From assembly GCA_017469885.1 (NCBI GenBank), contig JAFUFO010000038.1:1-64000 (forward strand): 64,000 nt of DNA, written 5' to 3'. The position numbers and the translations under genes were made by a program. Positions 1 to 64,000 of the stretch are shown piece by piece. Within the stretch, counting starts at the first letter, position 1. Each line of letters opens with the position of its first letter. The notes below the pieces were generated by a model. It searched no databases and had not been told where the DNA came from. It saw only the letters and a list, made by a program, of their open reading frames with translations. The DNA comes from Solobacterium sp. (lineage in GTDB: Bacteria; Bacillota_I; Bacilli_A; Erysipelotrichales; Erysipelotrichaceae).

Positions 1-2
1 AT

Positions 3-119
3 ACCGTTCCTAATCGAATTATAGATCATTTCAAAATGAATTGGGAGTATGTCTCCTGTTTTCATCATGCGAATTTTGAAGGAAACGATTTACTGAAGAA
101 ACATACTCCGAAGGGTTGA
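3..119 (+). CDS. C-terminal end of an unidentified protein (partial)
   Basis: An open frame enters from the left edge and ends at a TGA at 117-119, giving the last 38 residues of a protein rich in Asn, His and Lys (it ends in LLKKHTPKG). I do not recognise the family. The stretch has no clear start inside the window and lies on the strand opposite to the next genes. It may belong to a full gene to the left or be a remnant, since the DNA just after it looks decayed. Confidence 0.3.
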   Translation, partial: TVPNRIIDHFKMNWEYVSCFHHANFEGNDLLKKHTPKG

Positions 120-139
120 CTTGAGTTATCAAATTTTTC

Positions 140-347
140 TGCATCATTGGGATGGTCCTCTTTGTTCTTCTGAACAGCAGCATCAGTGCACCTCTGGGTC
201 AGCTCCTGGGGAGTCATTGGGGGGCTTTTCATGCGGCGGCTGATTACGATTCTCTACTAAATGGCGCTGTATCCGGCAATCATCAAACTCGTGATGGACA
301 AAACCGGAACCGAAGAACGCAAACCCGAAAAATCCAGACCAGAGTAA
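140..347 (+). pseudogene. decayed remnant, perhaps the C-terminus of a membrane transporter
   Basis: No intact gene fits here, but protein-like pieces occur in two plus-strand frames. One frame reads a hydrophobic stretch (IGMVLFVLLNSSISAPLG) near 148-205. Another frame, from 261 to the TAA at 345-347, reads MALYPAIIKLVMDKTG followed by a charged tail, as many permeases end. A TAA just before 261 and a frame change separate the two. This looks like a transporter end broken by small indels, but the family is not identifiable. Confidence 0.3.
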
Positions 348-373
348 AACCAGCAGAATTTCTCCTGCTGGTT
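348..373 (-). terminator. intrinsic terminator of the psd-cdd-cls-codA operon
   Basis: A 9-bp stem (AACCAGCAG/CTGCTGGTT) with an 8-base loop lies 25 bases past the codA stop. On the minus strand it is followed by TTTTAC. Confidence 0.7.
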
Positions 374-397
374 CAGATCAGAAATACAGTTTTAATT

Positions 398-1630
398 TCA
401 GAACAGCACCTCAGTTTCTGCGGGTGTCGTACCGGCAATCATTCTACCGTCTTTGACGGAGAGAAGGACTGCCGCGTTTTTATTCAGCGCCTCATAATAA
501 TTCTCGGCGTCAAGCACCACGAAGCTCGCAGGTTTGCCCGTTTCAATTCCATATTGATCCGAAATATGCAGTGTCTTTGCGGCATTGGTTGTGATCAGAC
601 GATAGCTGTTCAGAATGTCCTCATATCCCATCATCTGCGTCACATGCAGGCCGACAAAGACCACATCACGCAGGCTGCCGTTTCCCATCGGATACCATGG
701 ATCAAAGATATCGTCATGGCCGAAGGAAACATTGATTCCCTCCGCAAGCAGTTCCTTGACACGTGTGACGCCGCGGCGCTTCGGATATGTATCCGCCCTG
801 CCCTGAAGATGAGTATTCACCAGCGGGTTACTGACAAAGTTGATTCGGCTCATCTTCAGAAGCCGCATGAGACGAAGCACATAGGCATTGTTATAGGAAT
901 GCATTGCGGTCGTATGGCTTGCGGTGACCTTGTCAAACAGGCCAAGTTCCAGTGCGCGTGCCGCCACGGTCTCAAGACCGCGTGAAGCTTCATCATCGAT
1001 TTCATCGCAGTGCACATCCACCAGACGGTCATACTGCTGTGCCAGTTCCATCGCATAGTTCAGTGATTCCACACTGTATTCCCGCGTGAATTCATAATGC
1101 GGAATGGCACCGACCGCATCTGCACCGAGCTCTACGGCTTTTTTCAACAGTTCTTTCCCGTTGGGATAACTGAGGATACCCTCCTGCGGAAATGCCACGA
1201 TCTGAATATCCATCCAGTCCTTCAGTTCGCGCTTCAGTTCCAGCATGGTTTCCATTGCCATCAGAGTCGGGTCTGTCACATCCACATGCGTGCGGATATG
1301 CTGGATGCCGTTTGCGGCATACATGCGGGCAACCCGGTTCACGCGTTCCTTGATATCTTCCTTTGTAAGCTTGTCTTTCCGCTTACTCCAGCATTCAATG
1401 CCTTCAAACAGCGTTCCGGACTGGTTCCATACCGGATCCCCTGCGGTAAGACAGGTGTCGAGATGCACATGGGACTCAATAAACGGAGGCAGCACCAGCT
1501 TTCCATGAACATCCAGTTCTTCTTCTCCCTCGTTCACTGAAACCGTTCCAATCTCACAGAATACGCCGTTTTCATAACGGATATCCTGCAGTTCCTCTGC
1601 GTTTTCAATCCGTGCATTTCTGATAATCAT
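398..1630 (-). CDS. codA: cytosine deaminase
   Basis: This 410-residue amidohydrolase converts cytosine to uracil and ammonia in pyrimidine salvage. Family motifs are present in order: the metal-binding HVHLD, then TAGDPVWNQSGTLFEGIE, the HCDEIDDEASRGLETVA motif that separates CodA from other amidohydrolases, ASHTTAMHSYNN, and FGHDDIFDPWYPMG with the metal-ligand Asp. Length matches the family. The start is set by AGGAGG seven bases before the ATG. It is the last gene of the operon, behind cls and cdd; with cdd it gives two routes from cytosine compounds to uracil compounds. A strong hairpin sits just before its ribosome site. Confidence 0.93.
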   Translation of the reverse strand: MIIRNARIENAEELQDIRYENGVFCEIGTVSVNEGEEELDVHGKLVLPPFIESHVHLDTCLTAGDPVWNQSGTLFEGIECWSKRKDKLTKEDIKERVNRVARMYAANGIQHIRTHVDVTDPTLMAMETMLELKRELKDWMDIQIVAFPQEGILSYPNGKELLKKAVELGADAVGAIPHYEFTREYSVESLNYAMELAQQYDRLVDVHCDEIDDEASRGLETVAARALELGLFDKVTASHTTAMHSYNNAYVLRLMRLLKMSRINFVSNPLVNTHLQGRADTYPKRRGVTRVKELLAEGINVSFGHDDIFDPWYPMGNGSLRDVVFVGLHVTQMMGYEDILNSYRLITTNAAKTLHISDQYGIETGKPASFVVLDAENYYEALNKNAAVLLSVKDGRMIAGTTPAETEVLF

Positions 1631-1643
1631 GTTATTACCTCCT

Positions 1644-1671
1644 GTCCACGGGAAACCTGTTTCCCATGGAT
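1644..1671 (-). other. hairpin directly upstream of the codA ribosome-binding site
   Basis: On the minus strand CCATGGGAAA and TTTCCCGTGG form a 10-bp stem (one G-U) with a four-base loop, ending a few bases before the AGGAGG of codA. There is no T-run behind it in the codA direction, so it is not a typical terminator for cls. It could stabilise or modulate codA mRNA; function unknown. Confidence 0.4.
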
Positions 1672-1704
1672 TTTTGTTTCGTTATCGGTCTGTAGATAAA
1701 CGTA

Positions 1705-3228
1705 TTACATCAGCGGCGCAAACACTCTGAGCAGGCTCAGCCAGAGCTCGCTGAAGAAATTCGTTTTCAGTTCTTCCGGATTCATCTGATGACACGATTT
1801 CAGGGTTTCAAGAATATCATCGCGGACATCCAGCACCTTCTTCGAATTCACCAGATAGGTTCCGTTTTCAAAGTGCAGATAAAGACTGCGGTAGTCGAGA
1901 TTGACCGTTCCGACGGTGGCAATGCGGTCGTCGCTGACAAAGACCTTGGAATGGATAAATCCCGGGGTATACTCGTAGATCTTCACGCCACCTCCCATCA
2001 GCTGACGGTAATACGAACGGGTGATCTGCCATACGATCTTCTTGTCCGGAATTCCCGGCGTAATGAGTTTCACATCCACGCCGTGTTTCGCCGCAAGGAT
2101 CAGCGCATTGATGAATTCGGTATCGATGATCAGGTACGGTGTAAAGATATAACAGTAATCGTTCGCCTGATTCAGGATGCCCATGTAAATATTCTGGGCG
2201 GTGATTTCCGTATCCAGCGGTGTTTCGCCGTACGGCGCGATAAAGCCATCCGGTTCCCCGGCAGATTCCGGATCCCGGCGGAATTTCGTGAAGTCATCAT
2301 CGGTCGGACGTAGCGCATTCCAGTGCGTCAGAAACATCACGGTATAGGACCATACAGCCGTTCCGGTAATCCGGATGATATTGTCTTTCCAGTGTCCGTG
2401 TTTCTCCTTTACGTTGATGTACTCATCCGCAAGGTTCACGCCGCCGGAGAATGCGGTCTTTCCGTCGATGACCATGATCTTGCGGTGATCGCGGTGGTTC
2501 ATGATAATGCCGAGAATCGGGTTGATGCGGTTGAACGGAACACAGCGGATCCCCTTCTCTTCCAGTTTCTGTGCATAGAATGCGGAGAGTGTAAAGAAGG
2601 ACCCGAGGTCATCGTAAAGCACACGGACATCAACGCCCTGTTTTGCCTTTTCCTCGAGAATCTCCAGCATGCCGTTCCACATCTGTCCTTCTTCGATGAT
2701 GAAGTATTCCAGGAAGATAAACGACTCTGCCTTGCGGAGTTCCTCCAGCATGACCGGATAGCCTTCATCGCCGAGGCGATAATAATCAAAGCCCGTGTTT
2801 TCGTAGAACGGGAATCCGGCATCCTTTGCGATATAACGGAACTGTCCGCGCAGTTCCGGGCTTTCCTGTTCCGCCTTTGCCAGAACATCCGGATCCTGTC
2901 TGTAATACCGTCTGGAAGAGCCGGTGGTTTTCACCAGCGAACGGAATGTTCTGCTGGTGAAGAGGTTCCCCGCCAGAAACAGCCAGAGCGCCGCACCTGG
3001 AATCGGCGCCAGCAGGATCAGAATGATCCACATCATATCCGATGAAAGATGCCGGCTGTTTTTTATGATATACAGAACCAGAAGCACACTGACGACCTGA
3101 AGCACTGCGCCGATCCACGCCGCAACACTTCCGAACCAGTGGATCAGTCCCAGGATGACCTGCGCTTCGAGACCGACCATAACGATCATGAATGTTGTCC
3201 GGTTGAACACGTATCTGAGTAATTTCAT
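1705..3228 (-). CDS. cls: cardiolipin synthase (phospholipase D family)
   Basis: This 507-residue membrane enzyme joins two phosphatidylglycerol molecules into cardiolipin. Hydrophobic segments near the N-terminus (about residues 10-30, 35-55 and 65-85) are the usual membrane anchors. Two PLD active-site motifs follow: HRDHRKIMVIDG in the middle and FIHSKVFVSDD near the C-terminus, each with the HxK pattern. The start at MKLLRY is preferred over an in-frame ATG 60 bases upstream because a GAGG site lies about ten bases before it. It sits 60 bases after cdd and 74 bases before codA. A second phospholipid-type gene, the PSD-like one, heads the operon. Confidence 0.92.
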   Translation of the reverse strand: MKLLRYVFNRTTFMIVMVGLEAQVILGLIHWFGSVAAWIGAVLQVVSVLLVLYIIKNSRHLSSDMMWIILILLAPIPGAALWLFLAGNLFTSRTFRSLVKTTGSSRRYYRQDPDVLAKAEQESPELRGQFRYIAKDAGFPFYENTGFDYYRLGDEGYPVMLEELRKAESFIFLEYFIIEEGQMWNGMLEILEEKAKQGVDVRVLYDDLGSFFTLSAFYAQKLEEKGIRCVPFNRINPILGIIMNHRDHRKIMVIDGKTAFSGGVNLADEYINVKEKHGHWKDNIIRITGTAVWSYTVMFLTHWNALRPTDDDFTKFRRDPESAGEPDGFIAPYGETPLDTEITAQNIYMGILNQANDYCYIFTPYLIIDTEFINALILAAKHGVDVKLITPGIPDKKIVWQITRSYYRQLMGGGVKIYEYTPGFIHSKVFVSDDRIATVGTVNLDYRSLYLHFENGTYLVNSKKVLDVRDDILETLKSCHQMNPEELKTNFFSELWLSLLRVFAPLM

Positions 3229-3288
3229 GTTTAAAAAACCTCGCTGTATGTTGTTGTTGAAATGGATGCGGTACTGCTGTTTTTTCAC

Positions 3289-3702
3289 TCAGCGGTGATA
3301 GTCCTCGCTTGCCTCAAACGAGGTGAACGGATACGGGCAGATCTCCTTCATCGTATGCGTCCAGATCGTTCCCGACGGACCGCCGACATATACCGGCACA
3401 TCCATATCCGCACAGAACTCCGTCATGACCTGGCGGCATGCATGACAGGGAGCGCCGTCTTCATCGGTGCTTCCGACAACCGCAAGCGCCTTGAATTTCC
3501 TGCATCCTTCGGACACCATTTTGAAAATCGCGACCCGCTCTCCGCATACGGTCATTCCATAACTGGAGTTCTCGATATTACAGCCGGTATATACCTTGCC
3601 GTCTTCTCCGAGCACCGCTGCGCCGACCATGTACTTTGAGTACGGACAGTACGCGTTCTCTCTTGCCTTCCATGCCATCTGAATCAGTTCTTCCTTTGTC
3701 AT
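3289..3702 (-). CDS. cdd: cytidine deaminase
   Basis: This 137-residue zinc enzyme deaminates cytidine or deoxycytidine to uridine. The two zinc motifs are clear: TVCGERVA, with the catalytic Glu after the Cys, and PCHACRQV with two Cys ligands. The substrate-binding NIENSSYG precedes the first. Length is that of the small tetrameric family. The start is MTKEELIQMA, with AAAGGA before it; a longer in-frame version would run into the previous gene. It lies 16 bases after the PSD-like gene and before cls. Pyrimidine salvage together with codA is the likely role. Confidence 0.92.
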   Translation of the reverse strand: MTKEELIQMAWKARENAYCPYSKYMVGAAVLGEDGKVYTGCNIENSSYGMTVCGERVAIFKMVSEGCRKFKALAVVGSTDEDGAPCHACRQVMTEFCADMDVPVYVGGPSGTIWTHTMKEICPYPFTSFEASEDYHR

Positions 3703-3718
3703 AATGCCAATCCTTTCT

Positions 3719-5071
3719 TTACCTATTAATAGTGCCAAGCGCTTCGCCCATCAGAATGTGATTTCCGGGCTGCGCTGTCAGTTCAAATGAGAGATCTTCA
3801 CTGAAGATCATGATGATGTCGCTTCCGCCGAACAGGAAGAATCCCATCGGATCCCCCTTGTTCACATGGACGCCCGGTCTGACAGCCGGTTCAAAGTCGA
3901 CGGATGATACCTGACACATTCCCACCGGCACGAGCGCCGCATAGCCTCCGCCATCCAGTTCCACAACACAGACGCCGCGGGTTTCGATCGACTGCCAGCC
4001 GAACTGTTCCGAACCGTATTCCTTGTATCGGCCGGCTTCCGGATCCCAGGTAATCACACCGCCCGGCGCATCGTCCTGGGGAATCACAAACACCTCCCGC
4101 ACCGTGCCGCTCACCGGAAAGTGATACCGGTGGTAATCATTGATATCCAGGAAGGTATGGGTCAGGGCACCGTTTTCAAACGCATGCGCATAGGCGCTGC
4201 CTTCCAGAAGAACTGAGACATCCTGCAGGGTTCCGGTCTTGACCGCAATTCCTTCCGGCAGTTCTGCGTCCGCCGAAACCACCTGACTGTCCAAATCAAT
4301 CTTCCAGTATCCCTGCGGTGCGGAATCCGCGGGCGAGACCACAACTGTGTCATCCCCTTCCCCCGCGATCGGACGCTTTGCGGGATCGCTCAGCCGGCGC
4401 GCAAAGAAGTCATTGAAGGAATGCCAGTTGTCCGGGTGTTCAAACAGATCGCCGTCCAGCTGAAAATCCGGATTTGCCAGGGCAGTCTCATAATACGTGT
4501 CATTCCAGGATTCCGGCGTGCTCAGAAACTGTCCGGAACCAGACAGATAGCGGACCCACCAGCTTCGAAACGGTTCGTGATACAGCACGGAATTGTGATA
4601 ATAGCCTTTATTCTCCAGTTCCTTCAGCGGCTGATCGCAGATAAAGTACAGACATCCCATTCCCTGATCGATCCGGTCATAAAGCGAGGAATAGGTTTCG
4701 GACGGGCTGATCTCCCACGGCATTGCCGTATAGCAGCGGTCAAGGAATGCATAGTACGATTCCAGATCGGATACCGGATTGGTATCCGGATCGGGATTCA
4801 GCGCATGTGCCTGCGCGATTGATGTTTCCAGCATCGCCTTCAGCTTCGGATCATGATTTACCATGGCGATCAGATCCCGGGTAATCGCTTCATGTTCTTG
4901 GGACGGTCTGAAGTCGGTTGTTTCCCCGGCCGCCGTAATGTCCGACACATACGGTGTCTCCGCATTGGAATCAGGTGTGCTTTGAACCGGTCCGGAACAC
5001 AGAATGAGGCACACAATGAAAACAAGTATGGAACAGATAAATGCGGCTGACATTCTGTTCATAGCGTTCAT
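3719..5071 (-). CDS. phosphatidylserine decarboxylase-like protein with N-terminal membrane segment
   Basis: This 450-residue protein resembles phosphatidylserine decarboxylase in its C-terminal half: FNDFFARRLSDPAKRPI (about 219-235), VVSPADSAP with Asp249, NDYHRYHFPVSG with His314 and His317, and a late FGGS whose Ser417 sits where the self-cleavage and pyruvoyl serine lies (usually GST). The N-terminus has a hydrophobic stretch (about 9-26) like a signal anchor, then about 180 residues of unassigned sequence. It could be an active decarboxylase facing the outside, or a related enzyme on another substrate. GGAGGG before the ATG fixes the start. It heads the operon with cdd, cls and codA. 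Confidence 0.75.
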   Translation of the reverse strand: MNAMNRMSAAFICSILVFIVCLILCSGPVQSTPDSNAETPYVSDITAAGETTDFRPSQEHEAITRDLIAMVNHDPKLKAMLETSIAQAHALNPDPDTNPVSDLESYYAFLDRCYTAMPWEISPSETYSSLYDRIDQGMGCLYFICDQPLKELENKGYYHNSVLYHEPFRSWWVRYLSGSGQFLSTPESWNDTYYETALANPDFQLDGDLFEHPDNWHSFNDFFARRLSDPAKRPIAGEGDDTVVVSPADSAPQGYWKIDLDSQVVSADAELPEGIAVKTGTLQDVSVLLEGSAYAHAFENGALTHTFLDINDYHRYHFPVSGTVREVFVIPQDDAPGGVITWDPEAGRYKEYGSEQFGWQSIETRGVCVVELDGGGYAALVPVGMCQVSSVDFEPAVRPGVHVNKGDPMGFFLFGGSDIIMIFSEDLSFELTAQPGNHILMGEALGTINR

Positions 5072-5110
5072 TGTGAAGCCCTCCGGTCGTCTGACAGTTA
5101 GTATGTTTTA

Positions 5111-5116
5111 ATTATA
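5111..5116 (-). promoter_or_regulatory. -10 box upstream of the PSD-like gene
   Basis: A perfect TATAAT lies on the minus strand about 40 bases before the ATG at 5071. The -35 region is poor (GTTTTT-like). It is the only good candidate for the operon promoter. Confidence 0.45.
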
Positions 5117-5130
5117 ATAATGCTTTGAGA

Positions 5131-5158
5131 CGAAAAACAGAGGAATCCATCCTCTGTC
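5131..5158 (-). terminator. intrinsic terminator of the Cof-type phosphatase gene
   Basis: An 8-bp stem (ACAGAGGA/TCCTCTGT) with a five-base loop is followed on the minus strand by TTTTTCG. It begins inside the stop codon of the phosphatase gene. Confidence 0.7.
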
Positions 5159-5978
5159 AGATTACGCCGATGTATTCGAATGCATGCAGGATTCCGTCAT
5201 CGTCAATGTCGCTTGTGACCCAGTCCGCAATCAACTTCACTTCCTCCGTGGCGTTGCCCATCGCAATACCGGTTCCGCAGAACTCGATCATATCGATATC
5301 ATTTCCGCTGTCGCCGATGCCGACCGCATCCTCTCTGGTCATTCCGGTATATTCAAGCACTCTGCGGATCCCATCGGATTTCATGATCGAGCCGTCGCTG
5401 ATATCCCCGAAGTCACCTTCCGGTGAAGATAATGTCTGAATCAGACGGAACGGTTTCGGCAGAACTGCATACAGTGCGTCAAAGGAACTGCCGTGTGTTT
5501 TACTGGCGCCCATCTTGTAGATCGGATCCTGCATGTCACGCAGATTCATGCGGGTCATTCCGTTTGCGGCCATGTCGTTCAGCTTTGTTTGTTCATCCGC
5601 TTCCGGACGGGAGAAATAGTTCACGACATCATCCCAGCATTTATCATCGAGATACGCATTGCGCGCACCGCCGAGCAGCACGCCCATCCTGCAGCTGCGG
5701 ATCAGCTTTATGAGTTCCTCGACCTTTTCCGGCGCGATCGGATGATCATAGATCACCTGATCGTTGATGGTAATCAGTGTGCCGCTGCTGAAGATAAATC
5801 CGTCCACCGGATAATCCAGATATCGGGATGCCTCCGCCTTACTGCGGCCGGTGCACAGAAATACGATTGATCCGTTCTTCCGTGCTTTTTCAATTGCCCG
5901 CAGCGCAGACGCCGGCACAACGCCGCTTTGCCCGCTGTACAGGGTATTGTCGATATCCAGAAACAGAATCTTTTTCAT
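5157..5978 (-). CDS. HAD-superfamily phosphatase, Cof type
   Basis: This 273-residue cytoplasmic phosphatase belongs to the Cof/YidA-like HAD family that acts on sugar phosphates and similar small molecules. HAD motif I is FLDIDNTLYSG at the N-terminus (nucleophile and acid Asp residues), motif II is FLCTGRS, and motifs III-IV are VGIGDSGNDIDMIEFCG with the usual AMGNATEEVK after it. AAGGAAG before the ATG sets the start. It is transcribed divergently from the RibD-like gene at 6094. The substrate cannot be read from the sequence. Confidence 0.88.
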   Translation of the reverse strand: MKKILFLDIDNTLYSGQSGVVPASALRAIEKARKNGSIVFLCTGRSKAEASRYLDYPVDGFIFSSGTLITINDQVIYDHPIAPEKVEELIKLIRSCRMGVLLGGARNAYLDDKCWDDVVNYFSRPEADEQTKLNDMAANGMTRMNLRDMQDPIYKMGASKTHGSSFDALYAVLPKPFRLIQTLSSPEGDFGDISDGSIMKSDGIRRVLEYTGMTREDAVGIGDSGNDIDMIEFCGTGIAMGNATEEVKLIADWVTSDIDDDGILHAFEYIGVI

Positions 5979-6066
5979 AACCGTCTTCCTTCTCAGCCAG
6001 TCACCATCTTATCATGCCTGCCGCATTTCGCCATCCCTGCATGTAGGTGCCGTGCTCTCCTGCGGT

Positions 6067-6072
6067 TATAAT
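6067..6072 (+). promoter_or_regulatory. -10 box upstream of the RibD-like gene
   Basis: TATAAT lies 21 bases before the ATG at 6094. No good -35 hexamer is visible at the right distance. Confidence 0.4.
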
Positions 6073-6093
6073 GAAAGCAGAGGATACAACAAT

Positions 6094-6792
6094 ATGATGG
6101 ATCGACCGATTACCACCCTGTTTATGATGATGTCCGTGGATGGAAAGATATCCACCGGTCCCTCCGACGACTTTGATGTGGACCGGGACTTTCCGCTGCT
6201 GGAAGGTGTCCGGGAAGGCCTGCATCAGTACTATGAGATTGAACAGACGACCGATCTCTGGTCATTCAACACCGGACGGGTTCAGGCCAAGATGGGCGTT
6301 AATGATCTGCCCTTCCCCGCAAAAACACCGGTCAGTTTTGTGCTGCTTGATAATTCCCATCTGTCCGAACACGGGGTCCGTTATTTCTGCGCGAAATCCA
6401 ACACCTTTGTTCTGATCACCTCCAATCCAGACCATCCGGCATTTCAGGTAACTGAACCCAATCTGCATATTCTCTTCCAGGAACATCCGTCTCTTCCGAC
6501 CGCATTTGTCCGGCTGAAATCCGAATACGGATGCCAGCGGCTGACCCTGCAGTCAGGTGCCACCATCAATCATCTGCTTTTAAAGGAACAGTTGATTGAT
6601 TACGTGGACATCATCATCGCGCCGGTTCTGATCGGCGGAACGGATACCCCGTCACTGATCGGCGGCAGTTCTCTTGCGTCACGGGAAGAACTGAACCGGT
6701 TGGGAGTACTGAAACTGATCGACTGCACTGCCCTTGAAGATTCCTGGACCCGGCTTCGTTACGAAGTAAAGAAAGTGGAAGGAAATGAATAA
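6094..6792 (+). CDS. RibD C-terminal-domain (dihydrofolate-reductase-like) reductase
   Basis: This 232-residue protein has the fold of the riboflavin-pathway reductase (RibD C-terminal domain), which uses NADPH to reduce a pyrimidine intermediate. Seen directly: an N-terminal strand with PITTLFMMMSVDGKISTG, a middle part ending LTLQSGATINHLLLKEQL, and a C-terminal VDIIIAPVLIGGTDTPSL, all typical of the family. No deaminase domain is attached and no riboflavin genes are nearby, so the exact substrate is open. AGAGGA lies 9 bases before the ATG. The stop codon overlaps the ATG of the following lipoprotein gene by one base, so the two are co-transcribed. Confidence 0.82.
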   Translation: MMDRPITTLFMMMSVDGKISTGPSDDFDVDRDFPLLEGVREGLHQYYEIEQTTDLWSFNTGRVQAKMGVNDLPFPAKTPVSFVLLDNSHLSEHGVRYFCAKSNTFVLITSNPDHPAFQVTEPNLHILFQEHPSLPTAFVRLKSEYGCQRLTLQSGATINHLLLKEQLIDYVDIIIAPVLIGGTDTPSLIGGSSLASREELNRLGVLKLIDCTALEDSWTRLRYEVKKVEGNE

Positions 6793-7337
6793 TGAACCGA
6801 CCCATTTATAAACTGCCGGCAGTTGTAATACCTGCGGCCATTATGATTCTGCTTTCCGGGTGTACCGGTACCGGACTGCCTTTCATTAAACGTGAAAAAA
6901 CCGTTGGAAAAGATATCGCGATTGATGATATTACGGAGTTCTACTGGACCTACGCCACTTCCTCCTTTCCGCCGGAATATCAGCGCTATTACTTTTCTGC
7001 GGAAGACGGAACATACCGGTTCTATCATGAGACCCGGGAAGGGGAACGCTTCCCGCTTCAGGAAGAAGACATTACCGTTTCTGGAACCCTGGAACTTACT
7101 GCGGAAGAATGGAATACATTCTTTGACTATCTGAATAACGGGACGGTCCGTAGCCGGGAAGAGAATACCGACAGCGGTGATTCCGGACCGTGGACCTATC
7201 TCTACTGGAAGAACGACAAGGGAGATATTCAGCAGTTCTCCTTTGAGTCCTATAAAAAAGCATCTGACTTTGAAGCCTTCTGTAAGGAACTGAAGGCAAA
7301 GGCCGCTGATCCATACAGATCCGTTTCTCCACAGTAA
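6792..7337 (+). CDS. small lipoprotein of unknown function
   Basis: This 181-residue secreted protein begins with a basic N-terminus, a hydrophobic stretch and the lipobox LLSGC at about residues 20-24, so it should be anchored outside on the membrane. The rest is acidic and Tyr/Glu-rich with no recognised catalytic motif; it carries FYWTYATSSFPPEYQRYYF near residue 50. It is translationally coupled to the RibD-like gene through a TAATG overlap. I do not recognise the family. Confidence 0.78.
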   Translation: MNRPIYKLPAVVIPAAIMILLSGCTGTGLPFIKREKTVGKDIAIDDITEFYWTYATSSFPPEYQRYYFSAEDGTYRFYHETREGERFPLQEEDITVSGTLELTAEEWNTFFDYLNNGTVRSREENTDSGDSGPWTYLYWKNDKGDIQQFSFESYKKASDFEAFCKELKAKAADPYRSVSPQ

Positions 7338-7383
7338 AACAGTATCGTCTGTGATGATTTCAGATCACATTCGATACTGTTTT
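7338..7383. terminator. bidirectional terminator between convergent genes
   Basis: AAAACAGTATCG and CGATACTGTTTT form a 12-bp outer stem, with a further inner pairing (TGTGAT/ATCACA). A-runs and T-runs on both sides let it act for the lipoprotein gene and for manC. Confidence 0.8.
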
Positions 7384-7387
7384 CTGT

Positions 7388-8716
7388 TTATTCAAGATCA
7401 AACTTTTTCTTGTCGAGTACGGTAATCCCGTCCCCCAGCTGTACTTCAATCAGCTGAAGTCCGTTCTCTCCCGCGATGACGGTGTGCTTTACTCCTGCAT
7501 TCATGCGGATCACGTCGCCCGGGTTCACTGCCTGACGAACGCCGTCCACCACCGAAGTTCCGTCACCGGAAATCACATTCCAGATTTCATCCCGATGTTC
7601 ATGCGCATGGTAGTTCATCCTGTTTCCCGGATTCAGGGAAACCTTTACCGTCAGGGACTTTTCTTCGACATCCAGTACACGGTAGCTGCCCCAGCTCTTT
7701 TCCGCATACATGATCTGCTGGTGAATATCATCAACATACGGCTTGATGTAAGAACTCTGGTCTTTATCGGAAACCAGGATGCCGTCCGGGGATGCGCTGA
7801 TCACCACATCATGAAGTCCCATGGCCAGGACCGGCACATCCAGTTCATTGATCACATGCACATTCTCGCACGTGTCATTCAGACGGGCATTACCGACCGT
7901 CGCTTCTTCCATGGCTTCTGTCAGGGTATTCCAGGTACCGAGGTCCTTCCACTGTCCGTTGAAGCGAAGCACTGCGATATCCGGTTCGTGTTCGACAACC
8001 GCATAGTCGAAACTGATCTTGGTCAGTGTCTCATATTTATCAAACAGATCCTGATAGTCGGTAAAGTCGATCAGTTCATGCGCACGGTTCAGCACATAGG
8101 ATAATTTGTAAGCAAATACGCCGCCGTTCCAGAGACCGCCCTGTTCAATATACTTCTGTGCCGTTTTCAGATCCGGCTTTTCCTTAAAGGTCTCCACCTT
8201 TGCGACTTCATCTTTGGAAGACGGAATGATGTATCCGTACTTCTCACTCGGATAGGTCGGGTCAATGCCCATCAGAACCAGATTTGCGGCTCCCTCATTC
8301 GCAAGTGACCAGAGATGTTTCAGTGCCTGGAAGTAGTCCTCATTGACATATGGGTCAACCGGGCATACAACAACCGCCTTATTTTCATCCACACCCTGCA
8401 CGTCATGCAGGTAGGCAGACGCAAGTGCAATGGCAGGAAAGGTATCTCTGCGGCACGGTTCCACACTGATGCCGACATCCATGCCGAGCTGATTATGCAG
8501 GGCAGATACCTGTGCCTTGGAGGTCGCAATCGTCACAACTGCCTCGGGGTCGACCGTTTTGATCTGGCGGTATACCCGCTGGACCATGGACTCATAGCTA
8601 TCGTCTTCGGATGGCTCCGGTTTTCTGAAAATCTTAATAAACTGCTTGGAGCGGACATCGTTGGACAGCGGCCATAACCGTTTTCCCGATCCGCCGGAAA
8701 GTAAAATAATATTCAT
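7388..8716 (-). CDS. manC: mannose-1-phosphate guanylyltransferase with cupin domain
   Basis: This 442-residue enzyme makes GDP-mannose from mannose-1-phosphate and GTP for surface polysaccharides. The nucleotidyltransferase signature LLSGGSGKRLWPLSN is at the N-terminus with the KQF motif just after it. GYIIPSS, VETFKEKP and WNGGVFAYK follow in the catalytic domain. The last 110 residues form a cupin with SWGSYRVLDVEE, NYHAHEHRDEIWNVISG and the downstream Gly/Asn residues, which in this family gives phosphomannose isomerase activity. The ATG has no Shine-Dalgarno at normal distance; a GAGGAG lies 36 bases upstream with a hairpin between. No other capsule genes are adjacent. Confidence 0.9.
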   Translation of the reverse strand: MNIILLSGGSGKRLWPLSNDVRSKQFIKIFRKPEPSEDDSYESMVQRVYRQIKTVDPEAVVTIATSKAQVSALHNQLGMDVGISVEPCRRDTFPAIALASAYLHDVQGVDENKAVVVCPVDPYVNEDYFQALKHLWSLANEGAANLVLMGIDPTYPSEKYGYIIPSSKDEVAKVETFKEKPDLKTAQKYIEQGGLWNGGVFAYKLSYVLNRAHELIDFTDYQDLFDKYETLTKISFDYAVVEHEPDIAVLRFNGQWKDLGTWNTLTEAMEEATVGNARLNDTCENVHVINELDVPVLAMGLHDVVISASPDGILVSDKDQSSYIKPYVDDIHQQIMYAEKSWGSYRVLDVEEKSLTVKVSLNPGNRMNYHAHEHRDEIWNVISGDGTSVVDGVRQAVNPGDVIRMNAGVKHTVIAGENGLQLIEVQLGDGITVLDKKKFDLE

Positions 8717-8758
8717 GATTCAAATGAATTCACTTTGTCTGTGAATCGCTGTCTCCTC
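8717..8758 (-). other. folded manC leader between distant Shine-Dalgarno and ATG
   Basis: GAGGAG at 8753-8758 (minus strand) is the only ribosome site before manC. GATTCA (8742-8747) can pair with TGAATC (8717-8722), which would bring the site to an effective five-base spacing. GATTCAC can instead pair with GTGAATT (8727-8733), which would leave it far away. Confidence 0.4.
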
Positions 8759-8771
8759 TTCTGATACTTCT

Positions 8772-8801
8772 ATTGTAGCGTGGCCGTCACTTCTCATGCA
8801 A
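8772..8801 (-). promoter_or_regulatory. manC promoter
   Basis: On the minus strand TTGCAT (8796-8801) and TACAAT (8772-8777) are 18 bases apart. The promoter overlaps the 3' end of the acetyltransferase gene and predicts a leader of about 50 bases. Confidence 0.55.
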
Positions 8802-9254
8802 TGAAGCACCGGTCAGATGTTTGAACAGAGTGGCACTCCAGAATTCCAGATCCAGTTCTTCGAGATAGAAATGCAGTACAGCCTGCCAGTTTTTCGTGGC
8901 TGTGCTGAGCAGAATTACCTCAGCCTCATCCCGCACCTGTGTTTCCGCAAATTCAAACAGTTTCCTTCCGATCCCTCTGTTTCTCCATTCCGGGACAACA
9001 TACAGTTCTTCCACTTCAAAAAACGGTGTTCCTTTATCCATCACCGTACTGGAACGTTCCGCTTCCTTTCGTATTCCAAACAGATATCCATGAATTTCAC
9101 CGTTTTCTTCAGCGAGAAAAATACGGCGGCCGGTCAGATCCTCCGGTGTATTTGCGCGGTATCCGCGGCAGCTGCCTTCCGTTTCCCATTCTCCGGATAA
9201 CCGGATCAGCTGCCCGGTTACCGTATCGGTGCATTCGGCTTCATAAACCCGCAT
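8787..9254 (-). CDS. GNAT-family N-acetyltransferase
   Basis: This 155-residue protein is a Gcn5-related acetyltransferase, which moves an acetyl group from acetyl-CoA to an amine. The acetyl-CoA loop is visible as YVVPEWRNRGIGRKLFEFAE, with the preceding beta strand (FFEVEEL). The C-terminus has NWQAVLHFYLEELDLEFWSATLFK, as in amine acetylases of this group. AAGGAAA eight bases before the ATG supports the start, and TATAAT lies 21 bases before it. The substrate cannot be told. Confidence 0.88.
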   Translation of the reverse strand: MRVYEAECTDTVTGQLIRLSGEWETEGSCRGYRANTPEDLTGRRIFLAEENGEIHGYLFGIRKEAERSSTVMDKGTPFFEVEELYVVPEWRNRGIGRKLFEFAETQVRDEAEVILLSTATKNWQAVLHFYLEELDLEFWSATLFKHLTGASLHEK

Positions 9255-9292
9255 AGCTGTTTCCTTTCAGACCTCATTATAGTTCCTTCCCA

Positions 9293-9324
9293 TGAAAACA
9301 GAGCATGCCCGGCACATGCTCTGT
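9293..9324 (-). terminator. terminator of the UvrA-like gene
   Basis: ACAGAGCATG and CATGCTCTGT form a perfect 10-bp stem with a seven-base loop, followed on the minus strand by TTTTC. It lies 15 bases past the stop. Confidence 0.75.
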
Positions 9325-9339
9325 ACAAAAGATGAATGA

Positions 9340-11838
9340 TTACAGGAAGGATCCGGTCAGGCTTTCCTTCGTATTCCGGATCGTTTCAACCGTTCCGCAG
9401 GCAACGACCTTTCCGCCGGCTTCTCCGCCGCCGGGGCCCATATCAATGATGTAGTCCGCATTACGGATTACATCCAGGTCATGTTCGATTACGACGATGG
9501 TTGCGCCGTTGTCCTGCAGGGTCTGAAATACCTGCAGTAATGTCTGTACATCCAGGGGATGCAGACCGATGGTCGGCTCGTCAAACACAAAGACGGAATC
9601 GGACTGTGCTCTGCCCATCTCGCTTGCCAGTTTGAGGCGCTGTGCCTCACCGCCGGAAAGACGCGGTGTTTCTTCACCGAGCGTGAGATATCCCAGTCCA
9701 AGCTGTTGGAGCACTTCCAGTCTCTGCACAACGGTCTTCATATCCTGACAGAACGAAATTGCCGTATTGACATCCATGGCCATGACTTCCGGCAGAGAAT
9801 GCGCTTCTCCTGTCTTGTTGCGATGACGGATCTTATAGGCCGTTCTTGCGTATCGGGAACCGCGGCATTCCGGACAGGGAATCTCCACATCCGGCAGAAA
9901 CTGCACATCCAGACTGATACTGCCGGTACCGTCACAGACGGGACAGCGGAGTTCTCCGGTATTGTAGGAGAATGCGCCGGCTTTCCATCCGCTTTCTTTC
10001 GCATCCTTTGACCGTGCATAAATCTTGCGCAGTTCGTCGTGCACATTCGCATACGTTGCGACGGTGGAACGGACATTGATTCCGATCGGCGTTGCGTCAA
10101 TCAGCTTCACCTGATGAATTCCCGGCGCATCGATTTCCTTCACATGCGAAGGCAGCGGTCTCTGCGCGGTATATGCGGCAAGTCCCGGCACAAGACTCTC
10201 CAGTACCATGGTTGTTTTGCCGGAACCGGAAACACCGGTTACGACCGTCAGACAGCCTTTGGGAATCCGGATATCGAGTGGCTTTACGGTATGGATCGAA
10301 TCGGTTTTCAGATGAATGGTTCCTTCCTCAAACAGCTGTGTTTCCGGAATGCGTTCCCGGATCAGCGGATTGTGGGAATCCTGCAGAAACGGTCCGATGA
10401 CCGAATCTTTATTATTGGCAATCTCTTCGATCGTTCCTTTCGCAATGACCGTGCCGCCTTCCGCACCTGCCTTCGGACCCAGTTCGATCATCCAGTCTGC
10501 TTCTTTGAGAATCTGGGTATCATGATCGACCAGCAGAACGGAATTTCCGTCATCGACGAGGTCATGCATGACATTGTTCAGACCGACGATATTGGATGGA
10601 TGCAGACCAATGGATGGCTCATCCAGTACATACAGCACACCGGTCGTACGGTTGCGTACGGCCCGTGCCAGCTGCATCCTTTGTCTCTCCCCGGTTGAAA
10701 GTGTCGAAGATGCACGGTCCAGCGATAAGTATGACAGACCAAGGTCCAGCAGACGCTGTGCCGCAGAGAGAAACGCTTCACAGATGTTTGCGGCCATCGG
10801 GCTCATTTCCTCCGGTAGGGAAGCCGGAACACCTTTTATCCATTCACACAGCGCATCCAACGGCATTGTGCACGCCTCCGCAAGCGAGATTCCCCGCAGT
10901 AACGGAGCCCGCGCAGCATCGGAAAGCCGGGTACCGCCGCAGTCGGGACAGATTTCCTCTTTCAGAAATTTCTCGACCCGCTTCATGCCCTTTTCATCCT
11001 TAACTTTGTTTAATGCGTTCAGTACGGTGGCTTCCGCACTGTAATACGTGAAGTCCATTTCCGCAGCGGTCGCATTATCGCCTTTTGCCTTATAGAAAAT
11101 ATGCCGTTTTTCCATCGGACCGTTGTATACGATTTCTTTCTCCGCATCGGTCAGATCTTTGAACGGCACATCCGTACGCACACCCATGGCCCGGCAGACA
11201 TCGGTCATCAGTGACCACATCAGGGAATTCCACGGGGCTACCGCACCTTCATCGATCGTCAGGTTCTCATCCGGAATCAGCGTTGCACGGTCCACCGTAC
11301 GTACGGTACCGGTGCCGCCGCAGGTTTTACAGGCACCCTGAGAATTAAACGCCAGTTCCTCAGCGGAAGGCGCATAGAAATGCGCGCCGCATTCCGGACA
11401 GACCAGTTCCTGTCCTGCCGCAACCGCAATTGAAGGCTTCACGTAGTGGCCGTTGGGACAGCGGTGCTCCGCAAGTCTTGAATACATCAGGCGGAGGCTG
11501 TTGAGAAGTTCGGTTCCGGTTCCGAAGGTGGAACGGATTCCACCGGCAGAAGGACGCTGATGGAGCGCCAGCGATGCCGGCACATAACGGACTTCATCGA
11601 CATCCGCCCGGGCAGCCTGCGTCATTCTGCGTCTGGTATAAGTTGAAAGAGACTCCAGATATCTTCTGGAGCCTTCCGCATACAGTACGCCCAGCGCAAG
11701 GGAGGATTTCCCCGATCCCGATACGCCGGCCACCGCCGTGATTTTGTTCAGCGGAACATTCACGTCGATGTTTTTCAGATTGTGTACCCGTGCCCCGCGA
11801 ACTTCAATTTCGTCCGGCATGTCATGCTGTTTTGTCAT
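9340..11838 (-). CDS. UvrA-like ABC ATPase (short UvrA2 type)
   Basis: This 832-residue protein has the tandem-ABC architecture of the nucleotide-excision damage sensor UvrA. Walker A motifs are GVSGSGKSSLA near residue 35 and GVSGSGKTTMV in the second half. Signature motifs are LSTGERQRMQLARA and LSGGEAQRLKLASEMG. CxxC zinc pairs appear in CPECGAHF/CKTCGGTG and CPVCDGTG/CPECRGSR. It is about 100 residues shorter than housekeeping UvrA, as in the UvrA2 group that lacks the UvrB-binding region and is often linked to drug tolerance. AAGGAAG before the ATG sets the start. It directly follows the acyltransferase-like gene, nine bases away, with no uvrB or uvrC nearby. Confidence 0.85.
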   Translation of the reverse strand: MTKQHDMPDEIEVRGARVHNLKNIDVNVPLNKITAVAGVSGSGKSSLALGVLYAEGSRRYLESLSTYTRRRMTQAARADVDEVRYVPASLALHQRPSAGGIRSTFGTGTELLNSLRLMYSRLAEHRCPNGHYVKPSIAVAAGQELVCPECGAHFYAPSAEELAFNSQGACKTCGGTGTVRTVDRATLIPDENLTIDEGAVAPWNSLMWSLMTDVCRAMGVRTDVPFKDLTDAEKEIVYNGPMEKRHIFYKAKGDNATAAEMDFTYYSAEATVLNALNKVKDEKGMKRVEKFLKEEICPDCGGTRLSDAARAPLLRGISLAEACTMPLDALCEWIKGVPASLPEEMSPMAANICEAFLSAAQRLLDLGLSYLSLDRASSTLSTGERQRMQLARAVRNRTTGVLYVLDEPSIGLHPSNIVGLNNVMHDLVDDGNSVLLVDHDTQILKEADWMIELGPKAGAEGGTVIAKGTIEEIANNKDSVIGPFLQDSHNPLIRERIPETQLFEEGTIHLKTDSIHTVKPLDIRIPKGCLTVVTGVSGSGKTTMVLESLVPGLAAYTAQRPLPSHVKEIDAPGIHQVKLIDATPIGINVRSTVATYANVHDELRKIYARSKDAKESGWKAGAFSYNTGELRCPVCDGTGSISLDVQFLPDVEIPCPECRGSRYARTAYKIRHRNKTGEAHSLPEVMAMDVNTAISFCQDMKTVVQRLEVLQQLGLGYLTLGEETPRLSGGEAQRLKLASEMGRAQSDSVFVFDEPTIGLHPLDVQTLLQVFQTLQDNGATIVVIEHDLDVIRNADYIIDMGPGGGEAGGKVVACGTVETIRNTKESLTGSFL

Positions 11839-11847
11839 AGCACTTCC

Positions 11848-12726
11848 TTATTTTGCGGTAATCTTCTGCCAGAGCTCATCGCTCAGTTTTTCATTCATCG
11901 GACGCTCGAGAAGCTCCGGCTGTTGAAGGAACAGCTGCAGCATCTTGATACTCCGTGCAAAATAGAATCCGTCCGCGATACGCTCATCAACGGTGAATCC
12001 GATTTCCACGCCGTCACGGAAGGTGACGCTGTCATTCTCATAGAACGGCAGCCGTCCGATCGTTCCGATCAGCAGAAACATGGAAGTCGTGCCCCAGTTG
12101 GTCAGATGATGATAGCCGTTGGGCAGACCGATGGAGCCGAGGTTTGCCAGAACGATGGAAGAATGGTACGGATCGGTCTCAACCATTGCGGGCGGAATCA
12201 GTCCGATCTTTTCCAGACGGCAGATGCCGCCGATCAGCGGACGAGTGATCCACTTCGGCGCCTTGTTCAGCTTGTCAATGATGGATGTCGACTCATCGGC
12301 ATACCCTTTTGTCTTCAGTTTCAGAAGCTGACGATGAATTTCGTTATGCACATCATCAATCGTCCATTCCGGTTTTGCATGCAGGAATGCAAGTACCTCT
12401 CCGCCGTTGTCCGCGAACTCCTGCTTTACCGTAAAGGCAGCGGATACTTCATTGCGGCGGTACATCTTCCGGTTGTGAATAAAGATGGAAAGCTTGGAGC
12501 GCAGGAAGATTGTCTTCAGCGCAGCCGCTACCACACACTGAAACATGTTGTATTTGTACTCCGGATTATCCGCATTCTTCTTTGCCAGATATGCATTCAG
12601 ATTCGTAAGATCGATTTTGAATGTAAAGAATGCCTGGTTGTCACACCGGTCCGGATACATGAACGGCATGATAAAATGCATGGAATCGACATCTTTCAGA
12701 TATGTCGCGTCAAATCTGTCACCCAT
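11848..12726 (-). CDS. E2 acyltransferase/chloramphenicol-acetyltransferase-fold protein, atypical active site
   Basis: This 292-residue protein resembles the catalytic domain of 2-oxoacid dehydrogenase E2 subunits, which share the fold of chloramphenicol acetyltransferase. There is no lipoyl or E1/E3-binding domain. The C-terminal motif reads FTVDERIADG, where the family normally has DHRxxDG; the catalytic His is replaced by Glu248, while Asp252 is kept. SSIVLANLGSIG (about 189-200) matches the E2 strand before the active site. It probably does not act as a normal acyltransferase. AGAGGGG lies 8 bases before the ATG. It forms an operon with the UvrA-like gene. Confidence 0.7.
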   Translation of the reverse strand: MGDRFDATYLKDVDSMHFIMPFMYPDRCDNQAFFTFKIDLTNLNAYLAKKNADNPEYKYNMFQCVVAAALKTIFLRSKLSIFIHNRKMYRRNEVSAAFTVKQEFADNGGEVLAFLHAKPEWTIDDVHNEIHRQLLKLKTKGYADESTSIIDKLNKAPKWITRPLIGGICRLEKIGLIPPAMVETDPYHSSIVLANLGSIGLPNGYHHLTNWGTTSMFLLIGTIGRLPFYENDSVTFRDGVEIGFTVDERIADGFYFARSIKMLQLFLQQPELLERPMNEKLSDELWQKITAK

Positions 12727-12821
12727 AAAAAAATCCCCTCTTTTTTATCCAATTAACAAATCCCTTTTATTGTCGTTAAATGAACACAAAAATGCAATGA
12801 AAAGACACCGTTTCCCAAAGG

Positions 12822-12846
12822 AAAAACCCGTATTTCTACGGGTTTT
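12822..12846 (-). terminator. terminator of the Gfo/Idh/MocA gene
   Basis: AAAACCCGTA and TACGGGTTTT form a 10-bp stem with a four-base loop, followed by further T on the minus strand. It lies just past the stop at 12855. Confidence 0.75.
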
Positions 12847-12854
12847 CTGTGCAT

Positions 12855-13967
12855 TCACTTTGTTTCTGCGGCTTTATGCGCTTCCAGCTGACGAACATAT
12901 TCCGCTTCATCGATCGGGAGCTTCACCGGCACATGATTCCAGGCGGAGAGATATGCCGCATTGGTCAGTTCCAGCGCATTCACTGGGCCGGCACCCTCCA
13001 CCAGCAGCGGTTCCCCGTATTCAATCGCCCGTGCGAAGTTTTCCAGAATCTCATGCTGGCAGGATTCATCCGTCTCAAAATCCTCTTCTGTCACTTCCAA
13101 GTGCAGCTCTTCACGTGAATTTACCTGTGCATTTTCACGGTATTCCCGAAGATCACGGTCAAATGTCGTTACGGTAAGATGATCTCCTTCCAGCAGGATG
13201 GTGCCTTTCGAACCGGTAACTTCCAGTTTTTCCGTATAAGTCCCCTCTCCGGTTGAAAGAATGAAGACACCGGACGCGTTATTGGGATAATGCATGGTAA
13301 GAACCGCTTCATCATCGACCTGGAAGTCATTGTATTTTCCAAAACCGATCTGCGCATACAGTTCTTCCGGCATGCCGAACAGCCACTGCCAGATATCGAG
13401 AATATGCTGGCCCTGATTGATCAGCGCACCGCCGCCTTCCCCGGTCCAGCTGCTGCGCCAGGAGCCGGAATGATGATAGTACGGCGTGCGGAAGTACCGG
13501 CTGTTTTCCAGCAGGATGCGGGAAATCTCTCCGATCTTGCCATCCTGAATCATCGCGCGGATCTTCTGATATTTCGGATAGGCACGCTGATGGAAGACGA
13601 CTGAAAACACCAGTCCGCTCTCCTTTGCGGTCTGAATCAGCTCCGCGCAGTCTGCGACCGATACTGCGACGGGTTTATCCAGCAGAAGATGCTTCCCATG
13701 CCGCAGGGCATTCATACCCATTGCCGGATGAAACCGGTGCGGTGTTACGACCAGAACGGCATCGAAGAGATCGCTGTGCGCATACAGTTCCTCTTCCGTC
13801 GCAAAGATCTGTACCGAATCGCCGCAGATTTCGCGGACTTCCTGTTGTGTTTCGGCGCGGCGTGCCACCACGGCTGTGATTTCCATCTTCGGAGCTTTTC
13901 CCTGTCCAACCCTCCGCAGATAGCCTTTTCCCATTGTGCCGGCGCCGATCAATGCTGTTCTGATCAT
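12855..13967 (-). CDS. Gfo/Idh/MocA-family oxidoreductase
   Basis: This 370-residue NAD(P)-dependent oxidoreductase acts on sugars, inositols or related polyols. The Rossmann motif ALIGAGTMGKGY is at the N-terminus. DAVLVVTPHRFHP and HGKHLLLDKPVAVS (with the family's conserved Lys-Pro) follow. The C-terminal domain has GGGALINQGQHILDIWQWLFG with the catalytic-region His. The start is the ATG preceded by GGAGGT seven bases away; the ATG 15 bases upstream lies within that site and is rejected. It stands alone, with a terminator behind it, so the substrate is unknown. Confidence 0.88.
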   Translation of the reverse strand: MIRTALIGAGTMGKGYLRRVGQGKAPKMEITAVVARRAETQQEVREICGDSVQIFATEEELYAHSDLFDAVLVVTPHRFHPAMGMNALRHGKHLLLDKPVAVSVADCAELIQTAKESGLVFSVVFHQRAYPKYQKIRAMIQDGKIGEISRILLENSRYFRTPYYHHSGSWRSSWTGEGGGALINQGQHILDIWQWLFGMPEELYAQIGFGKYNDFQVDDEAVLTMHYPNNASGVFILSTGEGTYTEKLEVTGSKGTILLEGDHLTVTTFDRDLREYRENAQVNSREELHLEVTEEDFETDESCQHEILENFARAIEYGEPLLVEGAGPVNALELTNAAYLSAWNHVPVKLPIDEAEYVRQLEAHKAAETK

Positions 13968-14032
13968 GATTGATACCTCCATTCAACTGCACTTAACGTA
14001 ACATGCATGATTACAGTTGCCTTCAATATGCA

Positions 14033-14944
14033 TTATCCATGACCGAGTGTTTCCCAGGACATGCCGCGGTCCCGGCTTACAAGAACTGCAGGGACCGCTG
14101 GCTCTGAATCAGGACGGACCCCATACAGGATATTTGTTTCCCCGTTCTCCAGGTCATAGACCATATACACATGCCCTTCCCATGTCATCTCTTCCATGAC
14201 CGTGAGCTTACCGCCTTTCTGAACGGCGTCCGCGATTTCTTCATAACTCATCAGTGTGTCATGGAACGACTGGGAATAGAACGGAATCTCGGAAGAATCA
14301 AAGGACTGATAGCCTGTCTGATCCACAACGCCCATATGGTAGGCAGTCCGCAGCTTTCCGTCGAGCCCGATTCCCGTATAAAGGAACCCTTCATTGTCAC
14401 CGTCTTTCAGATGGCGTACATACTCAATTCGTCCGGGCGGATCTGTCAGATCCCCATCTTCCACATAGATCAGCGGCAGGGCTTCTGTCTCCTCCACCCA
14501 TGTCTCCGTGATCTCTCCCGCATACCAGTTGTACCGGCCGATCTTCAGGTCGGTATTCATTGCCGGCACAAGCAGATAAACATTGTCGGTATATTCGCCG
14601 CGGTCTCCGTAGAAGATGCGGGAATCATTGATCGCACCCGCCGCTTCACATCCCTTCATGGATGCGGCGCGCGCAAGAATATCGTCAAGGGAACGGTCCA
14701 TGGAAATCGCTCCGAGAAATGTGATTTCCAGATCTTCGTACGCTTCCAGTTCCGACTGAAACCTGCGGAGTTCATCGGGTGAGACCGGCTTCGCTGTCTG
14801 TGGTTCCGCGGAAGGCTCCGGTGTCTTCGTCCCGGTGTTTTCCGCTGCGGGAGATTCCGCAGAAGCGGACGGTGGTTCCGGTTTCGAACCGCAGCCGCCC
14901 AATACCACGGAAACAGCCAGTAATGTGATCCATTTGTTTCTCAT
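14033..14944 (-). CDS. lipoprotein of unknown function
   Basis: This 303-residue protein starts MRNKWITLLAVSVVLGGC, a signal peptide ending in a clear lipobox (LGGC). A Pro/Ala/Glu/Thr-rich linker of about 40 residues follows, then a folded domain with many Asp, Tyr and Trp residues and no known catalytic motif. The ATG overlaps the stop of the upstream phosphoesterase gene (ATGA), so the two are translated together. A longer frame exists but would remove the signal peptide from the N-terminus. I do not recognise the domain. Confidence 0.78.
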   Translation of the reverse strand: MRNKWITLLAVSVVLGGCGSKPEPPSASAESPAAENTGTKTPEPSAEPQTAKPVSPDELRRFQSELEAYEDLEITFLGAISMDRSLDDILARAASMKGCEAAGAINDSRIFYGDRGEYTDNVYLLVPAMNTDLKIGRYNWYAGEITETWVEETEALPLIYVEDGDLTDPPGRIEYVRHLKDGDNEGFLYTGIGLDGKLRTAYHMGVVDQTGYQSFDSSEIPFYSQSFHDTLMSYEEIADAVQKGGKLTVMEEMTWEGHVYMVYDLENGETNILYGVRPDSEPAVPAVLVSRDRGMSWETLGHG

Positions 14945-16125
14945 ATTGTTTCCTCCATATGTTTCTGCTCGATCGCAGAAACGATATATTTCCCCCAGAA
15001 CGTATCCGAGGCTCGTTCGCTCCACAGCCGGCATCCCCATTCCGCTTCTTCATCGGACGGGCGATACGCCCAGCCCGCAAATACCGCAACGCAGACCTCC
15101 TGCCCGGCTTTGCGCATGCATGTCCGATCAGCTTCACTGATATCGAGCTGTGCCAGCGTATCCTGCAGAAACCGTTCGCAGGTTTCATTCATCCGCCGCA
15201 GTGCCGCATCCTGAAACTGTGTCATGTACTCCCGATGATAGTTCCATTCCCGGTGCCCTTCCGCAATCTCCAGCACGCCGTAACCAAGCGGAAAGACCGC
15301 CGCCGATGCCGTCGTAATATCAGTCAGGCTGTTCTCCCGCGAACCGTGCTGAAGATGGATATGTCCGCTGAGGTTCAGCATCACCCCATGGTTATCCAGT
15401 ACATTAAATACCTCCGCCCGGTTCTTCAGTACAAATCCGGTTTCCATGAACCGGTTCTGCACAAGCAGATTATGATGCATCATCGTGATCACGGCCGCAC
15501 CTTCTGCGTTTGCCTGTGCAAGTACATTCTCTGCCCATGTCAGAGTTCCTTCCGGTATTCCGCCCGGACATGCAGTTGTATTTGTATCAAAGCCAAGAAT
15601 CCGGAGATCATCCGCCAGCGGTACGATCCAGCTGAAGGAATGGTCATCACGGGAGATTGCATTATCATAGCCAAACCGACGCATATGCGTAATAAATACA
15701 TCCCGCGTCACCCGTTCCGCAGGTTTTGAAACATCTCCGGTCAGAACCGACGCATACCGGCAGTCAATATCATGATTGCCGGGAATCACCAGCACACGGA
15801 TCCCTGCCGCTTCGAGATGCGAACACATCTGTTCCATTTCCAGAAGACCGGTCAGTTCGCCGTTCAGGGTCAGATCCCCCGGAAACAGCACCGCATCCGG
15901 CCGTTCCCGAAGCGCACGCGAAAGAAACTCCTCCATGACTTCCGGCATATGCTCAATCAGCTTCCCGCTGTTTACCGCAAGAATACTGCGGAATGCATCT
16001 GCCTGCCGGTCAAACAGGGACGGTGAAAGATAGTGCGGGTCAGCCAGGATCCACAGAACGAGTCTGTTTCCGGCACGGCCGTTCAGGGAGCCATGCCTCT
16101 CATATGGTCTCAGTTCTATCTGCAC
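14941..16125 (-). CDS. calcineurin-like metallophosphoesterase
   Basis: This 394-residue protein is a two-metal phosphoesterase. The family motifs are in order: ILADPHYL (D-x-H), VLFPGDLTLNGE (GDxxxxG), VIPGNHDID (GNHD), MMHHNLL and LSGHIHLQHG (GHxH). No signal peptide is visible, so it is probably cytoplasmic. It begins with GTG, with AGGAGA eight bases before it, and overlaps the following lipoprotein gene by four bases. The substrate cannot be assigned; relatives act on cyclic nucleotides, phosphodiesters or phosphomonoesters. Confidence 0.85.
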   Translation of the reverse strand: MQIELRPYERHGSLNGRAGNRLVLWILADPHYLSPSLFDRQADAFRSILAVNSGKLIEHMPEVMEEFLSRALRERPDAVLFPGDLTLNGELTGLLEMEQMCSHLEAAGIRVLVIPGNHDIDCRYASVLTGDVSKPAERVTRDVFITHMRRFGYDNAISRDDHSFSWIVPLADDLRILGFDTNTTACPGGIPEGTLTWAENVLAQANAEGAAVITMMHHNLLVQNRFMETGFVLKNRAEVFNVLDNHGVMLNLSGHIHLQHGSRENSLTDITTASAAVFPLGYGVLEIAEGHREWNYHREYMTQFQDAALRRMNETCERFLQDTLAQLDISEADRTCMRKAGQEVCVAVFAGWAYRPSDEEAEWGCRLWSERASDTFWGKYIVSAIEQKHMEETI

Positions 16126-16150
16126 GGCGGCGTTCTCCTGTGAGTGGTTG

Positions 16151-16180
16151 AAAAAAGCGGACGAAATCTTGTCGTCCGCT
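16151..16180 (-). terminator. terminator of the lactonase-like gene
   Basis: AGCGGACGA and TCGTCCGCT form a 9-bp stem with a seven-base loop. On the minus strand it ends in TTTTTT, a strong intrinsic terminator between the lactonase-like and phosphoesterase genes. Confidence 0.85.
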
Positions 16181-16194
16181 GCTGTTCTGTACGT

Positions 16195-17127
16195 TTATTC
16201 AATGACCGCAAGACTGACTGCCTGCGGGATATTGATCCGTGAGGTTTCCTCTCCGATCGTACCGTCTTCATTCCGGCGGAAACAGACGACCGTATCACTG
16301 TAACGGTTGGCACAGAGAACCGCATCTCCGGCCAGAATGAAATCCCGCGGATGTTTGCCGCCGCAGTACGCATCCTGCAGAACGGACATCCGTTCAAGGT
16401 TGATTACGGAAATCAGATCCTGTCCGCGTGTGCTGACATACAGCCGTGTCTCATCTTCCGAAAGACGGATTGCGGCACCGCCGCGCAGATGCGTGCGGCC
16501 GTCCTTGAGGACTGGCATCGAAGCACGCAGCTTCCATGTCCCCGCATCAAGCACGAACAGTTCATTGCTGAGTTCGGAAAGCAGATACAGCGTGGTCTGA
16601 TCTTTTGAGAAGATACCATGACGCGGTCCGGTACCGTCCGGGAATACGACCGATCCCTGATAATTCAGATCTGTGTCAAAGATCATCAGACGGTCAAGAA
16701 ACAGTGCCGGCACAAGAATCTGGCTGTCATGAAACAGCACCTGATGGCATCCAGCGCCTTCCTTGATTTCCACGGTCTTTTCGACACGCAGGGAACTGCC
16801 GTCGAACTTCAGTTTCGTGAAGGTTCCTTCATGATAGTTTGCGGTATAGATATCTCCGTCATGCCAGGTGATAAAGCAGGAAGTCTTTTTCTCATATTCT
16901 GCCTTCCCCAGCATTGTTCCGTTCCCATCAAACACCGCAGCGCCGGCTCCGTGTTCAAACTTGCCGATCGAGGCGACCAGTCCGTTTTCCACACTGATGT
17001 ATTTCGGGCTGCTGATTTTCGCAAACAGTTCCGGGGATGTAAGTTTCCCGTCTTCAAATCCGAAGGAGTAGATTCCTTCGCTTCCGCTGTCGGTATAGGT
17101 ACCCGCGAGTATATTGATTCGTTCCAT
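16195..17127 (-). CDS. lactonase-type seven-bladed beta-propeller (6-phosphogluconolactonase-like)
   Basis: This 310-residue protein matches the YbhE/Pgl-type propeller family that hydrolyses 6-phosphogluconolactone or related lactones. Seen are NILAGTYTDSGSEGIYSF at the start, a later VFPDGTGPRHGIFSKD (the GxGPRH motif of the family), LSEDETRLYVSTRG, and GGKHPRDFILAGD near the end. The ATG at 17127 has no Shine-Dalgarno site at a usable distance. An extended -10 (TGCTATACT) ends six bases before it, predicting a leaderless mRNA. An in-frame GTG 27 bases upstream has an SD-like GGGAGG only one base away and is less likely. Confidence 0.8.
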   Translation of the reverse strand: MERINILAGTYTDSGSEGIYSFGFEDGKLTSPELFAKISSPKYISVENGLVASIGKFEHGAGAAVFDGNGTMLGKAEYEKKTSCFITWHDGDIYTANYHEGTFTKLKFDGSSLRVEKTVEIKEGAGCHQVLFHDSQILVPALFLDRLMIFDTDLNYQGSVVFPDGTGPRHGIFSKDQTTLYLLSELSNELFVLDAGTWKLRASMPVLKDGRTHLRGGAAIRLSEDETRLYVSTRGQDLISVINLERMSVLQDAYCGGKHPRDFILAGDAVLCANRYSDTVVCFRRNEDGTIGEETSRINIPQAVSLAVIE

Positions 17128-17133
17128 AGAAAA

Positions 17134-17142
17134 AGTATAGCA
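17134..17142 (-). promoter_or_regulatory. extended -10 promoter placed for a leaderless mRNA (lactonase-like gene)
   Basis: On the minus strand TGC-TATACT is followed by six bases and then ATG. This puts the expected start of transcription on the A of the start codon. No convincing -35 box is present, as is usual for extended -10 promoters. Confidence 0.55.
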
Positions 17143-17166
17143 CGGTCTGTTCACCCCTCCCTCACG

Positions 17167-17197
17167 AAAAAACCGCACAGCGTCTGCCATGCGGTTT
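17167..17197 (-). terminator. terminator of the HU gene
   Basis: AACCGCA and TGCGGTT pair around a 12-base loop, followed by TTTTTTC on the minus strand, 25 bases past the HU stop. Confidence 0.75.
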
Positions 17198-17221
17198 ATG
17201 CGAAACATTGTGTTTCTCTGA

Positions 17222-17515
17222 TTACTTGACAAGATCCTTGAGAGTCTTGGAAGCCTTGAATGTAGGAACCTTCGTTGCCTTGATCTTGATGGTTTCCTTT
17301 GTACGAGGGTTGATGCCTGTACGAGCTGCTCTCTTCTTGATGGAGAACTTGCCGAAACCGTTGATGTCAACTGTTCCGCCCTTCTTCAGTGTCTTAGCGG
17401 ACTCGTCGAATACATAGTTGACGATCTCAGTAGCTGCCTTCTTTGTGATGCCCTGCTTTGCAGCGATTTCTTCGGCCAGAACCTTCTTTGTAAGAATCTT
17501 TGCTTCTTTTGCCAT
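17222..17515 (-). CDS. hup: DNA-binding protein HU
   Basis: This 97-residue protein is the small histone-like protein that bends and packs DNA as a dimer. The family signature GFGKFSIKKRAARTGINPRTKETIKI is complete, including the Pro that intercalates at the DNA kink, and the N-terminal helices (TKKVLAEEIAAKQGITKKAATEIVNYVF) are normal. It has a short N-terminal extension MAKEAKIL. An AAGGAG site is present but lies about 14 bases before the ATG, farther than usual. The gene is monocistronic, with its own terminator. Confidence 0.95.
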   Translation of the reverse strand: MAKEAKILTKKVLAEEIAAKQGITKKAATEIVNYVFDESAKTLKKGGTVDINGFGKFSIKKRAARTGINPRTKETIKIKATKVPTFKASKTLKDLVK

Positions 17516-17590
17516 AGTAATTTAATAATCTCCTTCTCGTCATTAATATGACATTATTAATTTTAATCTTTCGGTACCTAAAATCAATTG

Positions 17591-17615
17591 AAAAACCGCA
17601 TTTTTATGCGGTTTT
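17591..17615 (-). terminator. terminator of the CBS-domain gene
   Basis: AAAACCGCAT and ATGCGGTTTT form a 10-bp stem with a four-base loop, followed by more T on the minus strand. A second copy of CGGTTTTATGCGGTTTT-like sequence lies between it and the stop. Confidence 0.75.
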
Positions 17616-17647
17616 CGTCAATTCGGGCACGGTTTTATGCGGTTTTC

Positions 17648-18349
17648 TCATATCAGAGCCGCCAGAATCCGCGATAAATCGTGCGATGAGAGGATTCCGA
17701 TTGGCTCTTCATGCATGTCTCCGGACTCCGTCACAAGGATGACCGGCGCAGTGTCGGAATGCTTCATGTGGCGGTCAAAGAACAGCACCGCTTCCATAAT
17801 GGACTGCGTCCGTTTCATAAATACGGTTTCCGGTCCTTCCTCGCTGATCAGCTTCTTTACCGCTTCGTCCACGGAGCCGCCCTGCACGCACCATCCGGCA
17901 ATGCGGTCCATAGTGACAATGCCGGCAAACTTTTCATGGTCATATACCGGAAGTTTGTCACCGCCGATTTCATGAAGCAGATTATATGCTTCTTTGATTG
18001 TTGTGGTTTCATCGGCGGTCGTGACAGGCACCGTCGCAAAGGACAGAATATTCTCATCCGCATCAAGCAGTTCGGCTATCCGTTCGATGTTCTCCGTTGC
18101 GGAATCAACCGGCACTGCGATGATTTCTTCCGTACGGGCACGCTGATGTACAATCGCATTCCGCAGATCGGAATATTCCTTCAGTACTTCTTCATTCTTT
18201 GCGACGATCGCATTGTTCTTTGCCGCAAGACGCACCAGTTTCTCGAACGGCACATAATCGTTTTTGCAGAGCTGCCGGTTCAGGCTTCGCTCAATCGACG
18301 CATAGGCATTCAGAAACCGTTCCGCATTATCTATGAATTTCTCGTCCAT
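17648..18349 (-). CDS. CBS-domain protein with a possible N-terminal HEPN domain
   Basis: This 233-residue protein has two parts. The C-terminal two thirds (about 85-233) form a CBS pair, with DKLPVYDHEKFAGIVTMDRIAGW in the first and VILVTESGDMHEEPIGILSSHDLSRILA in the second; such pairs bind adenosine nucleotides. The N-terminal 75 residues are alpha-helical and end in LRNAIVHQR, where Arg63-Asn64-x3-His68 fits the Rx4-6H motif of HEPN RNases. That would make a nucleotide-sensing HEPN protein, but the assignment rests on a short motif. It follows the amidase-like gene by two bases. Confidence 0.72.
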   Translation of the reverse strand: MDEKFIDNAERFLNAYASIERSLNRQLCKNDYVPFEKLVRLAAKNNAIVAKNEEVLKEYSDLRNAIVHQRARTEEIIAVPVDSATENIERIAELLDADENILSFATVPVTTADETTTIKEAYNLLHEIGGDKLPVYDHEKFAGIVTMDRIAGWCVQGGSVDEAVKKLISEEGPETVFMKRTQSIMEAVLFFDRHMKHSDTAPVILVTESGDMHEEPIGILSSHDLSRILAALI

Positions 18350-18351
18350 AA

Positions 18352-19107
18352 TCAGTCCGCCTTATAACAGTTTACAAGCGCGCGGTAATACAGGTCGGCC
18401 GCCTTTTTCCAGCCTTCTTCTGTTCCCCACTCGGCTGTTTCTTCCTCGTTATTTACATTGATCTGCGACACGATGACGACCGGCGCCTTTGCGTTCATCA
18501 GATCCCAGCTTTCCTCTTCATAATCCGTTTTGTCGTCAATCGGTACGAGGTGTTCCTGATAATATCCGGTTTTGATCGGATGATAGTAGTAATAACCGCA
18601 CTGCGGTGCGTCTCCTGCATCGGTATACACTTCCGTAATCATACGGGCAAGCGCCTCACTGTCGTCATGATACTTTGAGGCAGGCGGATCCGCGAATACC
18701 AGCATGGTTGTGAAATTCGGGCTGTCGCCGTTATGACAGCGGACCGAAAGCACAACATCCGGCCCGGCTTCATCAATAACTTCCACACGGGTGGAAACTG
18801 CCATTGCCTGTCCGTCTTCATGCGTCCGCATGACACGGAACCGGTCATCATTTTCCAGCAGGATCTGAAGTTCATCGATGACATGCTCGTTGTATTCATC
18901 TTCACTGATGAGTCCCTGATAGCCGGAGTTATCTCCGCCGTGGGCGTTATCCAGCATGACGGTGATTACGGAGCCTTTGCTCCGTCCTTTGCCGGTGACA
19001 AGCTGAAAGATTACCAGTCCGATGATCAGCACAAACAGACCGAAAATAATCATCGCCAGCTGTCTGGTCTGTTTCCGTATCCTTCTTCTTCTGCGTTTCT
19101 TTGCCAT
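18352..19107 (-). CDS. membrane-anchored N-acetylmuramoyl-L-alanine amidase-like protein, degenerate active site
   Basis: This 251-residue protein has a very basic N-terminus (KKRRRRRIRK), one membrane helix (about 17-38) and an extracellular domain of the Amidase_3 type, which cuts the sugar-peptide bond of peptidoglycan. Zinc-ligand positions look present: His56 in NAHGG, Glu69 in SEDEYNEH and His125 in VRCHN. The catalytic Glu of the usual VExGFxSN motif is missing: the region reads VSQINVNN with Ser214 at that place. It may bind rather than cut cell wall. The ATG is chosen for its spacing to GGGG; a GTG two codons earlier is possible. Confidence 0.68.
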   Translation of the reverse strand: MAKKRRRRRIRKQTRQLAMIIFGLFVLIIGLVIFQLVTGKGRSKGSVITVMLDNAHGGDNSGYQGLISEDEYNEHVIDELQILLENDDRFRVMRTHEDGQAMAVSTRVEVIDEAGPDVVLSVRCHNGDSPNFTTMLVFADPPASKYHDDSEALARMITEVYTDAGDAPQCGYYYYHPIKTGYYQEHLVPIDDKTDYEEESWDLMNAKAPVVIVSQINVNNEEETAEWGTEEGWKKAADLYYRALVNCYKAD

Positions 19108-19109
19108 GA

Positions 19110-19943
19110 TCACATGACCCCTTTATATTCTTCCAGTGCAGCAGCTGCGCTCATCTCATCAATCATCCGTTTGACAAGCGTATCGATCTTTTCCCCTTCG
19201 GTATAGTCTGCCGGCGCAATAAAATCCGCACGGTTTTCCCGGATCAGCTTTTCCGCCGCAAATCCGGCCGCGGCGCTGTTTGTGTTGTATACGGCAACCG
19301 CCTTTCCGCCGTTTGCCTTGACCAGCTTCATGCATGGGACATCGGTCAGTCCGTCTGCGATGTAAATCATCCGACTGAACGGAATGGGCCTCTCTTCCAT
19401 CGGCACCCAGGTATTCAGGTCGCTGTCATTGCTTTCATCGAGCACCTGCTTGTTGATGCGGAAAATATACTGCGTCTTCGTCGTATAGTTGACGATCTGT
19501 GCAGGCCACTGCGCAATGCCGTTTTCATCATAATAATAACGGCATGCATAAATTTTCTTCATCTCGGATGCGATTGCGGAATCATTGATGATCTCTTCCA
19601 TGCCGGAAGAAATAATGTAGTGTTCCACCTCAATCCCGCGTTCTTTTCCGTAGGCATTGATGCGGCCGAACCATTCGCGCACTCCGGGATACAGATTGAT
19701 GTTCTGTCCGACCCCTTCAAAATCCGACTGTTTCAGCGGATGCCCCGCCTCTTCATACTTCCGTTTCAGCATGAAGAGATAGGCGCTGATTCCGTCCATC
19801 CGGTTTTCCTTCGATAGTTCTCCGACTTCCTTCCAGAAATCCTTCGGTCTCGCATAGCCAAGATCAGGTATCAGACTGTACTCCTGCATGTCACGGTCGC
19901 ACAGTGTCTTGTCAAAGTCATACATGATCGCCGCTTTTTTCAT
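19110..19943 (-). CDS. HAD-superfamily (phosphoserine-phosphatase-like) hydrolase
   Basis: This 277-residue protein carries HAD motif I as MYDFDKTLCDRDMQE at the N-terminus, with Asp nucleophile and acid. IISSGMEEIIND serves as motif II and MIYIADGLTDVPCMKLVKANGG as motifs III-IV. The large cap between motifs I and II is typical of phosphoserine-phosphatase-like members that act on small phosphomonoesters. The start is the ATG with GAGG nine bases upstream; a longer version lacks a ribosome site. It lies between pepV and the amidase-like gene, and its stop overlaps the start region of the latter. Confidence 0.85.
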   Translation of the reverse strand: MKKAAIMYDFDKTLCDRDMQEYSLIPDLGYARPKDFWKEVGELSKENRMDGISAYLFMLKRKYEEAGHPLKQSDFEGVGQNINLYPGVREWFGRINAYGKERGIEVEHYIISSGMEEIINDSAIASEMKKIYACRYYYDENGIAQWPAQIVNYTTKTQYIFRINKQVLDESNDSDLNTWVPMEERPIPFSRMIYIADGLTDVPCMKLVKANGGKAVAVYNTNSAAAGFAAEKLIRENRADFIAPADYTEGEKIDTLVKRMIDEMSAAAALEEYKGVM

Positions 19944-19960
19944 CACAGTTTTCCTCATTC

Positions 19961-19986
19961 CAAAACGGCACGTAACACGTGCCGTT
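19961..19986 (-). terminator. hairpin terminator after pepV
   Basis: AACGGCACGT and ACGTGCCGTT form a perfect 10-bp stem with a three-base loop, followed by only TTTT on the minus strand. It may terminate partly and set a lower level for the downstream genes. Confidence 0.65.
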
Positions 19987-19994
19987 CTCTTTCA

Positions 19995-21356
19995 TCAGAT
20001 TTCAAGCAGTTTAAGCAGTGCGTGAACATAGATCTCCGTCTGGAGAAGCAGTTCATCCACACCGACGCATTCGTTCGCATCGTGAATATGATAATCCTTG
20101 CCGGGGAACGAACAGCCAAACGCAATCGTATTGTTAATGCCCTTGGCATAGGTTCCGCCGCCCATGGTCATCGGCTTCGAGTTTGTATCACCGGTGACTT
20201 CCTGATAGGCACTAAGCAGGCTTGATACAAGCTGCGAGTCAATCGGGAAGTAAAGCGGTTCCGCATGACGGTGCAGTTCGATCACGCCGTTCTCATCTTC
20301 GAGCCGTCCGTTCATGGCTTTCAGCACAGACTTTGTGCTCATCGTTACCGGGGACCGGATATCAATCGTACCGGTAATGACGCCGTCCTGCATCGAAATC
20401 ATTCCGACATTCAGTGTCAGCACACCGAATTCATCTTCCAGTTTCGCATTGAGACCGGCACCGTCTGTCGCAAGACCGAAGTGACTGCAGTAGAAATCCA
20501 CAAACGGATCCTGCATGCCGGCTTCCTTCAGCGCAACGAGAAGACAGGAAATCGCATTGATGCCAAGTTCCGGTGTGCTCGCATGTGCTGCCTTGCCGTA
20601 AACGGTAATGGTATTGATGCCGTCTTCTTCCGTCACATCAAACTCAATATTCAGATTGTGGAGCCAGTCTCCGAATTTCTTCGAGGAATAACAGGTCTTC
20701 GGCACCTTTGCTGTACAGCGGGCACAGACGATGTTCCGTGCCGTGCCGCCGCGGATATCAAGGATATTCGTCCGGTTACAGCGGAATTCTCCCCCCAGCA
20801 TTCCCTTTTCGCCATGCACGCCGGGAAATTCACCGTCCGGTGTAAACCCGTAGTCGACATGTCCTTCATGATCCACGTAGTACTTCAGGCACTGCGATCC
20901 GGTTTCTTCATTGGTACCCATGATAAGACGGATCCGCTTGTTCATGGGCACATTCAGATCCCGCAGAACCTTGAGTGCCATCATACTGGCGACCACTGCG
21001 CCTTTATCGTCGTTGACGCCGCGGCCGTAGAGAATGCCGTCTTTTTCCGTCATCACAAACGGGTCCGTATTCCATCCGTCTTCCCGGTTTGCCGGTACGA
21101 CATCCAGATGTCCGATCACACCGATCAGTTCATTTCCTTCACCGATCTCCGCATAACCGCAGTAGTTATCCAGATTGACGGTTTTAAACCCATCCTGTTC
21201 CAGCATGCCAAGTGCCGCATGCAGAACATCTCTGGGACCTTTTCCGAACGGCGCGCCTTCTTCCGGCTGTCCTTCCGTGCTGTTGATTGCGACCAGTTTT
21301 CCAAGCCGGCCGACCAGTTCATCACGGTATCCGATCACCATTGTTCTGACGTTCAT
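19995..21356 (-). CDS. pepV: dipeptidase PepV-like (M20 family)
   Basis: This 453-residue cytoplasmic metallopeptidase cleaves dipeptides to recycle amino acids. M20 motifs are clear: IGVIGHLDVVPA (zinc His and Asp), GRGVNDDKGAVVASM (bridging Asp), MGTNEETGSQC (catalytic Glu pair), and a C-terminal MGGGTYAKGINNTIAFG with a downstream FPGKDYHIHDANEC that holds the last ligand His. Length matches the PepV/Sapep group. GGAGG five bases before the ATG sets the start at MNVRTMV. A long structured leader precedes it. Confidence 0.88.
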   Translation of the reverse strand: MNVRTMVIGYRDELVGRLGKLVAINSTEGQPEEGAPFGKGPRDVLHAALGMLEQDGFKTVNLDNYCGYAEIGEGNELIGVIGHLDVVPANREDGWNTDPFVMTEKDGILYGRGVNDDKGAVVASMMALKVLRDLNVPMNKRIRLIMGTNEETGSQCLKYYVDHEGHVDYGFTPDGEFPGVHGEKGMLGGEFRCNRTNILDIRGGTARNIVCARCTAKVPKTCYSSKKFGDWLHNLNIEFDVTEEDGINTITVYGKAAHASTPELGINAISCLLVALKEAGMQDPFVDFYCSHFGLATDGAGLNAKLEDEFGVLTLNVGMISMQDGVITGTIDIRSPVTMSTKSVLKAMNGRLEDENGVIELHRHAEPLYFPIDSQLVSSLLSAYQEVTGDTNSKPMTMGGGTYAKGINNTIAFGCSFPGKDYHIHDANECVGVDELLLQTEIYVHALLKLLEI

Positions 21357-21379
21357 AATTGCCTCCAAATTTAGCGGAA

Positions 21380-21490
21380 CGAGTTCTCACACATCGAAAA
21401 GGAATAATGCTGTTCCGCTTCCTTTTCCTCCGGACAGAACTGCGTCCGGACGGCAGTATTCACCGCCGAAAACATAACTTTATTGTACCA
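21380..21490 (-). promoter_or_regulatory. pepV promoter and structured leader
   Basis: On the minus strand an extended -10 (TGG-TACAAT) is followed by about 100 transcribed bases before the pepV ribosome site. A TTGACA lies 12 bases before that TACAAT and 17 bases before an alternative TAAAGT. The leader can fold into three hairpins: CGGCGGT/ACTGCCG, TCCGGAC/GTCCGGA and AGCGGAAC/GTTCCGCT. No known riboswitch or T-box motif was recognised. Confidence 0.5.
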
Positions 21491-21508
21491 AATTCATTAT
21501 GTCAAATA

Positions 21509-22264
21509 CTAGATTGACGCAATCAGTCCGACCGGGCAGTGATCGCTGCCCTCCACGGAATCAAAGATCATGCTGTCTTCGATTTTGTCCATCAGACGGT
21601 TCGATACAACGAAGTAGTCGATCCGCCATCCGGCATTGTTCTTCCGCGCATTGAAGCGATAGCTCCACCAGCTGTAACGCACGGTGTCCGGATACAGTGT
21701 ACGGAACGTATCGGTAAAGCCGCAGTCCAGCAGCTTGCCGAACGCTTCGCGCTCTTCATCGGAGAAGCCCGCATTCTTATGGTTGGACGCCGGGTTTTTG
21801 ATGTCGATTTCCTCGTGTGCCACATTGAGATCGCCGGTATAGATGACCGGTTTTTCCTGATCCAGCTTCATGAGATGGTTCCGCAAGCATGCCTCCCATT
21901 CCATCCGGAACGGCAGACGCGCAAGCCCTTCCTTGGAGTTCGGCACATACGCACAGACAAACCAGAAGTCCGGGTATTCCAGCGAAATGACCCGTCCTTC
22001 CTTTGTCTCATCCCCTTCAATGTCATACAGGACACGAAGCGGTTCTTTCTTTGTATACACCAGCGTTCCGCTGTAGCCCTTGCGCTCGGCGCTGTTCATA
22101 TAGCGGTGATACCCTTCGAAGCACATTGCCTCTTCCAGCTGGTTTTCCTGCATCTTTGTTTCCTGGATGGCAAAGATATCCGCATCCATCTGCGCAAAGA
22201 ATTCCGGAAATCCTTTTTTCATACAGGCGCGCAGCCCGTTTACATTCCACGAAATCAGTTTCAT
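21509..22264 (-). CDS. exoA: exodeoxyribonuclease III / AP endonuclease
   Basis: This 251-residue enzyme cuts DNA at abasic sites and degrades 3' ends in base-excision repair. The exonuclease III motifs are present: MKLISWNVNGLRA, DIFAIQETKMQ with the metal Glu, YTGDLNVAHEEIDIKNP, FTDTFRTLYPDTVRYSWWSYR, and SDHCPVG with the catalytic Asp-His. Length is typical. The ATG overlaps the stop of the upstream peptidase (ATGA) and has no Shine-Dalgarno of its own, so translation is probably coupled. Confidence 0.94.
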   Translation of the reverse strand: MKLISWNVNGLRACMKKGFPEFFAQMDADIFAIQETKMQENQLEEAMCFEGYHRYMNSAERKGYSGTLVYTKKEPLRVLYDIEGDETKEGRVISLEYPDFWFVCAYVPNSKEGLARLPFRMEWEACLRNHLMKLDQEKPVIYTGDLNVAHEEIDIKNPASNHKNAGFSDEEREAFGKLLDCGFTDTFRTLYPDTVRYSWWSYRFNARKNNAGWRIDYFVVSNRLMDKIEDSMIFDSVEGSDHCPVGLIASI

Positions 22265-24060
22265 ACGGTTCGCTTGATGGCCTTTGTGACCTGACGAAGC
22301 CAGGTCTTCTCTTTCGGCGCAAGATACGGACTGACAGTCTCATAGACCTGCTTGTGATAAGCGTTGAGCAGTGCAAGTTCCTCATCATCCAGCAGGGAAA
22401 CTTCGATTGCCTCAACTTCATACGGGCAGAAGGTAAGATTTTCAAAATGCATCCACTGACCGTAGAAGTTCTTTTCGCCCTTTACGACAAGCAGTTCGTT
22501 TTCAATACGGATGCCGAGTTTGTGCGGGAGGTAGACGCCCGGTTCATCCGTGACGATCATGCCTTCCTCAAGCACCGCATTGCCGCGTCTGCCCCAGGAG
22601 ACGGACTGCGGTCCTTCATGGACCGACAGTACATGTCCGACGCCATGGCCGGTGCCGCACTGGTAATCGATATTCTCATTCCACAGCGGACGGCGGGCAA
22701 GAATGTCGAGGTTGTTGCCGGCAGTGCCGTAGAGGAAGTTTGCGCTCATCAGTCCGAGATGTCCCTTCAGGACCTTCGTATAAAGACGGCGTTCTTCCGC
22801 AGTCAGTTTTCCGACCGCAATCGTACGGGTGATATCCGTCGTACCGTCTTTGTACGTTCCGCCGGAGTCCACCAGCAGGAAGCCCTTTGCCTTGACCGCG
22901 GAGTGTTTCTGTTCGGTTGCACTGTAATGCATCATTGCACCGTTTTCCTGGTAGGCACAGATTGTCGTGAAGGATGGTTCAATATAATCTTCACCCTGTG
23001 CACGGAGCTCATAGAGATGGTTCTGGGCAATGACTTCCGTCATATCGCCCTTTTCCACATTCTGCTTGACCCAGTACAGGAACTTCACCATGGCAGCGCC
23101 GTCCTTGATGTGGGCGTTGATCGTATTCTTGATCTCTGTCGGATTCTTGACAGCCCGGAACAGCTGAACCGGAGAAGCCTCGTTGATGATGGTATTCGAC
23201 GCATCCAGGCGTGCATAGAGCGCAGCGCTTGTCGTATTGAGATCCGTCCAGATCGTACGCTTGCGCAGTGTCGCAAGATCCTTTCCCAGCATGGAATACG
23301 GACGTACGGCAACGTTGTATTTTGCGAAGTGCTTCTTCACTTCCGCACTGACCTTTTCAAAGTCAATGTAGTAGAACACCCGTGTCTTTGTGATCAGCGC
23401 AAAGGCATAGGCAACCGGTGTGGATTCAATGTCATTGCCGCGGATATTCAGCATCCAGCACGGATCCTCCAGACGCGTCAGAAGCAGGGTGTCTGCGCCC
23501 TTCTCCTTCATTGCCTTGCGGACACGCGCAATGCGCTCCTCGGCGGTTTCACCGGTATACTTGGCAGGCAGTACATACAGTTTGTCTGCCGGCATATACG
23601 GACGGTCCTTTCCCCAGACCGTTCCCGCAAAATCCTCATCCATGCGGATCTTTGCGTTCTTTGCCTTCAGGGCATCCGCAAGCTTGCGCGCATTGGCTGC
23701 GCTGACGACACGGCCGTCAAAGCCGAGCACGCCGTTTTTCGGTGTCTTCTGGATCAGGAAATCAATCGGATCGGGAACCCCATCCTGACGCAGACGCATC
23801 AGGGTGACACAGGTACCTTCCAGTTCGTGTTCCGCCTGCGTGAAATAGCGTCCGTCGGTCCAGAGACCGGCAAACGTCTTTGTGATGATCACGCATCCCG
23901 ATTCTCCGGAAAAGCCGGAGAGGAAGGATTTACAGCGGAAATACGGCGCTGTGTACTCATCGGACAGATGGTCGTCCTCATTCGGCACATAGTAAATATC
24001 GATGTGCCGCTGCTTCATCAGTTTTCGTACTTCTTTGATTCTCTCGTCTACTGTTAACAT
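22261..24060 (-). CDS. Xaa-Pro aminopeptidase (M24B family, long form)
   Basis: This 599-residue peptidase removes N-terminal residues before proline. It has the three-part layout of the long eukaryote-like form: two creatinase-like N-terminal domains (about 1-300) and a pita-bread catalytic domain with FLLVDSGGTYKDGTTDITRT (two metal Asp), HGVGHVLSVHEGPQ (metal His), VTDEPGVYLP and IRIENELLV (metal Glu residues), plus a C-terminal tail of about 60 residues. GAGGG 11 bases before the ATG supports the start. It is followed directly by exoA. A strong terminator separates it from the RNA region upstream. Confidence 0.92.
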   Translation of the reverse strand: MLTVDERIKEVRKLMKQRHIDIYYVPNEDDHLSDEYTAPYFRCKSFLSGFSGESGCVIITKTFAGLWTDGRYFTQAEHELEGTCVTLMRLRQDGVPDPIDFLIQKTPKNGVLGFDGRVVSAANARKLADALKAKNAKIRMDEDFAGTVWGKDRPYMPADKLYVLPAKYTGETAEERIARVRKAMKEKGADTLLLTRLEDPCWMLNIRGNDIESTPVAYAFALITKTRVFYYIDFEKVSAEVKKHFAKYNVAVRPYSMLGKDLATLRKRTIWTDLNTTSAALYARLDASNTIINEASPVQLFRAVKNPTEIKNTINAHIKDGAAMVKFLYWVKQNVEKGDMTEVIAQNHLYELRAQGEDYIEPSFTTICAYQENGAMMHYSATEQKHSAVKAKGFLLVDSGGTYKDGTTDITRTIAVGKLTAEERRLYTKVLKGHLGLMSANFLYGTAGNNLDILARRPLWNENIDYQCGTGHGVGHVLSVHEGPQSVSWGRRGNAVLEEGMIVTDEPGVYLPHKLGIRIENELLVVKGEKNFYGQWMHFENLTFCPYEVEAIEVSLLDDEELALLNAYHKQVYETVSPYLAPKEKTWLRQVTKAIKRTV

Positions 24061-24089
24061 GTGTAATTTACCCTCACTAACCGTCCTAT

Positions 24090-24095
24090 ATTATA
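24090..24095 (-). promoter_or_regulatory. -10 box of the aminopeptidase gene
   Basis: TATAAT on the minus strand lies just behind the T-run of the upstream terminator and 29 bases before the ATG at 24060. The -35 region would fall inside the terminator stem and is not convincing. Confidence 0.45.
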
Positions 24096-24098
24096 TAT

Positions 24099-24140
24099 AA
24101 AAAAAGATTCCGCTGCAGTTTATCTGCAAATCGGAATCTT
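24099..24140 (-). terminator. strong terminator of the 24099-24403 RNA
   Basis: AAGATTCCG and CGGAATCTT form a 9-bp stem enclosing a second pairing (TGCAG/CTGCA). It is followed on the minus strand by a run of seven T, two of them shared with the stem. Confidence 0.85.
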
Positions 24141-24144
24141 CATT

Positions 24145-24228
24145 TCATTTGTTTTGCGGTTTTTTATGCGTTCCGCAGATAGGTATTGGTACCTGTTTCT
24201 TCCGGATTTCTCCGGATCTTTGAATCAT
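24145..24228 (-). CDS. possible 27-residue basic peptide
   Basis: ATG to TGA reads MIQRSGEIRKKQVPIPICGT and seven more residues, strongly basic with one Cys. No Shine-Dalgarno is visible before it. It lies ten bases after the MDKFE frame, in the same RNA. It may be chance. Confidence 0.15.
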   Translation of the reverse strand: MIQRSGEIRKKQVPIPICGTHKKPQNK

Positions 24229-24237
24229 TCAGTTTTA

Positions 24238-24255
24238 TTACTCGAACTTGTCCAT
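24238..24255 (-). CDS. five-codon reading frame MDKFE
   Basis: ATG, four codons and two stop codons in a row, preceded by GAGGA with seven-base spacing. It ends in TTCGAGTAA, which resembles the hairpin around the end of the first tiny frame. It may be a leader peptide; translation is unproven. Confidence 0.25.
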   Translation of the reverse strand: MDKFE

Positions 24256-24341
24256 TGGTCTGTCCTCAATGCAGACTTCTCTTTCTTTTTATGAGGATAT
24301 TCCCGTTCCCTGAATGTTCTGCCTGATTCAGAGAACTCGAA

Positions 24342-24368
24342 TTAGTATTCGAGAAGCACCTTCTTCAT
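24342..24368 (-). CDS. eight-codon reading frame MKKVLLEY (possible leader peptide)
   Basis: The ATG has an excellent GGAGG site eight bases before it, better than many real genes here, and lies about 35 bases from the predicted transcript start. Its last codons lie inside the CTCGAA/TTCGAG hairpin, so translation would open that structure. This is how attenuation leaders work, but no downstream gene clearly depends on it. Confidence 0.35.
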   Translation of the reverse strand: MKKVLLEY

Positions 24369-24463
24369 ATGCTGTACCTCCATTGGGTTCAGTTTCTCTT
24401 TACACTTTCAATATAGCCTGAATCCGGTTTATGAACAGTCTTTAATTTTAGTTATATATCCCC

Positions 24464-24502
24464 TATAATAATTTTGTTGGGCCCGGTGTTCCGGGATTTT
24501 TT
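24464..24502 (+). promoter_or_regulatory. nudC promoter with hairpin and T-run in the leader
   Basis: TATAAT at 24464-24469 precedes nudC. Between it and the ATG, CCCGG-TGTT-CCGGG (24482-24495) is followed by ATTTTTT, which looks like a compact terminator. Transcripts might stop there unless the hairpin is blocked. Confidence 0.4.
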
Positions 24503-24510
24503 GTGAAATT

Positions 24511-25332
24511 ATGATACATGAAATAGCTCCTCATGCCTTCCACAATGAGTGGAAGCCCCGTCAGCCGGTCAGCGATGATGTCGTGTTTGGCTATGACGGA
24601 CGAAACGTGATCCTGAAATCGGATCAGACTTTTTTTCATTACGGTGAACTTGATCACCGGCATGAATTCATTTACCTCTTCAGTATTGATGAAACCGCTT
24701 TTTATCTGACGGAAATCCCGCAGACAAACAAGGCGATCTCACTGAATATCAACTTCGCACGATACTATGAGCCCCGCATGCTGGGATTTGCCTGCGTGAC
24801 CGGCTGGCATCTTTACCGCTGGCAGAAACGCAACCGGTTCTGCGGTTCCTGCGGAACCCATATGATTCCAGACGGAAAAGAGCGCGCGCTGCGCTGCCCG
24901 CAATGCGGAAACATCGTATATCCCCGCATCAATCCTGCCGTGATCGTCGGCATTCTGAACAAAAACGATGAACTGCTCATCACCCAGTATGCCATCTCCC
25001 ACGGAGAATACCGCCATGATGCCCTGGTCGCAGGCTATTGCGAAATCGGAGAGACCGTGGAAGACTGTGTCCGCCGCGAAGTAATGGAAGAAACCGGTCT
25101 AGCGGTAACGAACCTGCGTTATTTCAAATCACAGCCCTGGTCCTTCTCCGAATCCATTCTGTTCGGCTTTTTCTGCGATGTGGAAGACGACAGTATCTCT
25201 CTGGACCGTCAGGAACTGAAATCTGCCGTCTGGAAGAAACAGGACGACAGTTATGATCTGCCTGGTGAAGCATCCCTTACCGCAAATATGATCCGGTACT
25301 TCCGGGATGGAAAGGTACACTATGGACTTTAA
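24511..25332 (+). CDS. nudC: NAD+ diphosphatase (NADH pyrophosphatase)
   Basis: This 273-residue Nudix hydrolase splits NAD(H) to NMN(H) and AMP, and can remove NAD caps from RNA. The zinc ribbon is present (FCGSCGTHM and RCPQCGNIVYPR), then the Nudix box GYCEIGETVEDCVRREVMEETG. The NudC-specific SQPWSF follows. Length matches the family. The ATG has no strong Shine-Dalgarno site and a terminator-like hairpin lies just upstream. The 3' end overlaps the start of the GH13 gene by 11 bases, so the two form an operon. Confidence 0.92.
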   Translation: MIHEIAPHAFHNEWKPRQPVSDDVVFGYDGRNVILKSDQTFFHYGELDHRHEFIYLFSIDETAFYLTEIPQTNKAISLNINFARYYEPRMLGFACVTGWHLYRWQKRNRFCGSCGTHMIPDGKERALRCPQCGNIVYPRINPAVIVGILNKNDELLITQYAISHGEYRHDALVAGYCEIGETVEDCVRREVMEETGLAVTNLRYFKSQPWSFSESILFGFFCDVEDDSISLDRQELKSAVWKKQDDSYDLPGEASLTANMIRYFRDGKVHYGL

Positions 25333-26629
25333 TCAGAATATTTATCAGATCTATCCGATCGGATTCTGCGGTGCTCCGAAGGAAAATGACGGGAACCTTG
25401 AACATCGTATCCTGCATGTTCTGGACTGGATTCCGCATCTGCAGAAACTCGGCATTACCCGCGTGCTGTTCAATCCGGTCTTTGAAAGCGACCGACACGG
25501 ATATGATACCCGTGATTTCACAACGCTGGACTGCCGGCTCGGGACAAATGAGGATTTCAAAACCGTCTGTGACAGGCTTCATGAGGCTGGAATCGGTGTG
25601 ATTCTCGACGGCGTATTCAATCATGTCGGCCGCGGTTTTCCGTTCTTTCAGGATGTGATTGAAAAGAAATGGGACAGCCCCTACAAGGACTGGTTCTATA
25701 TCAACTTCAATGACGGCTGGGCAGAGGACGGCTTCACCTACGGCAACTGGGAAGGCCATAACGAACTCGTCAAACTGAATCTTCAGAATCCCGCAGTCAG
25801 AGAATATCTGTATCAGGCAGTGGAATCCTGGATTACACAGTTTCATATCGACGGCATCCGCCTGGATGTTGCCTACTGCCTGGACCGTTCCTTCCTGCGG
25901 GAATTCTCCGACTACATGCATCATAATCATCCGGACATCCTGCTGATCGGTGAGATGATCGGCGGCGACTACAATGTTCTCCTACGGGACGGCGGTCTCG
26001 ACAGCGTCACCAATTATGAGTGCCGCAAGGGACTGTTCTCTTCGATGAACTCCCGCAATCTCTTCGAGATCGGTTATTCCCTGAACCGCCAGTTCGGTCC
26101 GGATCCCTGGTGTCTTTACACCGGCCGGCGTCTGCTCAGCTTTGCGGACAATCATGACGTGGACCGCCTTGCCAGTGTTCTGACCGATCCCCGCGATCTG
26201 CCGTTAACTTATGATCTGATCTATGCCATGCCCGGCATTCCATGTATCTATTACGGCAGTGAATGGGGCATTGAAGGCAAGCGCACCCGGCACAGTGATG
26301 ATGACCTGCGCCCGTACCTCGATCATCCGGAATGGAATGAACTCTGTGATCATCTGGCAAAGCTCGCAGCGATCCGCAGAGAATGTTCTCCCCTTACCTA
26401 TGGTGATTACCGGCAGGTCTTTACCCGCAATGAACAGTGGGCGTTCACCCGCACTGACGATACGGGAATTCTGCTGTTTGCGCTGAACATCTCCGACCAG
26501 GAGGCAGTCATTTATCCGGACGGGAATATTCCGGAAGGCGTGGACCTGTTAACCGGAAAAAAGACGAATCCCTCAGAAGGAATCCGTCTTGCCGGTAAAT
26601 CCAGTGTATTTGTATACTGCCGTTTCTGA
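25322..26629 (+). CDS. GH13 alpha-amylase family glycoside hydrolase
   Basis: This 435-residue cytoplasmic enzyme has no signal peptide and belongs to the alpha-amylase family acting on alpha-glucans or maltodextrins. The four conserved regions are seen: DGVFNHVG, GIRLDVAY (nucleophile Asp), LIGEM (acid Glu) and FADNHDVDR. It lacks the N-terminal domain of neopullulanases and is at the short end for the family. AAAGG seven bases before the second in-frame ATG sets the start inside the end of nudC. The bond specificity cannot be told. It is convergent with the next gene with a one-base gap. Confidence 0.85.
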   Translation: MDFNQNIYQIYPIGFCGAPKENDGNLEHRILHVLDWIPHLQKLGITRVLFNPVFESDRHGYDTRDFTTLDCRLGTNEDFKTVCDRLHEAGIGVILDGVFNHVGRGFPFFQDVIEKKWDSPYKDWFYINFNDGWAEDGFTYGNWEGHNELVKLNLQNPAVREYLYQAVESWITQFHIDGIRLDVAYCLDRSFLREFSDYMHHNHPDILLIGEMIGGDYNVLLRDGGLDSVTNYECRKGLFSSMNSRNLFEIGYSLNRQFGPDPWCLYTGRRLLSFADNHDVDRLASVLTDPRDLPLTYDLIYAMPGIPCIYYGSEWGIEGKRTRHSDDDLRPYLDHPEWNELCDHLAKLAAIRRECSPLTYGDYRQVFTRNEQWAFTRTDDTGILLFALNISDQEAVIYPDGNIPEGVDLLTGKKTNPSEGIRLAGKSSVFVYCRF

Positions 26630-26630
26630 A

Positions 26631-29276
26631 TTACTGATTGAAATACTCTGCCGCTTTATCCATCGACATTTCCGCATAGTGTTCGCCGGCAACTTCATAG
26701 CCGATTGCGAAGATCCAGCAGGCACGGCGTGCCCCCTCCTCATCGTCGGGACATGCCCGCAGCTGCGCGGTTGTGTTGGGGTAATAGAGCGGCATTTCAT
26801 ATTGCAGGAAATGAAGCTGCCCGTCAATGGTTGTGGCATCGTAGCCGTTGGCTTCACACCACTTGAACAGATTGTCTTTCCGCTCCCCGCCCCACTGGCA
26901 GAGACCGTAATAACCTAGTCCGTTGTCAGCGGTTGAATTGAAGCGGCTCTCCCGGTGCATGTTGGCAAGCACACCGCATGCCTGAGCTTTGGAAAGTCCC
27001 ATGTTACCGGTCAGGAAGTTATAGATCTGTCCTTTTGGATCGGAAGAATTCGGAACCACATTTACAGGTGCAGCCGCCTCTGCAGTCGCTGTCGGTGTCG
27101 GTTCGGGTGTTGAGGCCGTGGTCGGCTCTGGCGTCGGTGTCGGTGTCGGTTCTGGTTCACTGACGATAACCGGGACAGAACGTTCGGTCCGGTTGCCTGC
27201 CTTGTCCATCGCCGAAACGGTCACGGTATATTCTCCAACAACAGAGGTATCGACCGCACTTGTGACGGTAAAGCATCCCGGAGAAGGCGTATCCGCATAG
27301 GTCAGCGCACCGTCAGTACCGTCCGTTACGGAAAGAATCAGATCTCCCGGATTGAAACTGTCGCCGACGGTCAGATTTACACGTTCTGCCGCAAATACAA
27401 CTTCCGGAGCGGTTGTGTCCGCAGCGGCAGAAGCTGTCGGATTGGGACTTGGCGTCGGCGTTGAAGTCGGTTCCGGGGTCTCGGCAGGCTTCGGCGTTTC
27501 TTCCGCTCCTTCCGTGCCGGTTCCGACAATGACTTTGAAGGCTTTTACCGAACGGTTTCCGGAGCTGTCTTCCGATACTACCCGAATCACATAGGTTCCA
27601 TCCTTAGCGGCGTCAAAACTTCCGTCATCAATCGTCCAGTCCAGTTTCCCTTCCACCGGATCGATTACCGATACCACGTTGTCTGCCGGATCAAATGCAT
27701 CGCCCGGATTGATACGGATAATGCTTTTCTCCAGCGTAATGATCGGTGACATCAGATCTTTCACTGTGAAGGTTTTTTTATACTCCCGGCTGACCTGTGT
27801 ACCGTCGTCCGTCTCTGCGGTAACAATATAGGTCATTTCCTGATCACCCATTTTCATGGTATCGATCGTGCCTTCAAACGTCAGATCACCGCCGGCCGCA
27901 AGCACAAAGTCCGACGGGTGGAAATCGCCGCCGTATTCCACGACTGCGTCTTCCCGGAACTGTATGGTCAGAGTTTCATATAATTTCTGTTCTTCCGCTT
28001 TTGAGAGTCCGCGCGCGGGGAAACCGCGTGTGACACCCCAGAAAATCAGAAAGCCAAGTGCAGCACAGAAAATCAGTCCAAGCAGCGTCATCAGAATACC
28101 GCGGATCGGAAAGCCGCGGCGTTCTTCCGCCACTGCAGGTTCAGCACCATCCTCGTTCAGCGCACGCTCTTTTTTCTGCAGCGCCGCAAGAATTGCGTCA
28201 CCTGCCTTGCCGGACGTTTTCGCCGGGTTTTCCAGTTCCGCCGCAGGGATTTCAGGTGCTGTTTCAACAGCGGTTTCCGGCTCTGCCGGTTCCATCTCTG
28301 TTTCCGTATACGCGCTGGTCTCTTCAGTATCTTCCGGTTCCGCTTCGTAATCCGGTTCCGGTTCAAACTGCGACTTGAGAAGCGCGTTCATATCCTCGGG
28401 TAGCGGCGCAGCAATGACCCGGCTTTCGCGGGTAAACGGCGTCAGAAAGTCAATCCTTGAACAGTGCAGTGCCGGGCGGTTCAGAATATCCGTCGTGCCG
28501 CCATAGAGTTCATCTCCGATCAGCGGGTGACCCGCCGCAGCCATATGGGCGCGGATCTGATGCGTCCGGCCGGTCTCAATTTCCACATTGAGCTCGGAAA
28601 CGGACTGCCCGCTGACATGGAACTCATTCACAACGCGGAAAATCGTCAGTGCCGGTTTTCCGTTAGGATCTTTTGTCACACGGCGGCGCTCGCCTTCCGC
28701 TTTGGCAATCGGCGCATCAATCATGCCCTGTTTGATATCAAAGATGCCTGACACAAAGGCGGTGTAGTCCTTGTTCAGCTTTCCGTCTTCCCGGTCCCTG
28801 GAAAGACGGGAAGCCGCAAGCCGGTTCTTCGCAAAGAGAATCGCACCGCTGACATCCTTGTCCAGCCGGCCGACCGGGCGGATGACAAAATCCTCTCCCT
28901 TCCGCCGGTAATAGGATGCCAGAATGGAACCCATGGAATCATCAATATGACCGTGTACCGGATGGCATGGAATACCGGCCGGCTTGTTTACAACAACGAC
29001 ATCTTCATCTTCATACAGAATGTCCGGTTCAACATCCAGCATCGGAATCTGTCCGGTCTGCGCCTCCGGAAACCGCAGGGTCAGCGTGTCACCGACCCGC
29101 ATGCGGTCATTCACCTTGATCCGTTTCCCGTTCAAAAGGATCTCTCCGTCAAACTTCAGGCGGGAGATCTCTTTTCTTGATAATTTCAGATCACGGGTCA
29201 TTACCTGCCGGACGCTTCCGTTATCGGAGAGCGGCCAGTCAGACAGACTCATCTGGTACGTTATTTCCTTTTCCAT
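26631..29276 (-). CDS. RluA-type pseudouridine synthase fused through a membrane helix to Ig-like and phage-tail lysozyme domains
   Basis: One uninterrupted frame of about 881 residues. Residues 11-70 look like an S4 RNA-binding domain; 80-300 are a RluA-family synthase with RPVGRLDKDVSG (catalytic Asp139) and TGRTHQIRAHMAAAGHPLIGD. A Glu/Pro-rich linker (304-385) ends in EERR, followed by a membrane helix (391-417). Beyond it come two Ig-like repeats (about 505-586 and 622-706), each followed by Pro/Thr-rich spacers, and a C-terminal phage-tail lysozyme-like domain (743-881) with ANMHRESRFN (Glu776) and GLCQWGGER. Topology predicts the synthase inside and the muramidase outside. No good ribosome site is seen; an ATG at 29306 is an alternative start. 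It follows prfB. Confidence 0.85.
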   Translation of the reverse strand: MEKEITYQMSLSDWPLSDNGSVRQVMTRDLKLSRKEISRLKFDGEILLNGKRIKVNDRMRVGDTLTLRFPEAQTGQIPMLDVEPDILYEDEDVVVVNKPAGIPCHPVHGHIDDSMGSILASYYRRKGEDFVIRPVGRLDKDVSGAILFAKNRLAASRLSRDREDGKLNKDYTAFVSGIFDIKQGMIDAPIAKAEGERRRVTKDPNGKPALTIFRVVNEFHVSGQSVSELNVEIETGRTHQIRAHMAAAGHPLIGDELYGGTTDILNRPALHCSRIDFLTPFTRESRVIAAPLPEDMNALLKSQFEPEPDYEAEPEDTEETSAYTETEMEPAEPETAVETAPEIPAAELENPAKTSGKAGDAILAALQKKERALNEDGAEPAVAEERRGFPIRGILMTLLGLIFCAALGFLIFWGVTRGFPARGLSKAEEQKLYETLTIQFREDAVVEYGGDFHPSDFVLAAGGDLTFEGTIDTMKMGDQEMTYIVTAETDDGTQVSREYKKTFTVKDLMSPIITLEKSIIRINPGDAFDPADNVVSVIDPVEGKLDWTIDDGSFDAAKDGTYVIRVVSEDSSGNRSVKAFKVIVGTGTEGAEETPKPAETPEPTSTPTPSPNPTASAAADTTAPEVVFAAERVNLTVGDSFNPGDLILSVTDGTDGALTYADTPSPGCFTVTSAVDTSVVGEYTVTVSAMDKAGNRTERSVPVIVSEPEPTPTPTPEPTTASTPEPTPTATAEAAAPVNVVPNSSDPKGQIYNFLTGNMGLSKAQACGVLANMHRESRFNSTADNGLGYYGLCQWGGERKDNLFKWCEANGYDATTIDGQLHFLQYEMPLYYPNTTAQLRACPDDEEGARRACWIFAIGYEVAGEHYAEMSMDKAAEYFNQ

Positions 29277-29323
29277 GGCTGAATCATCGATTCGTGATCC
29301 CGGCATTGCCGGGCCGGTCCGCG

Positions 29324-30425
29324 TTATGCGATCTGGGACCGGAGATAGCTGTAAATAAACTCGTCCAGGTCGCCGTCCATGACGCCCTGAATGTTTCCTG
29401 CTTCACAGCCGGTGCGCAGGTCCTTGACCATCGTATACGGCTGGAATACGTAGGAACGGATCTGGGAACCCCATTCGTTCGCCTTGACTTCACCCTTGAT
29501 CTCCGCCATCTTCTTCGCCTGTTCCTGAATACGGATCTGAAGCAGCTTTGATTTCAGCATGTTCAGGCACGCTTCCCGGTTCTGAAGCTGGGAGCGCTGG
29601 GTCTGACAGAAGACGGTGATATTCAGCGGCTTATAAGTCATACGCACCGCGGAGTCGGTTTTGTTAATATGCTGGCCGCCGGCACCGGAGGATCGCATGG
29701 TGATGACTTCAAGATCCTTGTCATCGATCTCGATATCGAGGTCATCCTCAAACTCCGGCATGACTTCCACACTCGCAAAGCTGGTATGGCGGCGGGCGTT
29801 GGAATCAAACGGGGAAATGCGCACCAGACGGTGAACACCGTTTTCCGCCTTCAGATAACCGTAAGCCATCGGACCTTCGATCTTCAGGCTGCAGGATTTC
29901 ATGCCGGCTTCTTCACCGTCCTGGTAGTCCAGAACGTTTACCTTGAAGCCATGGCGTTCTGCCCAACGGACATACATCCGGTACAGCATGCCTGCCCAGT
30001 CCATCGCTTCCGTGCCGCCGGCACCGGGATGGATTTCAAGAATGCAGTTGTGGTTGTCATAAGGACCGCTGAGCAGGACCTGAATTTCAAATGCATCGAA
30101 GTCCTTCATGACACTCCGGTAATCCTCTTCGACAAGGGCTGCCAGTTCATCGTCAAACGACTGGTTCAGCTCTGCGACGGATTCGGAGAGATCGCCCATG
30201 GATGCGGTCAGGCGCTCATGATTTTCCACCAGTGCCTTGAGCGCGTTATTGTTTCGGATCAGCGCCTGTGCTTTCTTCTGGTCATTCCAGAAGTCGGCAG
30301 CGCTCATCGCTTTTTCATTTTCGGCAATTGTCTTCTTTTTCCCGGCCAGGTCAAAGAGAGGAGCCAAGCTGCTCCAATTTGGCCTGGCAGCGGGCAATGC
30401 CCTGTTTCATTTCATAAAGTTCCAT
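29324..30425 (-). CDS. prfB: peptide chain release factor 2, with programmed +1 frameshift
   Basis: This factor reads UGA and UAA stop codons. Translation starts at the ATG at 30425 (AAGGAG six bases before it), runs 24 codons and meets an in-frame TGA at 30351-30353 in the context CTT-TGA-C. A +1 shift there joins it to the main frame (GAC CTG GCC), giving about 366 residues. The main part has HPGAGGTEAMDWA with the GGQ-domain region, and RSSGAGGQHINKTDSAVR with the catalytic GGQ. The SPF codon-reading motif appears as ISPFDSNARRH. The usual internal Shine-Dalgarno before the slip site is replaced by a hairpin. It lies ten bases after secA. Confidence 0.95.
30350..30375 (-). other. prfB programmed frameshift site with upstream hairpin
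   Basis: The slip site CTT-TGA-C is at 30350-30356. GGAGC (30371-30375) and GCTCC (30360-30364) pair around a six-base loop and end three bases before the slip codon, where AGGGGG-type sequence normally sits. Confidence 0.8.
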
Positions 30426-30435
30426 CAAATACTCC

Positions 30436-32829
30436 TTACGCCTGTTTCGGCTGTTCGTTATTCACAACGACCCGGACTTTCATGCAGTAGGCAACGATGT
30501 CCTGGGCGATATTGTGCATCATGTTTTCAAACATTGCGAATCCTTCGGTCACATATGCCTGAAGGGGGTTGTCCTGCGCATAGCTTCGCAGACCGATACC
30601 GTCACGCAGTTTCGACATCATATCGATGTGATCAACCCACGCGCGGTCGATGACCTCGAGCGACATGTTGCGCTCATAGCTGCGCATCTGGGTGCGGACC
30701 GGATCAATCTTCTGATCATAGGCGTTCCATGCTTTCTCGTTGATGAGCGCGGTCACATCCTCAGCCGGTTTGCCCGCGATGTCACCTTCCGTAATCAGAT
30801 CTCCGAAGCCGATCTTCTTCAGCGATTCCAGCAGTCCCGGCACATTCAGTTCCATCGAACGGGATTCCGGATCGATGTTGGCGCCGACCGTATCGGAGAT
30901 GACACGCTCGAACATCTGGCGGATAACGGTATGTACATCCTCATGATCAAGAATGTAGTTTCTCTGATCGTACATGACCTCACGCTGCTGGCGGAGCACA
31001 TCATCGTACTGCAGGAGCGTTTTACGGGCATCGAAGTTAACGCCTTCAACACGCTTCTGTGCCGAGTTGATCGACTTGGTTACGGTCTTGGATTCCACCG
31101 CGGTGTCACCGAGGGATTTGAAGATGCCCTCAAGACGCTCGCTGCCGAACCGGACCATCAGATCATCCTGAACGGATACATAGAATCTGGATTCACCCGG
31201 GTCGCCCTGACGTCCGGAACGTCCGCGCAGCTGGTTATCGATACGTCTGGATTCATGACGCTCACTGCCGAGTACGCAGAGACCGCCGAGTTCACGCACA
31301 CCCTCACCGAGCTTGATATCGGTTCCTCGGCCGGCCATGTTGGTCGCGATGGTAACAGCGCCCTTCTGACCTGCCTTGGCAATGATTTCCGCTTCTCTTG
31401 CATGGTTCTTTGCGTTGAGCACTTCGTGATGAATCTTTTCCTTCTTCAGCATGTTGTGGATGAGTTCAGAGGTCTCAACCGCAATCGTACCGACCAGCAC
31501 CGGCTGTCCTTTTTCGTTGCGGGCCTTGACCTCTTCCACAAGGGCACGGAATTTGGCATCCTTCGTTCCGAAGATTGCATCCGGCTGGTCGATTCTTGCG
31601 ACCGGACGATTGGTCGGAATCTCATATACCAGCATGTTATAAATTTCCGTGAATTCTTCTTCCTCGGTCTTTGCGGTACCGGTCATACCGGCAAGCTTGT
31701 TGTAAAGACGGAAGAAGTTCTGATAGGTGATCGTCGCAAGGATCGTTGTCTCCTGACGGATCGAGATGCCTTCCTTGGCGCATACCGCCTGATGAAGACC
31801 GTCGGACCATTCCCGTCCCTTCATGAGACGTCCGGTGTTCGGGTCGACGATGTTGATTTCATCGTTTTCCGTATCAACGACATACTCAACATCCTTCATC
31901 ATGATGTAGTTTGCCTTCAGTGCCTGGCCGATGCGGTGCAGAAGCTGAGTGTGTTCCAGGTTGTACAGGTTGTCAACACGGAATACCTTTTCCGCCTTGG
32001 CAACGCCGGCTTCAGTCAGCTGTACGGTACGGGACTTTACATCCACTTCGTATTCACCCGGCTTGACGATCTCATCACCTTCCGTAATCTGTTCCTTCAG
32101 GCTCTTGGCAAAGCGGTCTGCCTGCAGGTACAGGTTTGCGGTCTGACGCATACCGCCGGAAATAATCAGCGGTGTACGCGATTCATCGATCAGGATCGAG
32201 TCAACTTCATCGACAAGCGCAAAGTTGAGTCCGCGCTGTACGCGGTCTTTCGCATTCTTGACCATGTTGTCACGGAGGTAGTCAAAGCCAAGCTCCGAGT
32301 TGGTCGTATAAGTAATGTCGCAGTTGTATGCGGCACGTTTCTGCGCCGGTGTCATCTGACGCAGATTGAGACCGACCGTCAGTCCGAGGAACCGGTGGAT
32401 CTGCCCCATCCATTCCGAGTCACGCTGGGACAGGTATTCGTTGACGGTTACGACATGCACGCCCTTGCCTTCCAGTGCATTAAGGTATACTGCCATGACC
32501 GAGGTCAGGGTCTTACCTTCACCGGTCTTCATTTCGGCGATGTCACCGCCCTGCATGACCGCCGCACCCATGAGCTGCACGGGATACGGGAATTCTCCGA
32601 TTACTCTGCGGCACGCCTCACGCGCGGTCGCAAACGCTTCCGGAAGAATGTCATCCAGTGTCTTTCCTTCCGCAAGGAGCTGACGGAAGCGGGGCGTTTC
32701 CGCCTGCAGTTCCTCATTGCTCATCTGCGCGTATTTCTCTTCCAGTGCAAGCACCGGTTTGATTTTCTTTTCTACTTCTTTCAGACGCCGGCCGTCGACG
32801 TTCAAAAGCTTATCAAGTATTCCAGCCAT
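30436..32829 (-). CDS. secA: preprotein translocase ATPase SecA
   Basis: This 797-residue motor pushes proteins through SecYEG. Helicase motifs are seen: MKTGEGKTLTS (Walker A), LVDEVDSILIDE (Walker B), GTIAVETSELI and ATNMAGRGTDIKLGEGV. The SecA-type RSGRQGDPGESRFYVS is complete, and the helical scaffold region (VDHIDMMSKLRDGIGLRSYAQ) is normal. The C-terminus ends without the usual zinc-binding Cys/His tail, so it is a short form. AGGAGG eight bases before the ATG at 32829 sets the start. It has its own strong promoter and is followed by prfB. Confidence 0.96.
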   Translation of the reverse strand: MAGILDKLLNVDGRRLKEVEKKIKPVLALEEKYAQMSNEELQAETPRFRQLLAEGKTLDDILPEAFATAREACRRVIGEFPYPVQLMGAAVMQGGDIAEMKTGEGKTLTSVMAVYLNALEGKGVHVVTVNEYLSQRDSEWMGQIHRFLGLTVGLNLRQMTPAQKRAAYNCDITYTTNSELGFDYLRDNMVKNAKDRVQRGLNFALVDEVDSILIDESRTPLIISGGMRQTANLYLQADRFAKSLKEQITEGDEIVKPGEYEVDVKSRTVQLTEAGVAKAEKVFRVDNLYNLEHTQLLHRIGQALKANYIMMKDVEYVVDTENDEINIVDPNTGRLMKGREWSDGLHQAVCAKEGISIRQETTILATITYQNFFRLYNKLAGMTGTAKTEEEEFTEIYNMLVYEIPTNRPVARIDQPDAIFGTKDAKFRALVEEVKARNEKGQPVLVGTIAVETSELIHNMLKKEKIHHEVLNAKNHAREAEIIAKAGQKGAVTIATNMAGRGTDIKLGEGVRELGGLCVLGSERHESRRIDNQLRGRSGRQGDPGESRFYVSVQDDLMVRFGSERLEGIFKSLGDTAVESKTVTKSINSAQKRVEGVNFDARKTLLQYDDVLRQQREVMYDQRNYILDHEDVHTVIRQMFERVISDTVGANIDPESRSMELNVPGLLESLKKIGFGDLITEGDIAGKPAEDVTALINEKAWNAYDQKIDPVRTQMRSYERNMSLEVIDRAWVDHIDMMSKLRDGIGLRSYAQDNPLQAYVTEGFAMFENMMHNIAQDIVAYCMKVRVVVNNEQPKQA

Positions 32830-32865
32830 AATAAAAACCTCCTGATCGTATAAATCAGCCAATTT

Positions 32866-32894
32866 ATTATAACGTTATAAATATTTCACTTCAA
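32866..32894 (-). promoter_or_regulatory. secA promoter
   Basis: On the minus strand TTGAAG (32889-32894) and TATAAT (32866-32871) are exactly 17 bases apart, about 37 bases before the secA start. The -35 overlaps the last codons of comFC. Confidence 0.75.
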
Positions 32895-33554
32895 GGAATC
32901 CCGGAAACCCGTTCCGCGATGAAGAAACCGCATCATTCCGCCTGTTTCCGCACGTTCTTCCGGCGCTTCCGCAAGCCCGCACGCAAAAATCCGGATGTCC
33001 AGTCCCTCCGGCAGAACCGAAAGCGCGCCTTTCATCGTTGATCCGGTTGTGATCACATCATCCGCAAGTACAACACGGCGCGGAATACGAACCCCTCCTT
33101 TCAGACGGATATCCGTGGTCATTGCGGCGCGTTCTGTTTTTCCCAGGTTCTTTTGCGAACGGCCGGAAATCTTTTCAAACGGCTCCATCATCGGCAGTTT
33201 CAGCCACTCAAATATCCCGCGAAGATGAGAGAATCCGCGGTATTCCACGTCCTGCGGCGCACTGGGAAGCAGCAGAAGCGTCCGTCCGCGGTACAGCCGC
33301 CTCAGCATCCGGATGTCCGGATACAGAAACACCGGTTTCAGTGCCTCATCACAGAGTTCCTTGTACTGCAGGAGGCATTCGGAAAACCCTCCGTTGTAGG
33401 CATACAGCGCAAACGCGTCATGTCCTTCAAACCGGAAGGAACGGGAGATCCGTTTCCATTTGTCCCGGCACTTCCGGCACAGCACATCTTCCCTCTGAAA
33501 CATCTCCGTAAAGGAATCCCTGCGGATCAGCTCTCCGCACATCAGGCAGCGCAT
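32886..33554 (-). CDS. comFC: ComFC-family phosphoribosyltransferase-like protein
   Basis: This 222-residue protein is the ComFC/GntX type linked to DNA uptake. An N-terminal zinc motif (RCLMCGELI and CRKCRDKW) precedes a phosphoribosyltransferase fold with the PRPP loop VVLADDVITTGSTMKGA near the end. It overlaps comFA by 13 bases, the standard comF arrangement, which strengthens the call. It works with ComFA in moving single-stranded DNA into the cell in naturally competent relatives; whether this organism is competent is not shown. Confidence 0.88.
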   Translation of the reverse strand: MRCLMCGELIRRDSFTEMFQREDVLCRKCRDKWKRISRSFRFEGHDAFALYAYNGGFSECLLQYKELCDEALKPVFLYPDIRMLRRLYRGRTLLLLPSAPQDVEYRGFSHLRGIFEWLKLPMMEPFEKISGRSQKNLGKTERAAMTTDIRLKGGVRIPRRVVLADDVITTGSTMKGALSVLPEGLDIRIFACGLAEAPEERAETGGMMRFLHRGTGFRDSLK

Positions 33555-34684
33555 GCGTTCACCTCCTGAATCCGGCGGCGGCAGCGGTCGGTCAGTGTAC
33601 TGCGGCTCATCTGAAGAAACAGCACATCCCCATCCGGCCGTTTGAACGTTCTTCCGGCACGGCCGGCCATCTGAATCAATGAAGCTTCGTCAAACACACC
33701 ATGGTCCGCATGATAGACACAGATATCCACACCAGGCACGGTCACACCCCGTTCCATGACGGTCGTGGCGACAAGCACGCCGGACTTCTGTTTTCGAAAC
33801 GCCGCAATAATGGCATCCCGGTTTTCCTTCTTCGACGTCACGCAGCTGCAGGGCAGAAACAGGCGCAGAAATGCCGTCATAAACTCTGCTTCCCGGATCG
33901 TCGGGACAAATACCATGCGCGGTGTATCCCGTTCTTTCAGCCAGCGCAGCAGCACCACAAGAAGAATCACCGACGGCGCAGTAATGATCCTTGGCTCCGG
34001 AACCGGATGCCCGTGCGGACGCCGGTTCAGCTTCAGTTCCAGCAGTGTTCCCTTCTTCACCTTCCGGCGCATCGTTTCATCCGGGGTTGCGGTCAGATAG
34101 ATCTTCGTGCCCCGGCAGGCGGTTTCCGCAATGCCGTGAAGCACCGGATTTCCGCGGAACGGAAACGCATCCGGCTCATCGAGAATGAGCAGATCAAACG
34201 CCCGGTAATACCGGTACAGCTGATGTGTTGTACAAACGATGAGATCTCCGTCCGTCACATCTGTATGACCACCGCATACCGCAGTCACAATCGCATTCGG
34301 AAAACAGGCCTGAAGCCGGGCAGACAGTTCCAGCACCACCTGACGGCGCGGAATCGCAAAGCAGACCTTTTTCTTGCGCGCAAGCATTTTTGCGGCGCTT
34401 TCCAGAATCAATTCCGTCTTACCGGCACCGCACACAGCATTGATCAGGACGTCCTGTTCCCCTGCCGCAAGCGCGCACTGGTGCGACACCTCTTTCTGAT
34501 ACGGTGTCAGTAGATATTTCAGGACATATTCCTCACTGCCGGAAGTGACCGGACTCAGCACTGCAGGGCTGCTGTCTTCCTCCAGCATGACCCGGCCGAA
34601 GGAAATGCAGCGGCGGCAGTACCAGCCCCGGCTTCCCTTGTAAAAATAGCGTTTGTCGGTATTCAGACATCTCGGACATTTCAT
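33542..34684 (-). CDS. comFA: ComFA DNA-uptake helicase
   Basis: This 380-residue ATPase of the DEAD-like superfamily pulls transforming DNA into the cell. An N-terminal zinc domain (KCPRCLN and CRRCISFG) is followed by INAVCGAGKTELI (Walker A), LLILDEPDAFPF (Walker B), TATPDE and the helicase motif VI-like QMAGRAGRTFKRPDG. GGGAGGG nine bases before the ATG supports the start. It is first in a pair with comFC. Confidence 0.9.
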   Translation of the reverse strand: MKCPRCLNTDKRYFYKGSRGWYCRRCISFGRVMLEEDSSPAVLSPVTSGSEEYVLKYLLTPYQKEVSHQCALAAGEQDVLINAVCGAGKTELILESAAKMLARKKKVCFAIPRRQVVLELSARLQACFPNAIVTAVCGGHTDVTDGDLIVCTTHQLYRYYRAFDLLILDEPDAFPFRGNPVLHGIAETACRGTKIYLTATPDETMRRKVKKGTLLELKLNRRPHGHPVPEPRIITAPSVILLVVLLRWLKERDTPRMVFVPTIREAEFMTAFLRLFLPCSCVTSKKENRDAIIAAFRKQKSGVLVATTVMERGVTVPGVDICVYHADHGVFDEASLIQMAGRAGRTFKRPDGDVLFLQMSRSTLTDRCRRRIQEVNACAA

Positions 34685-34757
34685 GAAGAAAACCCTCCCT
34701 GTATATCAATTAGTGCGAGAGGGTTGAATTTACACGTTTTAATGATCGGATGATGAT

Positions 34758-36167
34758 TCAGGATGCTTTCAGCGTCTGCGTCCGTTCCTGTACCAGTTTT
34801 CTGCGGATCAGAATCACTGCGCCAAGCGACAGAATACCTGTTATCAGATCCGCACACGGCATTGAATACAGGATGCCGTCCAGTCCATAAAGCATCGGCA
34901 GAAGGATCGGGAATGCAACACCAAGCACGATCTCACGGACCATGGAAAGCCCTGCGGAAAGTGCGGTTTTTCCAAGCGCCTGCAGGTAGATGAAGACTGC
35001 TTTGTTTACACATGCGAGCACGATCATGGACAGATAAATACGGAAGGTGCGGACCGCAAATTCGGTATAATACACAGTTTCATTCGCAGCACCGAACAGT
35101 CCGATCAGCCGGTACGGCGCAAACTCCGCCAGAAGCAGTGCCATAATTCCGACCAGTGCCTCTCCTCTGATGAGAAGCGTAAACAGCTTCCATACCCGGT
35201 CATTTCTGGAAGCGCCAGTATTGTATGCGGCGATCGGCGCACATCCGGCAGCCATGCCAACGACTATGGAAATGACAATCTGGAAGAACTTCATGACGAT
35301 GCCGATCACCGCCATCGGAATCTGCGTCAGTCCCGGAGCGGAAAATACCGGATCAAGCATACTGTATTTCTGAACCATACTGTTGACTGCGGCCATGGAG
35401 GCAACCAGGGAAAACTGGGAAAGCAGACTGGTAATGCCAAGCGGAAGATACTCGTTCAGAACATCCCGGTGCAGCCGGATGTCGGCATACCGCAGACTGA
35501 CGGTATTCATATGAAGCAGATAGCGTACGGTAAGAACCGCTGTGAGCATCTGTCCGATCACCGTCGCAAGAGCTGCGCCCATCATTCCCATGTGCAGAAC
35601 ATTGATCATGATCGGGTCAAGGATCATATTTGCGAACGCGCCGATCAGTGTCACCTTCATCGCATACCGCGGATCCCCGTCGGCACGGATCACCGGGTTC
35701 ATCCCCTGACCGAACATGTAAAACGGAAAGCCGAGCACAATCCAGAAGAAGTATTCCGACGCAAGCAGAAATGTACGTTCATTGACATGTCCGCCGAAGA
35801 ATGTGATCAGCGGTTCTTTCAGGAGAAGAAACACAGCGGAGATAAGAATGCCTGAGCCGATCAGCACCGTAACTGCAGATCCTACGCTTTTTCTTGCATT
35901 CCCGGTATTGCCGGCGCCAAGCGACATGCTCACAAAAGTGCTGCATCCGTCACCGATCATGACCGCAACCGCAAGCGCAATTACCGTAAAGGGAAAGACG
36001 ACGGTATTGGCGGCGTTGCCGTATGAACCAAGATACGATGCATTGGCAATAAAGATCTGATCGACAATGTTGTACAATGCACCGACAAGCAGTGAGATGA
36101 TGCACGGCACGGAATAGCGGCGCATCAGTGTTGTAAGAGATTCAGTTTCAAGATAACGGTTATTCAT
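34758..36167 (-). CDS. MATE-family multidrug efflux transporter
   Basis: This 469-residue membrane protein has twelve predicted helices in two similar halves, as in Na+- or H+-driven MATE exporters. The N-terminal region reads LVGALYNIVDQIFIAN, the typical first helix with the Asp and Gln of the family, and VVFPFTVIALAVAVMIGDG follows. The second half begins near LPLGITSLLSQFSLVASMAAVN. GGAGG before the ATG at 36167 sets the start; a longer frame has only non-membrane sequence upstream. Substrate unknown. Confidence 0.88.
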   Translation of the reverse strand: MNNRYLETESLTTLMRRYSVPCIISLLVGALYNIVDQIFIANASYLGSYGNAANTVVFPFTVIALAVAVMIGDGCSTFVSMSLGAGNTGNARKSVGSAVTVLIGSGILISAVFLLLKEPLITFFGGHVNERTFLLASEYFFWIVLGFPFYMFGQGMNPVIRADGDPRYAMKVTLIGAFANMILDPIMINVLHMGMMGAALATVIGQMLTAVLTVRYLLHMNTVSLRYADIRLHRDVLNEYLPLGITSLLSQFSLVASMAAVNSMVQKYSMLDPVFSAPGLTQIPMAVIGIVMKFFQIVISIVVGMAAGCAPIAAYNTGASRNDRVWKLFTLLIRGEALVGIMALLLAEFAPYRLIGLFGAANETVYYTEFAVRTFRIYLSMIVLACVNKAVFIYLQALGKTALSAGLSMVREIVLGVAFPILLPMLYGLDGILYSMPCADLITGILSLGAVILIRRKLVQERTQTLKAS

Positions 36168-36307
36168 TGATTTCCTCCATCCGGAGATTTCTGCCAAAGC
36201 ATGAGGAACAAAATAAAACGCGCAGGTCCTGCCCGGACTTACGCGTATATTCTGCTGCTCAGCATTACTGTTTTTACCACTTCCGCCGCAGAATTTCAAA
36301 TCTTTTT

Positions 36308-37972
36308 TCAGGCAATCACTTCATCATCGGAGAGGTCACTGGCAGAACCGGTAACCGCAGATTTTGCGACGTTGCAGCAATGATCGCCCATACGTTCCAG
36401 GGTACCGAGGATATCGGAATATACCGACTCGGCAACCGGTGATGTACAGATGCCGCTGGACATCCGTTCGAAATGTTTCTGACGGGCAACCTGTTCCTGC
36501 TCATCGAGCACATGTTCCATTTTGAGAAGCTCTTCATACATCTTCTCATCCCGGGTCGCAAAGATTTCAACTGACAGGTCATACATGTCCACAAGCTGCC
36601 TGTACATTGCGTCGATTTCACCGAGCGCATGTTCGGTAAACTTATCGCCGGCATCATTTACCATCTGATAGAACTCAATCAGATTGGATGCCAGATCACC
36701 GACACGCTCATAGTTCTTGATCGCATCAAACTGGAAGCGGACATCGTTCCGGTCTTTTTTGGTCAGGTGACGCTGTACGTTCAGCTTGATCAGATATTCC
36801 GTAATCTGCTGGTCGAAGCGGTTGATCATCGCTTCAGTCTTATCAAACTCATCCTTGTCATCGGATGTGCCCGGCTTATGCAGGAATTCATCTGTCTTCA
36901 CCAGGTTCAGGCGAACGACATCAATGAGACGGAGAATTGCCTGTTCAGAGGCCTGTACTGCCGCAGACGGCAGGATCTTGGTGAGGTCTTCGTCCAGACC
37001 TTCCAGTTCGAGACGGTGATGTTTCTCGCCGGAATCGGGAATAATCCGGCACACAAATGCGACCAGCTGTTTTACAAACGGCAGGAAGCACAGTGTCGTT
37101 ACGGTTTTGAATATAATGTTAGCCACCGCAATCTGCATCATCGGATTCAGATTTCCGGCAATCGACTGGATAAACCGGGAATACGGAATCAGGATGATCA
37201 TACCGAAGATTGTGGAGATGATGTTCAGCGTCGTATGCAGGGCTGCGGTCCGCTTGCCTTCGATGGAACCGCCGATGGACGCAAGAATACCTGTCATCGT
37301 GGTACCGATGTTGGCACCGAACATGAACGGCAGCGATGCCGAGAAGGTAATCGCACCGGCCTGGTAGAGCTTCTGGGCAACACCGATCGTTGCGGCGGAA
37401 GACTGTACGGCAGCCGTCAGCACAACGCCGGTAAGCATCGCAAGTACCGGGTTCTCGCTCATCCGCATGGCAATTGCCTCAAACTGCGGAAGTTCCTTGA
37501 GTGCCGCAAGGGAATCACCCATCCCGGACATACCGAAGAAGATCAGGCCGAAGCCGAGGATGACATTTCCGAAATAGATGAACTTGCGCCGCTTCGCAAA
37601 GCAGATCAGCATCGTTCCGGCAAAGACGATGAACATCGCATACTTCTCGATGTTAATGGAAATCAGGAATGACGTTACCGTGGTACCGATCGTCGCACCG
37701 AGAATAATTCCCGCTGCCTGATCGAGTGTCATCAGTCCCGCACGGACAAGACCGATAGAGATCGCCGAGGTAGCGGAACTGGACTGCATGATGATCGTAA
37801 GAATAATACCGATCACCAGTCCGGATACCGGATTGGAAGTGTACTTCTGAATGTAATCGCGAAGGCTGTCGCCGGCAACTGCCTTGAGTCCGTCGCCCAT
37901 GAATTTGATACCGAACATGAACAGACCGAAGCCGCCGAGGATCATCCCCCAGTTCATAGAAGCAAGTGACAT
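36308..37972 (-). CDS. Na/Pi cotransporter family protein with PhoU-like domain
   Basis: This 554-residue protein has a membrane half (about 1-310) with two Na/Pi cotransport repeats marked by MQSSSATSAISIGLV and VQSSAATIGVAQ, each followed by a GANIGTT-like loop (LGATIGTTVTS and FGANIGTTMTG). The cytoplasmic C-terminal 220 residues are helical and match PhoU domains. It should bring phosphate in with sodium, with the PhoU part as regulator. AAGGGGGG upstream of the ATG supports the start. No pst or pho genes are nearby. Confidence 0.9.
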   Translation of the reverse strand: MSLASMNWGMILGGFGLFMFGIKFMGDGLKAVAGDSLRDYIQKYTSNPVSGLVIGIILTIIMQSSSATSAISIGLVRAGLMTLDQAAGIILGATIGTTVTSFLISINIEKYAMFIVFAGTMLICFAKRRKFIYFGNVILGFGLIFFGMSGMGDSLAALKELPQFEAIAMRMSENPVLAMLTGVVLTAAVQSSAATIGVAQKLYQAGAITFSASLPFMFGANIGTTMTGILASIGGSIEGKRTAALHTTLNIISTIFGMIILIPYSRFIQSIAGNLNPMMQIAVANIIFKTVTTLCFLPFVKQLVAFVCRIIPDSGEKHHRLELEGLDEDLTKILPSAAVQASEQAILRLIDVVRLNLVKTDEFLHKPGTSDDKDEFDKTEAMINRFDQQITEYLIKLNVQRHLTKKDRNDVRFQFDAIKNYERVGDLASNLIEFYQMVNDAGDKFTEHALGEIDAMYRQLVDMYDLSVEIFATRDEKMYEELLKMEHVLDEQEQVARQKHFERMSSGICTSPVAESVYSDILGTLERMGDHCCNVAKSAVTGSASDLSDDEVIA

Positions 37973-38069
37973 TTCTGGTGTCCCCCCTTATATGCGCGGT
38001 ATAAAACGCGCGTACATCAATCATATCGTAATATTTGCCCGTTTTGTATTTAAGGCACAAAAAAAGCAC

Positions 38070-38097
38070 AAAAAATCTGTGAGAATACTCACAGATC
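38070..38097 (-). terminator. ispD terminator overlapping its stop codon
   Basis: ATCTGTGAG and CTCACAGAT form a 9-bp stem with a four-base loop, followed by TTTTT on the minus strand. The stop codon TGA is inside the stem. Confidence 0.85.
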
Positions 38098-38730
38098 TTC
38101 CACGGTAGTAATCTTCCGGTTTGCGTAGCTGCCTTCCACGACCGCAATCTTTACATCGGAATAGGCCTCCACGATCGAACAGTCATCGGTCGCCTCAAAT
38201 CCATCACGCCGTGCCTTCTCCATGCAGTCCATCAGGAGTTCCGTGCGGAACGCCTGCGGTGTCTGGGCAGCCATCAGGGTGCTGCGCGGCAGCGTTTTTT
38301 CAATCCACCCGTCCGCCACCACCTTGATCGTATCCTTGCAGGGAACCATCAGACAGGCAGCGTCTTCCGTTTCCATTACGCTTTTCAATGCGCTGAGGCA
38401 CTCTTCCGGCAGAAACGGCCGTGCGCCGTCATGTACAAATACGGTATCGCAAAGCACTGCCTTCATGCCGTTCCAGACGCTTTCCTCCCGGGAAGCGCCG
38501 CCCTGCACGACAACGATCTTTCCGATCGTATCCGGTCCCAAGGCGTGATAAAAATTCTCGGAATCCGTAACCACGACAATCTCCTTACAGTCTTCATCCT
38601 GCAGGAAGCAGTCCATCGTATGTTCGAGAATCGTCTTTCCGTCTGCCATCCGGTAATAGGCCTTGTTGTATCCAAGCCCCATGCGCGTTCCCGCGCCGGC
38701 AGCCACAATCAATGCGGTATAGTCCAACAT
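38089..38730 (-). CDS. ispD: 2-C-methyl-D-erythritol 4-phosphate cytidylyltransferase
   Basis: This 213-residue enzyme joins methylerythritol phosphate with CTP in the non-mevalonate isoprenoid pathway. The nucleotide loop ALIVAAGAGTRMGLGYNKAYY is at the N-terminus. VFVHDGARPFL and the C-terminal ATDDCSIVEAY complete the signature. Length is slightly below the usual 230. The ATG is not preceded by a proper Shine-Dalgarno; an extended -10 (TGCTATAAT) ends six bases before it, so the mRNA should start on the ATG itself. No other isoprenoid gene is adjacent. Confidence 0.92.
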   Translation of the reverse strand: MLDYTALIVAAGAGTRMGLGYNKAYYRMADGKTILEHTMDCFLQDEDCKEIVVVTDSENFYHALGPDTIGKIVVVQGGASREESVWNGMKAVLCDTVFVHDGARPFLPEECLSALKSVMETEDAACLMVPCKDTIKVVADGWIEKTLPRSTLMAAQTPQAFRTELLMDCMEKARRDGFEATDDCSIVEAYSDVKIAVVEGSYANRKITTVEDL

Positions 38731-38736
38731 GCCTTC

Positions 38737-38745
38737 ATTATAGCA
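38737..38745 (-). promoter_or_regulatory. extended -10 promoter placed for a leaderless ispD mRNA
   Basis: TGC-TATAAT on the minus strand ends six bases before the ATG at 38730, placing transcription start on the A of ATG. It lies directly after the terminator of the small RNA. Confidence 0.65.
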
Positions 38746-38755
38746 ATTACAAAGT

Positions 38756-38951
38756 AAAAAGCTGCATTTCGCAGCTTTGGTCCGTAATAACTTCTGATGG
38801 TTTTATGTTCAGCAGACTTCGTGCCTGCAGGATTTTCGTGTTCGCTTTCACACGTCCCCGGTCGCCGCACCGTCATATTTTACCAGTGCTGTTGCCTGGG
38901 CAGTGGAGAAAAACGAACCCCGAGCCAAGTCAGTCAAATCCCCTCAGCTTG
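38756..38951 (-). ncRNA. small structured RNA of about 195 bases, unassigned
   Basis: This stretch has a strong promoter in front (see 38957-38984), no reading frame with a ribosome site, and its own terminator (AGCTGC-GAAAT-GCAGCT then TTTTT). GGATTT near the 5' end can pair with AAATCC far downstream, and GTTCGT with GCGAAC inside it, suggesting one long hairpin with branches such as GCAC/GTGC and CGTGT/ACACG. Size and shape would suit 6S RNA, but I cannot confirm any family. Confidence 0.55.
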
Positions 38952-38956
38952 GTACA

Positions 38957-38984
38957 ACTATAGCGCATGTTTCCGCAGGGTCAA
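38957..38984 (-). promoter_or_regulatory. promoter of the small RNA
   Basis: TTGACC (38979-38984) and TATAGT (38957-38962) on the minus strand are 16 bases apart, close to consensus, with transcription expected to begin near 38950. Confidence 0.7.
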
Positions 38985-38998
38985 GGCTTTTTTTGTGA

Positions 38999-39493
38999 TC
39001 AGAACAGACTTCCGAGTGCACCGTAGGAAACAACTGTCATGATTACTGCCGCAAGGAAGATGCCAAGCAGAATCGAAAGACTGGCACGTTTCAGGTCCAT
39101 ATCAAACAGCGATGCGACCAGCGCGCCGGTCCAGGCACCGGTTCCCGGCAGCGGAATGCCGACAAACAGAATCAGACCGAGCTGACCGTACTTGTCGATC
39201 TTCGGTTTGTTCTTTGCGGCCTTCTCTTCCATCTTCACAACCAGTTTTGACATGTGATGGTCTGCCATCCAGTGAAAGATCTTCTTAATAAAAAGCAGAA
39301 TGAACGGAATCGGGAAGATGTTTCCAAGCACGCAGAAGAGAATTCCTCTCCACATCGGAATTCCCAGCATGCTTGCCAGAAGCAGGCCGCCGCGCTCTTC
39401 CACCAGCGGCACCATACTGACAAGAAATACCGCGAGTTCTTTTGATATGTACTGCCCGATCGTATTCATGAACCAGGTGATAAAACTTTCCAT
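38999..39493 (-). CDS. small multidrug-export-type membrane protein (COG2426 family)
   Basis: This 164-residue protein has about four membrane helices and the features of the putative small multidrug export family: LVSMVPLVEERGGLLLASMLG near the start, a basic cytoplasmic loop (KMEEKAAKNKPKIDKYGQLGL), and GIPLPGTGAWTGALVASLF in the third helix region. Its real substrate is not known even in the family. GGAG seven bases before the ATG supports the start. A TAGAAT with TTTACG 18 bases upstream lies before it as a likely promoter. Confidence 0.82.
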   Translation of the reverse strand: MESFITWFMNTIGQYISKELAVFLVSMVPLVEERGGLLLASMLGIPMWRGILFCVLGNIFPIPFILLFIKKIFHWMADHHMSKLVVKMEEKAAKNKPKIDKYGQLGLILFVGIPLPGTGAWTGALVASLFDMDLKRASLSILLGIFLAAVIMTVVSYGALGSLF

Positions 39494-39638
39494 ATGCTTT
39501 CTCCGTATACGGTTCCCTATTCTACCCGATTCCTTCTGTGCGCGTAAATGATATTATTTATGATACCTCCCGCAGCGGTCAGGAAGCATCCCCGTCACCT
39601 CAGGGCAAAGAAAGCGGTGATTTTCAGCCAAAAAAACA

Positions 39639-39703
39639 GCCCGAAAAATTTTTAAAAAATTTTTATTTTTGTTGTTGACTTTGTCAGATGTGCGGGGTAA
39701 TAT
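39639..39703 (+). promoter_or_regulatory. promoter of the tRNA-Ile/tRNA-Ala operon with A/T-rich upstream element
   Basis: TTGACT (39675-39680) and TAATAT (39698-39703) are exactly 17 bases apart. The 35 bases before the -35 are almost pure A and T tracts, as in UP elements of stable RNA promoters. Confidence 0.8.
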
Positions 39704-39724
39704 GATTAAGCGTCTGAAGCGAAT

Positions 39725-39798
<74 letters not shown>

Positions 39799-39826
39799 CT
39801 TGATTCACTTCAGATTAAATATACAT

Positions 39827-39899
39827 GGGGTTATAGCTCAGCTGGGAGAGCACCTGCTTTGCAAGCAGGGGGTCAGGAGTTCGATCCTCCTTAGCTCCA
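39827..39899 (+). tRNA. tRNA-Ala (TGC anticodon)
   Basis: A complete 73-base cloverleaf: acceptor GGGGTTA pairs with TAGCTCC (two G-U pairs), the anticodon stem CCTGC-TTTGCAA-GCAGG shows TGC, and the T arm holds GTTCGATCC. The 3' CCA is not encoded. It follows tRNA-Ile by 28 bases. Confidence 0.96.
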
Positions 39900-39907
39900 C
39901 TAAAAAC

Positions 39908-39934
39908 AGGGGAATCATTGATTCCCCTTTCTTT
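39908..39934 (+). terminator. terminator of the tRNA operon
   Basis: AGGGGAATC and GATTCCCCT form a 9-bp stem with a three-base loop, followed by TTCTTT. Confidence 0.85.
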
Positions 39935-40014
39935 ATGCCTGTTTTTTATAATCTCAATTCATGCATACATTCCAGTTCTTCGATTATTTTCGTTTTCTCA
40001 GACAGTCAGACCAT

Positions 40015-40890
40015 TCAGTTTTTCTTCATGTCATACACGAATACTTCATGTATTTCTTCCGTGTAGCCCTCATAGAATCCGGTCGGCATTCCGGCAATAA
40101 TTCTTGCGCCGCGGTTGTACAGCAGAAGAAACTGTCCAAGCGCCTTGTCAAATGTCAGCCCTTCGATTTCTCCCTGCTTTGTCACATCATCAAATGTCTT
40201 TTCCAGTACGACCGTTCCGGTTTCCTTATTCTCTGAAACATCTACCCGGTACATGTGATCCGGTTTGTTATCATCCGCATCTCCGTCATCGCTTGTGACA
40301 TACAGACTGCCGTCATAGTATGCGACGCCCTGAAGCCACTTCAGCGCCGGCTGCATCTTCAGTTTCCCCTTGTAATCCCCGGTATCGAGGTCATACATAT
40401 ACAGATATTCACTGGATTCATCATCGATCCAGGAAGTCATATATACCGTCCGGGAATCCGGGTCTACCGCAATGCCGCTGCACTCCAGCTGTCCGGTATC
40501 GGCACGGAACGGAAAGACCCGCTTGAGTTTCAGCGTATCTCCGTCATAGACGGCGACCTGTATATTTTTTCCTTCCCCGTCCATGAAGTATTCCACGCCG
40601 AGATACAGCTCGTTGTTGTATACGTCAATGTCCCCGATATGGTTGACTTCCAGGGAATATCCTTCAAACGGTTCCTTATTCTCTGCGATAAGGCTCCATC
40701 TGGAGTCATATTTTTCCAGGGTTCCCGATCCGCTCACCCAGTAGTTTCCATCTTCCGTACAGATTCCCTGTCTTCCTTTGACCGGATGCACGTCTGCCAG
40801 TTCATATCGGTATGCGCTCTTTGCCTCACCGCAGCCCCACAGCAGAAATGCCGCAAGCCCTGCCGACAGCAAACGCCTGTTCATCTTCAT
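40015..40890 (-). CDS. lipoprotein with predicted beta-propeller fold
   Basis: This 291-residue protein has a signal peptide ending LLWGC (lipobox), so it is lipid-anchored outside. The remainder contains repeated blade-like units such as NELYLGVEYF, RTVYMTSWIDDESSEYLYMYD and GSLYVTSDDGDADDNKPDHMYRVD, which suggest a propeller; an acidic DGDADDN loop may bind calcium. GAGAGG precedes the ATG. No enzymatic motif is seen and the role is unknown. Confidence 0.8.
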   Translation of the reverse strand: MKMNRRLLSAGLAAFLLWGCGEAKSAYRYELADVHPVKGRQGICTEDGNYWVSGSGTLEKYDSRWSLIAENKEPFEGYSLEVNHIGDIDVYNNELYLGVEYFMDGEGKNIQVAVYDGDTLKLKRVFPFRADTGQLECSGIAVDPDSRTVYMTSWIDDESSEYLYMYDLDTGDYKGKLKMQPALKWLQGVAYYDGSLYVTSDDGDADDNKPDHMYRVDVSENKETGTVVLEKTFDDVTKQGEIEGLTFDKALGQFLLLYNRGARIIAGMPTGFYEGYTEEIHEVFVYDMKKN

Positions 40891-40932
40891 AAATCAAACC
40901 TCTCTGTATCTGATTGTATCAGTTAATTAAAT

Positions 40933-41871
40933 TTATACATTCTCACTGCCGTGTCTGCGGTTAAACCACCCCGCCAGCATCGCGCCGGAAATATTATGCC
41001 ATACGGAGAAGACCGCTCCCGGAACGGTCGCCATGGCAAGATTTGGAAACGCTGAGCCGGCCAGGGTTGTCGCAAGCCCGGAGTTCTGCATTCCCACTTC
41101 GATTGCAACGGCTTTCCTTCTGGGCAGATCCATCTCAAACAGAATGCCGATCAGATACCCGCAGAGGTAGCCAAGCAGATTATGCAGAATCACAACCGCA
41201 AAGATAACGGCGCCGGTAGACAGAATCTTTGCGCTGTTATGGGATACAACCGCCGCAACAATCAGACAGATTGCGGTCACTGACACCACGGGTAATGAAT
41301 CTTTGATCTTCTGTGTGTATGTTCCAAACAACCGGTTGATCAGCAGTCCCAGTCCGATCGGCACAATCACAACCTGAATGATGGACAGAAACATCGCAAG
41401 GGCATTCACACTTACAGTCGTCCTCAGGTAGAGATAGGTCAGCGCGGGTGTAAGGACCGGTGCCAGGAATGTACTGATTGCGGTCATCCCGACCGAAAGC
41501 GCAGTATCTCCGTCTGAAAGATAGGTTATGACATTGCTGGAGGTGCCGCCGGGACAGGTGCCGACAAGAATCACTCCCACCAGCAGCGCATCATCCAGGC
41601 GGAATGCCTTTCCCAGCAGATATGCAAGCAGGGGCATTACGATAAACTGTGCCGCGCATCCCGTTATGACATCCCTCGGTCTTCTGAATACGACCGCAAA
41701 ATCCGACGGTTTCGTCGTCAGTCCCATTCCGAACATGACAATCATCAGAAGATAGTTGATCCATGATGTACGGACCCAGAGTCCTGTTTCAGGAATAAAA
41801 AGTGTCATGGCCGCAATGACCAGTACGATCCATGCCATATTTCTGCCGACAAACTCCCCTGTTTTCTTCAT
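40933..41871 (-). CDS. bile acid:sodium symporter family transporter
   Basis: This 312-residue membrane protein with about nine or ten helices matches the BASS family. Typical pieces are MFGMGLTTKPSDF in helix 2, VGTCPGGTSSNVITYLSDGD with the crossover and sodium-site residues, and VEVGMQNSGLATTLA (here IEVGMQNSG) in the second half. Members carry bile acids, pantoate or other organic acids with sodium; the substrate is not shown. The start is the ATG with AGAGGA before it, rather than a far upstream ATG with polar sequence. Confidence 0.88.
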   Translation of the reverse strand: MKKTGEFVGRNMAWIVLVIAAMTLFIPETGLWVRTSWINYLLMIVMFGMGLTTKPSDFAVVFRRPRDVITGCAAQFIVMPLLAYLLGKAFRLDDALLVGVILVGTCPGGTSSNVITYLSDGDTALSVGMTAISTFLAPVLTPALTYLYLRTTVSVNALAMFLSIIQVVIVPIGLGLLINRLFGTYTQKIKDSLPVVSVTAICLIVAAVVSHNSAKILSTGAVIFAVVILHNLLGYLCGYLIGILFEMDLPRRKAVAIEVGMQNSGLATTLAGSAFPNLAMATVPGAVFSVWHNISGAMLAGWFNRRHGSENV

Positions 41872-42039
41872 TTTCAAATCCTCTGTTTTTTTAATCCGAT
41901 ATCTTTCATATCTATCAGTGTATCTCTTTATGCGGAAATTGAGGCACTTCTGATCACACAGAACCTTCATGCATTCAACATCCGGTGCAAAGCACCGCTT
42001 TCTTCGTATATTATGTGTAAGTAACAGGAATTGAATTTT

Positions 42040-42508
42040 ATGAGCACACTGAAACAGTCAGATGAACTTTATCAGCTGGAGGGAAAATGTTCCCTCCGCC
42101 GTGTTCTGCCATATTCCCTGCAACAGATTCTCGCAATGTTTGTGACTAATGTCACTCCGATCACCATCATTACCTCTGCGGCAGTTCCGTTTCTGCCGCA
42201 CGAGACGGTTCTGAATCTGATTCAGGGAGCGATGGTCGCGACCGGTCATCGGCGGCATCATGCTTATGGTGCTCGGTCAGATTCTGGTTTCCGGCATGGA
42301 AATGATCGCGAAAGCCGGCTTTACGCCGCGCAACAGATTGATTGTCGCGCTGAGCCTGTCGATTGCGATCGGTTTCATCGCATCCACGGAAATCGGTATC
42401 TGGGACAGTTTCCCGACGTCCATTCAGACGATTTTCTCTCAGAATGTTGTCGCAGTCGTATTCGTTACGGCGATGCTGCTGAATCTGTTATTGCCGAAAG
42501 AGGTTTAA
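42040..42508 (+). pseudogene. xanthine/uracil permease (NCS2 family), internally deleted and frameshifted
   Basis: The first 70 residues from the ATG at 42040 match the N-terminus of nucleobase:cation symporters (LRRVLPYSLQQILAMFVTNVTPI). Near 42242 the frame breaks: the next frame reads IGGIMLMVLGQILVSGMEMI and continues to AMLLNLLLPKEV, the C-terminal part of the same family, ending at the stop at 42506-42508. About 250 residues in the middle, including the substrate-binding core, are missing. AGGAA lies 9 bases before the ATG. This is a dead gene. Confidence 0.82.
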
Positions 42509-42540
42509 TACTGCGGATAAAACAGTTTTACGGATAATCA

Positions 42541-42568
42541 AAAAATCGGATGAACCATCCGATTTTTT
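42541..42568. terminator. bidirectional terminator
   Basis: AATCGGATG and CATCCGATT form a 9-bp stem flanked by A-runs and T-runs, serving the broken permease and the lipoprotein gene at 42585. Confidence 0.85.
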
Positions 42569-42584
42569 ATCTCTTTGGGCAGGA

Positions 42585-43019
42585 TTAATATCCCCATGTC
42601 ATGAGTTTCCACTTGCCGCCGTCTGCCCGCGCAAGCCACCAGCCCCAGTCCGTATATTCCTGATCCGGATTCCAGGCACCGCCGCCTTCTTTGGGAGAGT
42701 GGAAATTACTCTTGAACTGAATGCACTGTGTGAAGGTCTCCTTTGCATCACCTGCGGCTTCCAGCTGATTCATCCAGGCGATATTGTCCTCATTGCAGTC
42801 ATCGTCGGAAGTGTATGCAATGCTGTGGAGTTCACAGCCTTCCCATTTACTGAATTCCTCCTGGATCAGCTTTATTGCTTCGTCCATATCTTCTTTGGTA
42901 TACAGTTCGGAACTGCCGTAATCGATCTCCACCGCTGCTGTATCCTGCTTTTTGGAACCGCAGGCAGCCAGTGCAGTCATGCACGCAAGCGCCAGAAATG
43001 CTTTCAATATCTTCTTCAT
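42585..43019 (-). CDS. small lipoprotein of unknown function
   Basis: This 144-residue protein starts MKKILKAFLALACMTALAAC, a signal peptide with lipobox LAAC. The mature part has a helical region (YTKEDMDEAIKLIQEEFSKWEG) and ends in repeated Trp and Gly residues (YTDWGWWLARADGGKWKLMTWGY), a pattern seen in a family of small Firmicute lipoproteins of unknown function. GAGGAGG six bases before the ATG sets the start. TATAAT at 43098-43103 is a likely -10. Confidence 0.82.
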   Translation of the reverse strand: MKKILKAFLALACMTALAACGSKKQDTAAVEIDYGSSELYTKEDMDEAIKLIQEEFSKWEGCELHSIAYTSDDDCNEDNIAWMNQLEAAGDAKETFTQCIQFKSNFHSPKEGGGAWNPDQEYTDWGWWLARADGGKWKLMTWGY

Positions 43020-43097
43020 AAATAACCTCCTCATTTTTCAGGAAACTTCAATCCTGTGATCAGAACCCGACAATTCAGAATTCCTCACCCGTTCACA

Positions 43098-43103
43098 ATT
43101 ATA
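43098..43103 (-). promoter_or_regulatory. -10 box of the 42585 lipoprotein gene
   Basis: TATAAT on the minus strand lies about 80 bases before the start. The -35 is not clear, and the box is just behind the terminator of the 63-residue gene. Confidence 0.4.
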
Positions 43104-43115
43104 CCGTTCCAAAGA

Positions 43116-43147
43116 GAAAAGGATACGCCCGAATATTAGGCGCATCC
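43116..43147 (-). terminator. terminator of the 63-residue membrane protein gene
   Basis: GGATGCGCC and GGCGTATCC form a 9-bp stem (one G-U) with a nine-base loop, followed by TTTT on the minus strand. Confidence 0.75.
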
Positions 43148-43178
43148 TCATGAAATCAGTCTGTGTTCAATCCCGGCG

Positions 43179-43370
43179 TTATTCGTTTCTCAGAAACTGC
43201 AGATAACCGAGCACCAGTGCCATCCCAAGCGGAATCAGAAGATCCGTTGATGTTCTAAACTGATAGCCTGCTTTTGTGATGACTGTGCAGTACAGAAAAT
43301 CCAGCAGATTCCAGAGAGCCATAAAGATCACCACAAATATTACGAATGCCGTCTTCTTATCTTTAACCAT
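43179..43370 (-). CDS. small two-helix membrane protein
   Basis: This 63-residue protein has two hydrophobic segments (FVIFVVIFMALWNLLDFLYC and LLIPLGMALVLGYLQFL) and a basic N-terminus. AGGTGA eight bases before the ATG, a TATAAT at 43407-43412 and a terminator behind it support a real gene. Function unknown. Confidence 0.7.
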   Translation of the reverse strand: MVKDKKTAFVIFVVIFMALWNLLDFLYCTVITKAGYQFRTSTDLLIPLGMALVLGYLQFLRNE

Positions 43371-43442
43371 CGTTTGTCACCTCACTCCGTTGTTTTGCAC
43401 TACGTGATTATAATAGATTCCGTTATGTTTCATTCACGCAGG

Positions 43443-43853
43443 TCACGAAACAATGCTCTTCGCAAAGTCTGCCGCAGCCTTCATATCAGACGCATCCGGC
43501 TTGCCTTTATGAATGCCCTTGAATTCACCCTTACAGTGGAACTCCCGGGTATCCATCAGAATTCCGGCTTTGTCTGCCTCTGCCTTGACCTTCTTATAGG
43601 TCGAATTCAGCATCGCCGCAGAACCGAAGTTCACAATCTTTCCGACCTTGTTTTTATCCAGTCCCCGGATGAATTCCCTTACTTCCGGATCAATGGTGAA
43701 TGCGTAATAGGAGTTTCCCAGGAACAGGATATCAACCGGCTCTGTGATCGGTTCACTGATGGGCAGCGCTTCTGCGCCGACTGCGTCTGCGATTGCCTCC
43801 GCAAGCCGCTTTGTATTTCCCGTTTTCGTATAATATCTGACTGAGATTTTCAT
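43443..43853 (-). CDS. flavodoxin-like protein
   Basis: This 136-residue protein has the flavodoxin fold. The FMN phosphate loop is seen as YYTKTGNTKRLAE at the N-terminus, followed by DILFLGNSYYAFTIDPEVREFI around the second flavin loop. It is short for an electron-transfer flavodoxin. It could carry electrons or act as a small FMN-dependent enzyme. The gene stands between the small membrane protein and the DUF4037 gene, on the same strand. Confidence 0.85.
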   Translation of the reverse strand: MKISVRYYTKTGNTKRLAEAIADAVGAEALPISEPITEPVDILFLGNSYYAFTIDPEVREFIRGLDKNKVGKIVNFGSAAMLNSTYKKVKAEADKAGILMDTREFHCKGEFKGIHKGKPDASDMKAAADFAKSIVS

Positions 43854-43884
43854 AACTGTTTTTCCCTTTCTTAACCTCTGTATT

Positions 43885-44835
43885 TTACTGCGGATTGTGT
43901 TCGTTCAGCACTTCATTCACATGGATCTCTAGATACCGGCTGCGCATGGAGATCAGTCCCATATCCGACATCATGAATTCCAGGTCCGACGCAATCTCCT
44001 CAGACAGCGAAACAATCCGGTCCTTATAATTCTGCCGGTTGGGATGGTATCCTGTCCCGTTCCATGCCTCTTTATTGAGTTTCTCTTCCGCAAGTTCCCT
44101 GATCCGTGCGGACAGGATTCCTTCTTCATCCCGTTCTGTCAGCGCGCGATACGTCCATTTGTAATACGGCGGATATTCCCGCTTCAGCAGAAAGAACAGT
44201 TCCATTGCGGACTCCACGCCCTGCGCCCGGCAGAGCTCCGCCGCGACCAGATCACCGCGTGACATACAGCGGGCATAATTGACCTGCAGTGCGGACGCGT
44301 ATTTATGAAGCTGTTCCGCCAGCCGCATCCGCCAGATACGGTCCGGATAATAGCCAAGCAGATAGTTCCGGAAGGCGGTAAAGACTCCCGGATCATCCCG
44401 GTATACTTCGCCGTTGACCGCAGTCTTCAGACACGAATGATCCAGGCGGTACCAGTCCTCTTCCGAGAGTCTGCAGTGTTCAATATCACAGTCTATGTGA
44501 AGAATATCGGAGTAGAAGTCATGAATCGTCATGACACCTCTGCGCTCCCGCAGACGTTCCGTGTAATAGGACCGCTCCGTACTGTCCACAAGTTCATTGT
44601 AGGCAACGGAAAGCTCCGCACCGAACCGTTCCATATCCCCATCTGTCAGCCAGAGGCAGACACCGGTTCCGAAATCGTGGTCTCTGGAAATCTCATCATC
44701 ATAGCCGAAACAGTCTGATCCTTCCCCGGCAATGCCGACCGCAATCCGGTTTTCAAATTCCGCAAACCGGGTATGAATCAGTTCTCTGACCTGCGTTTCG
44801 TAAAAGCGTCTGTTTTTCTCCATTACATCCGTCAT
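43885..44835 (-). CDS. DUF4037 protein with nucleotidyltransferase-like motif
   Basis: This 316-residue cytoplasmic protein matches the DUF4037 group. The N-terminal part reads IAVGIAGEGSDCFGYDDEISRDHDFGTG, where Gly-Ser and paired Asp residues resemble the active site of minimal nucleotidyltransferases. The rest is helical and rich in Tyr, Arg and Glu. GGAGGAG nine bases before the ATG at 44835 sets the start, and the longer frame upstream runs into the previous gene. It probably modifies a small molecule or RNA, but this is inference. Confidence 0.75.
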   Translation of the reverse strand: MTDVMEKNRRFYETQVRELIHTRFAEFENRIAVGIAGEGSDCFGYDDEISRDHDFGTGVCLWLTDGDMERFGAELSVAYNELVDSTERSYYTERLRERRGVMTIHDFYSDILHIDCDIEHCRLSEEDWYRLDHSCLKTAVNGEVYRDDPGVFTAFRNYLLGYYPDRIWRMRLAEQLHKYASALQVNYARCMSRGDLVAAELCRAQGVESAMELFFLLKREYPPYYKWTYRALTERDEEGILSARIRELAEEKLNKEAWNGTGYHPNRQNYKDRIVSLSEEIASDLEFMMSDMGLISMRSRYLEIHVNEVLNEHNPQ

Positions 44836-44855
44836 TGCCGCAAACTCCTCCGGTA

Positions 44856-45344
44856 TTACTTTCCAAACAGGGTCATGACCCATGCGATCAGCGCAAACAG
44901 CAGCGGGAATCCGACCAGTGTTCCGGTCCATTTCCGGATCTTTGTTTTTGTCGGAATATACGGCTTCAGATCTTCTGTGCCCGGAATATTCCATGCATTG
45001 GTCCGTTCCACCCAGTACCAGTCAATAAAGAAACGGTCAAACAGGCCGTAGATCATTCCAATCACCAGCATCTGTGCGAATCCCTGCCGGAATCCGGCTG
45101 CGCCGTTCAGCCCGTATACCATATACGGAATCAGTATAAGCATCGGAATAAATACCGCGATCCCGGAAATCATTGCTCTGCGGTTGATCTTTTCCGGTGT
45201 GGTAAGACCGAGTTCCACAACCCGCTGCCGCACATCCTCTTCATAGAAGTTCACCAGTCCGACCGGACCGTCCGTCGCAATACCAACTACACATACCATC
45301 AGTATGATCAGGCACATTGCCATTCCTTCCACGATCAGTATCAT
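44856..45344 (-). CDS. four-helix membrane protein of unknown function
   Basis: This 162-residue protein has hydrophobic segments at about 1-24, 55-78, 85-103 and 140-160, with a charged middle loop (DLKPYIPTKTKIRKW). AGGAGG before the ATG supports the start. It ends 20 bases before the DUF4037 start and is probably co-transcribed with it. I do not recognise the family. Confidence 0.7.
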   Translation of the reverse strand: MILIVEGMAMCLIILMVCVVGIATDGPVGLVNFYEEDVRQRVVELGLTTPEKINRRAMISGIAVFIPMLILIPYMVYGLNGAAGFRQGFAQMLVIGMIYGLFDRFFIDWYWVERTNAWNIPGTEDLKPYIPTKTKIRKWTGTLVGFPLLFALIAWVMTLFGK

Positions 45345-45430
45345 ATCCGTACCTCCTGGGGTTCACCGTTTTCAGTCTACCTTATCTGATGTGCGGAAGG
45401 AAAATGATTCTCTTCTGTATGCCGTAAAGG

Positions 45431-45452
45431 AAAAGAACTGCATGTGCAGTTC
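45431..45452 (-). terminator. terminator of the methyltransferase-like gene
   Basis: GAACTGCA and TGCAGTTC form an 8-bp stem with a two-base apparent loop, followed by TTTTCC on the minus strand. Confidence 0.65.
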
Positions 45453-45467
45453 CCATTCTGATTTCGT

Positions 45468-46139
45468 TCACCAGATGTATGGCAGAAGACGATATTTCAC
45501 CTTCTTCCGGTATTCCGCATAGCCATCCAGTTCCTTTTCCAGTACCGCTTCTTCATTGCGGATCCGCTTTGCGATGATCGGAAAATATCCCAGCATGATC
45601 ACAAACGACGGCCAGCAGTTCAGCACCAGCGGCATACTGAGAAACAGAAGCACCGTTGCGAAATACATCGGATGACGGACAACGCCGTACAGTCCGGTAT
45701 CCACCACCTTCTGTCCTTCCTGCACTTCAACGGTACGCGACAGGTACCGGTTTTCCCGCAGCACTTCCGCAAATAACAGATAACCAAGCAGAAAGACCAC
45801 AGCCGCCGCATACGGCATCCACACCGGCAGCGTGGTCCAGTGAAACCGTTCATTGAGTCCGGCAAGGACAAACGCCGCAATAAACATCAGTCCGCTGTAT
45901 CCGATAACCTGTTTCTGTTCCGTTTCCTTCTCATCGACCGACAGCCGGCTGCGCAGAAGATCCGGTGCCGTGAAATACATCACAATTCCCGCTCCCAGCA
46001 TCGGCACAAACAGAATGCCCATCATCAGCCAGCCGTGAAACCAGGTGAAGGATCCTGCCGGCACAAACAGCAGAAGCCCCATCAGGACAACACCCGCAAA
46101 ATAGCGGACCAGTGCTTTTCTCAGAAGTCCACGTTCCAT
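45468..46139 (-). CDS. isoprenylcysteine carboxyl methyltransferase-family membrane protein
   Basis: This 223-residue membrane protein has about five helices and the C-terminal signature of the ICMT/phospholipid-methyltransferase family: GLYGVVRHPMYFATVL, then RIRNEEAVLEKELDGYAEYRKKVKYRLLPYIW, where the R-HP, the Glu-Glu and the Tyr-x-x-Tyr residues bind S-adenosylmethionine. Bacterial members have poorly known substrates, probably lipids or thiols. GAGGTAAG before the ATG supports the start. It follows the SMI1/KNR4 gene by five bases. Confidence 0.82.
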   Translation of the reverse strand: MERGLLRKALVRYFAGVVLMGLLLFVPAGSFTWFHGWLMMGILFVPMLGAGIVMYFTAPDLLRSRLSVDEKETEQKQVIGYSGLMFIAAFVLAGLNERFHWTTLPVWMPYAAAVVFLLGYLLFAEVLRENRYLSRTVEVQEGQKVVDTGLYGVVRHPMYFATVLLFLSMPLVLNCWPSFVIMLGYFPIIAKRIRNEEAVLEKELDGYAEYRKKVKYRLLPYIW

Positions 46140-46144
46140 ATGAC

Positions 46145-46636
46145 TTACCTCAGACTCCTGATGAATGCTTCAAAGTTCTCCGCAAGCGGTACGATCGCAT
46201 AATCCGCTTCCTGATTCACACAGACAACGGAGGGTTCTCCCTGCGGCCCGCATGCACGATAGTCCAGAAATACCATTTCATGTCCTGCCGAAGGCGTATC
46301 GCATACCGCAACACCGATCGGCGGATACTCCCATTCATCGATCCAGAACTGGCTGCCGAACTTCCCGCACAGCGAATACTTTTCATAGCCGATGCCCATA
46401 ATGGAAGAAATATAAAAGTTTTCATCCGGATTATCGCTCCACGGGAATTCACACTTCTTCACATATCCGCCGTTACGCTGTTTCATCAGCCAGATATAGG
46501 ACGCGGGCAGTTTATAACCCAGTGTTGTCTCGATCTTCTGAATCAGCGCATCATCCGGCGGATTCATTTCAAATCCGTCTCCGGATACAGGTGCCCTTTC
46601 CCAGAAATCGGAAAAATCATACCCCTCAAACATCAT
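46145..46636 (-). CDS. SMI1/KNR4 (SUKH)-family protein
   Basis: This 163-residue protein has the SUKH pattern: IQKIETTLGYKLPASYIWLMKQRNGGYV near the N-terminus, then GIGYEKYSLCGKFGSQFWIDEWEYP and IGVAVCDTPSAGHEMVFLDYRACGPQGEPSVVCVNQE. Such proteins often act as immunity partners of toxins in other bacteria. No toxin gene is adjacent, so here it is an orphan or serves another role. GGGAG before the ATG sets the start. Confidence 0.85.
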   Translation of the reverse strand: MMFEGYDFSDFWERAPVSGDGFEMNPPDDALIQKIETTLGYKLPASYIWLMKQRNGGYVKKCEFPWSDNPDENFYISSIMGIGYEKYSLCGKFGSQFWIDEWEYPPIGVAVCDTPSAGHEMVFLDYRACGPQGEPSVVCVNQEADYAIVPLAENFEAFIRSLR

Positions 46637-46730
46637 TCAATTCTCCCTGTAACGAAATACTCTCTTTAAATGCATTATAACCTGCCATGGTTCCTTTCCG
46701 GGAGTTATCGTCGGAAGCGGACAGGACCGC

Positions 46731-46736
46731 TATAAT
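46731..46736 (+). promoter_or_regulatory. -10 box placed for a leaderless trmD mRNA
   Basis: TATAAT is followed by six bases and then the trmD ATG at 46743, which puts transcription start on the A of ATG. The -35 region is not close to consensus. Confidence 0.6.
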
Positions 46737-46742
46737 AAAGAC

Positions 46743-47474
46743 ATGCGAATTCGTATTCTTACCATCTTTCCGGATCAGTTTGAAAGTTTTCTCCGTCATC
46801 CTCTGACCGTGCGGGCAATGGAACGCGGGCTGCTGGATCTTGAAATCATTGATCTGAAAGATTACGCGGACGGAAGTTTCCGCCATATCGATGACAGCCC
46901 CTACGGCGGCGGTGCCGGAATGATCCTGCGGTGTGAACCGGTCTTCCGGGCGCTGGACAAATGCCGCACCCCGCAGAGCAGAGTCATCGCATTTACGCCC
47001 ACCGGGTCGACATATCATCAGGCGGATGCACACCGGCTGAAGGAATCCGGTGACCTCATTCTGATCTGCGGGCATTATGAAGGCATGGATGAGCGCATCA
47101 TGACCGCGGTCGATGAGGAGATCTCGGTCGGTGACTATATCCTGAGCGGCGGTGAGCTGCCTGCCATGACAGTCACGGATTCCCTGATCCGCCTGCTGGA
47201 CGGCACGATCCGTGCCGACAGCACGGCGGAGGAATCCTTTGAAAACGGACTTCTGGAATACCCGCAGTATACCCGCCCTGCATCCTTTCAGGGGATGGAT
47301 GTGCCGGACGTTCTGCGCAGCGGACATGCGGAGAAGATCCGCCTCTGGCGGCTGAAAGAGTCCCTGCGGAAAACCATGACAAAACGGCCGGACCTGCTGA
47401 AAGCCCGGTCATTGAATGAAGAAGAACTACAGATACTGGAGGAAATCAAACATGAAGGGCTGGAAGGAAATTGA
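46743..47474 (+). CDS. trmD: tRNA (guanine-N1)-methyltransferase
   Basis: This 243-residue enzyme methylates G37 beside the anticodon, which prevents frameshifting. The family signature is complete: ILTIFPDQFESFL, DDSPYGGGAGMILRCEP, LICGHYEGMDERI and EISVGDYILSGGELPAM, which forms the S-adenosylmethionine knot. The ATG has no Shine-Dalgarno site and the predicted transcript starts on it. It is not next to rimM, rpsP or rplS as in many Bacillota. The P1-family peptidase gene starts within its 3' end. Confidence 0.95.
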   Translation: MRIRILTIFPDQFESFLRHPLTVRAMERGLLDLEIIDLKDYADGSFRHIDDSPYGGGAGMILRCEPVFRALDKCRTPQSRVIAFTPTGSTYHQADAHRLKESGDLILICGHYEGMDERIMTAVDEEISVGDYILSGGELPAMTVTDSLIRLLDGTIRADSTAEESFENGLLEYPQYTRPASFQGMDVPDVLRSGHAEKIRLWRLKESLRKTMTKRPDLLKARSLNEEELQILEEIKHEGLEGN

Positions 47475-48417
47475 TATTACGGAAATTGAAGGATTCCGCA
47501 TCGGAAATGCAGAATATCCGGAAGCCGGCACCGGCTGCACGGTAATTCTTGCGGACAGGGCAGCACGCACCGGACTGGATATCCGCGGCGGTGCACCGGC
47601 ATCGCGGGAAGCCGCACTGCTCGACCCGCTTGCGGATAACGAAGCGGTCAATGCGGTGCTTCTGAGCGGCGGCAGTGCATTCGGTCTTGAGGCATCGATC
47701 GGCGTTGTGCGTTATCTCGAAGAACGCGGCATTGGCTTTCCGACCGGAAGCGGCGTTGTGCCGATCGTCTGTGAATCCTGCCTGTTTGATCTTGCGGTCG
47801 GTGATGCGTCCGTGCGCCCCGATAAAGAACTTGGCTATCAGGCATGCATGAACGCCGGCAATTTCAAACAGGGAAACTACGGTGCCGGAACCGGCGCATC
47901 CTGCGGAAAGTTCGCCGGCCCCGAACACATCATGAAATCCGGACTCGGTGCATTTGCCCTGCAGGCAGGTGACCTGAAAGTCGGTGCGCTGATTGCCGCA
48001 AATCCGTTTGGCGCAGTCATTGACTGGAAGACCGGAACCGTCGCCGCAGGACCGCATTCCGGAAAACCCGTCAGCGAAGCTGCGGAACTGATCATGGATG
48101 ATATCGTTGAAATCGGTGTAAACCCGTTTCAGAAGAACACCGCGATTGCGGTCGTTCTGACCAACGCGGATCTTTCCAAAGCCCATTTATGCAAGGTTGC
48201 GGCGATGGCGCATGACGGCTATGCCCGCTCCATCTGCCCTGCGCATACCATGTATGACGGCGACAGTATTCATGCGATGACCACAGGTACGGTTCCCGCG
48301 GATGTCACCGCGGTCGGAATTCTTGCCGCCTATGCCATGTCTGAGGCAATTCTCAATGCGGCCCGCAATGCGGAATCCGCTTACGGCCTGCGCGGCGCAA
48401 AGGATATCTCAGGATAA
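47452..48417 (+). CDS. P1-family (S58, DmpA-like) peptidase
   Basis: This 321-residue protein belongs to the self-cleaving P1 family of aminopeptidases. Seen are AVLLSGGSAFGLEASIGVVRYL near the N-terminus, the conserved GVVPIVCESCLFDL, and QGNYGAGTGASCGKF; the catalytic residue follows in the Gly-Ala-rich strand. GGAGG nine bases before the ATG at 47452 sets the start inside trmD, so translation is likely coupled. The 3' end overlaps the convergent gene at 48409 by nine bases with no terminator between. Confidence 0.87.
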   Translation: MKGWKEIDITEIEGFRIGNAEYPEAGTGCTVILADRAARTGLDIRGGAPASREAALLDPLADNEAVNAVLLSGGSAFGLEASIGVVRYLEERGIGFPTGSGVVPIVCESCLFDLAVGDASVRPDKELGYQACMNAGNFKQGNYGAGTGASCGKFAGPEHIMKSGLGAFALQAGDLKVGALIAANPFGAVIDWKTGTVAAGPHSGKPVSEAAELIMDDIVEIGVNPFQKNTAIAVVLTNADLSKAHLCKVAAMAHDGYARSICPAHTMYDGDSIHAMTTGTVPADVTAVGILAAYAMSEAILNAARNAESAYGLRGAKDISG

Positions 48418-49344
48418 CAGCGGTTCGATTTCTGCCGGTGCGGTCTGCGGAACCGGCGTCGAGAAAACAGGTGCCGGACGGTAAACCGGCGCCGGTGTGT
48501 AAGAAACCGTTTCGGGCCTGGAAGTCCCGATGGTTTCTCCATAATCCGCAAAATGAACGGTAAGCATTGTCCGCGCGGTATTTCCGGCACGGTCGGTTAC
48601 GGTATACTCCACGGTCTGCGTTTCCTGATCCTGCAGTGCATTACTGCAGTGCACATCCGCTTTGAGATCGCCGTCCACCGCATCCACTGCACTGAATACA
48701 TAACTTTGACAGGAAAACGGAGTTTCTCTCAGAAGCTCTGTTTTTTCTGTATTCAGTTTCAGCTCCGGCGGCGTCTCATCCACAACGCGGATCCGAAGAT
48801 TCTTCTTTATCTCACTCCCCTTTCCTTTCAGCTGATACTGCACAAGGCGGGTCTCCGGACGGTCTGCCGTAAAGGCATCGGGCAAAATCAGTTCATTCCC
48901 ATACTGTTCCGCATTACGCACGTAGGAACGCGGACTGAACTGCATTCCGCAGGCAAGCTTCACCTCCGGAGCGGTCAGTTCAAGCACCGGATCCTCTTCC
49001 GGTTCCGCAAGCAGCGGCAGCGGCAGGACCAGAAGAATCACAGCTGCCGCAGTCAGCACCCTGCGCACCGGAAATGGCCTGCGGGGAATCTCCGGAGTGT
49101 TTCCGGCTTTCAGTTCTTCAATCAGTTCTTCCATATGCCAGACCGGGATCCATGGTTTTGCGGCAGGACGCAGCACGTCCGGTTCCATTCCTTCCTTCAA
49201 TGCAGTTCGCAGACGGTTCATCTGAAGATAATTCAGATGCGGATCCGCGTACAGCGCAATCGCCTCCTCACTGAGTTCCTCTTCCCGTCCAAGACGGACC
49301 TCTTCCTTCTGAAGAAGAGTCATCATGCCAGATCCAAGATTCAT
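48409..49344 (-). CDS. membrane-anchored protein with Ig-like extracellular domain
   Basis: This 311-residue protein has an N-terminal cytoplasmic part (about 1-88, with helical EELSEEAIALYADPHLNYLQ), one membrane helix (about 92-112) and an extracellular region. The outer part holds an Ig-like fold of the type in the lysozyme fusion: ETPPELKLNTEKTELLRETPF, then DAVDGDLKADV and VEYTVTDRAGNTARTMLTV. It ends in a Pro/Val/Thr-rich tail. The start overlaps the stop of the preceding small gene (TGATG). A surface or cell-wall role is inferred. Confidence 0.75.
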   Translation of the reverse strand: MNLGSGMMTLLQKEEVRLGREEELSEEAIALYADPHLNYLQMNRLRTALKEGMEPDVLRPAAKPWIPVWHMEELIEELKAGNTPEIPRRPFPVRRVLTAAAVILLVLPLPLLAEPEEDPVLELTAPEVKLACGMQFSPRSYVRNAEQYGNELILPDAFTADRPETRLVQYQLKGKGSEIKKNLRIRVVDETPPELKLNTEKTELLRETPFSCQSYVFSAVDAVDGDLKADVHCSNALQDQETQTVEYTVTDRAGNTARTMLTVHFADYGETIGTSRPETVSYTPAPVYRPAPVFSTPVPQTAPAEIEPLLS

Positions 49345-49613
49345 CAGATATTCACCACTTCCTTTACCAGCTGCGGTACATACAGGGTGCCGTCCTGACC
49401 TGTCAGCTGTCCGGGACGCACATGTTTTTCTCCCGCTGCGCCGGTTTTCCGGATCGGTGTCTTCTTGTCCGCGGGCAGTACATGCACCGCCGTACCCGGA
49501 CGGGCAGGAACCGCAGTCAGTGCCGTATTACTGCAGCTGGCAGCGGCGGAAAGTGCAGTCAGTGATGCGATGCCGATTGTGATTTTTACCCAGGTTTTCA
49601 GTTTTCGTTTCAT
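49344..49613 (-). CDS. small secreted or lipid-anchored protein
   Basis: This 89-residue protein starts with a basic N-terminus and a hydrophobic segment ending AAASCS, which could be a weak lipobox or a signal-peptidase site. The mature part is short and basic with many Lys, Arg and Gly. AGGAGG before the ATG at 49613 supports the start. It is translationally coupled to the Ig-like protein gene and may be its partner. Family not recognised. Confidence 0.68.
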   Translation of the reverse strand: MKRKLKTWVKITIGIASLTALSAAASCSNTALTAVPARPGTAVHVLPADKKTPIRKTGAAGEKHVRPGQLTGQDGTLYVPQLVKEVVNI

Positions 49614-49694
49614 AACAGAAACACCTCCTGTTATTCTTATTGCCCGCAAACTAAAAAATCCCCCGCGTAAGGAGGAAAAAAATTCAGAAAACCA

Positions 49695-49725
49695 TAAAAA
49701 AACACAGTGGAATGAACCACTGTGC
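49695..49725 (-). terminator. terminator of the rplM-rpsI operon
   Basis: CACAGTGG and CCACTGTG form an 8-bp stem with a six-base loop, followed by TTTTTTT on the minus strand, 13 bases past the rpsI stop. Confidence 0.88.
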
Positions 49726-49738
49726 TTTATCGCCCTGA

Positions 49739-50146
49739 TTAACGCTTGGAGTACTGCGGTGCGCGGCGAGCGCCCTTGAGTCCGTACTTCTTCCGTTCCT
49801 TCTCGCGAGCATCACGTGTCAGGAATCCAGCCTTCTTAAGAGCAGGTCTGTAGTCTTCGCTTGCCTCGATCAGAGCACGCGCGATACCGTGGCGCATCGC
49901 ACCTGCCTGGCCGGCGTAACCGCCGCCTACGACATTGATCTTAATATCGAACTGGCCCACTGTCTCGGTTGTTACGAGGGGGCTGTTTACGATCATACGC
50001 AGTGTTGCCTGCGGGAGATACTCTTCCAGAGTCTTTCCGTTGACCGTGATTGTGCCTGTGCCGGGAGTCATAAAGACACGGGCTGTGGACTGTTTGCGGC
50101 GTCCTGTACCGATGTAGGTAACTGCCGCTTTCTTCTTCGTTGCCAT
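49739..50146 (-). CDS. rpsI: ribosomal protein S9
   Basis: This 135-residue small-subunit protein has the signature [19 protein letters not shown] and ends in the conserved RAPQYSKR tail, whose Lys-Arg reaches the P-site t[16 protein letters not shown] at the N-terminus is typical. It follows rplM by 16 bases and shares its promoter and leader. Confidence 0.97.
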
Positions 50147-50162
50147 TGTCTATCTCCTCTCC

Positions 50163-50603
50163 TTAGTCTTTGATCTTCAGCTCGACAGGCTTCTGAGCTG
50201 CATGCGGATGATCCGGGCCTTCATAAACGAATACATGACGGCGCATCTCATCTCCGAGCTTGTTATGCGGAAGCATTCCCTTGATTGCCTTCTCGACCCA
50301 TTCAACAGTGAACTTCTCACGCATTTCCTTTGTGGAACGTACGCGGAGTCCTCCCGGATACATCGAGTGGCTGTAGTAGAATTTCTTCGCATCCTGATCT
50401 CCGGAAATCTTTACCTTGTCCGCATTGACGACGATAACATAGTCACCGCAGTCAACATGCGGGGTGTAGGTCGGCTTGTTCTTACCGCGAAGAACCGACG
50501 CTACCTGAGATGCAAGACGTCCAAGTGTGCAGTCAGCCGCATCAACGACATACCATGTGCGCTTGACTTCACTCGGCTTGATCATCGTAGTTTGACGCAT
50601 CAT
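50163..50603 (-). CDS. rplM: ribosomal protein L13
   Basis: This 146-residue large-subunit protein has the full L13 pattern: RTWYVVDAADCTLGRLAS, KPTYTPHVDCGDYVIVVNA, KGMLPHNKLG and HVFVYEGPDHPHAAQKP. GGAGG nine bases before the ATG sets the start. It is the first gene of the rplM-rpsI operon; a folded leader and consensus promoter lie upstream. Confidence 0.97.
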   Translation of the reverse strand: MMRQTTMIKPSEVKRTWYVVDAADCTLGRLASQVASVLRGKNKPTYTPHVDCGDYVIVVNADKVKISGDQDAKKFYYSHSMYPGGLRVRSTKEMREKFTVEWVEKAIKGMLPHNKLGDEMRRHVFVYEGPDHPHAAQKPVELKIKD

Positions 50604-50620
50604 TTTCAATATCCTCCATA

Positions 50621-50665
50621 TGTGGTTTTACCGGGGCCACATTTGGCTGAAAAGAGCCAAGTATT
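50621..50665 (-). ncRNA. probable ribosomal protein L13 leader
   Basis: Between the promoter and the rplM ribosome site the RNA folds into TTGGCT/AGCCAA and TGTGG/CCACA hairpins one after the other. This matches the position and size of the L13 leader known in Bacillota, through which L13 represses its own operon. The assignment is by position and shape. Confidence 0.55.
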
Positions 50666-50694
50666 ATTCTATGCAAACAAAAAACCGGAGTCAA
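50666..50694 (-). promoter_or_regulatory. rplM-rpsI promoter
   Basis: TTGACT (50689-50694) and TAGAAT (50666-50671) on the minus strand are exactly 17 bases apart. Confidence 0.8.
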
Positions 50695-50697
50695 TGA

Positions 50698-50722
50698 TTT
50701 TTATGCCGAATCACGGCATAAA
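50698..50722 (-). terminator. terminator of the ecf-truA-kinase operon
   Basis: TTTATGCCG and CGGCATAAA form a 9-bp stem with a five-base loop, followed by AA-TC on the minus strand. The T content lies mostly in the stem itself. Confidence 0.65.
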
Positions 50723-50748
50723 TCCACTGTTTCCGGTGTTTTGCAAGG

Positions 50749-51321
50749 TTATTCCGGCAATTCCGCATCCCTGAACCATTCCTTTGCCTGCCGGCGCAGA
50801 AGGTTTCCGTTTTCATCCCGTTCCTCCATGGCGTCAAATCCCTCTTCCAGATGCGGGATCTCAAAGGTTCCCGCGATCCGCCGCAGAACATCTTCGCCGA
50901 CCGTGCGCGGCCGTGCAGCGTCCCGTTCGATACAGCGTTCGAAATCCGTTTTGAACCAGATACCGCAGATCCCTGCGTATTTCCGGAACCGTCTGATGAT
51001 GTTTTTCCGCACCCATTTCGAAGCATTCGTTCCGTCGATCGCACAGTCCTTCCCTTCCGCAAGCGCCTGTTCGACGCGGCGGAATACTTCCTCCCAGACC
51101 AGCGGATTGGCGATCCGCTCTTTCTCGCGGTCGCTCAGTGCCGACGGGTCCGCGCCCTGTTTCCGGATAAACGCATCGTTGTACTGCAGGCCTTCATCGC
51201 CGAACCACTCTCCGCGCAAAGCGTCCGCAGAATATACGGCGACTGCGTTCAGCCGTTTCAGGAAGGTCGACTTTCCCGAGGCAGGCAGTCCGATCATTAC
51301 AAACAGAATTGGCTTTCTCAT
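50749..51321 (-). CDS. AAA-type ATP-binding kinase-like protein
   Basis: This 190-residue protein starts with the Walker A motif MIGLPASGKSTFLKRL and resembles small AAA_33 kinases that phosphorylate nucleic-acid ends or small molecules. CAIDGTNASKWVRKNIIRRF and the downstream basic RDAARPRTV are typical of that group. The ATG overlaps the truA stop (ATGA), so it is the last gene of the ecfA1-ecfA2-ecfT-truA operon. Substrate unknown. Confidence 0.8.
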   Translation of the reverse strand: MRKPILFVMIGLPASGKSTFLKRLNAVAVYSADALRGEWFGDEGLQYNDAFIRKQGADPSALSDREKERIANPLVWEEVFRRVEQALAEGKDCAIDGTNASKWVRKNIIRRFRKYAGICGIWFKTDFERCIERDAARPRTVGEDVLRRIAGTFEIPHLEEGFDAMEERDENGNLLRRQAKEWFRDAELPE

Positions 51322-52361
51322 GACGCAAATACCTTCATTTCCGTTTCCGCGGTCTTCGTCTCCCGCAATACCACCAGCATTCCCCGGGTTTCCCCCTTCT
51401 GTTTCTGCCGGTCCAGCAGCTGTTCGCGGATCAGCTTCAGTTCATCCATATCACAGTCGCCGAACAGTGTGATCACCGCGCCGGCCGGGCCTTCGGTATA
51501 GCTGCCGTATACCTGATCGGTATGCCGGTCCGCAAGCACATACTCAAACGGCATGCCTTCCAGTGCTTCGCTGTCTTCCGGAAGCACTTCCCGGACAGTC
51601 AGCTGTGAGGTTTCCGCCAGCACATCAAAGTATGTGATTTCCTTCAGGGTCAGTCCCTCCGGATGCGCATTGCGGCGTGCAACCGTCTTGGATTTTGCCT
51701 CAAGGAGGACTTTGATATTCTCCGGTTCCATTCTTCCCCGACCGACTTCCAGCAGTGCCGCAGTCATCATGCGAACCATATAGCGCAGAAATCCTCTGCC
51801 CCGGTAGGAGATGGTAAGCATATCGCCGTCCTGATGAAAGGTGATCGACTCAATTGTGCGCACCTGGTCCGGTGTTTCCTTCAGTGTATTGGAATTGAAG
51901 GACGTAAAATCATGCGTCCCCACAAAATACTGTGCAGCTTCCTCCATCTTCTTCACATCCACCGGGTACGGGCACTGATATGCACTGTCACGGGTGAACA
52001 CATCATATTCGCCGAAATTGATCCGGTAGTCATACTGCTTTGACTTCACGCAGTAGCGCACATGAAACAGCTGATCTTTCTTTTCCACGCTGCGGATATG
52101 GATATCCTTCGGCAGAAAGCCGTTGATTGCGCCCATCAGCTTGCGCTCTCCGATGTCTTTCTCCGAATCAAACTGGAACACCTGGCCCCAGGCGCTGACG
52201 CCGGCATCCGTGCGTCCGGCCGCCATGATCCGTACCGGACTGTCAAAAATCCGCTCGAGGGCGGATTCTATATACTCCTGTACAGAGTTTCCGTTTTTCT
52301 GGGTCTGCCAGCCGCAGTAGTTTGCGCCGACATAAGCGACCGTACATTTATAGCGGATCAT
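51318..52361 (-). CDS. truA: tRNA pseudouridine synthase A with C-terminal extension
   Basis: This enzyme makes pseudouridine at positions 38-40 of tRNAs. The first 250 residues are standard: RTDAGVSAWGQVFQF (catalytic Asp), HVRYCVKSKQYDYRI, FVGTHDFTSF and FLRYMVRMMTAALLEVG. After this a further 95 residues (about 253-347) follow: LTVREVLPEDSEALEG, YVLADRHTDQVYG and ITLFGDCDMDEL, which have the alpha/beta look of part of an acetyltransferase fold. That extension is not part of normal TruA. It overlaps ecfT upstream and the kinase gene downstream by four bases each. Confidence 0.92.
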   Translation of the reverse strand: MIRYKCTVAYVGANYCGWQTQKNGNSVQEYIESALERIFDSPVRIMAAGRTDAGVSAWGQVFQFDSEKDIGERKLMGAINGFLPKDIHIRSVEKKDQLFHVRYCVKSKQYDYRINFGEYDVFTRDSAYQCPYPVDVKKMEEAAQYFVGTHDFTSFNSNTLKETPDQVRTIESITFHQDGDMLTISYRGRGFLRYMVRMMTAALLEVGRGRMEPENIKVLLEAKSKTVARRNAHPEGLTLKEITYFDVLAETSQLTVREVLPEDSEALEGMPFEYVLADRHTDQVYGSYTEGPAGAVITLFGDCDMDELKLIREQLLDRQKQKGETRGMLVVLRETKTAETEMKVFAS

Positions 52362-53158
52362 ATTACATATGCAAGCAGGATCATTACGACAAGCAGAAGT
52401 GCCGCACCGGCAAGCAGAAGCCAGTCCGGTGTACGCATTTTCAGAACCTTGTATCTTGTGCGTTTTTCGCCCGGCTGATAGCCGCGGGCTTCCATCGCGT
52501 TGGCAAGGTCCTCTGCCCGCTGGAATGCACTGACAAACAGCGGAACGATCAGCGACAGAATGGCGCCGACCCGCTCCATGAGCTTTCCTTCCTTGAGATC
52601 CACGCCGCGGCTTTCCTGCGCCTTGATGATCCGGTTGGTCTCATCGATGAGATCCGGAATGAAGCGCAGGGCAATGGATATCAGCATGGCGATTTCATGC
52701 GACGGAACCCCGATCTTCTCAAACGGTTTCAGAAGGTCTTCGAGACCGAGGGTCATTTCCAGCGGCTTGGTCGTTGCGGTAAGACATGTGGTGATCATGA
52801 TCATCAGAAGCAGGCGCACCACGATGTACAGCGTCTGAATCACCGCATCGGTATAGATCGTTACCGGACCGATGGAGAATAACGGCGTACCGGTATGAAC
52901 GACAAGAATATTGATAATAAGCAGGAATACCAGCATGATCAGCATCGGCTTCATGGACTTCCAGATATAGCCGACGTTGAGATGCGACATGAAGATTACA
53001 ATACTGACTGCCGCAAAGATGATTCCGTAACCGAGCCATCCGGCCGGAAAGAAGATTGCGATCAGCACCAGCAGCATCGCACCGATCTTGGCGCGGGGAT
53101 CCATCCGGTGAATCGGTGAATCCAGCGGGATATACCGCCCGAGTGTAATGTTACCCAT
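52358..53158 (-). CDS. ecfT: energy-coupling factor transporter transmembrane protein EcfT
   Basis: This 266-residue membrane protein links the two ATPases to vitamin-specific S components. Five hydrophobic segments are seen, and the two Ala-Arg-Gly-type coupling motifs appear as AQESRGVDLKEG and AMEARGYQPGEKRTRY. It overlaps ecfA2 upstream by eight bases and truA downstream by four. No S component is in the operon, as expected for group II systems. Confidence 0.95.
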   Translation of the reverse strand: MGNITLGRYIPLDSPIHRMDPRAKIGAMLLVLIAIFFPAGWLGYGIIFAAVSIVIFMSHLNVGYIWKSMKPMLIMLVFLLIINILVVHTGTPLFSIGPVTIYTDAVIQTLYIVVRLLLMIMITTCLTATTKPLEMTLGLEDLLKPFEKIGVPSHEIAMLISIALRFIPDLIDETNRIIKAQESRGVDLKEGKLMERVGAILSLIVPLFVSAFQRAEDLANAMEARGYQPGEKRTRYKVLKMRTPDWLLLAGAALLLVVMILLAYVI

Positions 53159-54011
53159 GATGTTTCACCTGCTTCGCCACGCACGCCGCAAGGGCATGCA
53201 GTTCTCTGACGTCATCGCCGATCTCAAATCCCTTTGCGCGCAGTTCATCGCGCAGACGGATGACCGCCGGGGGAAGAATATTCAGTTCCCTGCATTTGGA
53301 GGAATCATGGAAGAAGGTCTGCACGTCTTCATGAATGACGGCCTTTCCGTGGTCCATGACGACGACCTCATCGCAATAGGAAAATACCTGTTCCATATCA
53401 TGTGTGATCATGATGACGGTCTTTCCGTGTTTGCGGTTGAGATCCCGGAACAGCTTCATCATCGACATCGCACCGGTTGTATCAAGACCTGCGGTCGGCT
53501 CATCCAGAACCAGAACCTTCGGATCCATCGCAAGGATACCCGCAATGGCAACACGGCGCTTCTGGCCGCCGGAGAGTTCCAGCGGAGAGCGTTCTTCGTA
53601 TTCTTTTCCAAGTCCGGTCATGCGCAGGGCTTCCTTGGCTCTGCGTTCCGCCTCTTCCTGTGTGGCACCGAAGTTCTTCGGGCCGAACGCCACGTCTTTC
53701 AGTACCGTTTCCTCAAACAGCTGGTATTCCGGAAACTGAAATACAAGGCCGACATCCCGGCGCAGGCTCTTGAGCCCCTTGGGCTCCGTGCCCGCTTTGA
53801 TTTCCCGGTCCAGTACATAAACGGTACCGCTCGCCGGCAGAAGCAGCGCATTGATATGCTGAACAAGCGTGCTCTTGCCCGAACCGGTCTGTCCGATCAG
53901 CGCGGTAAACGCACCGTCACGAATCGTAAGGTTCGTATCTTCCAGGGCAACATAGCGGAACGGCGTACCTTCGCCGTAAATATGACTTACATGTTCGAAT
54001 GTAATCGGCAC
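53151..54011 (-). CDS. ecfA2: energy-coupling factor transporter ATPase EcfA2
   Basis: This 286-residue ABC ATPase has Walker A GQTGSGKSTLVQHI, Q-loop FQFPEYQLFEET, signature ELSGGQKRRVAIAG, Walker B VLVLDEPTAGLD and switch His in ITHDMEQV. Together with EcfA1 and EcfT it powers vitamin uptake. It begins with GTG and overlaps ecfA1 by 25 bases. Confidence 0.95.
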   Translation of the reverse strand: MPITFEHVSHIYGEGTPFRYVALEDTNLTIRDGAFTALIGQTGSGKSTLVQHINALLLPASGTVYVLDREIKAGTEPKGLKSLRRDVGLVFQFPEYQLFEETVLKDVAFGPKNFGATQEEAERRAKEALRMTGLGKEYEERSPLELSGGQKRRVAIAGILAMDPKVLVLDEPTAGLDTTGAMSMMKLFRDLNRKHGKTVIMITHDMEQVFSYCDEVVVMDHGKAVIHEDVQTFFHDSSKCRELNILPPAVIRLRDELRAKGFEIGDDVRELHALAACVAKQVKHHG

Positions 54012-54814
54012 AGCTCTTCCACCAACCCTTCCATTGTTATTGTTCGATTCATTTTGACCCCGCAGCGCTGCAGTTCCTCTTCAAACTGCAGTGCAAACGG
54101 AAGCGCAATATTGACACTGCGGAGCTTGTCCGTATCTTTGAAAATCTCTTCCGGTGTTCCGCAGAGCGCAACTTTTCCGCGGTTCATCGCAATGACATAA
54201 TCACTTGCGGTTACTTCCTCAATATCATGCGTAATGGAAAGAATCGTCAGACCCTTATCCTTATGCAGATTGCGGATCAGTTTCTTGATTTCATCCTTGC
54301 CCTGCGGGTCCAGCATACTGGTCGCCTCATCAAAGACGATCACATCCGGATGCATCGCAAGCACACCGGCAATCGCAACCCGCTGTTTCTGACCGCCTGA
54401 AAGACGGGTCGGCTCATGATCCAGATATTTCGTCATCCGGACCTTCTCCGCAAACTCGTTGATGATGCCATCCATATCCGTCTGCGGTATGCAATGGTTT
54501 TCCAGACCGAACGCAATATCATCCCGTACCGTTGAGCCGATAAACTGGTTGTCCGGGTTCTGGAATACAATACCGATCCGGTTGCGCAGTTCACGCAGGT
54601 TCTCATCGTTGAGTTCAAGCCCCTCAATCAGGATGGTTCCGCTCTTCTTTTCCAGCAGTCCGGTGATCAGTTTGGCAACGGTGGACTTTCCGCTGCCGTT
54701 ATGACCGATGATGGTCGCATAGACGCCTTTTTCCAAGGAAAAGGAAACGTCTTCGACGGCGTTTTTCTGCTGGTCATAAGAGAATGTCAGATTTTTAACT
54801 TCAACAGCTTTCAT
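53987..54814 (-). CDS. ecfA1: energy-coupling factor transporter ATPase EcfA1
   Basis: This 275-residue ABC ATPase has Walker A GHNGSGKSTVAKLI, Q-loop FQNPDNQFIGSTVRDDIAFGLEN (typical of EcfA1), signature RLSGGQKQRVAIAG, Walker B VIVFDEATSMLD and the switch His in ITHDIEE. GAGG nine bases before the ATG supports the start. It is first in the ecf-truA operon. Confidence 0.95.
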   Translation of the reverse strand: MKAVEVKNLTFSYDQQKNAVEDVSFSLEKGVYATIIGHNGSGKSTVAKLITGLLEKKSGTILIEGLELNDENLRELRNRIGIVFQNPDNQFIGSTVRDDIAFGLENHCIPQTDMDGIINEFAEKVRMTKYLDHEPTRLSGGQKQRVAIAGVLAMHPDVIVFDEATSMLDPQGKDEIKKLIRNLHKDKGLTILSITHDIEEVTASDYVIAMNRGKVALCGTPEEIFKDTDKLRSVNIALPFALQFEEELQRCGVKMNRTITMEGLVEELCRLHSNM

Positions 54815-54880
54815 GGTTTCCTCAAAATCCTACTCATTATACCAACCTATCGGGTATTTACAAACCCAAACAATGCACGA

Positions 54881-54910
54881 AAACGGGCGGAATCATACGA
54901 TTCCGCCCTG
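54881..54910 (-). terminator. terminator of the 54936-55490 gene
   Basis: GGGCGGAATC and GATTCCGCCC form a perfect 10-bp stem with a four-base loop, followed by GTTTTC on the minus strand. Confidence 0.85.
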
Positions 54911-54935
54911 TTATAAACCAATGGTTCCGACTGGA

Positions 54936-55490
54936 TTACAGTTCGATGTTGTATCCTTCGTAAATGCCCTTCAGGCACGCAACCTGATTGGCGACATTGT
55001 AGATGTCCGAAAGAATGGATCCGTCTTCTGTGAAGATCTTGCGGCTGATGGTCGCTTCGTTTTCATTCAGCATCTCAGAGAAGTATCCGTTGTCCTCTCC
55101 GATCTTCGTGAAATCCCGTACGGTATCCGTGCTGTCAAACTTCGCCTTGTGGGTGATCTTGATCAGACTGTCTTCCGGATACTGCTGGTTGAATACCTCA
55201 TTCCGTCCAAGCTGCTCGGCGATGAAGTCCTTCGCAAGATACGGATAGAGTTCCGCAATCTCATTGACTTCCTTGGAGTACTCCGGTGCTTTCGCTTCCG
55301 CAGGTGCTTCCTCTGCGGCTTTCTCTGGTTCTTTTCCGCCGTCATCGATGGAGATGAACCGAACTTCGTTTTCGTCTTCCGGCTCTTCTTCCGCTTTTTT
55401 GTTTTCTTCGTCAAGCATCAGCTTTACGACTGCCGTAATTCCGATTGCTGCCGCAGATGCGACTGCAGCTCCAATAAAACGTCTAAACAT
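54936..55490 (-). CDS. membrane-anchored acidic protein of unknown function
   Basis: This 184-residue protein has one N-terminal membrane helix (about 5-26), a long Glu/Lys/Ala-rich linker (about 28-75) and a C-terminal domain (about 76-184) with helical SKEVNEIAELYPYLAKDFIAEQL and a beta-rich ITHKAKFDSTDTVRDF part. AGAGGA before the ATG supports the start. I do not recognise the family; a surface or membrane-sensing role is possible. Confidence 0.72.
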   Translation of the reverse strand: MFRRFIGAAVASAAAIGITAVVKLMLDEENKKAEEEPEDENEVRFISIDDGGKEPEKAAEEAPAEAKAPEYSKEVNEIAELYPYLAKDFIAEQLGRNEVFNQQYPEDSLIKITHKAKFDSTDTVRDFTKIGEDNGYFSEMLNENEATISRKIFTEDGSILSDIYNVANQVACLKGIYEGYNIEL

Positions 55491-55540
55491 ATGATTTTCC
55501 TCTTCTGCCTTATCGAGATTATTCTAGCACAGTTTTTTTC

Positions 55541-55735
55541 TTACTTCTGTGTGTCCTCAGATGTTTCCTGAACCGGTTCCTGCGTTGGCTTTTCCGTCAC
55601 CTTCAGCACCCGGGCACGCTGCTGTTTCATGGTTTTTTCCAGATTGGTCACAATCATTTTGTGCGCTTCTTCCCGCCGTGCTTCCTCATGCCGTCTGCGC
55701 CAGCCGGAGAACAGCGGTATCCGTTTCTTTTTCAT
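55541..55735 (-). CDS. small basic coiled-coil protein
   Basis: This 64-residue protein starts MKKKRIPLFSGWRRRHEE and continues as a charged helix (EARREEAHKMIVTNLEKTMKQQ) with an acidic, Thr-rich tail. AGGAG ten bases before the ATG at 55735 supports it. It lies 16 bases after the DUF885 gene on the same strand and is probably in its operon. Family unknown. Confidence 0.6.
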   Translation of the reverse strand: MKKKRIPLFSGWRRRHEEARREEAHKMIVTNLEKTMKQQRARVLKVTEKPTQEPVQETSEDTQK

Positions 55736-55751
55736 CAGTGTCGTACTCCTG

Positions 55752-57701
55752 TTATTTCTTTCTTCTTCCAAAGAGAGCACGGAAGATTGCACGGAGAAGC
55801 AGGAAGACCAGCACAAGGATCAGAATACCAACCGCAAGAATGCCGAATCCGATCGCAACCTTGTGCTCTTCGATGAAACTGAGGATGCCGCTCACGCTTT
55901 TCATACCTTCACCGCGTTCACTTTCGAAGAAGGTAAATCCCTCGGGCATCTCCGCTCCCTTTCCTTCAACGTAGCGCTGCAGATCTTCTTCAACGATGTC
56001 GAAGCTGCGCGGTCCGTTGGTAAGGATCTGGAGATGATAATCTTCCATGTCGAAGTTTTCGCCAAGTGCCGACTGGGTGCGCTCGCGGAGTTCCCAGAAG
56101 CGGGCAAGTCCATAGCCGTACGGGATGATCTGTCCCGGCGCATCTGCGACTGCCTCATAGATCGGCTTCATATCGATTCCGCTGAGTCCGGTGGATTCCG
56201 CCCACACGGCGAGAGTTTTCTCATCATAGCCAAGACCGTTGACTGCGACATCCGCCGCTGCCTGCAGGCAGTAGCCAAGGAAGACATTCATGGCGGTCAT
56301 TTCCTGGGCGATCGGATTCAGCGGGGAACGGTTCAGCATGATTTTCTCAACATACTGTGCCCAGCCTTCGGTATAACCGATCATATCAAGATCATGACGG
56401 ATCGGATTCATATCCGGCTGATTGTAATACCACGTGAACTGATACAGATGTCCCGGGAAGCCTTCATGGGCCAGTGTATAGTACAGCGTGTTCATGTCTT
56501 CTTCTTTTATGTTGGTGCCGTTGACACGAATGACGTTTTCCGTGACGTCATCGATCGGGGTTGTCATGTAGTACGCCATGACGCTCGGGTTGGCAACGCT
56601 CGGATCGAGGTAGGATGCGGTATAGTTGAGCTCCGGTCCCTTCGGGAAGCCTTCCAGGTGTTCCCGCAGATAGTCGAGCATCTCCGTCGGTGTCTTCATC
56701 GTGGAGATGACTTCCTGCGGATCTGACTTGCCCGCATTGAGCGCGACATCCAGCGTATAGTTGTAACAGTCGGTGACTGCCTTGGTCAGATAATCGAATA
56801 CTTCCTGCGGTGAAACATCTTCGCTGGCCTTCTTCCGGGTCAGCGCTTCGTAGTACGCCTTTCCGTCCGGATAGCTGAACAGCGACCGATCGCCGATACT
56901 GCGGCTTCCACGCAGTTTCTCAAGTTCCTCGGCTGCTTTGTCCGTTGACGGGAATACCTGATTGAGGACAATCTCACGGTTGCGGTCCTTGTATGCCTGA
57001 CGTTCATCATCCTCCAGACCTTCAAATTCATCGACACGGCCGTTGAAGATCACAATGAACGGGCACTCTTCACCCTTTGCGACGAAATCACGGAGCTGTT
57101 CGAGTTCCACATCCAGGGCGCGGTCGGTCATGAAGTAGCCCTTGGCCGCCTGCTGTTTTGTGAACTCAATCATCTCGTCCATGTAGCGGGGATAATCTGC
57201 AAGCAGGGTCAGATAATCGTCGATATCTTCCTTCTCGTAGAATACAAATTCAGTAAAGACTGTTGTCAGATTGGACTGATTTCCGGTATGCGGGTTGAAC
57301 ATCTCGCTGTAATCCGGATAACTGTCCAGTGCGATCGTGTTCTCCAGATTCGCTTCATACACACGGTAGTCGTACTGCTGGCGTTCATTCAGCGAATTGA
57401 AATCATACGCATGAAGTTCTTCCAGTGCTTCTTTGCTTTCCGCAACCGAATCCTCAAACTCCTGATAATTGATATGACCGAGTGAGACTTCCGGTTTTTC
57501 AAGATTCATACTGCGGTAGTCTTTGACGGAGAAGTGCATGCCCGTATAGTCACTCTCCATCATCTCTTTCCACTTATCGGTCAGAAACTCGTCAAAGTCT
57601 TTCTGGTCTGATTCTGCATTTACTGTGACTGGCTGAAAAACATTTGCCAGGACCAGTACCGACATCAGTACTGCGGTGATTCTGCTGATCAGTCTGTTCA
57701 T
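55752..57701 (-). CDS. secreted DUF885 (M-like metallopeptidase-fold) protein
   Basis: This 649-residue protein has a signal peptide (about 1-29, ending VNAES) and the DUF885 pattern, with TLAHEGFPGHLYQFTWYY (an HExxxxxH metal site) near residue 435 and IGYTEGWAQYVEKIM downstream. Other conserved parts are NHIT-like NGTNIKEEDMN and the C-terminal membrane helix (about 620-645, GFGILAVGILILVLVFLLL). It would be held on the outer face of the membrane. The metal site suggests hydrolase activity, substrate unknown. AGGAGG before the ATG sets the start. Confidence 0.82.
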   Translation of the reverse strand: MNRLISRITAVLMSVLVLANVFQPVTVNAESDQKDFDEFLTDKWKEMMESDYTGMHFSVKDYRSMNLEKPEVSLGHINYQEFEDSVAESKEALEELHAYDFNSLNERQQYDYRVYEANLENTIALDSYPDYSEMFNPHTGNQSNLTTVFTEFVFYEKEDIDDYLTLLADYPRYMDEMIEFTKQQAAKGYFMTDRALDVELEQLRDFVAKGEECPFIVIFNGRVDEFEGLEDDERQAYKDRNREIVLNQVFPSTDKAAEELEKLRGSRSIGDRSLFSYPDGKAYYEALTRKKASEDVSPQEVFDYLTKAVTDCYNYTLDVALNAGKSDPQEVISTMKTPTEMLDYLREHLEGFPKGPELNYTASYLDPSVANPSVMAYYMTTPIDDVTENVIRVNGTNIKEEDMNTLYYTLAHEGFPGHLYQFTWYYNQPDMNPIRHDLDMIGYTEGWAQYVEKIMLNRSPLNPIAQEMTAMNVFLGYCLQAAADVAVNGLGYDEKTLAVWAESTGLSGIDMKPIYEAVADAPGQIIPYGYGLARFWELRERTQSALGENFDMEDYHLQILTNGPRSFDIVEEDLQRYVEGKGAEMPEGFTFFESERGEGMKSVSGILSFIEEHKVAIGFGILAVGILILVLVFLLLRAIFRALFGRRKK

Positions 57702-57735
57702 CTCTTTCCTCCTGTTTTTATTGATTTACGAAATC

Positions 57736-57756
57736 CATCACATCGATGCTGTGATG
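57736..57756 (-). promoter_or_regulatory. inverted repeat upstream of the DUF885 gene
   Basis: CATCAC and GTGATG flank a nine-base centre, about 35-55 bases before the start. It could be an operator or a small hairpin; no matching regulator is in the window. Confidence 0.3.
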
Positions 57757-57857
57757 CTCGTATTAAACTGTATCACACCTGCCAGCCCGCGGACAGGACG
57801 CACACATGTGCTGCCATTCCGCAGCGATGCATTGCGTTTTCGTGCCCGGCTGTCAAC

Positions 57858-59606
57858 TCAGTCAAGACCGTGTATGACAATCCGTCCTTCACCGTACGGA
57901 TTGGAATATTCACTTCCTACCGTTCCGCCAAGCGTATCCTTGATGTAATCAATCAGCACCTGGTTATCAATCTTGATCTGATCGATTTCAACATTTTCCG
58001 GACCGACCATCGCAAATCCGTCGCCGTGACTCTTCATCATGAAATCGTTTCCTGCGACACGGTACGTTTTCTTCAGATCCAGCGGTTCTCCGCCGACAAG
58101 AATATTGCGGACCCGGTACTCGCCGTCCACCCCCGCAAACAGACCTTCTGTATCTGTCACACAGGAAGAAGGAATGTCTGCCTGGATTTCATAGGTCATG
58201 CCCGCAACCTGCAGGAATCCGCCGTTTTCTCCCGGCAGCGCCTTTGCGCCCCATTCCAGCATGTCTTTGATCTGCTGGCCGGTCAGAACAGAAACACAGA
58301 TCTGATTGGAAAACGGCATGACCGCCAATATATCTCCGTACGTAATATCACCGGCCTTGATGGTGCTGCGGACACCGCCGCCGTTAACCAGGGCAATCTC
58401 CGCGCCGGTCTCATGCAGAACCGCATCTGCCGCAAGATCTGCCAGATTGGTTTCCTGCGAGCGTACGATACGCACAGGGCTTCCATCATTCTTTTTCTTC
58501 ACCGGATCATGAATGATAAGATCAACATCCGTTCTGGCGATGACAATCTGTGTGATTTTCTCAAGGTCATCATAGATTTTCTGAAGCGGCTCGCTGACTT
58601 CGTTTTCAATTCCGAAGAGATCCGCCGCTGAAACATCATTATTCCAGGAATACATCCCGCACTTTATGGACCCATCCTCGCCGGAAATCCGCATGTATCC
58701 GATTCCCTGCAGTTTCGTGCCGACAGCGCCGCGGATGACAGGATTTCCATCTTTGTCGTTCATGGTCACCTGGTCGGTGTCATGGCTGTGACCGTCCAGA
58801 ATGACATCGATGCCGGACGTGCGCTCAATAATTGTCTGAAAGTTATACGGCGCCTTTGCTTCCTCGTTTCCGACATGTGCCAGAAGGACTACATAATCCA
58901 CGCCTTTACTGCGCACTTCATCCACGTTTTTCTGGATTGTTTCAATGAATGCGCTGCCGTCTCCGCCCTCCATGAATCCGTAGATGTAGTTTCCGTTTTC
59001 ATCCTTGAAGTATTTCGGGTCGGATGAAACCAGGGTTTCCGGCGTTGTCACGCCGATAAAGGCAATCTTTTTTCCGGCAGCCTCCTTAATGATGTACGGC
59101 TCAAACAGAAGCTCCCCGCCTTTATTGAAGTTGCAGCTGATGTATGGATGCTCTGCCTTTTTCGTCAGTTCCAGAAAAGTATCCATACCGAAATCAAATT
59201 CATGATTTCCGGGAATCACCACGTCGTAATTCAGGTCATTCATGATCGTGACGACCGCTTCTCCTTTTGTAAGGGTTCCGAGGGCATCTCCCTGTATCGC
59301 ATCGCCGTTATCCACAAGGATTGTTTCGACTCCTTTTTTCTCGAGCGTCTCACGGATCTGCTGGAGTCCGACCATACCGAATCCCTGCTGAAGTCCGCAG
59401 TGAATATCACTGGTGAACAGCACTTCAATATCGCCGGTCTTTTCAGTTTCCGGCTGCGCGGTTTCCTGCGCTGCGGCTTCCGTCTCGGCCGGTACACCTG
59501 CGGCAGGTTCTTCCGGTTGCTGTGCCGGTGCCGCACATCCGCCAAGCATCAGCGCAAGAGCGGAAAGCGCGTGAAGCACGCGGAATTTTCTGTTAACTGT
59601 TTCCAT
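57858..59606 (-). CDS. secreted 5'-nucleotidase/phosphoesterase lipoprotein
   Basis: This 582-residue protein has a lipobox (LMLGGC at about 21-26) and the two-domain 5'-nucleotidase layout: an N-terminal metallophosphoesterase with VLFTSDIHCGLQ, LVDNGDAIQGD, VIPGNHEFDFGMD and ILDGHSHDT, and a C-terminal substrate-binding domain with LVNGGGVRSTIKAGDI and AGNDFM. It should remove phosphate from nucleotides or nucleotide sugars outside the cell. GGAGGG before the ATG supports the start. It overlaps the related gene upstream by 14 bases. Confidence 0.9.
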   Translation of the reverse strand: METVNRKFRVLHALSALALMLGGCAAPAQQPEEPAAGVPAETEAAAQETAQPETEKTGDIEVLFTSDIHCGLQQGFGMVGLQQIRETLEKKGVETILVDNGDAIQGDALGTLTKGEAVVTIMNDLNYDVVIPGNHEFDFGMDTFLELTKKAEHPYISCNFNKGGELLFEPYIIKEAAGKKIAFIGVTTPETLVSSDPKYFKDENGNYIYGFMEGGDGSAFIETIQKNVDEVRSKGVDYVVLLAHVGNEEAKAPYNFQTIIERTSGIDVILDGHSHDTDQVTMNDKDGNPVIRGAVGTKLQGIGYMRISGEDGSIKCGMYSWNNDVSAADLFGIENEVSEPLQKIYDDLEKITQIVIARTDVDLIIHDPVKKKNDGSPVRIVRSQETNLADLAADAVLHETGAEIALVNGGGVRSTIKAGDITYGDILAVMPFSNQICVSVLTGQQIKDMLEWGAKALPGENGGFLQVAGMTYEIQADIPSSCVTDTEGLFAGVDGEYRVRNILVGGEPLDLKKTYRVAGNDFMMKSHGDGFAMVGPENVEIDQIKIDNQVLIDYIKDTLGGTVGSEYSNPYGEGRIVIHGLD

Positions 59607-61332
59607 CGGAAACCCTCCTGTCGTTCGTGTATGAATCTGCGGGAAGATCTTCTTCCCGTATGGATCTGCTGTTTATGGAACCGCCCTCTGCACACGGCAA
59701 TGTCAGTGTGCCGTTGTTCAGAAGACGGATGGCAGCTTCACGCGCTGCGGGATTCCATGAAATACCGGTCAGCTTCCAGTTTTCGTTTTTTTCCGGTGTC
59801 AGGATTCCATGTTTTACATTGCGGATGTAGTCAATGATCAGTTCACGTACGCCGCCAAGATCGCTTCGGATATCCGCCTCTTCCAGTACCGGCAGTTCCT
59901 CACCTTCCCGGAACACGTCGCCATAGTGAAGAAGACAGCTGTTTGCACAGTAATAATTCACAGCCGCCCGGAAACGGTCGGTATCCTTCACCGGTGTGCC
60001 GTCGGGCCACGTCAGATGTTCAATCCGGTCACCAGGCTCTTTCGAGATGTTGATTTCATAATTCACACCGGAAAAAATCATGTAATTGTAGTGTTTGAAG
60101 TCCGGATTGAAGGAAACCGTAAGATCGCCCGGTCGGAACGTATTGTAGAACTGCGCACAGTATTCCATGTATTTCCGAAGCTGTGCACCGGTCATTGACA
60201 CCCTGTACAGCATGTTCGGAAACCTGTATATCCGTGCCGTATCACTTTTACGGATCATCCCTTCGGAAAGAGTGGCATCCAGAGGAGCACACAGCGGAGT
60301 AATGGAAATATCCGCCTGGGAATAATGAGTCTGTACCAGGTGAATCAGGTCAATCAATGCCGTGTCTTCCAACAGTGCCCGTGAAACCCCGGGCACTTCC
60401 GGCTGTTCCACAAGCGGTCCCGTGCGCAGCTCTCCGATCTCGATCGTCGCATCCTTCCGGGCACGCTCATGATACGGTCGCATCAGCTCCAGCAGTTCCG
60501 GATCACACGGATATTTCCCGACGTCAATACTCTCGGCTTTGCGGCCGCAGAGTTTCCATGCATTGTCTTCCCGGACAAACGACAGATCAATCACGGACAG
60601 CGTCGACGCATATGGAGCGTTCTGAACCACAAGCACGTTATTGATATATTTTTCCGGAATCAGGACATGTTCATGGGAAGAAACCACCAGGTCAAATTCC
60701 GGGCATGCATTACAGATATCCGTCACGCCGGTATTACGGTTACTGCATTCATTGTTAATGCCGGCATGATACGCACCGATCAGCACATCATACTCTCCCT
60801 GAATAGAATCAATGATTTTCCGTGTTTCATCGAGCATATCCGTGACTTCACAGTCCGTAAGATTCTTTGCGTCCCAGCGTTTGATGTTATGGGAAACCAT
60901 TCCGATGACGGCAATCCGGATTCCGGCGCGTTCCAGAATCGTATAACCCGGTGCCAGCGGAGACCCATCCGGCAGATATACATTTCCGGTCAGGGTCAGC
61001 GCATCAAGATCCGCAATGGTTTTCTGAACCGCCTCAATTCCGAAATTATATTCATGATTGCCGGTCACCCAGATATCACAGTCAAGCCGATTCAGTGCCT
61101 GAACCATCGGATGAACCGGATCATTCAGAAACAGCTCGGCAGAGTTGTCCTGAATCAGATCACCCGCATCGATATAGACCGTGTGTTCTGTGCGGTATGC
61201 ATACAGAGCTTCGGAAAGCTGTGCCATACTTCCATCGGCATCTTCCTGATCAACCGCGTAACTCCACGGAACCATTTTCCCGTGAAGATCACTTGTCGCA
61301 AGAATCCGGATAATCGTTTCGTTCTTACTCAT
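59593..61332 (-). CDS. 5'-nucleotidase-family protein without signal peptide
   Basis: This 579-residue relative of the next gene has ILATSDLHGKM, YIDAGDLIQDN, VTGNHEYNFGIE and VSSHEHV in the phosphoesterase half, and NMLYRVSMTGAQLRKYMEYC in the C-terminal half. The SSHEHV replaces the usual GHSH-type motif, so its metal site may differ. It lacks a signal peptide, unlike its neighbour, so it may act inside. Its ATG overlaps the stop of the PP2C phosphatase gene (ATGA), which suggests joint control. Confidence 0.82.
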   Translation of the reverse strand: MSKNETIIRILATSDLHGKMVPWSYAVDQEDADGSMAQLSEALYAYRTEHTVYIDAGDLIQDNSAELFLNDPVHPMVQALNRLDCDIWVTGNHEYNFGIEAVQKTIADLDALTLTGNVYLPDGSPLAPGYTILERAGIRIAVIGMVSHNIKRWDAKNLTDCEVTDMLDETRKIIDSIQGEYDVLIGAYHAGINNECSNRNTGVTDICNACPEFDLVVSSHEHVLIPEKYINNVLVVQNAPYASTLSVIDLSFVREDNAWKLCGRKAESIDVGKYPCDPELLELMRPYHERARKDATIEIGELRTGPLVEQPEVPGVSRALLEDTALIDLIHLVQTHYSQADISITPLCAPLDATLSEGMIRKSDTARIYRFPNMLYRVSMTGAQLRKYMEYCAQFYNTFRPGDLTVSFNPDFKHYNYMIFSGVNYEINISKEPGDRIEHLTWPDGTPVKDTDRFRAAVNYYCANSCLLHYGDVFREGEELPVLEEADIRSDLGGVRELIIDYIRNVKHGILTPEKNENWKLTGISWNPAAREAAIRLLNNGTLTLPCAEGGSINSRSIREEDLPADSYTNDRRVSDGNS

Positions 61333-63050
61333 AACGTTTCAGGCTCTTTCTGTAATTCCTTCTGCCCGTAATAATTCAGCGTCAGAAGAGTAATATCATC
61401 AAACTGATCCGCGCCTTTGGAATAATCGTCAAGCGCTTTACGAACTGCGCTGATCATTTCCTGTACATCCGGAGATCCGGCAGCCTTCACAACCGTCTCA
61501 TGGAGCTGGGTCAGTCCAAAATCTCTGGTTTCTGTATTTACGGCGTCCGTTGCGCCGTCACTGTATACAAACAGGCGGTCTCCCGGATTCATCTGCACTT
61601 CATAATTTCTGTATTTCGCATTCGGCATTGCGCCAAGCACAAGACCGTGCGGATCTTCCATCACTTCAAACGGTTTCTCTCCGAGCTGGAACATCGGATA
61701 TTCATGTCCGCCGTTGGACGCGGTCAGAAGTCCGGTCTTCAGATCCAGGATTCCCATCCATACCGTCACAAACATCTCTGCCGGGTTGTATTCACAGAGC
61801 GTGCGGTTCACTGCCGTCAGTGTTTCCGCCGGATCACGGGAACTCATCGCATGCGCCTTCAGCATTGTCTTCGATGTCATCATGAACAGCGCAGCCGGAA
61901 TACCCTTGTCCGAAACATCCCCGATAACCAGACAGAGATTATCTTCATCAAGCGGGAAGAAATCATAGAAGTCACCGCCGACTTCCCGGGCGGGATCCAT
62001 CAGGGCATAAAGATCGTACACATCGGTCTTCGGAAATTCCCTGGGCAGAACACCCTGCTGGATTTCCGTCGCGATGGAAAGTTCGGCCTGAAGTTTGCCT
62101 CGCTCTTCCGATATTTTCTTCAGCTCTCCCTGCGTCTTCGTAACATTTTTCTCCAGATGATACAGTGACTGGCTCAGGTCTTCCAGTTCATCGTTTGACC
62201 GGATACCCGGATCTTCCGGTTTCGCGGACTGTGTCGCAGAGTTTTCAATCGTGAATTTTTCCGCATTATCTTTGATATGAATGATCGGCTGCGTGAGACG
62301 TCTGCGCATGACCGCAACGCCGATCAGACCGAAGATGATGGTCTCCGCAATCATAAACAGAACGACCTGAAACAGATGATTCATCTCATCTGCGAGAAAC
62401 AGCAGAATATCGCTCTCACTGGCCATCCAGTAGGTGTATTCTCCATCCCGTTCGCCAATCGGAGAGACTGAGACACCGTTGTAATAGGTGGTCCGGTCCG
62501 AACCATAGGTTCCCTTTTCCACAAATTCCGTATAGGAAAGATTCACGGTTTTTCCGGAATCGCACTGTTCCGGAGTCAGAGAATACTGAAGTTTCTCGCC
62601 TTCCAGAAGTCCGTAGTCCCGCGGTCCAAGTACGAAATAGCACGCTTTGCCATCGCAGGCAGCGATATACGTACTGTCGATATCAAATACATTCTGCATG
62701 CGGGTAAGCATCTCTCTGGCACGGCTCTCAAATTCCGCAAGCCCATTGGACACGACAAGTTCGTCCAGTTTTGTGCGATCTTCACCCCAGGCCATCTGTT
62801 CACGGACGGCTGTAAATTCCGGTCCCAGCACCAGATGGGCCAGCTGTGAGAGTCGCTCGTCCTGAAAATAACCTGCGGTCGCTTCCGCAATCTGTTCATT
62901 CTTCTCATTGAACTGCTTTTCCTGCTGATCAAAATAATGTGCCGTCGCATTCGCCAGGCTGAACAACGCCGAAAAAAAGACCAGCAGCGCGATCAGGCCG
63001 TACATTCTCCGATTGATGCTTTTACGTTTGTTTTTTGCCTGTTTATTCAC
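61329..63050 (-). CDS. membrane-bound PP2C-type (SpoIIE/RsbU-like) phosphatase
   Basis: This 573-residue protein has a first membrane helix (about 17-37), an extracellular sensing region (about 38-225), a second helix (about 225-250), a HAMP-like linker (about 250-300, RRLTQPIIHIKDNAEKF), a coiled coil, and a PP2C domain (about 330-570) with IQQGVLPREFP, REVGGDFYDFFPL, VIGDVSDKGIPAALFM and FVYSDGATDAVN. RsbU-like phosphatases act on anti-sigma antagonists. No such partner is nearby. It starts with GTG, without a Shine-Dalgarno site, and TATAAT ends six bases before the GTG. Confidence 0.88.
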   Translation of the reverse strand: MNKQAKNKRKSINRRMYGLIALLVFFSALFSLANATAHYFDQQEKQFNEKNEQIAEATAGYFQDERLSQLAHLVLGPEFTAVREQMAWGEDRTKLDELVVSNGLAEFESRAREMLTRMQNVFDIDSTYIAACDGKACYFVLGPRDYGLLEGEKLQYSLTPEQCDSGKTVNLSYTEFVEKGTYGSDRTTYYNGVSVSPIGERDGEYTYWMASESDILLFLADEMNHLFQVVLFMIAETIIFGLIGVAVMRRRLTQPIIHIKDNAEKFTIENSATQSAKPEDPGIRSNDELEDLSQSLYHLEKNVTKTQGELKKISEERGKLQAELSIATEIQQGVLPREFPKTDVYDLYALMDPAREVGGDFYDFFPLDEDNLCLVIGDVSDKGIPAALFMMTSKTMLKAHAMSSRDPAETLTAVNRTLCEYNPAEMFVTVWMGILDLKTGLLTASNGGHEYPMFQLGEKPFEVMEDPHGLVLGAMPNAKYRNYEVQMNPGDRLFVYSDGATDAVNTETRDFGLTQLHETVVKAAGSPDVQEMISAVRKALDDYSKGADQFDDITLLTLNYYGQKELQKEPETL

Positions 63051-63056
63051 AGTTTT

Positions 63057-63062
63057 ATTATA
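63057..63062 (-). promoter_or_regulatory. -10 box placed for a leaderless PP2C phosphatase mRNA
   Basis: TATAAT on the minus strand is followed by six bases and then GTG at 63050, so transcription would start on the G of the start codon. The -35 region is weak (TTCGCC-like). Confidence 0.6.
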
Positions 63063-63111
63063 AATAAAAAATTATTTATGGCGAAACACACGTTGTGATA
63101 AGGCGGTATAA

Positions 63112-63141
63112 AAATAAAAGAATCGGATCATTGTCCGATTC
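63112..63141 (-). terminator. terminator of the 47-residue gene
   Basis: GAATCGGA and TCCGATTC form an 8-bp stem with a six-base loop, followed by TTTTATTTTT on the minus strand. Confidence 0.85.
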
Positions 63142-63172
63142 CGCTGCCTTCTGTACCGTCTCTGGAGTCTGC

Positions 63173-63316
63173 TTACTGACCGCCTTTGCGAAGCAGATCT
63201 TCTTTATTGAGAAGCTGCGTGAGCTCTGTGCTCCGCAACTTTTCCTCATATTCTTTTTCAGCTGCTTCAAGACGTTTCAGCAGTGCATCAAGTTCTTCGT
63301 TTTTTGTGGTTGCCAT
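63173..63316 (-). CDS. 47-residue coiled-coil protein
   Basis: The frame MATTKNEELDALLKRLEAAEKEYE and so on to LLRKGGQ is a charged helix with heptad-like Leu spacing. It has an excellent GGAGGAACAGGT site before the ATG, a promoter (TTGTTC with TAAAAT 16 bases on, TGC extended) and a terminator behind it. The frame is too small for normal gene callers but the signals are strong. Function unknown. Confidence 0.72.
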   Translation of the reverse strand: MATTKNEELDALLKRLEAAEKEYEEKLRSTELTQLLNKEDLLRKGGQ

Positions 63317-63339
63317 ACCTGTTCCTCCGAACCGCTGTC

Positions 63340-63367
63340 ATTTTAGCATTCCCGTTCAGAAGAACAA
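63340..63367 (-). promoter_or_regulatory. promoter of the 47-residue gene
   Basis: TTGTTC (63362-63367) and TGC-TAAAAT (63340-63345) on the minus strand are 16 bases apart, with an extended -10. Confidence 0.6.
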
Positions 63368-63490
63368 CTCTTGATTTATTTGAAATCTCATGATTCCGCA
63401 TAAATATGCGGTTATTTGCACTTTATTTCCCGGGTTTTATAAGAAAACACCCGCAAAAACCACCCTGTTGTTTGGATTTCCAACTTTTTT

Positions 63491-64000
63491 TCAGAACCGG
63501 TTGTCCGGATCGAATGAAATCAGGGACCGCACCACATGGGAGGCAATCAGGATTCCTGCGGCCGGCGGCACAAACGCAGTCGAACCGGGAATACTGCGGC
63601 GGGATTTCAGTTCTTCCTCATTTCCCGCAAACAGCGGCTTCAGCGGCGGCTCCAGTGATGTACATACCGTCAGTTTCGGGATGCCGCGTTTCCGCAGTTC
63701 CCGGCGCATCACCTTCGCCAGAGGGTCTCCGCTTGTTTCATAGATATCCATGATCTTCAGCTGCGACGGATCCACCCGGTTTCCGCATCCCATCGATGAG
63801 ATGACCGGCACGCCGCATTCGGCTGCCCGTTCAATGATATCCAGCTTTGCGGTGACGGTATCGATGGCATCCACGATATAGTCATACACCGTAAAATCCA
63901 GCTGATCCTGGGTTTCCGGAAGATAAAAGATCGGAAAGGTATTGACGGCTGTGTCAGGGCAGATGTCATGAATGCGTGCTTTCGCCGCATCCACCTTTTT
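63491..64000 (-). CDS. tcdA: tRNA threonylcarbamoyladenosine dehydratase, C-terminal part (partial)
   Basis: The frame runs to the right edge of the window, so the N-terminus, including the ATP-binding domain, is outside. The visible 169 residues match TcdA/CsdL, which turns t6A at position 37 of tRNA into its cyclic form: DYIVDAIDTVTAKLDII, SSMGCGNRVDPSQLKIMDIYETSGDPLAKVMRRELRKRGI and GSTAFVPPAAGILIASHVVRSL. Confidence 0.9.
   Translation of the reverse strand, partial: KKVDAAKARIHDICPDTAVNTFPIFYLPETQDQLDFTVYDYIVDAIDTVTAKLDIIERAAECGVPVISSMGCGNRVDPSQLKIMDIYETSGDPLAKVMRRELRKRGIPKLTVCTSLEPPLKPLFAGNEEELKSRRSIPGSTAFVPPAAGILIASHVVRSLISFDPDNRF

Follow-up and report, generated by a model that had tools for sequence, protein, structure and literature searches.

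A pseudouridine synthase and a lysozyme joined across a membrane helix in one gene of a Solobacterium clade

Results

A single long frame behind prfB

The window analyzed here is a stretch of 64,000 nucleotides from Solobacterium sp. (assembly GCA_017469885.1, contig JAFUFO010000038.1). On its minus strand, a gene at 26631-29276 encodes, in order, a RluA-type pseudouridine synthase, a linker, a transmembrane (TM) helix, three Ig-like domains and a lysozyme. It runs from an ATG at 29276 to a stop at 26631 as one open frame of 881 aa, with an alternative ATG at 29306. The preliminary description of this DNA had placed the gene between the same limits, correctly and with the strand left unstated, and had reported a single uninterrupted frame, which we also find: there is no stop within the 881 codons.

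Upstream and in the same direction lies prfB, which encodes RF2 (minus strand, 29324-30425, ATG at 30425) and carries its usual +1 programmed frameshift site, CTT-TGA-C, with the TGA at 30353-30351. Upstream of prfB is secA (minus strand, 30436-32862), a neighbor conserved in synteny. The 47-nt gap between prfB and the fusion gene (minus strand, 29277-29323) contains the hairpin CCCGGC-AAT-GCCGGG; a clear Shine-Dalgarno sequence is absent. Judged by eye, a hairpin stands immediately before the start codon in 19 of 22 fused-clade gaps, followed in several by T-runs; the window's own hairpin does not differ significantly from shuffled sequence (z -0.4). These gaps usually measure 17-58 nt, whereas in the sister clade described below there is mostly no gap, the gene overlapping prfB or directly adjoining it. 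The hairpin in the gap may act as an insulator or attenuator of the fusion gene.

The wider neighborhood, conserved in the genus, comprises comFA, comFC, secA, prfB, amylase and Nudix genes, and is not that of a phage. In the window (24511-26629) the Nudix and amylase genes are distinct genes that overlap; in another genome, G083, they form one 748-aa frame (L126 5376-7622).

Several other accounts of the long frame can be set aside. An assembly, frameshift or sequencing error is ruled out because 22 genomes of widely varying identity share the stop-free frame, which is under purifying selection. Two separate genes in the window are ruled out by the missing stop and by the absence from the linker of any internal start with a Shine-Dalgarno match of at least 4/6, and the relatives have no such start at a conserved position. 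No minus-strand promoter-like or terminator-like site was found within the gene. Phage insertion is ruled out by the conserved housekeeping synteny.

Pairwise Nei-Gojobori estimates for 12 pairs gave dN/dS mostly of 0.03-0.15 for the synthase half and 0.02-0.10 for the lysozyme, and of 0.18-0.65 for the linker, with higher values for G051/G058 in both halves and for G080/G059 in the lysozyme. Both enzyme halves are thus under strong purifying selection and the linker is not. The joining of an RNA-modifying enzyme, a membrane helix and a lysozyme in one gene is genuine, and the resulting protein is an unusual one.

Domains of the fusion protein

From N- to C-terminus, Pfam recovers PF00849 (E 2.8e-33), Ig-like matches and PF18013 (E 6.9e-26). 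A full-length AlphaFold2 model (mean pLDDT 80), made with the help of 29 related sequences, has ordered ends, the synthase and the lysozyme, and flexible linkers.

The synthase half (residues 1-305; minus strand, 28362-29276) consists of an S4-like N-terminus and a catalytic domain. PF00849 matches residues 92-247 with 115.7 bits against a cut-off of 26.8, and the RluA-family model TIGR00005 scores 219.2 bits against 192.7; the S4 model PF01479 reaches 13.2 bits, below its cut-off of 22.8. The NCBIfam equivalog models for RluD, RluC and RluA assign the protein scores far below their cut-offs (139.9 bits against 351 for the RluD model NF008385), and the half is thus RluA/RluD-like without being an RluD by that measure. 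Its nearest solved structure by phmmer is RluD 1v9f (E 1.9e-36). By Foldseek, the top match is E. coli RluD, spanning the whole half including the N-terminal part; 2ist is matched at E 7.5e-22, and the fold matches include RluD solved on a pre-50S particle (7bl5). Like other members of the family, the fusion has the catalytic motifs: Asp139 of GRLDKD (codon at 28860-28862, minus strand), the conserved Tyr171, and Arg237 of GRTHQIR. Asp139 is kept in all 22 of the prfB-locus fusions. It differs from the family in reading GRLDKDVSG in place of HRLDxxTSG, the usual His before RLD being Gly throughout the fusion's synthase subfamily, and in its extension by linker, membrane helix and lysozyme. In G007 and G056 the position of Tyr171 is occupied by Phe and a Thr in the synthase motifs is changed to Lys, and the Tyr-to-Phe change suggests that the synthase half may not be fully active in every fusion. 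The lspA-linked rluD of the genome is another gene (L071 9182-10141), and the genome carries five other genes with PF00849, which makes the synthase of the fusion an additional paralog.

A disordered, Glu/Pro-rich and presumably cytoplasmic linker follows (residues 306-391; minus strand, 28104-28361), with pLDDT below 50 over most of its length, and then a membrane helix of 25 residues (392-416; minus strand, 28029-28103; hydropathy 2.69) that is also a helix in the model. This is the only hydrophobic segment in the protein. Beyond it, the AlphaFold2 model has three beta-sandwich domains: Ig-like domain A (residues 425-506; minus strand, 27759-28004), B (508-585; minus strand, 27522-27755), also found by Pfam and Foldseek, and C (622-707; minus strand, 27156-27413), matched by PF16403/Big_3. 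Disordered Thr/Pro-rich linkers run through this Ig-lysozyme part, and Foldseek matches lower in the ranking are bacterial surface proteins with Ig-like domains. Going by the domain types, we infer that the synthase lies inside the cell and the lysozyme outside; the charges in the 15-residue flanks of the helix favor an inside N-terminus in about 8 relatives, speak against it in 11 and tie in 2.

The lysozyme domain occupies residues 747-881 (minus strand, 26634-27038) and is assigned from the full-length model, in which residues 747-880 are ordered, together with sequence families. PF18013 (Phage_lysozyme2) matches residues 750-879 with 91.5 bits, well above its cut-off of 28.2, and the domain aligns weakly to phi29 gp13 (3csr, E 0.0016). 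In that alignment Glu776 (codon at 26949-26951, minus strand), invariant in 29 aligned lysozyme domains, falls on Glu45 of gp13, the suggested catalytic residue of that enzyme (PMC10394673). Among the best 50 Foldseek matches of the full chain, all taken up by RluA and Ig-like structures, phi29 gp13 does not appear. In a search of genome G000 the fusion gene was the sole copy of PF18013. Although it shares this domain with phi29 gp13, the fusion is not a tail protein: it sits at a chromosomal housekeeping locus, and its lysozyme is tethered to the membrane and to an RNA enzyme.

Most of the parts named in the preliminary description are recovered here: the RluA-type enzyme with its catalytic Asp in GRLDKD, the Glu/Pro linker, the single membrane helix, and a phage-tail-lysozyme-like domain with a conserved Glu. 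Its count of two Ig-like domains must be raised to three. Its view of such lysozymes as phage-borne is right insofar as PF18013 occurs in phage tails, but within this genus the domain belongs to a TM-Ig-lysozyme family resident on the chromosome, and its loci elsewhere in the phylum look conjugative.

Distribution in the genus and beyond

The same domain order, which the preliminary description had proposed to seek in related genomes, is present as one frame in 22 of 70 genomes of the GTDB genus Solobacterium, and always behind prfB at the secA-prfB locus where the contig shows it (G000, G050, G001, G022, G021, G009, G057, G084, G060, G080, G068, G079, G012, G059, G003, G065, G052, G005, G051, G058, G056 and G007; in G051 and G079 the contig ends within the lysozyme). 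Most of the non-fused genomes of the genus have a lone RluA gene of about 290-350 aa at that place, and two (G040 and G048) have no RluA gene behind prfB. Those related records that are named describe genomes of uncultured gut bacteria, several of them from cattle, sheep and reindeer.

Outside the genus, the stretch read behind prfB in ten genomes of other genera held no RluA match, and no RluA-fused frame occurs among the lysozyme matches listed from 316 genomes of the order. PF18013 itself was found in 12 of 392 genomes of the phylum; the five long frames that were read, each of at least 600 aa (L202-L206), have no RluA-like start and, by eye, mostly resemble hydrolases of conjugation loci.

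Within the genus there are also stand-alone TM-Ig-lysozymes (L048-L050, L061, L063 and L065, for example), which have the same order of membrane helix, Ig-like domains and lysozyme as the fusion but lack the RluA half or any cytoplasmic enzyme. They are encoded elsewhere in the genome, in G018, G019 and G046 directly behind pheT (identified by eye), and this kind of gene is the likely donor for the fusion. Among the matches listed, the only fused genome with a separate gene of this type is G065. That assembly has two comF-secA-prfB-RluA loci (L110, L132), one fused and one solo of the sister-clade type, in addition to the separate lysozyme, and is probably mixed.

Origin, splitting and loss

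In a tree of SecA and PrfB rooted on other genera, a single clade (30 genomes, SH-aLRT 97) holds all 22 fused genomes, along with one in which the halves are split and seven with a solo RluA gene. The sister clade of 35 comprises 33 genomes with a solo RluA gene and two without, and some of its members have a lysozyme gene elsewhere; the RluA tree likewise sets the solo sister group apart (support 95). This distribution suggests that the halves were probably fused once, inside the genus.

Departures from the fused state take several forms within the clade. The clearest is seen in G045, where the RluA protein (305 aa) and the TM-Ig-lysozyme (451 aa) are encoded by consecutive genes with an 8-nt overlap (ATGAGTGA), the second of which has an AAGGAG ribosome site; this two-gene state may be either ancestral or the product of a fission. 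The stand-alone lysozymes of G006, G018, G019 and G046 branch from within the fused lysozymes in the lysozyme tree (92/85, 90/86), as would be expected had they derived from a fusion. G017, G081 and G062 keep RluA and have no lysozyme match. One fusion followed by several reversals is the simplest reading of these trees, which are quick ones. A single clade of the fused genomes plus G045 is not rejected (p-AU 0.31), so there may have been fewer reversals.

G003 carries, besides its prfB-locus fusion, a second copy behind comFC (L045 7095-9401). This is a diverged RluA-TM-Ig protein in which RLD has become SLG, with loss of the catalytic Asp, and from which the lysozyme is gone; it is possibly a pseudo-enzyme scaffold.

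Discussion

Both halves of this protein come from known families, and it is their conserved arrangement that is new: in the open-access literature we found no account in which a pseudouridine synthase is linked to a membrane helix or a lysozyme, nor one of any RNA-modifying enzyme joined across the membrane to a wall hydrolase. A parallel in layout is provided by the RsgI anti-sigma factors, in which a cytoplasmic domain, a helix and an extracellular carbohydrate-related domain form one chain (PMC12203970). On its predicted topology, the fusion has the same order of cytoplasmic domain, single helix and extracellular domain; it differs in that the cytoplasmic part of RsgI is an anti-sigma domain, while that of the fusion is an RNA-modifying enzyme (PF00849). 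Because chains of the RsgI type are known, coupling between the cytoplasm and the outside is not impossible in principle.

The reading we favor, and hold to be somewhat better than an even bet, is that the gene encodes a genuine single polypeptide, a bifunctional protein tethered to the membrane, with each of its two enzymes carrying out a task of its own. The architecture, its conservation, the purifying selection on both halves and the retention of the catalytic residues are computed directly; the topology, the two activities and the absence of direct signaling between the halves are inferred. A resident TM-Ig-lysozyme gene would have come to be placed downstream of the prfB-linked RluA gene, and their frames would have been joined, most likely once and in one clade, a scenario drawn from the distributions and trees. 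The RluD-like synthase would then work in the cytoplasm on the flexible tether, of about 85 residues, of a single-pass membrane protein, and the three Ig-like domains with their Thr/Pro-rich linkers would hold the muramidase within the wall. The synthase half is probably active in RNA pseudouridylation and the lysozyme half in limited peptidoglycan cleavage. Joining them would give equal dosage and would fix how far the anchored lysozyme extends. Counting against such a bifunctional protein, either half may be released by proteolysis.

The preliminary description had raised a tie between RNA modification and the opening of the wall. In such an arrangement ribosomes or pre-50S particles would be bound by the synthase half close to the membrane, and this occupancy would tether or control the lysozyme so that wall opening followed translation or secretion activity. 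The conserved place behind secA and prfB would suit this arrangement, as would the fold match to RluD on the pre-50S particle and the existence of signaling proteins built like RsgI. E. coli rluD and RF2 also interact genetically (PMC5373646), and the position behind prfB fits that link, although the link has no need of a lysozyme. The halves have nevertheless been split, or one of them lost, several times in the clade; the linker, fast-evolving and disordered, would be a poor signal path; and an rluD linked to lspA is present apart from the fusion. The repeated splits and losses, together with the G003 paralog, argue that strict, direct coupling is not essential, and we regard such control as unlikely. 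Were it true, it would constitute a direct physical link from the translation machinery to peptidoglycan remodeling. One specific proposal, which we consider quite improbable, is that a synthase engaged with ribosomes or RNA at the membrane's inner face determines the place or the time of wall opening by the attached lysozyme, and so physically links translation, through the secA-prfB locus, to wall growth.

Alternatively, the RluA half might serve the lysozyme only as an anchor or as a plug in the cytoplasm, with no need of its RNA-modifying role. The G003 paralog has kept its RluA-TM-Ig part despite the change of RLD to SLG and lacks the lysozyme, the motif changes in G007 and G056 point the same way, and the genome has five other PF00849 genes. 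This option, also offered in the preliminary description, is nonetheless doubtful for the window gene, because its synthase retains an intact, conserved active site; across the 22 prfB-locus fusions the catalytic Asp persists under strong purifying selection, and the three genomes that lost the lysozyme and kept RluA run counter to what would be expected of an anchor. The fusion could also be a genomic convenience from which translation or proteolysis yields two working proteins, a soluble synthase and a membrane-bound or released lysozyme. Exactly these two proteins are encoded by the overlapping genes of G045, and the flexible linkers could be cleaved, but the gene offers neither the internal start nor the promoter-like or terminator-like site looked for above, and we think it very unlikely that it works as two. 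The 22 fused genomes, the adjacent two-gene state and the several apparent reversals make up a natural experiment in which function could be set against dosage or anchoring.

The membrane-anchored Ig-like stalk is combined with other partners as well. One protein of G016 (L157 168-2060) has the TM-Ig part with an L,D-transpeptidase (YkuD) at its end, which shows that the stalk bears other wall enzymes too. Three further frames (L154 5478-7142, L158 3354-5000 and L155 4548-6458) join a TM-Ig-lysozyme to a cytoplasmic part that is weakly sigma-70-like, at scores below the cut-offs, and represent a second kind of cytoplasm-to-lysozyme fusion.
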